From Tubulanus polymorphus (Eukaryota; Nemertea; Palaeonemertea; Tubulaniformes; Tubulanidae), in contig NC_134029.1 of NCBI RefSeq assembly GCF_964204645.1, forward strand, positions 20,106,450 through 20,170,449: a stretch of DNA of 64,000 nt, given 5' to 3'. The position numbers and the translations under genes are program-made. The notes under the pieces were generated by a model. It had not been told where the DNA came from, did no database searches, and saw only the letters and a program-made list of their open reading frames with translations. Positions 1 through 64,000 of the stretch are shown here, piece after piece; the first letter of the stretch is position 1; every line of letters begins with the position of its first letter.

Positions 1-1763
1 AATGCTGCCGAGACCTAAGCATAAAAACGAAATGAACGACAATGAACTGAAAATACTTAAACGATTATTAAATGCTCGCGATCACAGGCAAAAACAAGCA
101 CTTGCGCATAAATTAACATTAACCATTCCACACGTAACATCAGATTATAAGCGTTATAAAATTAGTCGACAGAATTGAAATAAACAGTAGAAGCTAGAAC
201 CTGATGCACCAAAACAATCGGGCACCAAAAATAAAATCGATGAAGAAATTACATGATTTCTTTTTTTAATCTTTTACTAAACTATAGTTCTCTTTTAACG
301 CGTTACTACACGAAGCAGGAGGAATTACACTATTTCTATTATTATGCCATCAAAATTTATAGTTAAATACAAACTCGGTATATGTCTGCTGCCTCAGTAA
401 CTAACAGAAATGATCAACAGAAATAATGGAATTATATCCATTTAAAAACAATCCCCAAAATGGTAGAACATATTTTCAACTTTTGAACAACTATATTTCT
501 ATGTCCTTCTTAAGCCTAACTCGGGTCAAATAAGATCTGACCTAATCGTTGAGTGTTAAGGACTTGGCAACCAGTCGCCGCTTTTTCAGTCGGGGAACAT
601 GAGTGTACTTACGACTGTTGAAACTGATCGCAGACCAGTCGTAAGCCGATCGGACATGTTATATTTCTTACTACGATCGGTATGGATCTTATGTGACGGA
701 TCTTATGTGACCTGAGTGTACTTACAACCATTTGTAGCCAAAGAACAACGACGTACAAATCACACGACTTAGGCATTCGGTTCAAAATGATCGTGGATCT
801 CAGGTGACCTTAGAATAGCTAAGATGTAACAAACGAGTCGTGGCTGAATCTGTGACTCGACCTCGCGATGTGACATGAGTTCTTAAGACTGAATTGCAGA
901 CAATCTGAATCAGATCCAATCTTAGTGCGACCTGAGTATGGTGGTATAGTCCATATACTTGTTTTGCAAAAGTAAGTGAGGATATTAGAATTTTTGAAAA
1001 TGTATTTAATGAGATATGAGGGCGTTTTCTATTAAATAGCTGGTAGTGTAAATGTAGATGTATATATGTTATACTTGGAGCAGGAATGACGATGGGACAC
1101 AAAAATGAGATATTTTCATAAGACTCTCGGTCAAAAAAAGTTAGAAATATAAAATTTGGACCATTTATTATAATGTTAGTGAAGTTTGTTTAAGAGTTAA
1201 AACAATTGTTATTTTCTCTAAATACCGGGTAATCAATAGAGAATAATATAATATTGAGCACACCTATTTATTATACGTCAATTTGTGTAAGTCTTCGATT
1301 ACAAACTCTGTTCATTATTAAAACAATAAATAAAATAATGTCCCCCAATACCGACATTCGATTTTAAGAATAGCACATTTTTTTCTCCTAAATAACTTTC
1401 TAAAATATATCAGAGATATCATCGTTGATTTTCAAGCCTCTCAACTGCGATAATAAATAAAATCTTACCAAATGAATAACAAGAATATAATGTGAACATC
1501 TATCTGATTTAAACTCTTTTAATACGTAATACAGATATTCTTCTTATACGAAGTATCATCTTTTGGACAGCAGAGTTCTTCATATTTTTAGGCTATGTAC
1601 TAGCGTTGCTTTGAGCAACGGGCTGCAGACGTGTTTACTAATCGCGCACTCCGAAAGCGATTTCCGAGTGATATCCGTACGTTGCAATTATAATTCCCAG
1701 ATAAAATTTTGCAAATTTCCAGTTCGAAAAGCGTGCGGCGCATCTTCATCCGGGGGAGGGATG
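1..1763. other. Intergenic, downstream of FHIP1; no gene seen
   Basis: I see no coding exon here. Between about 520 and 950 short phrases recur, for example a tandem GGATCTTATGTGAC near 683-710 and GAGTGTACTTAC at about 601 and 715, so this is probably degraded repeat. On the minus strand an AATAAA hexamer lies at 1267-1272, about 500 bp past the FHIP1 stop, and is a possible poly(A) signal for that gene. Confidence 0.6.
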
Positions 1764-4700
1764 CTAGGTGCTGTCGTAGCCATCGTCGACTCCGCTAAGC
1801 ACGGCGTGTTCTTGCGAAATAGCCGCGAGCTCTTTGAGAAACTCTTCAAGAACGATGGCCGCGTAAACGGAGTTTTTCACCTTGATCGACTCGGCCGGGT
1901 CTGGTTGAATAGGCTGGATTATCGGTCGACTGTTTATGTAGCGGTATCCGCCGTGCAGCAGTTTCTCCAATCGTTGACCTTTCCTATCTTTATCCGGCTG
2001 CGGAGAGCGTCGAAAGAAATCGCTGAAACTCGTCCGTCTTTTCTCGGCTGAAAATAACAACATTTATAAATAAATTTGACAATTTTTCAACATTTGAAAG
2101 CAGAATAGACCAGGGTGGCCACTTTCCGCCTTTTTACAAATTCCCCGAGTTTTCCCTAATTTTTCCATGTTATAACAGAAAATTCGAGGTATTTTTCTAG
2201 GTTTAAAATGTTACTATTTATTCTATTTATTGAATTACTAGCGATAAAGAAATGCATGGTCAATAACATATCAAAATTCCCTGAATTCTCCAGGTATTGT
2301 GCAAAATTTGTCATCATCCCCGAGTTTCCCTGATTTTTTCCAAGATTTTTCTGATTCCCTGAGCTTTCCAGGTCAGTGGCCACCCTGTAGACCCTACTAG
2401 TACCTTGTTTGATCTCCGGAATAGCCGATATAGTTCGTATTCTTGCGTTGACACCACCGGCGGAGGTGCCAGCTCCGGTGCTCGGTATGAACATACTATC
2501 GCCTCGAGCCTTAGAAACGTCCTGCACTCCCTGCATGCTATCCCGCCACGCCAGAAATCGTCGCGCTTTCAATAGCAAACTCTCAAAATTATCCACCGTA
2601 TACGAATAGCAGTCGATCTTGTGTTTTACCGAACCGAGAACCTGCGAAACACGTCGGAAAAATGCACATTCATTATTCTTTTTTAAACACTACGAATTGA
2701 TTAATAACATATCGATGTCGCCCAATTTTGATACATCTAAAGTATAAAATGTGATGTTTTACACTAAAGCCCACGGTTTCAGTGCCTTAATTTTCTATGT
2801 ACAGCCTTTCGGCTCGCACTGTATCCCTTGGAACCTACATCATGTATTTATGAAGAAAAAAAAATAATAGCATCGATTATCAATTATATTGTATGTACGG
2901 TTTTCGAAAAATAAATATCTATCTATCTATCTAGGCCTTGTTACACATTTCAGGTGCGGAATTAGATGTTAGCAACGTAGGCAGACGCCAGTGTCACGAA
3001 AACTTTGGGTGCTTGGATCCCTACCGGACACAGCCTCCATTGGTCGATGTCGCCCAATTTTGATACATCTAAAGTATAAAACCAGGGGCCAGTTGCTCAA
3101 AATTTGGTTAGAGTTAACCAGTGGATAGTTGATATGGTGACAATTGAAATTTTTACTATGGTATTTAACAGCCGGTTATCTTTAACCAACTTTTGAGCAA
3201 CTGGCCCCTGGACCCAGTTCCACAGTTGTGAGTTAGAGTTAACTCTGAGTTAAAGTTAGTTCATTTTCAATGAGTTAACTCAGAGTCAAATCTTAACTCA
3301 CAACTGTGGAACTGGACCCTGATGATTACAGTGAAGCCTTGTTACAGATTTCAGGTGTGGAATCAGATGTTAGCAGTGAAGGCAGACGCCAGTGTCACGA
3401 AAACTTTGGGTGCTTGGATCCCTACTGGACACAGCCTCCATTGGCTTTCCAAGCATCCAGCCGCGTATGTATGTAATCTATATATCATTTATACTGCGTA
3501 TGTACATGGCGAAATAAATATTATATTATAAATTATTTTATCATTGCTAGGATATTGAACCAAAGAACAAATTTTCATGGATTATGCTCTTTTCTATATG
3601 TTGTGCTACCCTCAACAGTGGTCCCTGGATCCACCCCTGTATTCTCTAGTCCCATGAAGTTCCGCAGTTGTGAGATGAGTTAAAATCACATGTACAAGCA
3701 GTTCATTTCAAATCACGACCCAAAACTGCGATACAGACAGATCTGTTGAACGATAATCAAATTGTTGCGAATGACTTACCTGGATCAACGACTTAATCTG
3801 CGGCTGAAACACGAGGTTAGGATTGATGAGGAACGATTTGAGTAGAGGTTGAGGGTAGTAGGCGAGTCGTGCGATCACCCCGGTCAGCAGTAGGTTCACA
3901 TAAAACGTGTTCTGCATTAGGCTTTCGAACTTCTGTAAAATTACTGTTAAAAACGGTCCTACAAAAACGGATAATTCAAAGAAGTTAACATCACGATACA
4001 TATAATCTTTGTTTTAAATTAAGCCCATCACGTGATATTCAAACTCTTAAGATTAAAGTTCGGATCTTTTCAGACTATAAGAAATATCTGAAGTCACATT
4101 TCAACGAATATCCAAGTCAAACAGAACCCAAGTTGAATAGAACCAACTTCAACTTGAGTAGAATATTCGGTACGTATATACATCACTATATCTGATTTGC
4201 TTTCCCCCGACTATTCCCTGAAGTGCACGTTGTTTTCCCTGACTTGTTTTGCTAAGAATTCGATCAATTAACACAGTCAAATACACGAAACATGGACTTA
4301 AACTGTCTCAACAAATTTCCCTGATTTCTAGCTTTTTTTCTACAAAATTCCCTGACTTTACCCTGGTAAGTGGCCACCCTGCATATGTTTGAGGTGCCTT
4401 ACTGTCTGAACTAATTTCCCTGATTTCTAATTTTTTTCCACAAAATTCCCTGACTTTACCCTGGTAATTGGCCACCCTGTAAATGTTTAAGGTGCCTTTC
4501 TATATTCAATCTACTTCACCGTCCACATATCATAAGAATTCATTAATTACCTATATTAGGCGGCCCTAAATCATCACTTTTCGCATCTTGTTGTTTGCCA
4601 GCGTATGTCGGTTGCGCGGCGGATCGCTGATTCACGTCGGCGTTATCTTGCACGGCGGGACTACCTTCTCGAGACACGGACAGCTCCTGCGTCGGTATCG

Positions 4701-7700
4701 CCTGCAGCGTTTCCGACGCGCTCGCGTTCGACTCGAACTCTGACAAGTTCACGTCGGACGGCATCGACTCCGACAACACGCTGTCCGTACGCAGACGCAG
4801 ACTCAGTTCCGACACGTCCGAGTACGTGCGGTATCGATAATCGTAATCGCCCGCTTGTTGACTCGCCGCGCTGCCCGAACGATGCCGGTCGGGGTCAACG
4901 AATTTGAAACCTTTGATCAGCACGTCGATTTCGCGAATGCTCTCTTCGATGGTCATCTTTTCGCCGTCGTCGTCGTCGGGGGTTTTAACTTTACGCAAAC
5001 TGTGTAGGAAGACGTTTAGATCGGCGTGGTCGCCGTCGTCCTGAGAACGATCCATGTCGGACGTTCCGGAATCTTGCGATTCGACGTCATCGCCGGCTGC
5101 GGCTGCTGCGGCGACGACTCGTCCGTTCGGTTCTCCGCTAGCTCCACCCGGAACCGCGTCGAAACTCGCCGAGCTCGGCTTACGCGGCGACATATCGACG
5201 ATGCTATTCTTACGCGAATCGCCTTTCGTTTGTCCGTGCGATTTGATTTTCAAACTTTCCATCCCAGACGTCAGAGAATCGATCGTCAACTGCGTCGAGG
5301 AACGCTTTTTACCGGGATTCGCGGCGTCCCGGTCGACGATCGCGGCTTCTTCCTCCGTTGTCGTTTTATCGCCCGATTTACGAATCAGGCTATCGGCGGC
5401 TGGGCGTTCGCCGTCGTACGGCTGCGACCAGCATAAACACGATTTGGCACACGCGTGAATATTCGCTTTCGACTCTTTCAGGTAATCGATGTACGACGTT
5501 TCGTAGTGATCGAGGCGACTACCGTAACTTCCCGGCGGAAACGACATCGACGGATCTGGACAAGCCGCCCTAAAATGATCGTCGAAAAAACAGAAGATTT
5601 TATCAGACATCCACGACGATCATCATTTAGTTTCAGTCAAACCTGCTTTATTCGAACCGGTTTAATTCGGACTTTGATCTAATCTGGATTCATGTACAGT
5701 AAGCCTACACAATGCATGTTAACCCTTTCAGTGCTGACTGATTTATACCCGAAAATGCTGGAGGTTATTTGAAAATTTAAAAAGATTTCACTCCACTGCG
5801 CGTCTATACGGCATGGTGCATCATTAGTTATTAATATCTAACTATATTTGACAGGTACTACCATCTTTCAAAAGAGATAAATATCAATGACTTCCAACAT
5901 CAATACAGCGCCATACAGTGAACTAGCATTGTCCATCACTGATTCATACACCGCACTGCGGTGTAGATGCGCTGAAAGGGTTGAACATGATGTTTTATTC
6001 GGATTTTTCATAAAGAACCAAAATTCATCGATCCCGAATGATCCAAATTAAACAGGTTTTACTGCAATTTCAATGAGGTTAATAAGTTTGTTTTCTTTTT
6101 TTCATTATCAAAATTCAGAATTTTCACAGCTCGGATTTAGATGACTTCCATATCAGTCAGTCGTCTTGGCTGGAAGAATGTCTACGCAGAGACTAAAGAT
6201 TTCAAGCTTGAACGAAGGATTAATTGTGGTGTAGTATTAGTGCAGAATAATTATCTAACAAACGTACTTGAATATCATAATTAACGCATTGAATGTGCTT
6301 ACGAAGATGTACATGTAGCATTAGGATTTTTGTGCCTGGGCTCAATTCCATCCGTGCGACAGGAGCAACTGTAAGCTTAAGACCTTTCATCTCAGTCTGA
6401 TTACCTACAGACGATACAGGGCCGGATCCAGAGGCCAATTTTGAAGGACTCGTCACGTCCCATAAGGGCACTGCGATGTCCAAAAAGGCAATAGTAGGTT
6501 AGAGGGGCTAATTTTGAAGAACAAGTTACGCCCCAAAATGGTACTTTGATGTCCAAAAAGCCTGCCGCACTGCAAATGCACCAATTATCGTCATTGCCAA
6601 AATGAAAAAGGGCATTGAATTGAAATTTGATGGACAGGCTCATAAAGCCCCCCTGGATCCGCCCCGCAATATTTCACATCACCCTTATAGAAACCAAAGC
6701 AAAATCCTATTTGGAATCGGGCCCAGATCCATATTCACTATACATAATGCACATGTGCGTTTCAAAATTATTACGTTGAAAATGGACGATACTTTCAACG
6801 CAATAGCTGAACTATCTACAGGATAATATTTAATACTTCCGTGCTCTGGAATAAACGAACATAAATGTCTGAAAATAACGTATATATGAGAACCAGGGCA
6901 GCTGCGTCTACGTCTCTGATCCCTGATAACTAACGAAAGAAATGAAAGAAAGATTATCTACGATAGAAAACTATGAAGAATGCTTTTCTGAATAGAAAAT
7001 GACTGAAATTATTATGGTATATGTAGTCACACCATGCACAGTTCAGTTACTTCAGTTTAGCAATTGATGATTTTAGTTGCAACACACCGCATAAAAAAAT
7101 ATGCTACTAGAAAGCTGATCATTCCTTATTTTATCAACATGAAGGCAGATTTTTCAGTATTTGTTAACAATTAATTTAACCCTTTCAGTGCATCTACACC
7201 ATAATGCGGAGTATAAATCAGTGATGACTTTGCTAGTACACCGCATCATGGTGTATTGATGTTATTAATGACTAGTTTTTATCTCTATTGAAAGATGGCA
7301 GCACCTGTCGAACATAATCGAATATTAGTAACTAACAATACGCCGCACCATGACGATCTTTGCTGCAAATTTTCGAATTGTCTTCAGCACTTTCAGGTAT
7401 TAATCAGTCAGTACTGAAAGGATTAAAGAACTGTTGAGCCAGGTTTCATTGAAAGATACGCCAAGAACTTATGGACTTCAATTTCTTTTTGGTTATGACC
7501 TAAATCCCTCATGAATTTCATAAATAGAAGCCAATTCGCCTTTTACTTCAGTAAGAATGAATGTTTTCATCTATGAAACAGCCTAAAATCTGAAACATAC
7601 GTATTGTTAGTACGGCATGAAGCAACTGCTGGTTAAACCTTAGACATACTAATAGTGAGTTGTAGCTCGGTATGTCTACGGTTAGAATAAGAGGTGCTGT

Positions 7701-10700
7701 CCCGATCTGTGCATGCCGAGAATCAGAATATTTACAAACACATACTGCGGCGGTGGCGGGGATATTGGACGTCTGCTACTTTCTACTCGAGTCAGCTCGC
7801 GTAAGGACCCCAATAAACTGACTAGTCCAGACGTGATTCGTCCTCGAGTTCGCGAAGTCGTCGGCGCCGGTTTTCGAGAAGAGCTTTGCTTCCGACTGCA
7901 ATGCAATTAATGACAATCGGAGATAAGCAGAGGAGATTTCAGCGAGCGAGAGAGAGAGCGTCCGGTAGGTTTCTAGAACTCTGTCCGACGAACAGGGTCA
8001 TCATTACGAGTTCGCCAAGCACAGGAGGGCAGCAAGATATCGACCTATTCCATTGATAAGCTGTTTGAAAAATATCCGAAGCATAGACTACAGGGAAACC
8101 AAGCTTTCAAATAACACGTTCACCGCCGCCATGTTTAACAGGTTATCTCGTCATTGGCAATAGAGCTAGTTCATAATCAGCCGGCATTCAAAATTGACTA
8201 ACCAAAATTACCAGAATGAAGCTGAATTTGTTCCCATTGCCGGCCAATTAGGAACTCTATCATTCCGATTGCCATAGTGCATATATCGTAGTGAATATGA
8301 CCTACGAGATAACTCATAGTGGCACTGGGCCCAGTTTCCCATAAAGGATTAAGGCCTAAATCGCTTTAAGATAAGCCAAATTAATGAAGAAATTAAATCG
8401 ATTTAAGAGTTGAACCTTTTTGTTAAACTGGGCCCTGGTGACAGTACTGGGAGTACGAGATATCTCATAGTCGGCAGCAAATGTGTTAAAGGAACCACGA
8501 CTATAAAATGCATTAAGAATTTGTCTTGAAATTGAGTCTCGGCCTCTTTTTTAAGGGTTGAATAAAACTACACGGATCTACAACCATAGGTGCAGGTGTG
8601 ATTTTTTACATTTAATACAACATTTCGTTACATTCGTTCGCTCGAACATGTTATATCCAAAAACCAACGAAGAAATTGAGGAATTACTGTAAACCGCTAA
8701 TGTTAGCTTTCACTTATTGGAAAGTGATAATACCAATGTATTACCAACGAAATCATATACAACCTTTCCCCAAGACATGTGCACGCATCATCACGGATAG
8801 AAACAAAAGATGAATCGAAAATGCCGAAAGTTTCTTTTAAGTTTTTCGAATTTTTGTCTAGCGCGTACAGACCGTCAGATTTGTAGAAAATCATCTTTCG
8901 TTTCTAAATCCGAAACGAGCGAAAGTGCGAATTAGTCTAGTCTAATATATGTACGATGTTAAACGCAAAGCCTTACCCTAGTCTCATATCACAATCATGT
9001 GACTGAGATCTTGTACAAGCGGGCGACAGGTCACTCAAGCATCGTGTGTGGTCACTGATCGATAACACATAATAATTAAAACGTCTATTATCATTAATAA
9101 TCATTAATAATCATTAATAATCAACGGTGTGTTCATTGCGAAATGCATTATGTCTGCTACGTAATCACAATTTGAATTAGGGTCCCTAGAGTTTTAGAGA
9201 AAATTTTAAATTTCGAGGAAGCGTCTGCATCACTTGCGTATCCCAAATACAGTAGACTCCTCCTAAATCGGTACTGTTTAGCTAAGTAAAAATTCGGAGG
9301 TTTTGTAAGCAGATTTTTATCCACAACCTAAACTCCATTTCTAATTGGGTAAAAAAAATCCTGGTCCCAGCTGTACCGATTTCGGAGTAGTCTACTGTAG
9401 GCCTACAATTACAAACTAGACACAAATATCTAATTGCTCATTTCACAAAATTGAAGAAATTTTGCTCACATTATAGGAGTTTCAAGCACCTTTAAAAACA
9501 TTTTTCATTTTGAAGGAGTTTTCTAAGGAATCAGTAAGTCCTAGGGACCCTGTGAATTTACCGGTAGCAGGTGGCGCGAGTATATAGCGATTGCTGAATT
9601 GACTAAGGACGGCAAGAACATTTTAAGACATAATTTTTGTTTGCAAGTAAGGATTCATTCAAGTGCAGAAAGCCTACAGTTACATTGTATAGCGGCGATA
9701 GCAGTGCAACAAGTGGAATATTTACACAATTCCTGATTATCATTTACGGACATGCATAGATACTACTACATAATAACACGAAGATATACGAAGATTTAAA
9801 AGGGCCGTAGTTGATTGAATAATAAAATAGACTCTGCGAGTCTGATATTGTCACTGACATATATGCATGTTAGCCTCAAATATCGGAGATACCGTCTCAA
9901 ACGCACAACGGAACTAGTCTTACAGCGATGAGCTTGATCAATTTGAACCAATTTTGATTCAAAGCTAATCCATTAGCACTCAAGCCGCCCGCATCTGCCC
10001 TGCCTATTTCTTAATCCTCAAGCCACCTGAATCCAACCCGCCCTGACTCTTTTTCATCAGCCAAACAAAAACGGTTTAAGTGCGATTCGAACACAATAGC
10101 TTAGATAAACTAGACACAAAGACACCAAATTCCGGACGGCAGAAGGTCACAATTTTGGTGGCCCACCTCACCAAATCTTATATCAAATCAAAGCCCAGAG
10201 TGTTTACAAGAATATAACCAAACTTGTAATACATGAATGAAAATTAACTGAAAATTAGTTATTTTGTATCATGATTATTTTGGATTTACCCTTAGATTTT
10301 CTGACAAGTAATAGACACATACATATTGAAATGTCCCAGTGCTAATGGGTTAAGTCAAACTCATAACTGTGGAATTGGTAACTGACTGATTTTGTACGAT
10401 GTTACGAATTACGATACCTTTGTAGTTCAGGCGTGCTCGGAGCATTTTGCGGACTATCGTTCCAATCAGGTACGCAGCACGTCGGCGTCAACGACAAGAA
10501 CTTTTCAGCAGCTTTACCGTACAAATCGACTCCTTTCAACGACCGACGCTGACTGACCATGACGTGCGTGCACGGAATCAGATACCTGAATTTAACACGC
10601 AAATTCTTTCTAATTTATTTATCATGATATATTTCTATCAACGTTCGCGGAGTATTTCATTCTTTTTACCTGAATATCAGTTGGTACATGACCTCTTCGC

Positions 10701-13700
10701 AGTTCAGGTCGACCAACGTTTTGAAAAATGCCAACGAAACCATGCATAACTGGAAAATAAAATAATCACTGGGTCATTAGCTAGTAAGTATTATTTTCCC
10801 AATTTTATCCACATGAAAAAAAGTTGAAAATTCGACAGTCCCTACATTAAGACATTTAATGATATGGTAGTTGAATTGATGTGGAGAATCATTGAAATAC
10901 TGACTTTATCCGGGGTTCAGACAGTGGCTGATGTTTTGTCTGTAGCCCCATTATTATGAAAAATACAACCATTGAGATGGCTGAGGAATTTTGAAAATAG
11001 ATCAATGCATAACCTTCATTTTTTCTCAGTCCTCCAAAAATTCAAAAGATTGTTTGAATAACAAAAAGGATTTTCATTTTTTTTCTGTTCCCTTCCATTT
11101 TAATAAAAAATTTTCTATTTTCAACTTTCCCTCCACCCTCTCATTTTCTCATCAAAAAAGGTCCACGATACTCCAAGTAAACAGAAAAGAAGGCTGTAAT
11201 CGAGCAGATTAGCCTTACGCGAGTATTGCTGTTAATCCTAGTGACGAGTGAATCCAGTATAACGATTTCGTCGTGTTTTCCCGTCAGTATAAACCGTAGA
11301 AACGTTCTCATCAGAGCCGGCTCGGTGATCTGACGTACGAATAAATCCAAGTACGCAGTCGCGGCAATAATTTCTTCCATTGAATTCTGAAAGAAAAATT
11401 CATTTCGAAACTATTCGCATCGTAGGACGTTATGACATTTTGGTTTTCATAGACAAGTGAACATCTCATTTCAGCAAAAGAACAAAACCGACAGACACTA
11501 GCAGCCATCACACTGATTTGGCACGGGATTTGGCACAGGATTTGGCATGGATTAGACCCAGGTTTAATTTGGCCGTGCTTGATTTGGAAAGAGCGTTCAC
11601 ACAAAAATCACTCACTCAATACTAAACAATGCTTAAACAAAGCAAAGCGAGTCAGTTTCAGAACCAGTTGCAATTCACACGCAATCATTTGACCGTGCAA
11701 AAAGTTTGGCTCGGGTCGGGCCAAAATGGCATATGCGTGAACAATTTTTTTGTTGCGGGTCTAAATCGGCATGGGCCAAAAATGCTTGTGTGATTGCAGC
11801 TACTGACGGATGATTTAAACATTTCAACTGCAGCTAGTTTTTGAGTTGAAACATCGTAACCCTCTTGTGAGTTTTTCTTTGATTGTGGGTTTTACTCTAT
11901 TCATAAGTTATGACATATACGTTTAAAGGGGTGGTACATCAAATAAAGGTGTACGTGTAGAGGTAATTTTCAAAAACTTGAAAACTAAACAGGCGTACCC
12001 CGAGGATTACACAAAAATGGAAACTAGTTAAGGTATAACATGCTACCGAATTGTGCAATTGTTAACTGAAGGATTACTGGTTAGCTAATACTAGAAATAA
12101 GAACAATATCCATGGGTTCACTCGGCTCGCAATATTTACACTAAAAGCTAATGTTTCGATCGACAAAAGATCGAGTTTCATTTTTGACAACATGGTTGTG
12201 CGATAACACGAAGCACCTGTACTACACATATAGGTTCATAGTAGAGATTAAAGCCATACATTTTCGATGCCTCTTGGTTGAAGCATATAACAAATTTTAG
12301 TTTGCGCCTCACCGTGTTCGAGGGATGGTCAATAAGTAAAGGGGACGAAGTGAAATTCCGTAACGAATTAGAAATTCAAAATTTTCAGCTGTTTTATAAC
12401 AACCATGCTACGGCGAAGAACGTTTTAGTTTCGGAATTTCGCTTCATTATACCATTCACAGATTAGTGGTGCGTTCTAGTAAGAGTTTCCGAATAAAGTT
12501 AGTTAAACAAATAAAGGTCTTGTGTAACATATGAAAAAAGTGCCGCCGTCGGTCAAGTTTGGAACGGATGAAAAACGGAAAAACGCAAAGCCCGTTGAAT
12601 GACGATGATGTTTTCTACGAACCCGAAATGCCGGCATATCGAACAGCGGAACGGGTATCCCACATAGATCCTGATAATCAATAGAGAATGCGAGATTTCA
12701 ACGATTTAGAAATATCTTTAGAATATATCGAAATCGTTTTTTAGAGCCTGTTTTCGTTCATTTTCATCTGAAGTATTATATAGGGTACACAAATTATTAA
12801 GAGTCTAGACGTACGAGCAAAGCGTGCATAACAACAGACGCTACTGGTTAAACTAGCGAGTTAGATCTACAACAATTACGACTAGTTTTCAAATCATCGG
12901 GCCAATCTCCGATCAATATATTGATATCACAACAGTTAGATATTCACAATAGGATAGTAAGATCCGATATTTGGAGTTGTGAGTCCCATTATATTTGATA
13001 TCGAAACTTCATGGCATAAGGCTTACCTGATGAAGTGCCGGTCCGAGAACAGGCACTAGAAATCCGTTGTAGATGAAATTTAATAGTTGATTACGCACTA
13101 ACGGATGCGCCACCTGTAAAAAAAGTTTCGCTTCATTATTAGACGAAATATACCAGTAGGTAAAAGGTACTAAATTGATGCTACCAGATTTTAGTTTTTT
13201 CGGTCCAGTTAACTATCGATCAAGCTAGTCTAAGATGGGGATAAATGCCAAGAATTCAGAAAACGACTCCCAGATTTCTTTTCGGATTCGATTAAAATCT
13301 ATCAATAATTTCTCATTTCTATGAATGATGAGTAAAAATCATGTTATACAGTAGACTCCGCTCTTTCGGGACCGTAAAAATGTGTCTTGACTGATATCAT
13401 GAATGTTGTGATTTCATAAATAGTGTCACAAAAAATATTTCGATAAACATCCGAGTTGATCGGATCCGACTCGAGCAGAGTCTACTGTATATGGACCTTA
13501 AACATAAATCCGAGTTGTTGCGCCGACATGCACAGCATCTAGCGGGATAGCTGGTGGCACGGGTCCTTATTGATGACCGTCCCGCTTACTACGAGCTCCA
13601 TAACAAACTTCCATTTACCTGTACGACAGCGTTACAGAATTCTAAAGAGTTGAGAAACATGACGAGATCGGGAATTTGCAGCCAATCTTCGCGGTTCAGT

Positions 13701-15127
13701 CGAGACCAGTCGTCGTTTTGAATGTCGAGTTTGCGCGGTAATGATGAATACAGACCGCTCAGACCAGTCGCTAATACCTACAATCATATAAATTAATATC
13801 CTAAACTAAATATCTCAACTGGGGTGAACTTCAGTTTTTCGTAGTTATTCGACTATTAGTGAACTAGGGGAAACCAAATGTCGGTTATAGTCCGAACTGC
13901 AGTCCAAAAGTAGCGAACCAACACTATTCAGGACAGTTACTGTAGTTCGGACATAGTTCCAAGATGGCCACCACTGTGATTTATGCATAAAGTAAAACTA
14001 TAGTGCGTTCGATTATTAGTTCCAACCACTCTGATATCTTGTAATGGCATCCATTTACAATAAAATTAATGGTTCTTTCTCTAAGTCTTTAAGTTACACT
14101 AATCTTACTATTTCGGATACCAAAAGTACAAAATAAACCCTTAGTAAGCACTTTGTAAATTTTTTTGGCGAAAAGCAGGCACTTTTAAAAGGGGCTTTCT
14201 GAATTTCTTCAATAGTAAAGTAAGCGCTTAGGAGACTCGCTTTGAACCCTAGGCCTATTTGTTGATACATACAGAAATGAAATGAACTTTAAAACTTACG
14301 GGACAGAAATCCGAATTTTCCGCGATGTACATTCCGATATTTTCATTCTGCGACGAAAGCGCCATGATCAATAACAGCGCGTCGCGCGCCTGCTGCCCGA
14401 TCGGGCCTTCCTTATGCACGTACGGTATCAACAGCGAAAACATGAAAAACCTCGCCGGGCCCTGCTCCGTACTGGCCGAAAAGAACAACTCCAACAGATT
14501 ATGATTCTGCGTCAACGCGACGCACAGTTGATTCAACACAAGTATCAGGTGCGTTTCGATCGGCGTGTTCGGACAATCGGCGCAACTCGCCAACAAACTC
14601 AACAGCGGCCGAATCAACGGCTTGTGCACGATCAATGGCTGATTGCCCTGGTTGATGATCATTTCGTACAGTTTCAACAGTTCCAACTTGAGTCGTTGGT
14701 GAAACTCGGAGTTCTTGACGCACCACGAACAAACGCGTTCCATGATGTTCTCGCAAAGCAGGAACTGCAAAATCGGACCCTGCGAGCCGTTCGTGCTGCT
14801 TTTCTCTTCGACGAGCAGCAACAACATCTGATCGAGGTACCGCAACACGGCCTGCACGTCGTCGCCGGTCGCGCGTAGTTTGTTGTTATTTTGGCCGTTT
14901 GGCCGTTCGATGATGGCGACGATTTGCAGCCAATGACACTGAAACACCTCGAGCATCGTATCCGGATCCGTATCGCATCGTTGGCGCGTCGGCGAACCTT
15001 GTTTGACGCCGCCACCGCGTATCGGTGAGCCGTGTTTACCGGGCATTGTCTTCGTATCGCTTTTAATGCCGAAACTATTCATTAACGACCATCGTCTGCT
15101 CGCACTATTGCGGCGAAATATGCTCAT
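1764..15127 (-). CDS. FHIP1: FHIP1 (FAM160A), FTS-Hook-interacting protein
   Basis: Eleven coding exons on the minus strand: 15127-14300, 13777-13619, 13113-13027, 11386-11219, 10749-10670, 10585-10418, 7895-7746, 5569-4551, 3958-3780, 2641-2404, 2047-1764 (stop TAG). The coding sum is 3360 nt, giving 1119 aa, a little longer than human FHIP1A/B (about 970-1040). Family signatures run in order: FQCHWLQIVAIIERP near residue 67, QQARDALLLIMALS near 248, the LNREDWLQIPDLVMF block in exon 2, EEIIAATAYLDLF in exon 4, YGKAAEKFLSLTPTCC in exon 6, YLKESKA and YDGERP at the start of exon 8, PFLTVILQKFESLMQN in exon 9 and LEEFLKELAAISQEHA near the C terminus. Exon 8 carries a long Ser/Asp-rich, probably disordered insert. 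In other animals the protein joins FTS and Hook and links dynein to Rab5 early endosomes; that role is inferred from family. A TTTTTAG directly before the ATG suggests a 5' UTR intron. The protein is not transmembrane. Confidence 0.93.
2111..2387. mobile_element. MITE of the GGTGGCCAC family, in a FHIP1 intron
   Basis: The ends are CAGGGTGGCCACT and its inverse AGTGGCCACCCTG. A perfect 5-bp target duplication TAGAC flanks it (2106-2110 and 2388-2392). It carries no coding sequence. It fills most of the last FHIP1 intron (2048-2403). Its body is a series of TTCCCTGA-like phrases typical of this family's other copies in the window. Confidence 0.85.
3084..3209. mobile_element. Foldback element, GGCCAGTTGCTCAA type
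   Basis: The left end AGGGGCCAGTTGCTCAAAA pairs with the right end TTTTGAGCAACTGGCCCCT. Inner bases GGTTAGAGTTAACC and GGTTATCTTTAACC extend the palindrome. It has no coding capacity and is about 126 bp long. Confidence 0.75.
3211..3319. mobile_element. Foldback element, CCAGTTCCACAG type
   Basis: It abuts the previous foldback. GGACCCAGTTCCACAGTTGT at the left pairs with ACAACTGTGGAACTGGACCC at the right, and internal GAGTTAACTC palindromes extend the pairing. It is about 110 bp and non-coding. Confidence 0.75.
4195..4499. mobile_element. Truncated GGTGGCCAC-family MITE with duplicated end
   Basis: This copy is inverted relative to the 44 kb copies and has lost its left terminus. The right terminus, GTGGCCACCCTG at about 4370-4381, together with some 18 bp of flank is repeated once more. 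This gives two tandem units of about 98 bp (4304-4401 and 4402-4499). It lies in the FHIP1 intron 3' of the large exon. Confidence 0.7.
5634..6064. mobile_element. TA-type (pogo/mariner-like) foldback, interrupted
   Basis: The left end CAGTCAAACCTGCTTTATTC mirrors the right end AAATTAAACAGGTTTTACTG. This is the CAGTnnAACCTC/G-like terminus seen in other elements of this window. The piggyBac-like MITE at 5723-5980 lies inside it, so it was already present when that element inserted. Confidence 0.6.
5723..5980. mobile_element. piggyBac-like MITE, copy 1
   Basis: Ends are CCCTTTCAGTGC and GCGCTGAAAGGG, flanked by TTAA on the left (5719-5722) and TTGA on the right (5981-5984, one change). TTAA targeting and CCC/GGG ends are the hallmark of piggyBac-type elements. 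The interior has CACCGCACTGCGGTGTA-type palindromes. It is non-coding. Confidence 0.75.
7180..7422. mobile_element. piggyBac-like MITE, copy 2
   Basis: It begins CCCTTTCAGTGC after TTAA (7176-7179) and ends GTACTGAAAGGA before TTAA (7423-7426), so the target duplication is intact. Its interior matches copies 1 and 3, including the ATCTCT..GAAAGATGGCAGCACCTGTC block. It lies in a FHIP1 intron. Confidence 0.8.
7746..7895 (-). other. FHIP1: FHIP1 exon 7, a small in-frame (possibly cassette) exon
   Basis: A 150-nt exon sits alone in the 4.8 kb gap between exons 6 and 8. It has the acceptor TTGCATTGCAG, a strong GTATGT donor and phase 2 on both sides, so it can be included or skipped without a frame change. 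It encodes 50 residues rich in Ser, Arg and Pro around SGLVSLLGSLRE. Vertebrate FHIP1 proteins carry a comparable Pro/Ser stretch at this point, which supports it being real. It lies in a CpG-richer island of the intron. Whether it is constitutive or alternative cannot be told from DNA. Confidence 0.75.
8327..8435. mobile_element. Foldback element, GGGCCCAGTTT type
   Basis: Left GGGCCCAGTTTCCCATAAAG pairs with the inverse of right TTTTGTTAAACTGGGCCC. AAATCG..CGATTT extends the palindrome inward. It is about 109 bp and non-coding. Confidence 0.7.
9250..9397. mobile_element. TA-type foldback MITE
   Basis: Ends are CAGTAGACTCCTCC and GGAGTAGTCTACTG, with AAATCGGTAC/GTACCGATTT just inside, flanked by TA on both sides. 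The form is typical of short Tc1/mariner or pogo-like derivatives. Confidence 0.75.
11387..13026. other. FHIP1 intron; no gene seen
   Basis: There is a 12-bp ATTTGGCACGGG-like triplet at about 11517-11548. A weak foldback lies around 12346-12450, where GAAGTGAAATTCC pairs with GGAATTTCGCTTC. Otherwise I see nothing. Confidence 0.5.
13349..13487. mobile_element. TA-type foldback MITE
   Basis: CAGTAGACTCCGCTC at the left mirrors GAGCAGAGTCTACTG at the right, flanked by TA dinucleotides. It is 139 bp, in the FHIP1 intron between exons 2 and 3. Confidence 0.75.
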
Positions 15128-18100
15128 CTAAAAACCCATCGCTTCGGATTATAGCTGATGAAGCATTGTTGATCTCTAGCTACCAGCTACAGCTACCTGA
15201 AAAACACAAAATTCATTAAAATGTGCAAAAATGAACTGTTGCATGTTTTTATGAGAAAACAAAACAAAAACAAACTACAGTAAACCTGGTCTGAGGTAAA
15301 CAACGTCCAAGTTAAGGATAGGAAAATATGTTAGCAAGCCACAAGAATGATTTCATTTTTGTCTCCTGTAAGTCAAACGTCTGCGGTGGCTATGTCCGAG
15401 TAAGGCAAGGTTTGCAGTATAAAAGGACTACGGTGTGTAAAGGCATTACAGAAACTAGGCCTATCTTTGACTACTTCTCAGATATTAACTATCGTAACTG
15501 GTAGGGATAATTACCGGTACACTTGGGAATATTCCGAACCCGCAAAGAAGGAAGTAGTATTTAATGAAGGAAGTAGTATTTAATCAAGTCTCTACGCACT
15601 GACCCAATAAAACATGTAGCAGCCTAGACACAGCTAGTAGAATTAATCAACATTACATCATAGTACAATAGTACAGCGTTGTAAAATGAAATCATATTCA
15701 ACAGCTACACAGCAGACTTGATAAATACGGTGTAATAAGCGATATAAAAGTTCAGACCAATTAAGCGTTTGAATGGTTGATAACTAAAATTGTGTTCAAA
15801 TGCTTACACAGCGACTATGACAAATTACTTTTTTTTTCTACACCGCAATAACCATTGATATGAAATTTCAGACCAATTAAGCTATATGAAATATTTTCAA
15901 TAACTGCCTAAGCTTCGAGTTACCGTTTTTGACTTGCTGATAAATGACTGGTTCACACGATGATATAAGCATTCAGAATAGCCTGACAGTATCAAGACCG
16001 AAGGAAATCAATTTTCAGATTTGATAATAACAAAATAAGTCTCAAGTACAAGTAGTTTATCGATGATTCGACCTCATCGCGGAACATCAAAATTAGTCAA
16101 TTATCACTCGACCTAAATCAACAGTTTAGAAGGTAGACTTTCTAAAACAAAAACATGTTCTGAATAGGCCTAGGCCTACACTGTAGTTTCCATTTTCATA
16201 CATTAAAACAGTGATAGTAATGGAGCTTGTGAAAAAATGTATGCTTTTATATAGGCATTTAGCCTATGTTAAGTCAAATGCAGTATTTGATGAATAGTAT
16301 CTGGACTAATAGCTATTTTAGCGATCTAAAATTCATTTCTTTTTGAGGGCTCTCTGTTGCATGGGTGAGGAATGAGGGGTCATTACGATAGTTGTAGAAG
16401 CTAGTGAATATCATTAGAAAGTACCAAATTTATATTATTCAACCTAAATTGAGGTTAGCATCAATGTTTTCTACAATGCAGTATAATTGGTACACCAAAA
16501 AATGATCGGATGTGTACATTAAGCTATAAGATCTCTTGCTTTATAATTGGGAACAGTAACTTACAAGAGAAGTATAAAATTCCTGGTATTAATCGGGTCA
16601 CCAGTCTATCTTTTCGACACAATATCTTTCATCATCGCTATAACTATCACTGATATCAGTAGAATTATAGATTATCTATTCAAAACTTAATCAAAATTGA
16701 TAAATTCGAAATGGAGGTCGGTGTTTAGAACAGGGGAACCTGGGTTACTTTAAAAAAATTCAGGGGACCAGAAAATCTTTTCATTATAACCGGTAGTTCT
16801 GTATATAGCTGATCCTCATTTCAAATAACTTCAGATCTGATCAGAAAATCTGTTTGTCATAACCGATAGTTCTGTATAGGCCCTATAGCGCAACCTCGTT
16901 ACAACTAACTTCAGATCTGATCAGAAAATCTGTTCGTTTATAACAGATAATTCGTTCGATCGAGTATGAAATTGGCAAAACTGTCTTATTTGGCACGAAA
17001 GGTTTGTTATAATTGATAAATCATTGTATCTGAGGTTCCACTGTAAATAAGCTCAGAATCCTGCGTCATTTACATTTTCAGGCGTGGATCATGTAATAAC
17101 CTAATCCATTCGAGGGCTTGTAACAAAACTACAGCATCTGCATTTGAACTACTAAATTGTGGTTAGTTAATTTAACTGCCTAACCACACATCAGCTTCAT
17201 CCAGACTCAGCAATGCCAGCAGGCTATTTTATTACAGGGAACCCCCTATAGTTATCGGGTACCCCCTTTTAAGATCCCCCTTAGTTACTACTACCCCCTA
17301 CTACAATGAGTGATATTACGTACAAACTCATTGGTTGGTCTGATGGTGACATCATATAGGCCGGAACTACGAGAACAAGAAAAAGAACAAGGCGGGTGAG
17401 TGGTAGGCGGGTGGGTGTATCTGCCCTTCCTCTCCGAAACCAATTATTTAATTTATCAAATGAGAGAAAGTTAGCAATTCGATTCTAGAAAAACTCCCAT
17501 CAACAGCAGCAGCACATCTAACGGAATATCTGTACAAAATCGAAACAGCTGGATTTTTAATAGGATTTATTGATTTTTATTGAAATCTAAATGTCAACTT
17601 CAGAATCACGATTAGTAATCCCGATCCATTCAGCGTAAGCCCGACACCAAAACTAAATCACAGTCGTTACGAAAGTGCGGTAGATTTTCGTGAAACCGTT
17701 GAACGGATACGAATATACTTACGACAAGACGATCAGTAGTATTTAGATTAAAATTACTTAATTTTCAATTCAATCAAATCAATTCGGGCCGCCATATTTG
17801 TGTCACGTGAACAAACAAAGTACTTGTTGACCCGGAAGCGAATAAATCAGATCAATTAATTTTATTAAATTTTTCAAAATGATTTTAAATCGATTTTAAT
17901 TTTGATGTGACATTTTGAGAGAAAATCAAACGGGTCTGTGCAAAAATCCAGCAAATTCTATCCGATAATCGGGGAGTGTCAACTTAGGCTCTATTCTTTT
18001 TATTCGCATTGATTAAACAGCTAAATAATTCTAGTAATTACAGGGTATTCTGTTCTGTTCGAAATGACATTATGTAGCAGATTAGAATTATTCATTTTGT

Positions 18101-19157
18101 TGAATAGAGTTTGATATTTCTTAGATAAATAAAGTAAATTTAATTGAAATCGTACTCATCCGCGCACACTTGGTTTCGATAGTCTTTCCCGGCAAATGAA
18201 TTATACCCGCTATAATATCTTAACCCTAATTTTGGCGTTTAAAGTCTATGAAAAAGCAATCTTATTGCATCTTGGAGCTTTTAAGTGAATAGAAGTGGAA
18301 ACTATATTTCACATGTTGCGGATGTAGAACAACCACCGCTATAGGAAGGTGTTGTTCGGTCTGTCAAAGTGTCCTGCTGATAATTCGATAATTCCACTGA
18401 ACTAATATAGATTATCGGATTATTACGACGTTTTTAAATTAGAAAGGTAAGCTGATGGATTAATCCTACTCTAGTGAAATGTTTGGGAGCTGTTGAGAGA
18501 CAATTCGAGAGTTGGGAGGGGTTCAATCGAACGGAGACGAACATTAATTTTCTTCGTTGATTTCTTCCAAATTCCATAAAAAACCCTTGCCTATCATCAC
18601 AAATACTATACTAATCCTAATCGAATCCTACTACAATCAATGCCAGGCCGAACTTAGCATTTGAATTTTTGGGAGTAGAAAGAAACCTGACAAAAAGGGC
18701 TATTGGATGTAACGATATCAAGCCCCAAAAAGGGGTATCTGTCCCCGCGGCCTGGGCCATGTAGTTAGTTACCTAATCGGACGTTGGTGGTAAGCTTTTT
18801 ATAATCGGGTGGGCTTATACCAACAGTGTGGTTTGTGAAAATATCAAATCGTGAAACTCAACCACAGACAGGTTACTGACCGCAATCACTGGTCACCTGT
18901 CCCGCTAAAAGGATTAACTTGGTATGGAAAGATACATAATCATTGGCATTCAGAAAATCTCAGATCTGAATTCCCACAACCTTTGTTGTAACATTTCAGT
19001 AGTTAAAAAATGATTCAGAAAAATACAAGAAATTTTATTTAAACGAATGCTTTTGATTGACATTTATTCATATAAAGAAATTCTCAAAGTTGAGTTAAGC
19101 TTTATTCAAGCGTTCCTCCTTTTCTATTTTCAGTCCTGGTTTCATCAGAAATGGATA
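15128..19157. other. Shared upstream region of FHIP1 and POSH
   Basis: The two genes diverge from this 4 kb gap. It contains a tandem duplication of 75-90 bp units at about 16780-16945 (ATAACCGATAGTTCTGTAT ... TCAGATCTGATCAGAAAATC). It also contains a promoter-like motif cluster near 17.79-17.84 kb and a repeat relative at 18740-18910 whose inverse is in a LIAS intron near 35.1-35.25 kb. No coding exon was found. A 5' UTR exon for either gene could lie here. Confidence 0.55.
17788..17838. promoter_or_regulatory. Candidate promoter motif cluster (YY1, E-box, ETS-like)
   Basis: Within 51 bp are GCCGCCATAT (YY1-like, 17788), CACGTG (E-box, 17804-17809) and CCGGAAG (ETS-like, 17832-17838). This mix is common at TATA-less housekeeping and bidirectional promoters. 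It lies between the divergent FHIP1 and POSH genes, so it could serve either. This is motif evidence only. Confidence 0.4.
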
Positions 19158-22100
19158 ATGGATGAACAGGCGTTGAATGAATTATTGGAATGTTCGGTGT
19201 GTTTAGAGCAGCTCGATTCGTCGAGTAAAGTTCTGCCGTGTCAGCACACGTTCTGTCGTCGGTGCCTCGACGAGATCGTCTGCGCGAAAAGCGAACTGCG
19301 CTGTCCCGAATGTCGGACGCTCGTCGATATCGCCGTCGACAACCTGCCGCCGAATATTCTGCTCGTGCGTTTGTTGGAAGGATTGAAAACGCAATGTCGA
19401 CTGAGCGCCGTTCAACAGACGACCGTTCACGCGGGGATCGGTCAAACCGCGGACCCCGGCGCGGAAAAACCTCATCAATCTTCCACGACTCATCATTCTC
19501 TCAAGGTGAGCTCTCTTACAGTTTTTCGGAATTTAACCTTTTTTCGTGTAGAACAGAGTGGCCACTGACCTGGAAAACTCCAGAACCAAAAACTAGGGGA
19601 ATTCCGATAAAATGCTATTGACCACGTGTTTCTTTATCGGTACATGATTCAATGAAAAACGAATGAATTCTAGCATTTTTAGACCTACAAATTTCTCCAA
19701 TTCATTCTTACAATTTTGTGTAATCACATGGAAAACTCAGGGGAAACTCAAGGGATATGTAAATGGGCGGAAAGTGGCCACCCTGTAAAATATTAGGATC
19801 CTTATACTCCAGGGCCCGGTTTCGTACACCGAGTAACAAAGTTATCCTTAGGGGTAAATCCTCAATCTGGGTGACAACCACCATAGTTGCAAGGAGAAAC
19901 CATGGTTCTAACAGACAAATTACAAAATTTTCCCAGGGACTATTTTTCTTCCACATCTATGAAACCCACCCCAGGAGAGTACACATTTTTGACTGACATT
20001 GAATTAGATTCTTGGGCACATTCTATGCACCGACCTATATCAGCTAGAATATTTTTCGTGCCCGATTATTAGATTTGCTACTCAGAGCTTCGATATTCCA
20101 AATTCACAGAGATCATCAGCTGTTAAATCGAGTTCAGATGAACTGAATTGAAGAAGAAAATAATTCGATCTAAGAATTATACCTTTTTGTGAAACTTGGC
20201 ACACATTTCATTGGAATGAATTGAAGCAATTAATATTCAAACAGCTCTACGTCATAAATCAATATTCAAACAGTACCTCATAGCCTTATGAATGCCTATA
20301 TTTAGTAATAGTCATCACTTCTGAAAGTACTGACTTTCCTCACAGACTTGACCCTTTGAAATACTTGCGAGTAACGTGGAAAGAAGAATTCTCGGTAGAA
20401 AGATGCGTTGTTACTGGTTGTGATGACATTTGTAGAATGATCATGATTTAGGCGAGGATGAGCCCTTCTAAAACGATATTCGAAGCACTCATTCCCTCCT
20501 CTCTGATGTCGAGAATTCCTTCCTTCACCTGTTGTGCTCGTAATACAACAACGGTAAGCACCATCACGGCTGCCTACACTACAATGGATATAGATTGTTG
20601 GGAATTAGGCACAGTTTGGGATCTGATTGAAAAGGAACTCAAAATGGTGCAGATATATTATATTCAGGTTTGGTTATTCAGTCCAACGTTACTTTCTCTC
20701 ATCAATTCATGTTTAGCCTGATATATCTAAATCGCATATGATGATAACGAAAAAATTTATTTTCTTTAATAATCAATTTTGCGATCAAAAATGATTTTAT
20801 TTTAAGTTATTGCGAAAAGAAATGAATTGTAAATTATTTTTCCCAATTTGATACCGCTAGTTGTAGCCGCTGGCTCGAAAATTTCCACCAAAGTCCATAG
20901 GGAATTTTTCAATACATGCAACCATATATTGTGGTCAAATTCAGTTCTGTAAATAGCGAACAGTGTGTACGTCGAAGGTCATGAGACAGTGCCAAAAAGT
21001 AGATACATTTATGAAGCCGTTTCCTGTATTCTGGGAATTTAATTCGCTTCATTAGTCGACGACTATTAACCGATTAACTGTTAGTGAATTATTATCGCAA
21101 AAACAGGTCAGTGCATGCCTCTTGATATTCACGTGACGGGGGCATGAATCGAAATCGAAATTATTCATGAAACTTTTTTTTTTCATTCTTTATTTTAGAA
21201 GATTAATGTTAGTCGGCCGTGCGCTCAGGCATTGTATAACTACGACGCGTTAGATCCAAGGTAAGCCGAACGATTATCATTCTAACAATACAATAATGAC
21301 GTACAGATATTGTTTTCATGATTCGGATAGGCGCGCATAAAAACAGACATTTCGAAAACGATTACCAATAACTATTAGTAATTGTAAGGCTCAGTGTATT
21401 GAATATGTTTTACGTAGAAATCTGTTATATACTATCAACTGTGCCTCATACGGAAAATAGTTGATGATGTAATTAGTAATTGTAGATTGATAAATAATAG
21501 TCAATTAAACGTGACTTCTAGAAAAAGAGTACATTGTACTTAATGAATATGATGTATATCTGTAAAGTAAATGGCCTAACTCGAACGAACTGGGACCGGC
21601 AAAATCAGTTCGAGTAATGGATAGAAAAATACTTAGGAATTTAGAAAGATAATTCGATTTTTGTCCAAGCTAGTCAAAAGTCTTAAGTTAACCATGTCCG
21701 AGTAAGGCAAGGTGCTACAAAATAAAATACAGAAATTGGGACTAAAATAATGAATTTGAACACGGATAATGACGATATATAACATTATAGATTGAGTACC
21801 GAGTGTAGGTAGATGATATTATAGTCCACTTTACGCTTAGTTTATGAGAGAACGAACTATAGTCAGAGTGTATTATGTTATGCGTAAACCGCAGGAATGC
21901 GCACTCGGATTATCGTTACATCTTAGTTCTGTTGATTGACAGGCAGAACGAGTAGCGGCGCGTAATGCTACATATTTCTTCATTCATTCATTTGCTCATT
22001 TTTTTCTTTCTCTCGCAGCGATCTTTCATTCAAGAAGGACGAGTTGATATATTTGCGTCGACAGGTCGACGATAATTGGTTCCACGGCGAGATCCACGGT

Positions 22101-25100
22101 AAACACGGTTTCTTCCCGGCGAGCTATGTTCAGGTATATATCGTCGTCATCATTTTTTATCCGATCGATGAAGAAATTAATCCCGGCCCGCGGCCTGAAA
22201 AAATTCTAGTTCCGCTCATTTATAATTTAAAAGGAAATATGAAGCAGAAACGTTTTACTTACAACTATTACATCATACTACATATGTGTTAAAATTTTTT
22301 CATCTACTTAGACCTTTGTAATATCAACGGATATTGCTCAGAGGCCATATCTGAGATAGAAAATTTAGAAAATTTTCTTGGAGGATGGCCCGTACCGTAC
22401 CAGCCAAATTACTAACGAACTCACCAGCTACGGGCCTGTAATCGACAGTAATTATTAGTGAAATGGGTTGGTTTATCGATTATGTAACTGATTAATATTG
22501 ATTTGTATGAAAATTTAGACTCGATTGTCAAAGTAATCCATCTCGATGTTTATTTCCACGGGTGGATCCAAGAATTTTGAAAAGGGGGCCGAAACATCCT
22601 AGGCCTAGTTGTATATACATTCGTACTTGGTTCATGACCGCGAGCACTGTAGGCGTGAAGCCTCTTACTCTTTGAAAATGTTTTCAGAAAAAATGGTTCA
22701 TTTTCTGAGCATCTAGAGCGACTAGAACGAAATGACCAGCAATGATTTGCCACTATATGTGCAACTTTCTTATGCTACGTTTTGAAAATGTTATCCTGGC
22801 AAAAAATAGGGGCCTGGGCCACTTTGGCCCTCCTTGGATCCACCACTGATTGCCCTGCTATATAAATTTAGCTTAAACGATCGAATGATATATTTTTTAG
22901 GTGATAACTCCGCTGCCCGACTCTTCCCCGAAGTGCAAGGCTTTGTATGACTTTCAAATCGATAATAAAGACAGCGGGAAAGACTGCGTCTTCTTTAAAA
23001 AGGTTAGCCGCGACGACGTTTTTTCAATATATTTCACGGAAGCGAACATCCGAAATATCATCATAATTCCCGGTAAGATCTATCTAGGGAAGTAGAAATA
23101 ATGATTTTCGGTATTTTTAGGATGATATATTGACAGTCCTACGTCGAGTCGATGAGAACTGGGCCGAAGGGAAACTCGGCGAAAAAATTGGCATCTTTCC
23201 CATTGCTTTCGTCGAGGTATTTATCATTAGATTCGACTTAACATCACTCATTTCGATTTATGTGTCGACATTAGTTAGTTTCATAAGTCAAGAGGTTTTT
23301 AGACCCTTCCTCGTCGTATATGGCAGCTTATCACGAAATAGTAATCGTTGCACATTTCCTCGGCAATTAAAATGTTAATGATCGTGTTAACGATATTTCG
23401 TGTACATCAGATTGAAATAGGAACGTCATCCTGTATTGATAGATTCAGTGATAAATTTGCTTTTTGGTTTTCAGTTGAATCATGCAGCTAAAGAACTCTT
23501 ATCAAAATCAGTGTAAGTAAATTCATCTTCGTAAAACTCGATTTTGATCGTTTTCATACGTATGATAGCTGCGTTCATTTAGCTGACCTAGCCAAATCAA
23601 TCTTAAGATCTTAAATTCAGTCCACTGAATGGAAACTGTCGAAATGGCTTAAAAATGACGTCGATTTGAGATTTGAATTGATCGAATCTTAACCCATCTG
23701 CAGAGCCGTTTTCAGAGCTTGGTGACATCTGAACCAACCTAGTTTTCAAATCAATGGCAGGCTAATTAGGTGTGACAAGCTTAGGGATCATAATAATGAA
23801 TCGATGATTTTGAATGTGGTGGATTTGTTCATTGCAGGTCGAAAACGACAAATAACCCAAACTGGCCTAGTCGTAATAGTAGCAAATCTAAAGTACTCAA
23901 TATCGAAACATTTCTTATTAGTAAACCCGGTGATTTGGCTTGTCCGTCTGTCCGATGGCAAACTATGTACGATAACGTAGTATACTCTCTGTTTTCCAGA
24001 CATAAATCGACCCCTCCGCCGACCCAGCCCTCATCTCGTCGTCCTCCCGCCCCGTCGCCTCAACATGCCTCGTCTTCGCGGCAGCTGACGTCGTCGCCGG
24101 TCGCCGCGATATCGAGGCATCAATCAAACTCGCCGAGCTCGTCGCCGCACTCGTCGTTGCACCGGCGTACGGAGTCGCCGCGTTCCGGTTCGTCGAGTCC
24201 GGCCGGTCTGAGTCCCTGTCCTTCTACTGCTGTCACCCAACAACATACTTCTTCATCTGCTGTTCATTCGAATCCGGACACTCCCACCAGTACCCCTCCC
24301 AGCGCTCCGCGACACCAGTCGATGGCCGTTCCGACGCCAGCCTTAGCTACAGTGATGTCGTCTACGCCGCAAGTACAGATTACGTCGGCGACTTCCGTTC
24401 CGAAAGCGGTCAGTCAAAATTCACAGGTAATAAATTCAACAAGTTTTCTCTCCTCGTTCTCAACCATGTTTCATTTTCAAACTTCTCAAATGGGCTGGTT
24501 TTCGTATATATGGAAGAAAGATAGTCCCTGGGAATATTTTGAAATTTGTCAGCTATAACCATGGTTTCTCATTGTTGCCATGGTTTCTCATTGTTACTAC
24601 GGTGGTTGTCATCCAGATTGAGGTTGATACTCAGTCTATGAAACCGGGCAATGTCTGAAAAGTGCTACTTTTTGACTCCCGGAAGTCATCTGAAAAAAGT
24701 TTATCACAACCGTAATAATCGTGCTACTTACGTAGGTGTTGATCAAATAAATACAAACCAAGCACACATCGCCCTGCATCACTTCTGGGCAATTAACTTA
24801 CCAGTGCATTTTATGGCATAAGCGATTTTATCTACAGGTTATATATACCGGTATATATTTATTTCGTAAATAAGAATTTACAATCGAGTTACAGAACAGA
24901 TTACATATGTATTGTATTATGTATCTTATACACGTGGACTAAACTTGCTATGATTTTACAAAACATGATTACGGTAGCAGTTACATTGTCAATCTCAGAC
25001 ATAAAAATTCACTAAAACTGCTTTTTACCGCTACAAACCTGGAAAAAGAAATCTTCATTTTAATTTTTCTCCGGATTGATTCAGATAATCGTGACCGGAA

Positions 25101-28100
25101 ACCGAAGTCTGGCTACAAATGTGACCGCGTCGAATAATCAAAATCTTGGTCCTCCACCGAGTGAGCCACCACCCCCGCCACCTCCGATGTAAGTTGTTAT
25201 TCGATTTTGTCGAGAGAATGCCACAATTATAATGAAAAACGGTCCTAAAATGTAACTGGAGCTGGTAGTTTATTCAACGTTTCGAGTATTATCCTAATAG
25301 TCATCTGCAGGAATACTGAGTTACAACAGAAATTATGAAATATATATATACGTACAATCCAGAGTCGAAGAGACTAATTTAAGTAATAAGAGATGATACA
25401 AACTAAAGGAAAATTAACATAGAAACAGTTATTCGATTTGTTTGACTGAATTACTACAATAGATTGCAGTTACTTATAACAAGGTTCCTACGACTGCTCG
25501 AATCCATAAAAACTCCTTCAAAACGTTAATCAACAAATTATTCGCGTAACGCATGTTGTGACTGTGCGTTCTTTTTCACAGTTACGTGGCCATCTATAAT
25601 TACAAGCCGCAAAAAGAGGATGAAATTTCCCTCGTGAAAGGCGAGCACTACACCGTGTCGGAAAAATGTCAGGACGGTTGGTTCAAGGGCATCTCGTTGA
25701 AAACCGGCAAGCTCGGCGTATTCCCCGGTAATTACGTACAGTTAGTCAAGTAAGTTTAGATATCGAAGATATTTTCGCGAACATCTTTACGAGAAAACTT
25801 CACTTATTAGATCGATTAATTTGTTAATGTTCGTAAATTGCAGGCACAAAACAGGCCCGCCTGTCCATTCTCCAGCCAGAAGCCCACAGTCTTCTTCAAA
25901 TGCTCAAGAATTACCCAGTCTTGATTATCAGGTAGTGTACATTGATGAATACGTTGCTTCTCTAGGGTTTATGATAGATTGTATACTAGAAATTCGGCTT
26001 TACCCAGTAGTGCTTGAGCTGAATATTTCACCGAGTTGAGAATCAGAGAATCGAAGGTTTTTCCGAATAAAGTTTTAGCGAAATTCACCAATTTGAGAGC
26101 AGTTTTCCGATAGTCTGATACATATCACCTCATACATTTCTGATATAATGAATGTGCTGAACCATATTTCTAAGCATACCAGGCTGTGGATTTTGTGGGT
26201 TAAGCGTAATCACATTATGCTACTGCGGAATCTTGTTAAAACGAACTTTGGGGTACGAGAAAATATGTTCGTAACAACGGATAATTCATTGTATCCAGTA
26301 TGAAATTAATGAAATTGATCTATAAGTCTAGGATTGTAATAACCGATAAATCATTCGATTTGTGTCATTAAAACGAGGTTCCACTGATCAGTGTCACTCA
26401 AATTGTTATTTCTATAAACATAAGCCAAAAAGTTAAGATATCAAAACATTGACATTTTTTAACGATTTTTAAAGATCTGAAATATAGGTTTTACACAAAA
26501 AACAACATATTTAGCTCTTTATTCATTACTTATTGCAAAATTTTACCTCTTTATTATTTCTGTGCTCATATATTTCAAAGGTGCGTGTATCTGAGTCGTC
26601 ATCGCAGAGTTTACAACCGCCGGCACTGCCGCCGAAAACCGCCAACTTGGTCGATCTTTCGCCTTCCAGTCAACCACCGCCGACCCCGGCTCGTAACCAC
26701 GACGACCCCGTGCACGTGATGTGTCAGGTGTCGACGCGACGTAACAGCGCTCCGGCCGAACGCAATTCCGGAGTGATAACGGTAGCCCTGCCGCCGCAGC
26801 GTAAATACAACAAACCGTTGCCGGCGGCGCCATCTACGCCGGTACATTCCTCGACGGATACTTCGTTTATAGTGTCTCCACCACCCCCGCCTCCGATGGC
26901 CGCTTGTAAAGACAGCAAGGTAGGTGTCGTATGATCGAGTTCGCGTTTATATTTTCCTCGAAGAAAATTCCCGTTCATTTCATCGACGCCTCGGGCTCGT
27001 GCCTACGTTGATATTGTACACACTTGTCCCGCTGTCGATGAAACATCTGTCAATTAAAACATTTTTAAACCAAGAAATTCTTCATGTTTACTCAAGGAAT
27101 TTTGTGTTATATCATGGAAAAATAAGGTTTAACACAAGGGATTTGTAAATGGGTGGAAAGTGGCCACCCTGAACTGTAATAATTACGAGACGAGTAGTAC
27201 TATATAGGTTAACTATTTCATTTGACGTACAAGCTTTCGCTACTAATGTATATGTAAAGTAGCTTCCGTTAATGTATTGTAGCATCAGGTGAATGATTGT
27301 TAGAACCTGTTACGATAATATATATAATCCATTGCAACATTGTTGAATAGACCGCTTTTTTCATTGCAGTCGAAAGATAAAAAAGATCGAGAAAAGGGCG
27401 GAATCATCAAATACCTGAAACAGCACGGACGCAGTAAAGCCAGCACGAAACACGCGCCGTCAGTCAGCGAGATCGGCGACGTGTCGATCAGTCACGGTCG
27501 ATCGAGTTCGTTAACCGGTATCGACAGCACCGGCGGTATATTAACGGTACCGGCTCCGCCTTCCGTTAAACACCACGGCGGCAGCTTGCAGAAAAAGGCG
27601 CTCGTCGAAATGAGCTCGGCGGCGAAACCTGTCCGACCTAAGCCGCTCATGAGAGAAAGGTATCGTGAATTATTGTCAATCGAAACGTCGATATTCCGAG
27701 ATCGTGAGGCCAGTTTTATAGAATTGATTTCAACTTGTGCCTTTGGGTTAACTAAATTTACTAATAGTTTACCACTCAGTTAAAAAAGTTAAAACTGATC
27801 TATAAAACTGGCCCCTGATCGTTATTTCTCCAAATGAAATTCCTTCTATTTTTGGTGCGATATGTAACAGTAGTTGATTTCAATTCTTCCATTCATAATC
27901 ATGATTAAGGCTGATCTTGATTTAGCGGGTTTCACTATACTATCTGTAAACAAACAGAAAAAAACTTTTCTTCCTTGAAATTTTTTCCGGAAAATTTTCT
28001 AATTCGATTGTTCCTTATTACAATACCGGTCAAATCGAGTATCCACCAACCTTGCATCATCCCCTGGCAGGGATTCAAAACTGATAGCATCAATTGCCCG

Positions 28101-28548
28101 TTGTATTATCGCCAAAGCAAATTTCACGGCTAAACTACAAATGGAAAAACCCGGCCTAAAATGAATTATATCTGATTGGCTAATAATGACATCATCTAAG
28201 TAAGCACTTGGTCTAGCGTGGCAGGCTTTCGCACGAAGTTACCAGTTTTGAGTCTCGATGCCATCAGATTCTAATCCCTGCCAGGGGAGAATGGCACCCT
28301 TAAGGACAGTGTACTTAGAGGCTTGAAGCAAAAATATGTGTCGGTATCGCTGTTGTACTAATTGATGTTCTATTTGTAGGTATCGTTGCGTGGTAGCCTA
28401 CCCGTCCACTAGTGATATAGAACTCGAACTGAAAGTGGGCGACGTCATTTACGTGCACAAAAAACGCGACGACGGCTGGTTCAAAGGCACCCTCGCGCGC
28501 ACCGGTAAAACCGGCCTGTTCCCTCGAACATTCGTCGAATTGTTCTAA
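19158..28548 (+). CDS. POSH: POSH/SH3RF RING-type E3 ligase with four SH3 domains
   Basis: Thirteen coding exons: 19158-19505, 21199-21260, 22019-22133, 22901-23002, 23121-23216, 23475-23512, 23838-24426, 25085-25188, 25582-25749, 25844-25931, 26581-26919, 27370-27659, 28380-28548 (TAA). The sum is 2508 nt, 835 aa, close to fly POSH and human SH3RF1. The RING finger is complete: C12, C15, C28, H30, C33, C36, C49, C52 (C3HC4). SH3-1 is near residues 121-175, SH3-2 near 184-241, SH3-3 near 485-540 and SH3-4 near 780-835. All have the ALYDF/ALYNY-like start and a W in the middle (DNWFHG, ENWAEG, DGWFKG). Between them are Ser/Pro-rich linkers with PPPPPP tracts. The start ATG lies 24 bp after a TTTTCAG acceptor, so a 5' UTR exon is likely. 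The family ubiquitylates targets and scaffolds Rac-MLK-JNK signalling; that is inferred. The exon 11 acceptor (26580) could instead be the in-frame AG at 26595 or 26602. Confidence 0.93.
19554..19784. mobile_element. GGTGGCCAC-family MITE in POSH intron 1
   Basis: It starts CAGAGTGGCCACT and ends AGTGGCCACCCTG. The 5-bp flanks are TAGAA and TAAAA, a likely target duplication with one change. It starts 49 bp inside the intron. Confidence 0.75.
19814..19972. mobile_element. CCCGGTTTC-ended MITE, copy A (POSH intron 1)
   Basis: It runs from GGCCCGGTTTCGTACA to ATCTATGAAACCCACCCC and contains GTGACAACCACCATAGTTG and CCCAGGGACTATTTTTCTTC. The same element lies in reverse orientation at 24491-24650 in a later intron of the same gene. 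Confidence 0.75.
19985..21198. other. Rest of POSH intron 1; nothing recognised
   Basis: It is AT-rich and without a convincing exon. An open frame at 20458-20721 lacks splice context and similarity, so I treat it as chance. A poly(T) run precedes the exon 2 acceptor. Confidence 0.5.
21261..22018. other. POSH intron 2; nothing recognised but a degraded TA-type repeat
   Basis: Around 21575-21715, CTCGAACGAACTGGGACC and GTCCGAGTAAGGCAAGG resemble phrases of the TA-type elements elsewhere (for example near 15.3-15.4 kb). No exon seen. Confidence 0.4.
22134..22900. other. POSH intron 3, beginning with an in-frame 2A-like sequence
   Basis: Reading through the donor keeps the exon frame open to a stop at about 22290. 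The read-through peptide includes [11 protein letters not shown] (core 22167-22190), matching DxExNPGP. The rest of the intron is AT-rich and unremarkable. See the findings. Confidence 0.5.
24491..24650. mobile_element. CCCGGTTTC-ended MITE, copy B (inverted relative to copy A)
   Basis: Read on the minus strand it begins CCCGGTTTCATAGACTGAGT and matches 19814-19972 over most of its length. It carries a private tandem duplication of CCATGGTTTCTCATTGTT at about 24559-24594. It lies just after POSH exon 7. Confidence 0.75.
26040..26580. other. POSH intron 10 with a TA-type repeat fragment
   Basis: From about 26235 to 26395, AAAACGAACTTTGGGG at the left and AAACGAGGTTCCACTG at the right resemble the termini of the TA-type elements at 16.8-17.05 kb and 53.43-53.62 kb. 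The left end is degraded. No exon seen. Confidence 0.45.
27050..27171. mobile_element. Truncated GGTGGCCAC-family MITE in POSH intron 11
   Basis: The right end GAAAGTGGCCACCCTG matches copy 19554-19784, as does the preceding AAGGGATTTGTAAATGGG. The left terminus is missing and its limit is approximate. Confidence 0.55.
27708..27819. mobile_element. Foldback element in POSH intron 12
   Basis: GGCCAGTTTTATAGAATTGA pairs with TGATCTATAAAACTGGCC, about 110 bp apart. AGTTTTATAG/CTATAAAACT is a perfect arm. Non-coding. Confidence 0.7.
28056..28293. mobile_element. CCCTGGCAGGGATT-ended TIR element
   Basis: The left terminus around CCCCTGGCAGGGATTCAAAA and inner GATAGCATC mirror the right terminus GATGCCATCAG..AATCCCTGCCAGGGG, giving imperfect TIRs of about 38 bp. 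A longer relative lies at 35028-35535 in a LIAS intron and shares GATTGGCTAATGACATCATCT-like interior sequence. Confidence 0.65.
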
Positions 28549-31500
28549 CGACGGCTCGTTACCCGTTTAAAAAAAGATCTGTCGACGCTTTTCTCTCTGT
28601 CTCTTTCACCTGTTATTAATAGACTACAGGGTAAAATCATCATTGATATATTAATGTCATTGTCGATATTTTAGTATGAAATGAGTACGATATGTAATTG
28701 TTTCTATGAATATTATAATTGATTATGTCATCTATCATTATTATTATTATAATAATAATTATTATTATTGTTAATATATGATTATCGAATGCATTTAATG
28801 CTTGCATCGAATACTGTTTGACGTGTCTTCGGCCTTGTGTTCGATACAACGCGTGCTAAAATTGGAATTAAGCGCGCGTAATTTTGCCTTTTGGAATCTT
28901 TAGCGGATGTTCCATTTTATAGCATACGAATGCGAAACAAGCAGCCCTGACTATGACTACTACCGGTATTTGAGAGTAGTCGAGTTTCTCCTCTTACGAG
29001 CTCAACTAATCACAAAAAGATCGAAATACTCTCAAAATTAGAATAATTTCTAGTTCATTTTCAATTGAACCACTATTTTTCATGTCAAATTTCTCTCCTT
29101 CCTACGATTAGAGATATATCAGGTAGTCTGGTATGGAACAAGAGGTATTGGTCAACATTATTCTTATGTACATGTACGTGTATGAAATACTTGTACAAGT
29201 ATTTCGAGTTTGGCCGAGGCACAAATATACAAAACGCGATGATAGTTTGCACGTCGTAATAAATGGATCACTTGTCGATGAAGAAACGCTAAAAAACAAA
29301 ATGGTTTCGCGTATTACGCGTGAGAAGCATATTTATGTCTTCTATAGTTCTCACTCGAAAGTACATGAATATTATACTGAATTGTGTGCAATAAGCTATT
29401 AGTGATACGGACAAATTTCGACCGAATATGAAATATCGAAACGGTTGTTGGGTATTGTTTTACTCATTGTAGCAACTTTTTCATTCAAATGACAGATCAC
29501 GATGTATGAATTTGCTACGGTAGACCTCGGCGTCGACTTACGCTGTTAAGCGTATACGCTTTCGTATAAGCAGGTTTAATCGTAGAAAACTGTAATCTAT
29601 CGGAAATTCTGTTTTTTTTCCCCGACCTTTTTTTAGTCGACTGGTTAACATGATTATTTTCTTGAATCGACCCAATGGGAATAGGGCGCTCGTACCGTAA
29701 TCAAAATTAATGATAATAAAGTTCTCTTTCTCCCTACCTCAAAAGAAATAAACCTTACTGAAAAATAAACTGGTTCGTGTGTTCAGTCTGTAATTTGACT
29801 CGGTATTTTAAACGATATGTGTAATATTTTAATTTTCACTCGTTATGGTATTTCCATACCTGTAGGTGTGGTCAGTGTTAATTCAATGTTTTAATTAGGC
29901 AAGTGTTGTCAAGTCCGATCAGGCAAATCGTGTACAGTTGATGTAATTTCGCCTGGATTAAGCCCTACCCGCTCCTGTTTTTAGTGATGACTTGAATTCG
30001 TATTGCTCTACACCCTAACCAGGCTCGGTCTACTAGACGGGAAAATAAAGGCGAATTTATCAGAACGTATACAATTCTTAGTACTATCACTCGAGCTGCA
30101 TCTTTATCAATAGCTGTACTAGTTTTGCACTCTGCACAACTTTCCAAGGGTGAACTCAATTTGGGTGCTGTACATACTTGCCTTAACATGCTCAAGATGC
30201 ATGGTAACCCTGAGTGCAACCGAGAAAAAATTGATTTCGGCCATATTTGTTGCAACGAAAACCATCATTACTCATTTATCCAGAAAGGATACCTTGCACT
30301 TGAGTATCCAATAACCCTCGAATACCATACCTGGAATTGGGTTTGTTTTGATAAGTTCGCTTTGATTCGTCACTGGCCAGTTCCGTAATAGTTTGTGATC
30401 ATTTGAATAAGATTAGCCCTTGAGTCTAACTTAGTCTTCGTTAAACATAAAAATGAGACTGGTGCGTTAGCATAGTTGGTTTTGTTCGTGAAATATTTGC
30501 TCAAGATGAGTTCAACAATTTTAAACTACTGGTACGTATTTCCGTAGAACTATTACACAGTTCTGTGGTATTTGTGATAAACGGATATAAGTGGCATTGC
30601 AAGTGAGCGACGACACACCTAGGTGTGACTTTCTCTCGATAATTACATACTGTTGTATTAGTACGAAGTAGGGCGCTATAACCTCAGGCCAGTCGGTTCA
30701 AATACTCATTTTGTACTGCAGCGAGGATGAATTTAACTGTTGTTGATTTCTCCTCGGTTTAACTGAATATCACTGTTGTGATTGGTAACGCTATATTAAT
30801 TGACGCCATGGCAGACGTGTACATGTAACTAACATGCCATCGAAATTAAACACTTCAAATTCATCTTCTGTTTGCTATCTGCATGTTCTGTAATCCGGGG
30901 AAATCATGTGATCATGCCATGTAACTATTTAACGCATTTTTTTCAGGCTTTTAGATTTGGTTTCTCCGATGCCTGATTAGAAATATGTCTTCGTACATTT
31001 TTCTGGTACGTTTTTACATTGTCTTTTCCGCGTGATTCTGTGAACGAATCCGAATATTATTATCGTGTATGTACAGTACCTAAAAAAAATAAACTGCTAT
31101 TTCTAGCTCAAAGATTTTCTGGAAAATGATCAACTACCGTTGGGTCCTCCTGTGTCATGATAGATGAGACAGTGGCTATCTATTTGAAATGTAATCAGGG
31201 ACATTTAGCAAGCTTTTGCTGTTTATATATAAGTACAATGTAATTATCATCATCAATCATTTGAGAATTCACTACTCTTTTTCATGGCTGTATTTTGTAA
31301 ATGGTTTATGAACCTCGGCGATTTTTACCTGCATGCTTGTGTACATGATGTCATATTATTTATTACGTGTATGTTTACCCGCGACGGATGATTCTTGCGT
31401 CGTCTGTTCAGAGTTCGAATCGCTCGCGCACAGCTACTGCAATATCATCTGTTGCGCAATCTTAAAGGCTTCTTATATTACGATATATGTAAACTTGACT

Positions 31501-33886
31501 GCTGGCAGTCGAAATTCATTGCGTTAGAACAAGCTCCTCAGTACAATCATTACACGTCCTCTCTTTATTTTAAACATTATTCACTGTTTATGGTACCGTA
31601 CACGAGCTACTGTGTTATCAATTATCAGTTGGTTGGATATTCCAGGTAAACATGGCTGTACCTTCCTTTTGTATATTCCTTCGAGAATTGCGATATGTTT
31701 GTGGTTATATCTCTATGGCTTAACAAAATATGTTATTTGGCAAACGAAGGTGTCGAGTATTTTAACCTTTAAATAGAGCTTCCAATCCCGAAATTTAATT
31801 TCCATTTGGTATTAAAATGCTGTAAATTATACATTGTCTACCAAAAGTGACACAGGCCATTATATCCATTGACCAATAGCACTACAGTAGAACTCGATTA
31901 ATTCGGATTACTAGGGACTGCACAGATTTCTCGGAATTAAGAGTAATAGTTTACATGGTTTCGGGTGAAATGGACCAAATATTTTCATCCGAATCGATGA
32001 AAATCTGGATGGAAAAATCTGAATTAAGCGAGTTCTACTGTGTTATAGATGGGCCTCTTGAGGTGAACTTGTTAACTCCTCGCAGCAAAGCAACCGTGAA
32101 AATTTTGGATCAAGCACATGCTTGTGAGGGTTTAATGAGTACCAGTATCAGAGTATAACTGAAATCAGTATTTCGTTCTGTGCTGGTAAGAATGGATCAT
32201 TTTTTTGTTGTAACTGAGGAACTTGTAGCTTTTCCATCTCCCGTCGAAAATAAGCATATTTATCCCGCTAACATGCACCAGGTTCGATACTATTATACTT
32301 AACTGTGAATTTGTTCACCTTTGCGTGAGCTCGGCTTTCCAGCCGATTGTGCCCTTATTTGCGTGCATTACTTCCATTTGAAGATGGTCCATCGATCCAT
32401 TTCAACTTTCACAAAGTTAGTGAAATAGAATCACGTATAGCTACCAACATCATCAAAAGTGTAAAACATGGTGTTTTTTTATATCGGGAATACCTTTGAT
32501 TGTTTTTAAAGACTTTTATTTGTAAGATGCTTACCGGTAATTAGAACATTTGAATGTAATAGCATCAAAATCATCATAGCTTCGAAGAATAAAATCGTTA
32601 AACTTAGTTCATTTACATGTTCTGTAATTCATTGCTTTGTCGTAAAATGGCTCTTCGAATCCGGCGATATACATTAACATACAGCTCATCACTGTGATTA
32701 TCATCAGTTATATTTTGTTTTGCAGGGATACATTTTTGTAATACGTATTGTATTTTGTTTCTGAAGACAGATCATGTAGTAGCGTGTATTGTGTATACCG
32801 AATTAACAAAAAAAAAGGTAGCAAAAATTCAGCTGTTATACAATTATTATTACTATTCAATAAAATGGTTACTCTTAATACAGATTATTTGTCAGTCCTT
32901 TGTTCAAATGTTTGGTGTTTTTTCAACATCCAATAGAACAACGAACAAGTGTGGAAACTTCAAGAAGGGACCAAGAATATGTTCACGTTTATGGCGATAA
33001 ATCCTCAGAATTGGTTATTCCATTGAAAGACTAGAAAATTGACAAATATCACTTCCCCCATTCCTGACTATCACCTATTCTAAATTTCAATTTGTCAGGT
33101 TAATTGTACACGAATGTAATATGTTATTGTTTTTTAGTCCCCTTCCATCTATGAAGGCTTATCTAAAGAATTCTCAATGTACGGGGCTCATTTGGAGATC
33201 GATGAGAACAGACAGTGACCAATAGCTAGCCAAGGAGCAGATCTAGGCGTAAGATTAAAGGGTATTGACAAATATTTTAGGGCTAATCAATAAGAGGACA
33301 TTCTCACAGCAGTTTCTAGAACTCTTCCAACTAAATTATGCCTTTGTTATACAGAAAATGCCCTTTTTAGTTTTTATCGACAAAATTGTGGCTTTTGGCC
33401 AAGATGCCTTTAACTGAATGGGCACTCAAAATTCTGAGGGTATTCCGAGGTCTTGCGAGACCCCCTGGCTTCAACCACTCAGTCACTATGCCTTCCAGCC
33501 CTTTCACAATATAAGGCCAATATACTCGAAACAAAATTTTGGCTGTTGAACAAAACCAAGAAACCACTTAGATAATATAAGCCGATGAAAGCTTCCCTGT
33601 TGGTGGTCCCACACGCAAGGATAAACACAATTGTTCCGCATTCGACAAAATCCTTTCAAGTCATTTATAATTTATTCACTTAATCTTAATATATGTACAA
33701 TACATACACATGTATTTACAGTTTGATAATTAAAAACAATTTATTCACATGAACATTTTCGCAAATCATTAATATCTAAGGTGTCTCGTATATAACTCGT
33801 ATAATAAAGATTGTTTCTTTTCTCTCAAAACGTATCTTGAAAGAGAAATACTGGTAAATCACAGATCTTATAAAAATATGCATCCT
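28549..33886. other. POSH 3' UTR and POSH-LIAS tail-to-tail gap
   Basis: Likely POSH 3' UTR comes first. AATAAA hexamers cluster at 29715-29720, 29747-29752 and 29764-29769 and are the best poly(A) candidates. An ATT/AAT microsatellite is at 28737-28775. A TA-type element (31885-32040) has CAGTAGAACTCGATTAATTC and an inverted right end AGCGAGTTCTACTG. For LIAS on the minus strand, AATAAA occurs at 33740-33745 and 33671-33676. No coding exon was recognised. Confidence 0.6.
31885..32040. mobile_element. TA-type (pogo/mariner-like) MITE
   Basis: CAGTAGAACTCGATTAATTC after a TA dinucleotide mirrors CTGAATTAAGCGAGTTCTACTG at the far end. About 156 bp, non-coding. Confidence 0.7.
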
Positions 33887-36800
33887 CTAGGAGCTAGATT
33901 CCGTAACACTTTGTCGTTGTATGGCTAGATTCTTTAGGAAAAATTCCCCTGAAAATCGAGCGAAGATTATCATTAATAAGATTTCATGTTTAAGTCTCTT
34001 CAGCAGTCATAAAGAACAGTTACAACTAAGGGATTCAAGTACTCGGGTATGTTATCGCCTTATCCTGAAAATCCGTACATAGGGGTGCTAAGAATGAATA
34101 ACTACCTGCTTTGTAAGATGATCTGACTAGAGGTCCACTGGCTGTGTAAGCAAATCCCATTTTCTCGCCCATCTCCTGCCAATATTGGAACTTCTCCGGC
34201 GTAACGTATTCCTTCACTTTTATATGTCTCTTCGTTGGCTGCATGTATTGTCCCAGGGTCAGGCAGTCCACGTCGATTTTACGTAAATCTAAAAAGAAAT
34301 GAGAATTGTATAGAAATTGAAACTTTTTCAAAACTAAAATTAAACTTATGAAGATGATGATAGGGAAATAAATCAATTATGAACTTCGAGAAAACTTTTT
34401 GAAATTTGACCCTGTTCTTCAGTGACGAGATCACGTCGCTGAAAAACAGTTTTAGTGCTAAGTTCTGCCACTTATATTACCACCCATTTTAATGAAGCTT
34501 AGTAGCTCAAAGACATACACACATACCAACAGTATGAAAATAAGGGTCTCAGCCCGAGAACCAATGTCCATGCAAAATCAAAATATGGATCTCACCTTCC
34601 ATGACTCGCATGATTTGATCATCAGTTTCACCGAGTCCCAACATCAACGATGTCTTTGAAATCATCATTGGTTTATACGACTTAACGTGCTTTAATACCG
34701 ATAGCGATTGTTCGTAATTAGCGCGGGGATCTCTTACTAACCTACAGAAATATACCGAAAACGTGTTAATTCACCAAACTACAGGCGAGTAGACTTGCTA
34801 CAAAATATTACCAGGCTACAATGTACATTACTAGATTGCTTACAGTTGTAATTCTTTCACAGTTTCCATATTATGAGCGTAAACATCCAAACGGGAATCG
34901 ACGATTGTCTCGACGCATTTTAAATCGCCTCGAAAGTCAGGAGTCAAACATTCGACCAGCGTAGAAGATGCTCTGTAATGAGATCATACACGTTTCAATC
35001 GATACAGCTTCAGCTTCATGGCAACTGCGTCCTCCCTCGGTAGGGGTTTGAACCTGATGTCATCGAGAGATTCGGCCACAGCGTGATATCTAGTCAGTAA
35101 CCTGTCCATGGTTTAGTTCAATCCAAAATCGGATACTTTCACAAACCACAAAGTATATTTTTGAAGCGTTACTTTTTTCAACCATGTTTTGGCCGTTGTC
35201 ATCCTAACGTTGGTATAAGCCCATCTGATTATAAAAGCTTACCATCAACGATTAGGTAACTAACTGCACGGAACCCTGCCTGACTAGCCCAAGTGCGCAG
35301 GTTTGCTACATGCTGCTCCAATCACATTGCCTGTTGTATAATTCGCTGAGGCAAATTCATGGATATTCAAAGCTCGGAAAAACCCAGGCTAAAATGAAAT
35401 GTGATTTCTGATTGGCTAATGACATCATCTATGCTGTACATGAACCTGCGCACTTGAACTAATCAGGTAGGGTTTTGGTCCCTGGCTGAGTCTAGCGATG
35501 CCATCAGGTTCAAATCCCCGCCAATGGAGGATGCTCATGGTCTGAAAAATGTTATCAATTTTACCGTTTTTTAATCTCCGTAACGGTCTGAGCGAAGTGT
35601 GCAGCCCCTCCATCGGGTAAATCTGAAAAGTTAAATATCGATGCAAAAAATTCAAGATTCTACTCGAACTGAAGAATAGTGACGAAAAATATGACAACTC
35701 ACTCACCATCTCTATCGACTGATGTCAGAACTACATAATCCAAACCCCAATCGGCGATAGCCTGAGCAGTATTCACCGGTTCATTAGGATCCGGTGCCGG
35801 TGGATTCCGCGCCGTTTTCACCGAACAAAATCTACATCCACGTGTACACGTATCGCCCAAAACCTATAAGAATATTAAACCGTTTGTACAGCAGGACCCG
35901 GAATAACGATATCGCAATCATTCGTTTCTTGCGTTAAAACTCACCATGATCGTCGCCGTTGCGGTCTGATTTTCACCACCGCCCCAACAATCTCCGATAT
36001 TCGGACACCTTGCTTCTTCGCAAACCTGACAACATAATCCGATCAATATGTACCGGTACTACTCACACACAATCAAGCGGCCACCAGTCTATATACTTAG
36101 CCAATGCATTGTTCCTACAGATTGATCTTTCCAGAATTCTAGGGGTTTTCTGATTGCATCAAATGCTTTGTTAAGAGGCAACCTGTCCGTCAAAGAAATC
36201 TTTGGCGGTGTTAAATAGAGCAATGAAGGTACTGCGGCCAGGATGCTTTTCCGCTGATGACGAGTCTTAGTGATGCTCGATATAGCAGATCTTAATAAGA
36301 TATTCTATCAATTTTCAAAACCCAGTTCTAGTTTGTTGGTTGAGTTTGACTCTGTAGTTTAAGATATTTCACTTCTAATGTTCCAACCTTAGAGCCAAAT
36401 CTTTAACTCAAATCTGTGGAGTAGGCTCCTTCTTGGGTTTATCGATACATAAACTTGGAATTTGAAATCCGTTCATCATATTCAAAACCAACAAACCGCG
36501 ACGTCGAAGAACAACTACCTATACGAATCATATAACCAACAGATTTGGCTGGTAATCATTTACTTACTGTGTGTAAATTGAGTTTCTTCAATGAAGTTTT
36601 AAGCCTTCTATAATTGTCGTTATATTTACTAGACTGATGATCGGTTTTCAGCCAAGGAGGGAGACGTAACCTGAATGAAAGGATATTGATACAACTCATC
36701 AATAATCTGGATTAACCAACCTGGTTATCTGGTTTAAGATGAAAGATCTGGATTAACCAGATTGAGTGAATTATTGCCTAACATGCGATAGATGTCGCAA

Positions 36801-37420
36801 GGTTCTAAATTCAAAATGAACACTCAGCGAGTCGGAAATTGCAAATTTTGTGCAATTAGGATTGAGTGAAACCCTGGGAAAACAGCCTCCAAAATTAAGG
36901 GATTTAAAGAATCCTCACTCAACAGACGCAATTAGATCTTATTTTGCACCTTTCTCCTTTTTTCTTCTTCAAATTGATACCGTCATAATTTTGCGTTACA
37001 GTTCCTTCGACAAAATCTCCGAAATCTGGTCCATTGGCAAGTTTTTCTTTCTGCTCTTTCGAAAGCGCAAGAAGCGGATGCCGCGTCGATGCCTAGTGCG
37101 AGATAGGAAATTGTAAAATTTCAAAAATACATTTTGGAATAGATTCCGGATAAATCAAAATCTTATGGCTTTTGCACGCATAAAAATGAAATGGGGATCA
37201 CCTGTCAAAATTTCAATAAATCAATTCGTATTTGACTTAAAAAAAGTTTCACAGCGTCCATTTCAAAATTTAAAAAACCTTGATTAAACCATTTCGAGCA
37301 AGAAATAAGCTCTTGAAATATTTTTTAATCTTTGTGGCTACTTACGAAACTTCTGGCATTTTTGTGTAGCGAGAAAACGGATATTTTATGTAAGTTCATT
37401 TCGCGTATAAGTACAGCCAT
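33887..37420 (-). CDS. LIAS: Lipoyl synthase, mitochondrial
   Basis: Ten exons on the minus strand: 37420-37346, 37092-36950, 36670-36568, 36025-35945, 35863-35707, 35622-35565, 34972-34844, 34741-34596, 34288-34106, 33948-33887 (TAG). The sum is 1137 nt, 378 aa (human about 372). It inserts two sulfurs into octanoyl groups on lipoyl-dependent enzymes in the mitochondrial matrix. All cluster ligands are visible: the auxiliary cluster set C109, C114, C120 in [13 protein letters not shown], the radical-SAM set C140, C144, C147 in CTRGCRFC, and the C-terminal RSSY serine motif at 353-356. LRLPPWLKT and GLGETDDQI are further family marks. Exon 1 codes 25 residues ([16 protein letters not shown]...) with basic and hydrophobic residues and no acid after E7, as expected for a transit peptide. 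It was chosen by its GTAAGT donor and phase 0. The exon 2 donor is an unusual GTGCAA. Confidence 0.95.
35028..35535. mobile_element. Long TIR element in a LIAS intron, with internal repeat
   Basis: Left GGGGTTTGAACCTGATGTCA mirrors right GATGCCATCAGGTTCAAATC. The interior has a block (about 35095-35260, TGGTATAAGCCCATC, GATTAGGTAACTAACTGCA) whose reverse complement occurs at 18740-18910. The stretch AAAACCCAGGCTAAAATGAA is shared with the shorter relative at 28056-28293. Confidence 0.6.
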
Positions 37421-38130
37421 CTTTTCACCAATATAGTTTAAATTGAATTGGATTGTTGCAAATTCAATCGACTCGTCAATTACGATTTATTCATCATCAC
37501 AAAAATCTCACAAAATCAACAAGATTTGTAGCGACGATAATGCAAAGAAGAGAAAAAATGAGTACTATAGATTATTTACTTATTACAACTTTTTACACGA
37601 TTATCCCTCGAACAGAAATGAACGGATATTCTCGGAGCCATCCTTTTCTGAATTTACTAAGCAGTGGCAATTTTATTTCCGGGTCAGTCAGTTTGGATTT
37701 CTGCTTGTTGGAGGCATTCGAATATTATTTGCAAGCACTCGCCTCCACAGTTTGTTTCCACTTCTGCTGGTCTAAAAGGGCAGGAATTGTCGGATATTGA
37801 TGTTATATGCAATACAGAGCTTACCATAACCTTTTTTGTAAGTTTGCATTATTTATTCTTCGTTCATTTTCAATTTTGGGGATTCATTGCTTGCTGCATC
37901 GGTTTTTTGGCCGGTATTTAAAAAAAAAAAATTAGCTTAAAAAGCTATAAAAAATTTTTCTATTTTTTCAGGCAATATGAAATTGCGATATTGCCAGGAC
38001 AGTTTTGAATAAATTTTGTAAAGTTAGAAACAGTCACTTCGTATTACGCAAGATTTGGGCAATAGGCCAAATAATTGAAGTATTTACCTTTGATGCATTT
38101 TACCATCAAATGTAGGCCTATTTGGAATCG

Positions 38131-38567
38131 GTCCTCCTTATTACCGAGATGATGTATTTTACCGAGATCAACCGAGATGAAATTAAATACATCATATTTA
38201 TCTATTCCTTATCGATTTTTACAATTGAAATCATATCAGTAATAAATGCCTGCTGGAGTCATATTTTACTTATTTTGTCGGATATTTTTTGTAAAAAAAA
38301 ATAACTTTTAACTTAACCGAGATGAGATCGTCGATCAATCAAATTCAATGGAATTTTATTGCTAACCAAGTTTACGTATTTGAAGTCAAAATTTTTTTAC
38401 ATAAAAAAATATGTAAAATATAACTTCTAGAAGGTTATTATTACTGATATAACATGATTTCAACTGTTAAAATCGATAAGGAATAGATAAATATGATATA
38501 TTTAATTTCATCTCGGTTGATCTCGGTTCATCTCGATAAAATACATCATCTCGGTAATAAGGATGAC
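38131..38567. mobile_element. Large foldback element with arms of about 110 bp
   Basis: The left arm (38131 to about 38240: CTTATTACCGAGATGATGTA, then GATCAACCGAGATGAAATTA, then TATCTATTCCTTATCGATTT) is matched in reverse complement by the right arm (about 38445-38567). A spacer of about 200 bp is AT-rich. No transposase frame. Confidence 0.85.
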
Positions 38568-41500
38568 CCTTTGGAATTGCTTATGAAATGTGAATTTTAT
38601 TGTCTCTTACACTGTATTCCGGGTGAACTGAAGTATGAAGAGATGGCAGACTATTTAACGACTGCTTTCACATTGGTAACTGAAATATCTGACAGCTGCC
38701 AATGTCTGTGACACTTTTTATCTCAGCGACGACACTTAAATATAATATGTTAATATGAGTACCCGGGGTGTTCTTATGCCTGGAGAAATTAATCTCTCTA
38801 TAAGAGCGAGCTGTGGTTTATGTCTTATCGTGGAAGATCCAGATTATGACTGAAAAAGACGGGTCTGCGTTAATTAAATCATAAATAGAAACCTGCCGAT
38901 GGCATTATGCATTATTAAAAACAAATAGTGATAGATGATTATGGTCTCCATGTCTGTCATCGGAACATCTTTACGACTTGACAATCTTAGCCTCAATTAT
39001 ATGGTAGACCATGGATTCTAAAACGTCCATGGGTAGACCTAGGCTAAGTTGAAATTCCTATGAAGATATTAGCTGAAAGTTAACTGAGCTACGAATGTAA
39101 ACAGGGCTAGCTTACTACTATAAGGCCTATCAAGCTTACAACACTGGCCTCTCCGCTAATTGACGTTCATCAGAACGCTTTGAAAGTTCTTCTTTTACGC
39201 GGAAAGCAGCTAATTCGATGGATTGTGGTCGCCCTGTGTTGTCGAGAATATGAAAAAAGCAAATTGTAAGGACGTGGAAAAACGTGAAAATTCCAGAGTT
39301 CGTTAATCCAGCCCCTGCGTTTGTTATATATCTGAGGTCAGTTTTCTGCCGGGAAACTGGTCGTTCTTAAGTAACAAATCGAGAGAGTAATTACCCTTCC
39401 ACTGACCGCACCTTTCCTGTAAACAGTTCATCACTCGGGCTGTCTGTTTCCATGGTTACGTTGATACCGTATTGACAGTTGCGCCAAGTGAGATTTTAAC
39501 GGCGTTCCCAAATCATTTAAAAAGATATCTAACATTTAATATGGCTTTGTTGTCCTAACGATCAGATATGATTCTATTCTTTGAAAAGTCGATGTTTTTA
39601 AAGTTTTTCGATGCCTGCATTTACATGTAAGAAATGCTTGACATCTTAAAACGAATCTAATCATGTCGCGAAGATTTGAAGAACTGTTCTTCAGCGAGAA
39701 CCTTTGAGCATCATTTCTTTGTTGCGGGATCGTTGAGAATTTAACTGCATAGTTTAGCTCAGTTTGGACGGCTATCCTAGAGCCCAACGCGCATCCGATG
39801 CAGGGAAACAGGAGATGGAAACATGTTTCCTAGCGTTTCTCTGCGTCATGAGCATCTCCGAGAAATAAAAAACACGGTTTTGAGAAACGATGTTTCCAAG
39901 ATCAAACATGTTTGGTTCTACAGTGTCGGGGTTGAATTTGGCTTAGGGGATTTTCTCTTGGTTTCATCTGCTTTAGAGCCCGTTATTAAACCTTTGACTG
40001 TTCAGATTGAACTCAATCTGTTCGATTGAATCCAATCCAAGACCAAAAAGACAAAGGAATCATCTTCAGTTGATTACTGATTTTCAAAAGGTCATCAGTC
40101 GATATTATGAGAAAACTTCTGATTAATCGAGTTGAGAGTTATAGAGAACTTGCGTTTCGTGTAGTCGGTGATGAGGCCATCGGCGTCGTGTTAATTTACA
40201 GCGAGCGATTCTAATCTCGTTATTCCGAGAATCCGTCAAGGACATCGACGACGAACGAAATGGGAAACTTTTTTTCGTGTTTTGTCAGAAGAAAATATCG
40301 TCGCGGCGACCTTTCAAAATGTCGCCGGAATAATTCTCAGAAAAACATCCGCAGTTAGAGTTACATCAGAAGTCTTCGAAGTTTACGCGGTGGCGATATT
40401 ACCACTCCGTATAGGATAACAGTCACATATAAATCTGATATACGCGTTGCGCGCGGTGTTTACGGCGAACGAGTCATCTCCGATGATCCCGTTTAATTGG
40501 ATCGTTTCATATTTCGCGTCGTCGTCGTCATCGGAAAGTTCTCGTCTCTCTCTGGCTATCATGGTAAGGACATTAGCGCGCACGCGTTCGTTCGGATTTT
40601 ATATATTTAGCGAACTGTAGCGGCGAGCGTTGTCTTTCTCGCGTCATCATCATTGTCGTATTGTATAAGAAGTCATTTATGTAACGCAACCTACGTACGT
40701 ACGTACGCGCCGGGACTTGTCATTAACATCTGCAGTGGCAGGCCTATCCTCGCTCACTCGCTCGTCGTGTTGTCTTATCCTCTTACAGGTGTGAAAAAAA
40801 AAACATTAACGTAGCCTAATTGCAAAAAGTGGCGATGTTGTTTCTGTAGAATTCGGACGGTTTTATCTACTCGAAACGTTTATTCTATTTCAACCGATCT
40901 TAGCGGTTAGGTTTTAAGTCGATTTAAGGTATTGGCTTCAAATTGGTATGTTTTTATGTTAAATTATTTGTTGTTTTTTATGTTGCTAGTCCGGCGGCTT
41001 TCTGGTCGAATATGGTAAATCGACTAAAGGGCCTATAATTTTTTTGGTGAACTGTCCAATAAGTCATTCCATCTCAAACGGTTTTTCTGGACCCCGTCGT
41101 ATATGGCAACCTCGTTTTCCAATTCAAAAATATTGGTAACTGTCGGTAATTTTCGGTGTTTGTTTATTCAATAAGCTAATAAGGGACCTAAATCAGCTTA
41201 CTGTCACTTGATATCAGAGATAAATGAACCTGATATCAGAAACGAGAGTGACAAAAAAATTCTTGATTTCAAATTGACTTTTTGTAGTTTCAAGGCATAT
41301 TCGACAGTTCGCCAGAAAGTCAGCGAGTTAATCTAAAAGTATATCGGAATCAGGACATATTATATCGTATGCATTTCAATTATTTTGACAGCTTTTTGTT
41401 TTTCTCTATCGACAGACCGGTATTTGTCGTGAATTCGTAGTGTTGACCTCGGTCGTTATTGTTTACTAGTTGTTTTGTTTTAAGCCCAACGGACACGACT

Positions 41501-41582
41501 CATGGTAACAGACATGTTTCACCTCGGAAGTATTGTTCCCAAAACTGATTCTCGTAAACACGTATATCTTGACACAGGGAAA

Positions 41583-41870
41583 CCCTTTCAGTGCGTTTAC
41601 ACCGCAGTGCGGTGTATATAACGGTGATGGAATTTGCTAGTACACCGCACTGCGATGTATTGATTTAATAAGTAATTACTAATTATCTCTCTTGAAAGAT
41701 GGCAGCACCTGTCAAACATAGTGAAATACTAGTAACTAACGATATACCGCGCCCCTGTGTAGACGCACTATAGTGGTATTCCCGTTATTCAACACACTAG
41801 GGTGGAATTTTTCAGAATTTTCAAATTATCTTCAGCACTATAGGTTATTAATTAGCCAGCACTGAAAGGG
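41583..41870. mobile_element. piggyBac-like MITE, copy 3
   Basis: CCCTTTCAGTGCGTTTACAC at the left mirrors GCCAGCACTGAAAGGG at the right. TTAA follows on the right (41871-41874); the left flank is GAAA, probably a mutated TTAA. The interior ACACCGCAGTGCGGTGTA is palindromic. Confidence 0.75.
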
Positions 41871-42069
41871 TTAAGAAACATGTTCCTATAACTGTTTTCC
41901 TCGACGTGTGCGTTCGGCTTAGCGAGAAACATGGATTCGAGAAAACATGGTTCTGAGATCGAACACGTTTGATTCCGTGTTTCTGTGTTTCCCTGTTTCT
42001 GTATATCGTGGGCTTTAACAGTAAACAAGTTCGAGAAACGATATTCTGAGGTCGAACACGTTTCATTCC

Positions 42070-42345
42070 AGGGTCCGATCTGATATAGTATAGTATATTC
42101 TAGTATATTCTCATCAGGGCAAGTAGGTTATCATTATCACTTGTCCCCCTCCCCCCTCGGGCTAGTCCCCCCCCCCCCTAGTGCAATTTTATGTCTCAAA
42201 GCTTTTTTCCCACTGGATAAAACGGATGATAGTGCCACCAATCGGACTGCCTGAATAGGGCAAGTAGCTTTTGGTAGGGGCAAGCAAAATTTCAGATATG
42301 CTTACCCCCCCGGGCAAGTGGCTTTCATTCCTTAGATCAGACCCT
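42070..42345. mobile_element. AGGGTCYGATCT-ended MITE, copy 1
   Basis: Ends are AGGGTCCGATCT and AGATCAGACCCT. The interior has CAAGTAGGTTATCATTATCA, C-rich runs (poly-C at about 42167-42179) and GGGCAAGTAGCTTTTGG. A second copy is at 61415-61640. Confidence 0.8.
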
Positions 42346-43115
42346 GTGATTCCGTTTTTTCATTTGTCATATGCGTTGGGTTTTATTGATGCTGAAATTT
42401 GCGTTGTCAATTGTAGGTTTAAATGAATAGATTTGATTTTCAGTATTACAATAATATTACCGGTACCTTAATGACAACAAAATATCCAGTTTTATTAGAG
42501 GAAGCTTTGTATAAATTGTTGTTAGATTGATCATTATGCCGTTGCGAGCATGTTCTGTACTGAAGAACCTTTGCGAGGAATTGAAATCCGTGCTTTTGTT
42601 GTTTGTTATTCTGAAATCGTGGCCACACGTAGAGGTAGCCGACTGAAATTGAAATCATGCTCAAATAGTAGATATTGTTTATCGTCGTCTATTGCGAATT
42701 AGAATAATTCGTATAAATCCCGTTATTTCTGTTTGAACCATGCATTGTTCGGTGTTCGTGGTGAATTAATTATCGGACAATCCCTTGAGGGCTTCTAATC
42801 TTCTAATTCCCTAAAAGGTCTTTCAATTAGGAATTCAGTAAGGTGGGTTTTGATATATTCGTCTGATCAGGCTTGCACCGATCATTTTCACGATGATTTC
42901 AATACGTAGTATAGTGGAATTAGGTACTTTACTCAAAAGGATGCCTATGATCCGCGGCTCCTTTGATTTGAGCAACATGCCAGAAGCTCCTTTAAAACTC
43001 CTTCAATTTTGAGAACTAGACAGTTGGAGATTTTAGAAATAGTACATAAATAGGTATATGAAAGTGATACAAATGCTTCCTCGAAGAAACTTTCTCCTTT
43101 GAAACTCCTTGTATC

Positions 43116-43420
43116 CAGGGACCGGCTGTGGCTGAGTGTTTCCAGCGTTTGACTATGGGAAGCCAGGTCGTGGGTTCGAACCCTGTACGTTACCATAGTG
43201 TCCTCGGGCAAGACATTTATCCTCATTGCCTCGCCCCACCCAGGAGTAAATGGGTACCTGGCCTGATAGATGATGCCTCCCTGAGCGCTTGTTAGCAGCT
43301 CGGTGTTAATTCTCCCCAGCGAGAGATGACCGATACATGTTAGAGTATTAAATGGCTTGGGTAGTAATACCGAAACATATAAAGCACTCTGAATTTGCTG
43401 GATTTAACGCTATATAAGAC
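43116..43420 (+). mobile_element. tRNA-derived SINE
   Basis: The head has an A-box-like TGTGGCTGAGTGTT (43128-43140) and a perfect B box GGTTCGAACCC (43173-43183). A central block follows (CTCGGGCAAGACATTTATCC, then CCCACCCAGGAGTAAATGGG) and the tail ends GATTTAACGCTATATAAGAC. The central block resembles SINEs seen in many aquatic animals; that is memory, not a search. The head does not fold into a usable tRNA and there is no anticodon stem. Confidence 0.8.
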
Positions 43421-44138
43421 ACATATTATCATTACACAGTTCAAGCTTGGTATAAATTGTGTTTCTACGATTTTTCCCTTCTTGATATAACATTGATTAA
43501 CGTCTATTTGAGGTTCGCTCGCCGCAGCCGCTATTGAACGCACATTTTTTGTCCCCGCGGGACAATATGGCCCGACTCACTCGGGTTACTACCGCCCGTG
43601 AACGTCGTATTTTTTTTTATCGGCTTAAAACGTCAACGGGATTCATCTGCATTCGCGATTAGTCGGCGTGATCTTATTACGCTGGTTATAATGAAGTGCT
43701 GCTAAGTTGATTTGTTGTGTATGAATGATGTTATTTCGATCCCGCGGGTGTCTGTACACACACATACGCACATACGCGCGCGCCCGGTGGTGTCTCGACG
43801 GTGCCCGGTGTAAACGTTCACTCTGTCTCGGTAAATTCGCGCCTGTAATTTATCAGGCTGCAGCGATGTTATTTCGACTATAAATCACGCTCTTCCCGTC
43901 GTCGTTTGATAATAAAATCATATCTCTAGGATTCTTTACGCGTGTCGGCCGCTTACCTGGAAATCAGCGAAAAATCGGGGATTTTGAAAAAATTCTGTTT
44001 ATTGAATTGCTTGCATTTCATCGATTTATCACCCATGAAATTCGAGGTCGTGTAACTGGGCGTCCATTTATCCGGAAATCAGGGGATAGTTAGTTGAAAA
44101 TTTGTTAAGGTAGTTAGATTGCACGTATAATCAAACTA

Positions 44139-44409
44139 AGGCGGCCACGTACCTGGAAATCAGGGAAAATTCGGGGAATTTTCTATTGATTGAAGTAGTC
44201 TGGGAATTTTGCAAAAAAAGCTAAAAACCAGGGAAAAAGTCGGAGATATTTGTTGAGATTGCGCGTAAAATCAAACAGTTTCCGTCTGTGTCTTGCATAT
44301 TTGACTGTGTTAATTGATTGGATTTTTAGCAGATCAAGTCAGGAAAAACAACGTGCATGTCAGGGAATAGCCGGGGTAAAAAGCAAGTCAAACAAAAGCG
44401 GCCACCCTG
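44139..44409. mobile_element. GGTGGCCAC-family MITE, near full length
   Basis: The left end AGGCGGCCACGTACCTGG is slightly degraded; the right end is AAAGCGGCCACCCTG. The body alternates CAGGGAAAA-type phrases. Its right half continues into two further tandem partial units up to 44720. Confidence 0.75.
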
Positions 44410-44720
44410 TCAAACAGTTTCCGTCTATGTTTGACGTAGATGTATTTGACTTGAGTTCGGTTGGATTCTGAGCGGGTAAAGTCCAGGAAAACAACGTGCA
44501 TGTCAGGAAATAGCCAGGGAGAAGTCAGGGAAAAAGCAAGTCAAATAGAAGTGGCCACCCTGTCAAACAGTTTCTGTCTATGTCTTATATCGTTGTTATA
44601 AGACATAGACACTCACTGTGTTAATCGATTGGGTGAAGAGTGAGTTAAGTCAGGGGACACAACTTTTAATGTCAGGGAATAGTCCCGGAAAAAGCAAGTC
44701 GAATAAAAGTGGCCATCGTG
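44271..44720. repeat. Three tandem right-half units of the MITE
   Basis: Units starting TCAAACAGTTTCYGTCTATG lie at 44271-44409, 44410-44562 and 44563-44720 (139, 153 and 158 bp). Each ends in AAAGTGGCCACCCTG or a variant. They end about 120 bp before the TRMT9B start codon, so they may lie in its 5' UTR or promoter. Confidence 0.85.
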
Positions 44721-44838
44721 TCAAACAGCCACAGCTGTATGGTTAATGTCTATATATTTGTTTTTTTCTCGTATCATTTTAAAGATCGCAGTGCGCAGAC
44801 GTCGTCGTGATGAACAATGATAGTTGACGGTAGTCGCG

Positions 44839-47800
44839 ATGGACAGGGAGACGGTATCGGTCGCCCTCGAACAGAGGTACGTCCACGACGTTTACAGCCG
44901 TATCGCGCCGCACTGCTGTCGCACGCATCATAAAGCATGGCCTCGTGTCCGACAATTCCTCGAAGATCTCCGACCGGGATCTCTCGTCGCTGATATCGGT
45001 GAGTTTTATCGTTTTCGATCGGCCTATTTCAATTACGTCGCGGTATAACGCTTTAAAGGGACCATTTCTACCACGTGGCAACGTTTGGTATCCAAAATTA
45101 ATTTTTTCGATGATTTATGTTGTGGGATAGGATAAGTGCCCTGGTCTTAAATGATGGGACTAGTCTCACCTTTGCCTTACAAAAGCGCTTACTAAGTGCT
45201 TACTTTCATTATTAAAAAAATGGCTTTCTCACTCAGACTAATACTGCTATGAACCCTGTTCCATTTTATCCGATCACTGAATTACTCTTTAAGGAGCAAC
45301 TGCATTATTCAGGGTTCCTACGGGTCCTTAAATTCCTTAAATACCCTTAGATTCAGGAAATCAAAATTTCAGGGGTTAAATATTTCCACTCTAATCCCCC
45401 TTGAATTCTGAAAATTGCTTCTGTAAATTTTCTGAATTTCTGAACAAATAAGCTGGGTATTTTTTTATATTTGACGATTCTGAGAAAACCTCGACATTTT
45501 TGTTTACAGGTTGCGGTAATGGACGTTACTTAGACATCAACAAATCGGCGGCGTACATCCTCGGCTCCGACCGGTGTTCGAAGTTCGCCGAACTCGCCGG
45601 CGAAAAAGGCCACGAAACGATGGTGTGCGATAATCTACGCGTGCCGTATCGCGATTCGTCGTTCGACGCCGTCATCTCGATCGGCGTCATCCATCATTTC
45701 ACGACGACCGAACGTCGAGTCGAAGCGATCCGTGAATTAGCGCGAATACTACGCGTCGGCGGCCGATTGATGATCTGCGTCTGGGCGATGGAACAGACCC
45801 GACGAAATGTAATTATCAATCTCTCTCCTCGCTCCTCTCTCTTTTCCTCCTTTCCTCTCCACCCTCTCCCTCCTCTTTCCTCCCCTCTTCTATCTCCCTC
45901 CTCTCTCCTCCCCTCTTCTCTCTTCTCCCTCCTCTCTCCTCCCCTCTTCTCTCTTTTCCCTCCTTTCTCCCCCATTCTCTCTCCTCTCCACGTTCCTCTA
46001 TCTTCCTCCTTTCCTCTCCACCCTCTCTCTTCCCTTTCTTTCTCTCCTCGTTTTTCACTCTTCCTCCTTTCCTCTCACTTCGCGCTCCTCTCTTCCTCCT
46101 TTCTGTCCTCTCTCCCTCATCTCTCTTCCCCTTCTCTATCCTCTCTCTTATCCCTCCTTCTCTCTTCTCGCTCCTCTCTTCCTCCTTTCCACCCTCTCTC
46201 CCTCCTTTCCTCTCCAATCTCTCCCTCTTCTCTCTTCCCCCTTCTCTATCCTCTCATCTCTCCCTCTCTCCTGTCTCTCTTCTCGCGTACCCAGGATTTA
46301 TATCGTATTTCGCAAATCCACCTGCAGGGAAATTAAAATTGATTTATGTCCTGATAGGTTGTACGGCATTAATTACTACGCATAACCGGGGAAATTGATG
46401 ATATTCAGTTTTCCGCATTTCGACGACGACGTTTGAATAAACTTGGATCCGAATGTTAGAATGATGTTTATTTTTCGTTAATTACAGTTCGATGCTCAAG
46501 ATGTTTTAGTGCCGTGGAATAAAGATACGAAACGACAAAGAAAACGAGGTAACCATCTGCGCTAACGAGTTCTGTATACCCTCGAGATCCGGGGCTCGTA
46601 TTTTGAATGCTGTTTACCCGTGTGTGAAGACCCGCACAATCTGCGGTGCACTGACTTGTCCAATGATTGTGTCGTCTAAAAAGTGTCTTAAGAAGAAAAC
46701 AGGGTGGCTACCTACCCAGGAATCGTGGAAATCAGAGAAAAGTCAGGGAATTTTTTTTCAAAAAAAGCTTTAAATCAGGGAAATTTATTGAGATCGCTAG
46801 ATCGCGCGTAAAAACAAATATTATCCATCTATGTCCGTATTTGACTCTGTAAATTGATTGGATTCTCAACAGATCAAGTCAGGGAAAACGATATGCTTGT
46901 CGGGAAAATTCAGGGAAATATGATTCAAATGAAATTGGCCACCCTGGAAAATCATCAAAAGATCATTGTATTTAGTTCTAAGTGCCATGATGAAAGAAAA
47001 ATCTGTTTCGCGCAAGCTGTTTTCTATTCTTGTGTAAGATTGTTCTACTTAATAGCTGGAATTCTCGAACAGATTTTTAATTACGTCTGCTGACTATCAT
47101 AAGACTTCTCTTGACGTCTAGAAGCACTATGTAGATTAATTTGTTTGGGTGGCTACTTGCCTGGAAATCATTGAAGTCAAGAAAATTTCTCATCTTTTAA
47201 ATCTGGGAATAGTCGGGGAATTTTGTAAAAAAATCTTGGAAAACTCATGGATATTTGTTGAGATTGCTAGATCGCGCGTAAAATCCAAAAGTTTCCGTCT
47301 ACGTCTTTCGTAATTGATTGCGTTAATTGATTGAATTGTTAGTTGATCAAGTCAGGGAAAATAACGTACATGTCAGGGAATAGTCGGGGAAAAGCAAGTC
47401 AAATAAAAGTGGCCACACTGACCTACTTGTCATGAAATTCCCTCGGAAGTAGGATTCAACGGATGATGGATTAATTTCTATTTTTTCTCATTCATAGCTC
47501 GGTCAAAAACGAGAAGATTACAACACGCCAGCAGTAGTTCGCTGAGCGAAGATGAAAACCTTTCCGACGCCGTATCGTTAGACTCCGAGCCGGCCGCGCG
47601 TCGAAACGGCGACTCGAAGAAACAAACGCACAAAAACACGATCAGGAACCTGTTCGAAAAAATCGCCGATCTTGTCGAGAAAGCTCAGAGCGTCGACGGC
47701 GATACGTCGTCTCCCGTTCTGAAAGCGTCATCGCCGCCGCCGCCAAGTCCGACCGAATCTCACGAACGTATCCGACAACAAACGCTCGAAAACAAGACGA

Positions 47801-48987
47801 ACGCCCCCTATTCCCCGATTCGTTATTCCCCGCAAAAATCTCCCGTGCTGCCGCCGATGTTGTCCGACGCGACGGCTGATAGCGTTCCGCGCCGCGTTCG
47901 TAAAACGTCGCGCGATTACGACGAAAAGCGCAACAATTCGCTGCCGGACGTGTTCCGCGGCGGAAACATTTTCAATTTCATCAGCTCGAAATTCACGAAC
48001 CGAAAATCGACGAGCGAAGAGAACGTCGTCGTCGTCGATAAGGACAACGCGTATAGAAATCTGATCAATCATATCATCGAGAAGGAGCCGCATATTTTCG
48101 AGGCGAATAATTTATCGTCGTATCGCGATTTATCTCGAGAGGGCGATGGCATCGGCGGCGGTATCGAGGAGTTCGACTTTCAGGTGCGCGAATTCCCGCA
48201 GAGCAGTCGCCCGCGTCGTCAATTGCTTAGCGATAGTGCCTTACAAACAACCGATGCAAGCAACGGTTATCACCGCGCTGATTCGATACATTCCAAACGA
48301 CGAAGCCATTCCGATCGCGTTTACGCGACGACGACGAATGGCGCCTCGTCCGTGTCGGTCGAGGATTTCTCGTCGTTCAGTATTACGGATGATGACAGCG
48401 ATAGTTTGTTCAGTAACAGTCGCCTGGGATTCGGCGAGTTTTCGACCGAACCCTCGCAGCAGCAGCCGATGATTAAACCGACCAGTTTGAATATCACTCC
48501 GTACGACGATAATGTTCCGATGGCCGCCGTTTCCGAACAAAATGGCCACCGTTGTAATAATAACAACGATCGTAGCGAAGAATCGCGATTTTCTAGTAGT
48601 AAATCTAGTCACCTATCCCTTCCGTCGCATTCTAGTCGTTTAGGTTCGGACGAGTTTTCCAGTAGTTCGTCCGACGTTCACTCAGGTAGTACGCCTAGTA
48701 GTCAAAACGAAGATCTCAAAAACGCATTTGTCGTTAGTAATCTCGCCACCACGGAATCGTCGCGTCCGGCGATCGCGAAAAGTCCCGACGTCGGAAAGAG
48801 ACGACAGTCGCGCGAGTTGAACGCCGCCGACGGTATCAAATCGCCGACGTATCATCGATACTATCACGTGTTCAGGGACGGAGAGCTGCCAAAGTTGATC
48901 GAGCGCCATGTGCCCGGTTTGGCCGTCGTGCAAGCGTATTACGACCACGCGAACTGGTGCGTTATTGCTGAAAAAATCGTCGTTTAG
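44839..48987 (+). CDS. TRMT9B: TRMT9B-type tRNA methyltransferase-like protein
   Basis: Four coding exons: 44839-44998, 45510-45808, 46488-46548, 47498-48987 (TAG). The sum is 2010 nt, 669 aa, against about 454 in human TRMT9B. The N-terminal class I SAM-methyltransferase fold is clear: KAWPRVRQFLE near 33, motif I DIGCGNG at 52-58 (split by intron 1), VCDNLRVPYRD, then FDAVISIGVIHHF and GGRLMICVWAMEQ, followed by FDAQDVLVPWN. The end is the TRMT9B-specific block RYYHVFRDGELPKLIE .. NWCVIAEK, which separates it from ALKBH8 and yeast Trm9. Between them lie about 450 Ser/Asp/Arg-rich residues, probably disordered and encoded mostly by one 1.49 kb exon. Trm9 relatives methylate wobble uridines; catalytic activity here is inferred. 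The ATG is the first in the exon and fits the family start (MDxE). Confidence 0.93.
45821..46284 (+). repeat. Polypyrimidine (CT-rich) tract filling most of TRMT9B intron 2
   Basis: About 460 bp are almost only C and T on the plus strand, in CTCCTCTC and CTTCTCTC variants. It begins 12 bp after the intron donor. Open frames in it (Ser/Pro/Leu-rich on plus, Glu/Arg-rich on minus) are by-products of composition. Confidence 0.9.
46700..46946. mobile_element. GGTGGCCAC-family MITE in TRMT9B intron 3, copy 1
   Basis: It runs from CAGGGTGGCTACCTACCCAG to AAATTGGCCACCCTG. A perfect GAAAA target duplication (46695-46699 and 46947-46951) flanks it. Body phrases AAATCAGGGAAATTTATTGA and TTGATTGGATT match the other copies. 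Confidence 0.85.
47145..47420. mobile_element. GGTGGCCAC-family MITE in TRMT9B intron 3, copy 2
   Basis: The left end TTGGGTGGCTACTTGCCTGG and right end AAAAGTGGCCACACTG are both slightly changed from consensus. Same orientation as the 46.7 kb copy. No clear target duplication. Confidence 0.75.
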
Positions 48988-51900
48988 CCGCACAGACGAC
49001 GATAACTATTAAATGAAACAAACACTTTTATCAGAGTACAGTTAGAGTTTAGAAAGTTTTTTAATTTTGTAGTCGGGTGGTTTTGATAACCAGCAATGCT
49101 AATAATGTATTTGTAGGATTTGAAATTCAGGACTCTTCATACGAAATTGGGTTCAAATTTTAATAGAGACGATAACTGTGCAGCAGCCATGACTAGCCCC
49201 GGTTTATACGCCGGAAGACCCTGTTTTTTAATCGAGACAATTAAGCGGGAAATACACTGACAGATCTATTTCATGTCGTTAATTTATAGCCGTTTGATGT
49301 GCAATAACATAGGGTCAAGGTCGCGTCGATAATTTGCGACCAGATGATCTGAAAAGATCTATATACGCTGGACGGCGTGTGAAGCGTGAAGCGCGATCGG
49401 TATGTTTTCAATGTGTTACATGAATGAATTTGTATGTAGTGATCGGGTACGTTTTTACGAATTGCTTGTACGCGTAGTTATTTTTAAAGAGGATAGCGAA
49501 TTTTTTATCGTAGACATCGTTTGTCATATACGGATTTATACACATGAAGCACACACTGTTGTCGTATATACAAAAGAAGCCGACACACAATAATCAATTT
49601 TTACGGTAAATGAGAATTATCAAGTTTATTTCAACGACGCTTGACCTTTTAGATTTAACGAAAGTGAAGTAAACTGATTTGAAGCGACAATGTTTATATT
49701 ATATTTAAATCGTTAAGATTGTTGTAATCAGATATTATAGCTGTCACCGATTGTTTCTTTTGTTGTAATTCGATATATAGTCTCTTTAAAACATGGCCGT
49801 CCTTTGCCTCTAAAATGATTCCGATATTTGATGCAGAAAGCAGGTTGTATTGCGAATTTCATCGTTACTTACGAGGGACCAATATAAACATGCATGCATG
49901 TCCCCAACGCGTAGGACATGTCTTTATATTGCGTATTCTTTGTACCTATGTTCTTGATTTACCTTCATTACTGGGATATCGATAATTTGTACATTCACAC
50001 AGAATTATTTAACTATTTATGATCGTTTCGACTATCACATTAAGGTAAGCACAGGGAACCTTAAATCATTGAGTGCTCTGTATGCTCTCTCCGGGGTCTC
50101 TCTAGAACGTTTTCATTCGGTAGTCAATGAATTCCAGCTCGTATGCATGGTATTTGTTGTCATATCATCGCCATATCTTGAAAAAGTATCTGGCCTCTTG
50201 ACTGTTACAATTTCCACCTGTCTGCGATCGGTTAGAAAATTACATTCCTTTAAATGGATGCACCCCAAGTGAAAGCTGACTGGTTTTTTATGGCTTTAAA
50301 ACTCAACTGCAACCATAGCCCTTTTCAAACTGCTGTCAAACATGTATGCAGAAATAGTCATGCATTAACACTCCCTTTTTACACTGGTGACTTCCAAATG
50401 TCAAATGACGTAATCTAGTGCCTATTGAGGAATGAAAGATTTTGCGTAATGTCTCTTATCGAATGAAAGTTGGCTTTTTTATTCTTCATAGCTCTGACTG
50501 TGCACGGAAAAATGATACACATCAGTATAACCATCATTCATTAAGCCATGAAACCTAGAATTAGCATTAGCGAGATAATATTATTATTCGTCTGCGTTGT
50601 TTTTGATGATTTTTGGCTTCCCCCGTTGTTCCTGCTGATCTTGTTTGTTCAGTATTACAAACCACGAGTCGTCCTTTTATCGTTACTTTTGCTTTTTATT
50701 TATTTTTTTCCTTTCGGTTACAACATCATAATAAGCGTTTTATATTAATATGTGTTTTTTATTATATTTATCTGAAACTAATAATGAAAAGTGCTTTGTT
50801 TACATTTTTGTGTACATATTTATTTATTGATGTATTTATATTTATTTCATTACTTCATCTAGCAGTCATTTTTAAATCTTTTATTGTAACTTTCTTTCCT
50901 TGTTCTTAATTGGTTATCTCCAAATCATAACTTTCATTTTCTTTGCCTTACATATTTTTGTATTTTCTCTATTGATCTATGTATTATTTCTCATATATGT
51001 TCTTATTGTTATATCATTGTATTGGGCTGCCACACTTAGGATACAGAACTATCACTTGGTTCTTTCTAGTCTATTGGGAACACCTATTTGCTTTATCTTT
51101 TTATGATTCAACACGTTTCCTTAGCATGAAGATGTTTATGAATTATGTTATGAACGTCAAATACATGATTAGTCTGTAATAGTCGGACCAGTTCCATTTC
51201 CTGCTGGTCGATGTTAGATCTGACCAATTTCTCATCTGCCGTCTGCTGTTGCTGCTGACTCGTCGTGAAGGGATTACATTTTCGATCACCTTTGACATTT
51301 CACTCTAGTCATCAGTCCGGTAATTTACAATCGTCGTCTGTCGGTTGAGTTTTAAATCAATCAGACGGGTGTGCGCATGCACGGCGATGACGAACATGTA
51401 CCACCAGCCTCGACGTAATGAGTTTATGTAACCATAGAGACTGTGTATATATACAAGATCATGGTCTGATGAGTATGTGTGCGTGTGTGTTTAGGTAACT
51501 TTGATTGATCACGATGGGACCTATTAGTTCTTGTCAGGTCACATGTTCGTTCACATGCATGATGAACGACTCCATCTATCTGTTTAATTCGTCATCTTTC
51601 GTAATTAGTGTTTCAGGTTTACATGTAATCACCTTCATCAGCTATAATACAGTACTGCCTAATATTCCACAATTTCGGCGGATTCAGAAAATATAAGAGA
51701 AATTCCTAGACTAGGTTGCTCAAAATATATACACTCCTTTACTATTGAACTTTTCATCTTTGCTTGATTTATTGCGGGATTTCTCTTTGTTTATTCATCT
51801 TACACACGGATATTGCGTAAAAGAATCATTACAAAGTTTGAACTATTTAAATCATTAAGGTCAAATTTTAAAGAATTTTTTGTTTATTTATTTAAAGAAA

Positions 51901-52850
51901 ATCTGTATTTGCTGAATCTCATATATAATGAATTGTGTTCAAAATGAATCTCGAAATCTTAGCTACTGTTCTTTTGAATAGGAAATTTTGGTTGAACATA
52001 TCCAATTTTTTGTATGTATGGATAATTAGTGAATGTTTATATAACAAGGCACAACAAATTGAAATGATTGTTTGAAGTGGTTGCAAATTGTTACAAGCAC
52101 AATGACTATATTGTACCAGAGAAAGATTTCGAAGCCAGTATTTATGTACAACAAATGTGTGTGTGTGGGTATTAGTTATAAAATGAAATAAAAAAATGTT
52201 TTAATGTATCTTAAGGGATTGGTTTTACATGTTGTACTACTTAACTACTCACTTGTCTTCCCCTATCATATCCCTTTTGTAAACAATAGGAATTGTGTTT
52301 TATTGGATAAACGTCAATAGCACTAAACCTCACCCTACTCAGACTTTCGACTAACTTGAAAAATAATATAATCATTTTTGTGCCTAGCCAACTTATTTTC
52401 CTCACTCACTTAGTGACCTTGCCCAGTTTGTCCAGTTGATGATATTGTCAGCAAGGCAATTTCCCAATTTTTGGTAAGAAAATTATACCTTATGAATGCA
52501 ATTTCAAGTTCCAGGCAATTTTTTAATGGTTGATAGACACTTACCACATAGCCATAGACCCTATCATTTGTTCCTACCGCACAAAAAAGGCTGGTATTGA
52601 ATTTTAATAACTGGACTGAGGGAAATACAATTATTATTACGGATAGCCATGAAAAGCAAAACTAAAGAAATGCAAAACAATTACGGATAGCCATGACAAT
52701 CAAAACTAATGAAATACAAAAAAATTCATCGCTTATAAAATATTTATTCCTGAACAAACAAGTTATCAGTTCATAGAAGCACACGTCTGCTATTCTATAT
52801 CCGAGTAAAGGAGTTCAAAAGTATTCCAAAATAAAAAACAAAATCGCACT
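48988..52850. other. TRMT9B 3' side and gap to MRPL54; no gene seen
   Basis: This is AT-rich sequence. A possible distal poly(A) hexamer AATAAA is at 52187-52192; nearer to the stop I see none that stands out. T-rich stretches at 50550-51180 give Leu/Phe/Ile-rich open frames that I do not accept as genes. For MRPL54 on the minus strand, AATAAA is at 52743-52748, about 100 bp past its stop. Confidence 0.55.
52743..52748 (-). terminator. Poly(A) signal candidate for MRPL54
   Basis: The plus-strand TTTATT reads AATAAA on the minus strand, about 100 bp beyond the MRPL54 stop codon, a usual distance for a short 3' UTR. Confidence 0.55.
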
Positions 52851-53868
52851 TCATTTGTATCTATTCACTTTACTCAAACGCCCGTTTCTGCGTATCTGCT
52901 CCAATCTGAGCCGCACCCAATAATCCCAAGAATCTTGGTCCAGTTCTTCCACCAGTATAGGTTTAGGATCTAATCGTAATTCCCACAGCCAATCGGGATA
53001 TTCCGAATCCGGTTTCAATTCAGGATCTTGACCGTCTTTATAAATATTCGCTCCGCAGCAGAATTTAACAAGTTTTTCCGGATCCTCCTCAACTTCCAGT
53101 TCCTTTTTTTCCAGAGGCGCCACCATGCCTAATCCTTTCACTGAAATTGTAAAAAATTGAAGGGGATTGATCGAACACGTAGTTTTTCATATATAAAGCC
53201 TGGTTGTGTAACCAGATTGTTGATGACATCGAACAAAATCTCATCTAAATTTCTATAGAACGAATGAATTACGGCATTTTAAAATTCAATACCGAATATA
53301 GAATAAGTTTATTCACAAAGCCTAGACTCCTAAAAATCAAATCGTCATGTCGATCAAATAAGACAACTTCAAATTCATTCCAAGTTGATTTAATTCATAC
53401 GATACAGTCCAATGATAAAGTCAAAGAAGTAAGTGGAACCTCGTCATAACGAAATTAGATACAACGATTCATCAGATATAACAAATAGAAATATAGAATT
53501 AGGGCCTATAGAATTTTGTCCCAAATAAGAGAATTTGATTATTTTCATACTGGATGAACTATCGATTATAACGAACAGATTTTCTTATCCCATGAAGTTC
53601 GTTGTAACGAGGTCCCACTGTACAGTACAGTGAAGTGAAGGTAGTAGTAAAGAGTAAAAGACTTAAGTGCAAGAAAAAATATACATTTCAATGTCATCAC
53701 AATACACAGGCTGTTTGGGAAAGTTTAATACTTACTCCCTTTAACTCCTCCAGCCTTCTTTGCATATGTCACACATGGAATTATGGTTTTCTGATGTAGG
53801 ATGAGAGTCTTTTGTAGAAGATTTCGTGAGGATTTCAGAGCCCGGAATATTCTCATGGGCGCCGCCAT
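52851..53868 (-). CDS. MRPL54: Mitochondrial large ribosomal subunit protein mL54
   Basis: Two exons on the minus strand: 53868-53736 and 53140-52851 (TGA). The sum is 423 nt, 140 aa (human 138). The family core is in exon 2: GANIYKDGQDPELKPDSEYP near residues 74-93, then DWLWELRLDPKP, LDQDSWDYWVRLR and the basic C-terminal NGRLSKVNRYK. The start MAAPMRIFRALKSSRNLLQK is basic and suits a mitochondrial targeting peptide. An upstream in-frame start would add residues without family support, so MAAP was chosen. The protein is a structural part of the mitochondrial 39S subunit. The start codon itself sits in a YY1-like AATATGGCGGC. Intron phase 1 joins correctly (A plus TG gives Met45). Confidence 0.93.
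53432..53620. mobile_element. TA-type (pogo/mariner-like) MITE in the MRPL54 intron
   Basis: AGTGGAACCTCGTCATAACG mirrors GTTGTAACGAGGTCCCACTG. TA dinucleotides flank both ends (53430-53431 and 53621-53622). It fills about a third of the single intron. Confidence 0.75.
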
Positions 53869-54289
53869 ATTGAATTTATCTTCCACCGCGACTGAAAGGA
53901 ATTTCAAGGTCAAATCTTTTAGACTGGTTGCCGGTCTTTGCCATCTAGACTGGTTGCCTGTCCCATTCACCGGTCACTGCGCATCCTCGCTTGCCAGGGG
54001 TCCGGTATCACTCCCGAACTCGCTTCCACCAGCTCGGTCAGCAGCGCTCTTGGCCTGGTCCGGGTGTCATCCAAAAATAATCATTAGAAATATAATTCTG
54101 GTTAAAGAAGATATTTTTGCATTTTGTCGATATATTATGCCAACTTTGGTTTTATAGGGTTATCAACCTTTGATGTGGCGCTAGCGGACGGACGAGCAAT
54201 TATCAGATGGCAACAAGCAACTGGCATGTCCCTTCAGGTCTTCCATACTGTCGCGTCGGGGCAGCGGCGCGCAGAGAATCCGCGGGTCC
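53869..54289. other. Upstream of MRPL54; repeat-derived, no gene seen
   Basis: Between about 53925 and 54250 lie GACTGGTTGCCTGTCCCATT, CATCCTCGCTTGCCAGGGGT and AGCAATTATCAGATGGCAAC. These recur at 58484-58655 and at the window end (63820-64000), so this is a diverged copy of that repeat family. Confidence 0.55.
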
Positions 54290-54340
54290 TCACTACTTCC
54301 GGTGTGGAGTCGTGACCCGCCATATTGAAATGTGGTAAGT
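54290..54340. promoter_or_regulatory. Candidate promoter with ETS- and YY1-like sites and a donor
   Basis: ACTTCCGGTG (ETS-like, reverse of CCGGAAGT) lies at about 54295, CCGCCATATTG (YY1-like) at about 54317, and a perfect GTAAGT donor begins at 54335. The set could be a non-coding first exon of a plus-strand gene continuing beyond what I can follow. Motif evidence only. Confidence 0.35.
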
Positions 54341-54715
54341 CTTGGAATTTTTCCGTTTTTTATTCTTGAATAATATCTATGTATTAGGTTAACAGTTCGC
54401 TATAAACCCCGGAGATGCAGGTACTAAACACCGTCTCTAAAACTGACCTGAGACCCGCCGCCAAACAATATTCAAAATCGTTTTTGAAGCACGTCACGTG
54501 TGTCGTCGTCACGGTTCGGTGGTCCGCACCTTCACCTTGTCCTTGCCTGTGACTGTGATTGTGTTGTGTACGTATGAGGGAGAAATTATCCGAGTTATCC
54601 TACAATAATTATTCAAACACATTGAGAACAAACTGTTGAATTAGTTACATGTGACCCTAGCCTGCTTGTTGAAAACAAATATCTAACAGCAAATGCAATA
54701 AATCTGCTAGCTAAG

Positions 54716-54985
54716 AAGGCCCGGACACACTGGGCGAACAGCAGCAGCCGCTTATTTTGAAACGACCAGCATCTAGCGCCACCTTGCTATCATGTGAACC
54801 GTCGAAGAGCCGTGATTGGCAGGTTAATACAGCGCTCGAGGGACTGATCGTCGTACCCGGAGACACTGGGTCGCCGGCGACAGAATGGGTTCGGGCGATT
54901 TCGTTGGCCGACTAAGTCGCCCAAGGCGATTGCCCGAACACACTGGGAGATTTACCGACGAAATCGCCCAGTGTGTCCGGGCCTT
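54716..54985. mobile_element. TIR element with GGCCCGGACACACTGGGCG ends
   Basis: AAGGCCCGGACACACTGGGC at the left is exactly inverted at the right as GCCCAGTGTGTCCGGGCCTT. The interior repeats the theme (GACACTGGGTCGCC, AACACACTGGGAGATTT). It is 270 bp and non-coding. I see no unambiguous target duplication. Superfamily is uncertain; a Harbinger-type derivative is possible. Confidence 0.85.
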
Positions 54986-55886
54986 TAGTGATATTGTTTG
55001 AAGATCGAGGTCTTCAACACACTAACAGTGTGTGGTGAATATTACCAGTAATAATTGTGGCGAAAATGGACCCTGTTTCTGTTTAACACCTCTGGTTCAT
55101 TTTTGTTTCAGCACCTCATCCTTTCCTCCGATATCTCCGGGTGGGGCGATTTTATTTGTATATATATATATGTATCTGTTTTCGATGGTTTAAATTTGTA
55201 GTCTGAAAATTTGGACACTGTAAAGTTTTTCAGGCGTCTCGTTACGGTCTATTCGCGTTCAGGTCGGGGTTTGGATCAGTTTCTGTCAGGAAATAGCACG
55301 ATCAAATCTTTTTATTCGGCTTTTATCGTAAATTCGCGCTATAACATTCAAGTTACTTACCTTTAGTCTATTCTTTTGATATCGTTTTTTTACTTTAGAA
55401 CTGCCGTTTGGTAATGTCATAATCCTATTTTCATCATATTTACATAGTTTGATTTGTTTTCTTCGGTTCCTCGCTCGGCGAGTTGAGCTTTGTCGCACCG
55501 CTAGGCGGCTTACTATTCTTGCGCGCGTACATCAAACTCGGGTTTGATATTGGAATTTCGTTTTTATCCACTTTAATGTATTCTTTTGGTATTTTTAGCG
55601 CGTGTATTGACTATATTTAATTTCTGGGAGCATTAATCTTCCTGTTAACTATTTTATTCGCGTTCTATTTAGTGCGCGCTCTTGGCCTACTTCGCGCGTA
55701 GTGATATCACTACTGGCCAATGAGCGCACTCGGATTCCTATAAAAGGCGGGTCGTTCGAGCGTGTCGGACATTCCGATCTTTGGTATCATCACGCGTCAC
55801 ACGCAGAATTCCGACTTTACTATTGACTTTGCTATCGAGAACATGAGTTATATATAAGATGTAAGAGATTGATCCTTCCTATCTCG

Positions 55887-55925
55887 CCTTCGGGTTGGAT
55901 ATGATCATCTTGTCCAACCCGAAGG
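55887..55925 (+). other. Perfect 13-bp stem hairpin
   Basis: CCTTCGGGTTGGA (55887-55899) is the exact reverse complement of TCCAACCCGAAGG (55913-55925), with a 13-nt loop. It sits about 140 bp downstream of the TATA box and would lie in any transcript started there. Confidence 0.85.
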
Positions 55926-55970
55926 AAGCAAATTATTTATTCGCGTTAACTTACGTACGATCGTCTGGCC

Positions 55971-56039
55971 GAGTTTGATTTTCGGGCGAGTTTGATTTTC
56001 GGGCGAGTTTGACTTTTCGGCCGAGTTTGATGTCGCCGT
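55971..56039 (+). repeat. Four GAGTTTGATTTTCGGGC tandem units
   Basis: Units start at 55971, 55988, 56005 and 56023 (period 17-18). The first two are identical and the last two slightly diverged. Confidence 0.8.
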
Positions 56040-56300
56040 TTATGACTATCTTCTAGTTAAACTTTTACCGGCCGACAGAGCGTCACCGATCAAGATATTT
56101 CGTCGAGCAAGCTTGTGTACATATTCGTTATCTACCCGCCGGGTGCTTCGATTTTTAAATTATTTTCTTGCCGATTTGATTCGCTCTCGGTCGGGCGATT
56201 TAAATGTTAATAAATGTATATATCTAACATATTCCGAGCGATGATTTGAGATCGTCGTTAGGACCTTTCGAGTCTCGTACTGTACGCCCGAATGAGACAT

Positions 56301-57194
56301 GCATTTTTGACGCGACCTCGACGCGAGACTTTTTCGAGACGCGCCGCGAACTAAGAGAATTTAAAGATATGCTGTTAATTTTATTGACTTAGTTACATTA
56401 AATTTGAGAGTCCACGGGCTCTTATCTTATGACGATTTATATAAGTCTTATATCTTCGTCTTTTCTGAACGAGGAGAGGAGTTCCGCCGCTATTTTTCAC
56501 CTCAGTGCCAATCTATTATTATTCGTCTTTATGAGAGGACCAGTTCGATCAGGGACGTGTCAGCAGTAGTTAGATGGAGACCATCAATCGAGGATCCGAA
56601 CCCTCAGTCCTTTATTGACTGATGGCCTTCATCCGGGGGTAGTCATGACAGAGTGTCATACGTAGAGAACGGTAGATGTTGGGGAGAACTAGGTTCGAAC
56701 CCGAGCGAAATCCTGGCCAGGTAGTCGCCTACTTGGATGCTGAGCCCTGATCATGGAATGAGAAGGATGAATATTTATTTGACGATAATTTAGACAAGAA
56801 TTTATATCTTTTCCCTGAGGAGGAATTACTTCCCCCAATATTTTCGTATAACCCGATTATATTGTTTCAGGGCGAACCCTAGTAGCAAACGCCTATTTTA
56901 CTTATCCAACCCTAAAAAGAAACACGCTACCCAGGAGAGAAACGCTACAATTGTTACAGATACACACAACAGATTTCATCAATTGATCCTTTTTCAACGG
57001 TCAATTCGAATCAGTTATAAACAACAATATGAACAACTGCCCCCCTCACTGACTGTAACTAGGCTGAGATCAATTAATCATCTTTTAGAAAAGGTTTGTC
57101 TCTCAGTAACTGATATCTGTGAATAGTCTACAATCAACAGATACCACATTTAAATCTTATATTCTTTATTTCAGGCATAGTCAAGAGCAACGCT
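56301..57194. other. No gene recognised
   Basis: Open frames such as 56404-56622 show no family features. A B-box-like GGTTCGAACCC near 56692 has no matching tRNA fold around it. Sequence at 56760-56870 is acidic-coding in one frame but has no splice context I can trust. Confidence 0.4.
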
Positions 57195-57655
57195 GTAGGA
57201 GCATCAGAGGAGTATCTTAGGAGTAGCGGGAGTATCGTAGGAGCAGCGGGAGTATCGTAGGAACAGTGCAGGAGTATCATAGGAGCAGCAGGAGTATCAT
57301 AGGAGCAGTGCAGGAGCATCATAGGAGCAGTGCAGGAGTATCGTAGGAGCAGCTGGAGTATTGTAGGAGCAGCAGGAGTATCGTAGGAGTATTGTAGGAG
57401 CAGCAGGAGTATCATAGGAGCAGCAGTAGTGTCGAAGGAGCAGCAGGAGTATCGTAGAAGTATTGTAGGAGCAGCAGGAGTATCATAGGAGCAGCAGTAG
57501 TGTCGAAGGAGCAGCAGGAGTATCATAGGAGCAGCAGGAGTATCGTAGGAGCAGTGCAGGAGTATCGTTGGAGCAGTGCAGGAGTATCGTTGGAGCAGTG
57601 CAGGGGTATCGTTGGAGCAGTGCAGGAGTATCGTAGGAGCAGTGCAGGAGCACCT
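57195..57655. repeat. Minisatellite of GGAGTATCGTAGGAGCAG units
   Basis: About 460 bp of variants of GGAGTATCGTAGGAGCAGCA and GGAGCAGTGCAGGAGTATCG. A higher-order repeat including GTAGTGTCGAAGGAGCAG occurs twice near 57423 and 57493. The minus-strand Ser/Leu/Pro-rich frame across it is a by-product. Confidence 0.9.
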
Positions 57656-57702
57656 GAATGAATCACAGAAGAGATAAGTAGTTTAAGAATTATGTCTTCA
57701 TT

Positions 57703-58789
57703 GATACCACTTATTGATGGAGGAGTTGAAGATGTTCAGGACCAGAATTCAGTTGATCTCCTTACAGACTAAAACAAAATGTAGAATCATTATAACGGTT
57801 ATTGAATTTGTCTCCCGCAAGTATCTGTATCCATCTTCAGCTCACTTCACACTCAGCTATAGATCAGTTCCTTACAGCGACCACTGAATCAACCTAAACA
57901 ATTGAAATAATGATAACACATTCTATTTATGAATACATATGAAGCACATCTAAAACCAAAGTGATAAAAAATAGAAAGTTGTAAAATGTTTTCTGAGGCA
58001 GTCTGATTTGTGTCAGATTGTAACTGTAGAAGTTTCACTCATTGTTTCAGTCTAATTGAGATATGACTGATGTACATGTAACATTGACTGTGTAACACTG
58101 CTGTTATTTGTTCACTTATTCCTCCTTAGTGTGAAGAATGTTTGTTCTCTCATCTTCATTAGCCATAAGAATCATTCTCATCCATCTAACTACAACATCG
58201 TAACATTTCTACTCATCTTATCATAGAGGGAATGAGTTGTATGAGGTTTGGGTATGGAATGGGGCGGGGTATGGTGTAGTTGACTGTTAGGGTAGGATAT
58301 GGTAATGTGATAAGGTAAGGTCGGTTGGATGATGCAGGGTTGTTTGATGTGGTTGGATTCGATGATGAGTTTAATATAGAACTGTTTGGGGGTAAGTGAT
58401 GTAAGTGGTAGTGTACGATGTGTATGTTCGGAGGGTGTATGATGACGGATTGAAAGGTTGCTGGTAGAGGGCGGTACAGTAGCATCCTCACTCACCAGGG
58501 GTCGGGTTGCTTCCTGCAGTTGCTCACGTCGACACAAACGCTGACCGAAACTTTATTTATCGGTTGGAATACGAGGAATTATTCAGCCAATGAAAGCAGA
58601 GTAATTATCAGATGTGAGCTTCAGCAGAACGCAACCAGACCGTGGCGAGTGAGGATGTGTAGTAGTGATACTGGTATGGTATGTGTAAGATAGGGGGTGT
58701 TGTGTTGAGGATAGGGTAAGGCATGGTTAGATTAATATGAAAGTGTAAGTTTAGGTAATGTTGGGGCAGGATGTTTGGTGTTGTTGAGG
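57703..58789 (+). repeat. Left arm of a large inverted repeat
   Basis: It begins ATACCACTTATTGATGGAGG and ends GTTTGGTGTTGTTGAGG. It matches 61379-62508 in reverse complement, with shared landmarks such as TAGATCAGTTCCTTACAGCG, ACATGTAACATTGACTGTGT and AACATCGTAACATTTCTACT. It differs from the right arm by one extra insert (58484-58655). Its inner half is strongly G/T-rich. Confidence 0.9.
58484..58655. mobile_element. CATCCTCACTC-ended TIR element inserted in the left arm
   Basis: CATCCTCACTCACCAGGGGT..GGTTGC at the left mirrors GCAACC..CGTGGCGAGTGAGGATG at the right (imperfect TIR of about 37 bp). It is absent from the matching place in the right arm near 61730-61737. Related sequence occurs at 53975-54250 and 63820-64000. 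Confidence 0.75.
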
Positions 58790-59505
58790 TTCCGTTCATT
58801 AAGTACGTACACAAGAAATATGACCTTATTTCAAGGTCCTACCTTGTGTACGCACATTGTACTATATTGCCGATGACCTCCTACCTTAGTACACAATGAT
58901 TGATCATGTATTATAAAACATTGATAAACATTGATAAGCCATAAAGCTAGCTCCTCTTGAAGGGATTTACTAGGATGCAGCCTTTTAAAGGGCAATGAAT
59001 TCATTATATTGTTCCAGGCTCATGGCTGAACTAATACCTACAGATGAGTAGCCAGGCTACTACAAAATTGTACAGTAAAAATTAGAGCACTTTGTGTAAA
59101 TAGCTACCTAGCTTTGTATGCGGATCGCAGATCGTACACTTTTGCTGTTGAGGTCCTACTTAGGGCTTCGTGCTGAATGGACGGTTCCTTGAATGAAGGG
59201 TGAATTTATCCATGTTTTCACTAAATAACGGGGTTTTTGCTGTGTTTTGAATGGGGCAACAGTAAAATGTTTTGAACAATGGTGAGTGATGCTCCTGGCG
59301 CTCCTTCACTAATCTATAGACAGTACTGAAGTACGGCTCCAGAGATTGTCTCTATCAATACTGATGCATCATCTCCCCCCCCCCCCACAACTTCTTTAGA
59401 TAGTTTCTGTCTGATTCGTCGGGAAATGGTGACATGAATGGTGACAGGACAGTACAGGGTCGTGAGGGGTGATGTTGGGGTAGGGTCATGCGATTCAGAG
59501 AAAGT

Positions 59506-59607
59506 GGACCGGTCCAGAGTTGCAGTTGGGATACAGTACGAGCCTGTGTAGAAATTGGACCGGTCCGGAGTTGGAGATGGGATACAGTACGAGCTCGTGT
59601 AGAAAGC
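59506..59607. repeat. Tandem duplication, 51-bp unit
   Basis: Two units begin GGACCGGTCC at 59506 and 59557 and share GGGATACAGTACGAGC and GTGTAGAAA with few changes. Confidence 0.9.
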
Positions 59608-60329
59608 CCTTCGTTTTGAGTACACTGGTATTTTTGAAATGAGTTTCACTCATGTATGCACTGACTGAAAATACTCACATGTGTATTTTCTCAAGTTGAA
59701 CTAGTGTTTTGATCTGCATTCATTATGACATTCACTGACATGTTGCGCAGCGTAATTGAATACAAGCCTGTATAGGAAGCCAGTCCTTTTGAATGCGCGG
59801 CTCATTTACAAAATATAGGTACGTGCAAAATTCTGATATGCGTTTATTTTGCAAATATTGATGATGAAGATCGGCTTTCGGCATGTCCTTAACAGGATAG
59901 AATCTAACAGAGTGATTTCAACTTGGATGTAAATACTTCGAGGGTTTATATCAGTAGTATCGTACCTAGTCTTACCTCCTTCCCTACCTCCCTCCCGCGC
60001 TAACTATTCCAAAATCTCTATATGAAATACATCGAGAATGATGCTAATGAAGATTGAATTCATCGATTCATTTAGGAATTGAAACTTGTTTCATGGAACA
60101 AATGGTGCTGCAAATAAACAATATCATCAAACAATGATATGATTCTGTTTGACTAGTGAACTGCTGCCCTACTACTGGTTTTAAAAGCACTGATTGAGAT
60201 GGATTTAAACCCAGTTCAATTACTATATTTCCTATACACTTACTGCCGGGTGGTACTGACACATAGCAAGGAGAGATAGAGAGAGAGAGAGATAGAGTGA
60301 GCCATAAGAAAAAGAAAGAACATGAAAAG

Positions 60330-60530
60330 AGTGGGGTCTGAGAGCAATTCGAAGGTTTAGTGTCCTGCTGGCTTATCGAGCGGGCAGGGGTCTATTCCTA
60401 CCTCAACTCAACAAAGGTGAGCTTAAAGCCACCAAGCACAAAAGTGGGGTCTGAAGGGTACTCCACTGCTGGCTTAAAGGGCGGGCAGTGGTCTATTCCT
60501 ACCTCACGTGCTTAAAAATGTTTGCAAAAA
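60330..60530. repeat. Tandem duplication with AGTGGGGTCTGA start
   Basis: Units at 60330-60442 and from 60443 share GCTGGCTTA, GGGCGGGCAG or a variant, and GGTCTATTCCTACCTCA. GA-rich runs flank both sides. The end of the second unit is approximate. Confidence 0.75.
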
Positions 60531-61378
60531 ATGGCAAATAAGATATATATAGTGTGTGAGAGTGAGAGTGAGAGTGAGAGAGAGGCTGAGTTTCATGTAT
60601 CACTGGGTGTAACGTGATATAAGAAATAATTCACAGAAAATCTTGAATAATTTTATTGTGGGTTCAGAGTCTATTTCTCATCAGTTTGCTATTTGTAAAG
60701 CTTGTAGTTGGATAAAAACTAGTCAGAGATTTGTGAATCAGAAGATTTTGCCGTCATTTGCTTCATCAAGAATCGTTCACTTGTTAAATGAATGATGTGA
60801 CACACATGTAAATACTTTTACTGATTTGTCATTGTTTGTGATGGTGTCTTAATATTCAACATCTTACAGGTATCATCTCCTATTATTTCAAATAGAATTG
60901 AGGAGTAGTTTGAGTGAATGGGAGGCTTGAAAAAATATTTCACTCAAGTTCCATTAGATTTAGTTTGACATTATCTGATTGATTTTAGTGTCTCGACTAC
61001 TTTTCAACCAGTAGTTCATTGTAGGTTTGTCGGGAATTGTAAATAGACTTAAGATTTTCGATAAGAGAGTCGTTCACCAACAAGGTTTTAGACGTCACAT
61101 CCATAGCTCCTTCCGCTACCAGGGAATTCATTTTTACCCAATAATGATAATTATCATGGAATATGTATGGAATAGTGAAAAATTCTAAATATGAATAGGA
61201 ATTGCATTGAGATGTCTAACGGGAGTGGCTTGGAGGCGGCTGAGAGATGGACCGACCCCATCAATCACTCATCACACTCTGTACTGTCCTAGCTCCACCC
61301 ATTATATCACATCATGTACCTCTCAACCTTCCACAGACACCACCACCCCTGACCATTTCTATACCGAATTCACCCTCG

Positions 61379-62508
61379 CCTCAACAACACCAAACATCCT
61401 GACCCCACATTTCCAGGGTCTGATCTAAGCACTTGTCTGATTGCCCGGGACAAGCATATTCTCATCAGGGCTAGTAGGTTATCATTATCACTTGTCCCCT
61501 GGGCTAGTGAAATTTTATGTATTTCATGTCACAAAACTTTTTGCCAATCGATACAACAGTTGGAGTGCTTGTGTAGGGCAAGTAGATTTTGGAGGGGGCA
61601 AGTGAAATTTTTAGATATGCTTGCTCCTTAGATCGGACCTCGAACTTACACTTTCATATTACTCTAACTGTACCTTACTCTATCCTTAAAACAACACCCC
61701 CTACCTTACACATACCATACCAGCATCACACCTGTACCGCCCTCTACCAGCAACCTTTCAATCCATTATCATACACCTCCCTAACTATACATCGTACACT
61801 ACCACATACACCCACCCCAAACAGTTCTATATCAAACCCATCATCTAATCCAGCCATATCAAACAACCCTGCATCATCCAACCTGACCTTGCCTTATCAC
61901 GATGTCCCATCCTCCCCTAACGTGTCAACTCCCATACCCTGTCTCATTCCATACCCAAGCGCCATACTCCTCATTCCCTCTATGATTAGATGAGTAGAAA
62001 TGTTACGATGTTGTAGTTAGGCGGATGAGAATGATTCTTATCGCTAATGAAGATGAGAGAACAAACATTCATCACACTAAGGAGGAATAAGTGAACTAAT
62101 GACTGCAGTGTTACACAGTCAATGTTACATGTACATCAGTTATAACTCTATTAGACTGAAACAATGAGTGAAACTTCTACAGTTACAATCTGACACAAAT
62201 CAGACTGCCTCAGAAAACATTTTACAACTTTCTCTTTTTCTATCACTTTGGTTTCAGATGTGCTTCATATGTATTCATTAATAGATTGTGTTATTATTAT
62301 TTCAGTTGTTATGATTAGGTTGATTCAGTGGTCGCTGTAAGGAACTGATCTATAGCTGAGTGTGAAGTGAGCTGAAGATGGATGCAGATACTTGCTGGAG
62401 ACAAATTCCACAACCGTTATAATGATTCTACATTTTGTTTTAGTCTGTTTGGAGATAAACTGAATTCTGGGCCTGAACATCTTCAACTCCTCCATCAATA
62501 AGTGGTAT
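61379..62508 (-). repeat. Right arm of a large inverted repeat
   Basis: Reverse complement of 57703-58789, starting CCTCAACAACACCAAACATC and ending CCATCAATAAGTGGTAT. It carries one private insert (61415-61640). Without the inserts the two arms are about 904 and 915 bp long. Confidence 0.9.
61415..61640. mobile_element. AGGGTCYGATCT-ended MITE, copy 2, nested in the right arm
   Basis: It begins AGGGTCTGATCTAAG and ends CTTAGATCGGACCT. It shares with copy 1 CTAGTAGGTTATCATTATCA (copy 1 has CAAG in place of CTAG). The left arm at about 58755-58765 shows the corresponding site without the insert. Confidence 0.85.
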
Positions 62509-64000
62509 GAATGACGATAGAATTTCAACAGTTTATTTCATGATTTCCTGCAATAGAATTTGATAAATTGAAGAATCTGTAATTTTGATTTCAGTGTCAA
62601 TCATTGCTGAGGAGTTGTAGAATCTGATATAGAACTGATTTTCATAGTCAGCTACAGATATTGCTGGTACGTATTACATGTTTATGGATGTAATAGAATA
62701 ATATTTATTCATCATCATTACCATCACACTAGTTCTGCCTCCTCAGTAGCAGGCAGTAATGTGCCTCCTGAGGAGGCAATCAGTCCTCTTGCAATCACAG
62801 ATTGCCCGTTCTTGTGCTGCCACTCTTAAGGTGGTCAGGTGACATTGGGTCTTACTTTTAGTTCAACTGAGTGTTTGCTTCTCAGGTCGACTCTTAGTTG
62901 CCATTGGAGGTTGGAGCGTTGTCTTACCTGACTAGATTGCCTAACCACCTGGTATTGTTAATGATTTCCCATTTCGTTTTAACCTGCTAGGAAATGACCA
63001 ATTACCAAAAGACGACCAGGGATCGCCAATTACCAGAAGACCTGGGATGATCAATTGCCAGAAATGACCAATGGCTAGGCAGGCCATGACCAGCGATAAC
63101 AGATTGCCAGTATAATTGTATGATTGATTTTCTGTTTGTGAATGAACTTGAGAACAGTCGCTGCTCTTTAATCCCATCAGTTACAGCCACGTTATGATAA
63201 AATTTCAGTTTAAATCTCTTGCACACGATCACCTCTATCTTACCTCTATCTCACCTCTATAATAAATGCTAATGTTTTATTTTAACTCTCATCAATCAAA
63301 ACGTGGTTGTCATTGATAGAATTAGAGATGCTATACAGCTGGCTGATAGTCATAATTCAAAACCTTTAATTGTGTTGTAGAACAAGTTCACAGAAACTGA
63401 AATCGCAGAATCTATTTTGTAAATCTGAATAAATGTATTTATTATTGTGTTGTGTTGTTTATTCAGCGCGATCTGTCGTGATTCAATCACATGATCCGCT
63501 CTTTATGTCAACTCCCTCCAAAATTCTGGATCCGGTGTTATTAATTGTTTTAGACCATAGAACAGAGTTTTATGTTTGGGGCGTTAAATCTTAAGACGAG
63601 TCCCAAGTTGTTATACATTGCTTACAGTGAAGTGATTTTCTATAACAACTTTGAACCAAGCTATCAATCAGGTCTCGCAATTGCATTTAATTTGTAATTG
63701 ATAATCATCTTTACACGCTGAACTCTTACAAATTCTCTATTGCCATTCTTCCATAATCCGAAACTCATCCAGGTTTTTTAAAGTAAAGCCGCGCACGTTG
63801 GCGATCTTCCCATGGACTGGTTGCCGGTCTACTTGACTGGTCGCCTATTCGCAGAGAACTACTGAAGACAGAGACCGATAACCAGTCTGCCTATCTGCGG
63901 TCTATCTTCAATTAGAATGGGACAGGCAATCAGTCTACGAATGAAGGGTGAAGATGCAGGGAGGGTAGCGATACTGACCCTTGGCAAGCGAAAGTCTCAA
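62509..64000. other. Right end; repeat fragments, no gene seen
   Basis: A hairpin-prone GCCTCCTCAG..CTGAGGAGGC lies at about 62736-62780. Degenerate repeats of about 20 bp, GACCAATTACCAGAAGACC, occur at 62990-63080. ACCTCTATCTT triplets occur at about 63229-63262. From about 63820 to 64000, GACTGGTTGCCGGTCTACTT and GACCCTTGGCAAGCG match the repeat upstream of MRPL54 and continue past the edge. Confidence 0.55.

Follow-up and report, generated by a model that had tools for sequence, protein, structure and literature searches.

An inverted repeat of Tubulanus polymorphus as one locus of a putative multicopy, noncoding, hairpin-bearing gene family

Foldback and long-TIR transposons occur as dispersed copies with long inverted arms, and these arms are terminal. 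In Drosophila, hpRNAs (e.g. those of hp-CG4068 and the hp-tHMG cluster) arise from inverted repeats that are part of capped, polyadenylated noncoding transcripts; such loci also form tandem families with non-hairpin, single-arm paralogues (PMC10317233). The palindromes of the X and Y chromosomes undergo arm-to-arm gene conversion, and their arms of tens to hundreds of kb are more than 99% identical (PMC8981503). The locus described here is located in a 64,000-nucleotide stretch of the Tubulanus polymorphus genome (C5:20106450-20170449, hereafter the window; genome of 267.8 Mb in 77 contigs). It resembles the Drosophila loci in that a long inverted repeat lies in a putative polyadenylated noncoding unit, in that it is multicopy and partly tandem, and in having non-hairpin paralogues; it differs in that the nemertean family has about 42 pairs over many contigs, a larger loop and approximately 10% divergence between arms. 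As in the X and Y palindromes, the inverted arms appear to be homogenised through inter-arm conversion, although the arms of this family are about 1 kb long, about 90% identical and noncoding, and stand at many dispersed loci. Dispersed copies with long inverted arms are also a likeness to foldback and long-TIR transposons; however, the arms of the family are not terminal, common ends are absent, and gene-like signals are present. A literature search of partial coverage found no description of such a hairpin family.

The arms in the window are approximately 1.0-1.1 kb each with about 90% identity, and alignment of one arm with the reverse complement of the other bore out the opposite orientation claimed in the preliminary description. 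Positions 57688-58479 pair with the reverse complement of 61732-62524 (723 of 800 positions identical, 90%); further inward are two more pairing blocks, 58665-58751 with 61643-61729 (78/87 identical) and 58754-58789 with 61379-61414 (33/36 identical), and the two inserts interrupt this series of blocks. Still further inward, 59434-59460 pairs with 61276-61302, so that the arms probably had an original length of about 1.2 kb; the innermost right arm (61204-61414) is kept in nearly all copies. The strand skew that had been noticed in the inner halves was also confirmed, with 3.8% C and 39.9% G in the left arm and 5.7% G and 40.7% C in the right arm on the plus strand. Since the arms are approximately 10% divergent and the arrangement was found again at 42 places, it is not due to chance, and an assembly artefact was ruled out. 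No long ORF was found in the window spacer. The loop core is 92% identical between old and ancient copies. In the loop, a 41-bp direct repeat (CTGCTGGCTTATCGAGCGGGCAGGGGTCTATTCCTACCTCA) with units 101 bp apart is present at window 60365-60506, and the alignments suggest that its unit number is higher or lower in other copies. The features of the unit are listed in Table 1.

Table 1. Features of the repeated unit in the window (a slash marks a putative splice border)
Feature	Position	Strand	Remarks
Promoter-like block	54257-54720	+	ETS-like ACTTCCGG, YY1-like CCGCCATATTG, then a consensus 5' splice site (TG/GTAAGT); function suggested by motifs
Putative exon	57050-57660	+	3' splice site TTTATTTCAG, then 11/20/22-bp minisatellite (GGAGCAGCAGGAGTATC...), with the GATAAGTAG motif at the end
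Left arm of inverted repeat	57688-58790	+	Insertion-free core, 57836-58482; inner half C-poor
Insert in left arm, CATCCTCACTC...GAGTGAGGATG ends	58484-58655	+	Ancestral, not private
Displaced innermost left-arm piece	59418-59524	+	Pairs with 61276-61302; kept in most copies
Conserved loop core	59957-61028	+	Mostly 83-94% in young copies, about 80% in ancient arrays
Right arm of inverted repeat	61204-62528	-	Core, 61732-62376; inner half G-poor on plus
MITE-like insert in right arm, AGGGTCYGATCT ends	61415-61642	- (nominal)	Three copies
Putative small exons	62440-62800	+	TTTTAG/ or TTTCAG/ and /GTATGT borders; tandemly repeated in older copies
3' end block	63386-63577	+	AATAAA, then GT-rich TGTGTTGTGTTG

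The preliminary description had proposed a search of the genome for further copies of the arm, and this search found 42 inverted pairs (18 young, 2 old at C2:20.79 Mb and C6:2.17 Mb, and 22 in older arrays). The census was performed with a conserved 37-mer, allowing up to three mismatches, and the reversed 37-mer was used as the control: there were 43 forward and 44 reverse matches, and none with the control. The matches resolved into 39 convergent pairs with a motif distance of 3.0-8.4 kb, and no non-convergent neighbouring motif pairs were found among them genome-wide; three more pairs (C1:4.28 Mb, C5:24.16 Mb and C3:1.34 Mb) have a partner arm past the mismatch limit. Matches without a partner were a left arm at the end of a tandem array, a right arm at C10:11.12 Mb, where the copy has a deletion, and those of four diverged relatives on contig C12; at the two C12 loci examined, there is a single arm with about 75% identity. 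Searches performed separately with the left arm and the right arm led to the same places, each with a left arm and an inverted right arm, and the spacer search led to those places and to the arrays. Copies are dispersed over at least eight contigs, and approximately half of the independent clusters are within 2.5 Mb of a contig end (hand count). The older copies of the unit lie in large arrays near contig ends (C3:0.43-1.34 Mb, C6:0.64-1.76 Mb and C8:15.1-16.3 Mb), with a spacing that is often about 45 kb in the C3 array. At C3:1.338 Mb (1850-2815 of retrieved locus L062), the arms abut, leaving almost no loop, and form a palindrome of approximately 1 kb. The single-arm relatives at C12:7.975 and 7.993 Mb are inside an inverted duplication of 3 kb, with an identity of 99.9% over 3,038 bp.

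Both inserts are present where they had been reported (58484-58655 and 61415-61642), but the claim that each arm carries one private transposon did not hold. All young and old copies that were examined have the left insert at the same left-arm position (length, 170-2,555 bp), and the ancient array copy at C3:0.43 Mb lacks it, with the empty site visible. Besides the window copy, the right, MITE-like insert was found in the related copies at C5:24.16 Mb and C10:11.12 Mb, and its site is empty in all other readable copies. Since the left insert is absent from the ancient copy and the right one is limited to three related copies, the inverted duplication preceded both insertions, as had been proposed.

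Homology between copies extends beyond the arms, for 3.4 kb to the left and approximately 1 kb to the right; leftward it passes through the minisatellite to the promoter-like block, and rightward it reaches 63577 or further. One promoter-like block is found upstream of every young paired locus (conservation, 0.90-0.92), with weak matches at two old loci, and the four tandem modules at C3:23.51 Mb have a single block. The putative minisatellite exon is common to all young copies and is found at 65-70% in old copies, and the 3' end block is conserved (0.92-0.94) in up to 15 copies and is also present in the ancient copy. In old and ancient copies, exon-like segments with TTTTCATTTCAG/ and /GTATGT borders are arranged in tandem, vary in length and contain many stops. 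A protein-coding gene was rejected, as no conserved ORF was found in any of the blocks tested and the ORF over part of the right arm (window 61586-61993) had no Pfam match; a known structured RNA family was also rejected, as the unit had no Rfam match at the gathering score. Judging from these sequence signals, the unit is apparently a spliced, polyadenylated noncoding gene.

The upstream breakpoints of homology vary by copy pair (-415, -564, -609 and -910), as do those downstream (about 150-1,100), and the aligned outer edges of the copies have no shared terminus. As these breakpoints are not constant on either side, the copies resemble the products of segmental or tandem duplication more than those of a transposon. 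The single arm of the C12 relatives has the left-arm orientation and stands behind the same GATAAGTAG motif and an exon-like sequence related to that of the unit, which suggests that, of the two arms, the left one is native. In the arm tree, old left and right arms grouped together, apart from the young left and right arms (97/100), which is not predicted by a single early split of the two arms; the ancient copy fitted poorly, with its right arm among the young arms on a long branch. Among 56 variants present in exactly two young rows, 11 were common to the left and right arms of one locus (approximately 1.4 expected by chance, in our estimate), one of the 11 linking arms of different modules in the C3:23.51 Mb array, and the same-locus identity of the two arms after centring was higher than in all permutations (0/20,000 reached it). 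In the window copy, the variants shared by the arms include arm-alignment positions 178, 319 and 323. Since same-locus arms share derived variants beyond expectation, arm-to-arm gene conversion occurs. No spacer flipped by recombination between arms was found in the young copies compared.

In the computed folding of the left arm with the right arm, 734 of 783 positions were paired (net about -892 kcal/mol; helices up to 84 bp). This, together with the 42 pairs, supports one of the two origins suggested in the preliminary description, namely, an inverted segmental duplication able to form a large hairpin. On balance, and with moderate confidence, we regard the window locus as one of a multicopy, apparently noncoding, spliced, polyadenylated and hairpin-bearing gene family of 42 inverted pairs. 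The evidence for this explanation consists of the exclusively convergent pairs, the one promoter block per young locus, the conserved splice, poly(A) and GT-rich signals with neither an ORF nor an Rfam match, the variants shared by same-locus arms, the indel-free arm cores (see below), and the extent of the pairing.

In this explanation, an internal segment of about 0.5-1.2 kb was duplicated in inverted orientation before the family spread, and the pair was afterwards carried along as entire units were copied, through segmental and tandem duplication and not through transposition. As the comparison of copies shows, conversion between the arms keeps them alike, and large insertions are kept out of them. 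A putative nascent transcript would begin at the promoter-like block (54.27 kb), end at the poly(A)-like site (approximately 63.45 kb) and, by computation, form a hairpin of about 0.8 kb, with some 730 bp of duplex and a loop of several kb. The mechanism that we tentatively regard as the most likely is similar to that of hpRNA loci: the duplex would supply Dicer with dsRNA, and the resulting siRNAs would act against arm-related sequences, e.g. the C12 single-arm relatives. The Dicer-dimerisation domain encoded by the genome, the 31-nt perfect matches of the arms to a C12 single-arm relative (no coding target was found among the best 40 candidates scored), and the likeness to the fly hpRNAs point to this mechanism. 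A more far-reaching form of it, in which the approximately 42 dispersed, long-maintained loci with hairpins of about 1 kb and arms coevolving by conversion would supply dsRNA for a stable endogenous RNAi that silences single-arm relatives, is rather unlikely. Fly hairpins are young and have a fast turnover, with which a long-maintained source of RNAi, if that reading is true, would contrast. If transcribed, the loci would make up a large, old and dispersed family of hairpin-RNA genes, at dozens of which the upkeep of pairing through arm-to-arm conversion could be followed, the single-arm relatives could be parents or targets, and the family would allow a test of whether hairpin-RNA loci can be long-lived instead of transient.

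About equal in probability to the hpRNA-like mechanism is the possibility that the inverted repeat is a passenger without a role, kept by duplication of the whole unit and by conversion between nearby inverted copies, with the function of the host gene located elsewhere. Conversion by itself would explain the homogeneity of the arms, and gene conversion is also seen in inverted repeats without function. Moreover, the identity of the arms between copies (approximately 89-96% over most of their length) is similar to that of the promoter, the 3' block and most of the loop core; in the region between the right arm and the 3' block, much is 68-79% identical. Against a passenger, single-arm derivatives are rare, and none of the 38 large-indel junctions at 57.69-63.58 kb is strictly inside the arm cores (one is on the edge; 8.3 expected); the copies were, however, retrieved through the arms, which biases such tests of constraint and weakens both points, so that the avoidance of indels is supporting rather than decisive. 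A C12 single-arm relative has the same C-poor/G-poor skew as the hairpin arms, so that the composition is older than the inversion, and the three-letter composition was therefore rejected as a sign of selected pairing. This composition, the retrieval bias and the conversion in functionless repeats count against our hpRNA-like explanation, as do the approximately 10% divergence of the arms, the long loop, and the left arm core, which may be within an intron.

Ranked behind both, and improbable in our view, is a structural role in splicing, in which the arms would bridge a long intron from a 5' site at approximately 57.66 kb (GATAAGTAG) to a 3' site at approximately 62.45 kb (TTTTAG), or would promote circularisation of a loop exon. 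Nearly all copies that could be read, a single-arm relative among them, have retained the GATAAGTAG motif, and the TTTTAG site is found at the outer end of the right arm in most young copies; on the other hand, ATAAGT departs from the canonical 5' site and coincides in part with a GATA-factor motif, and the TTTTAG site was not seen at that end in old copies.

A DNA transposon with the arms as its termini, of the foldback kind suggested in the preliminary description or of the long-TIR kind, would fit the long inverted arms and the dispersal on at least eight contigs but was rejected as very improbable, since the arms are internal (homology reaches 54.26 kb and beyond 63.57 kb), common ends are absent and outer breakpoints are not constant between copy pairs, four tandem modules stand under one promoter at one locus, the window spacer has no long ORF, and promoter-, splice- and poly(A)-like signals are present.

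Two observations concern the left side of the unit. Approximately 1.9 kb in the putative first intron (window 55030-56949) is absent from all other copies compared. Just upstream of the unit, an exon on the minus strand (window 52851-53186) matches the Pfam mitochondrial ribosomal protein L37 family and is presumably that of mL54, and RAI16-like, RING-finger and methyltransferase exons are located further left.
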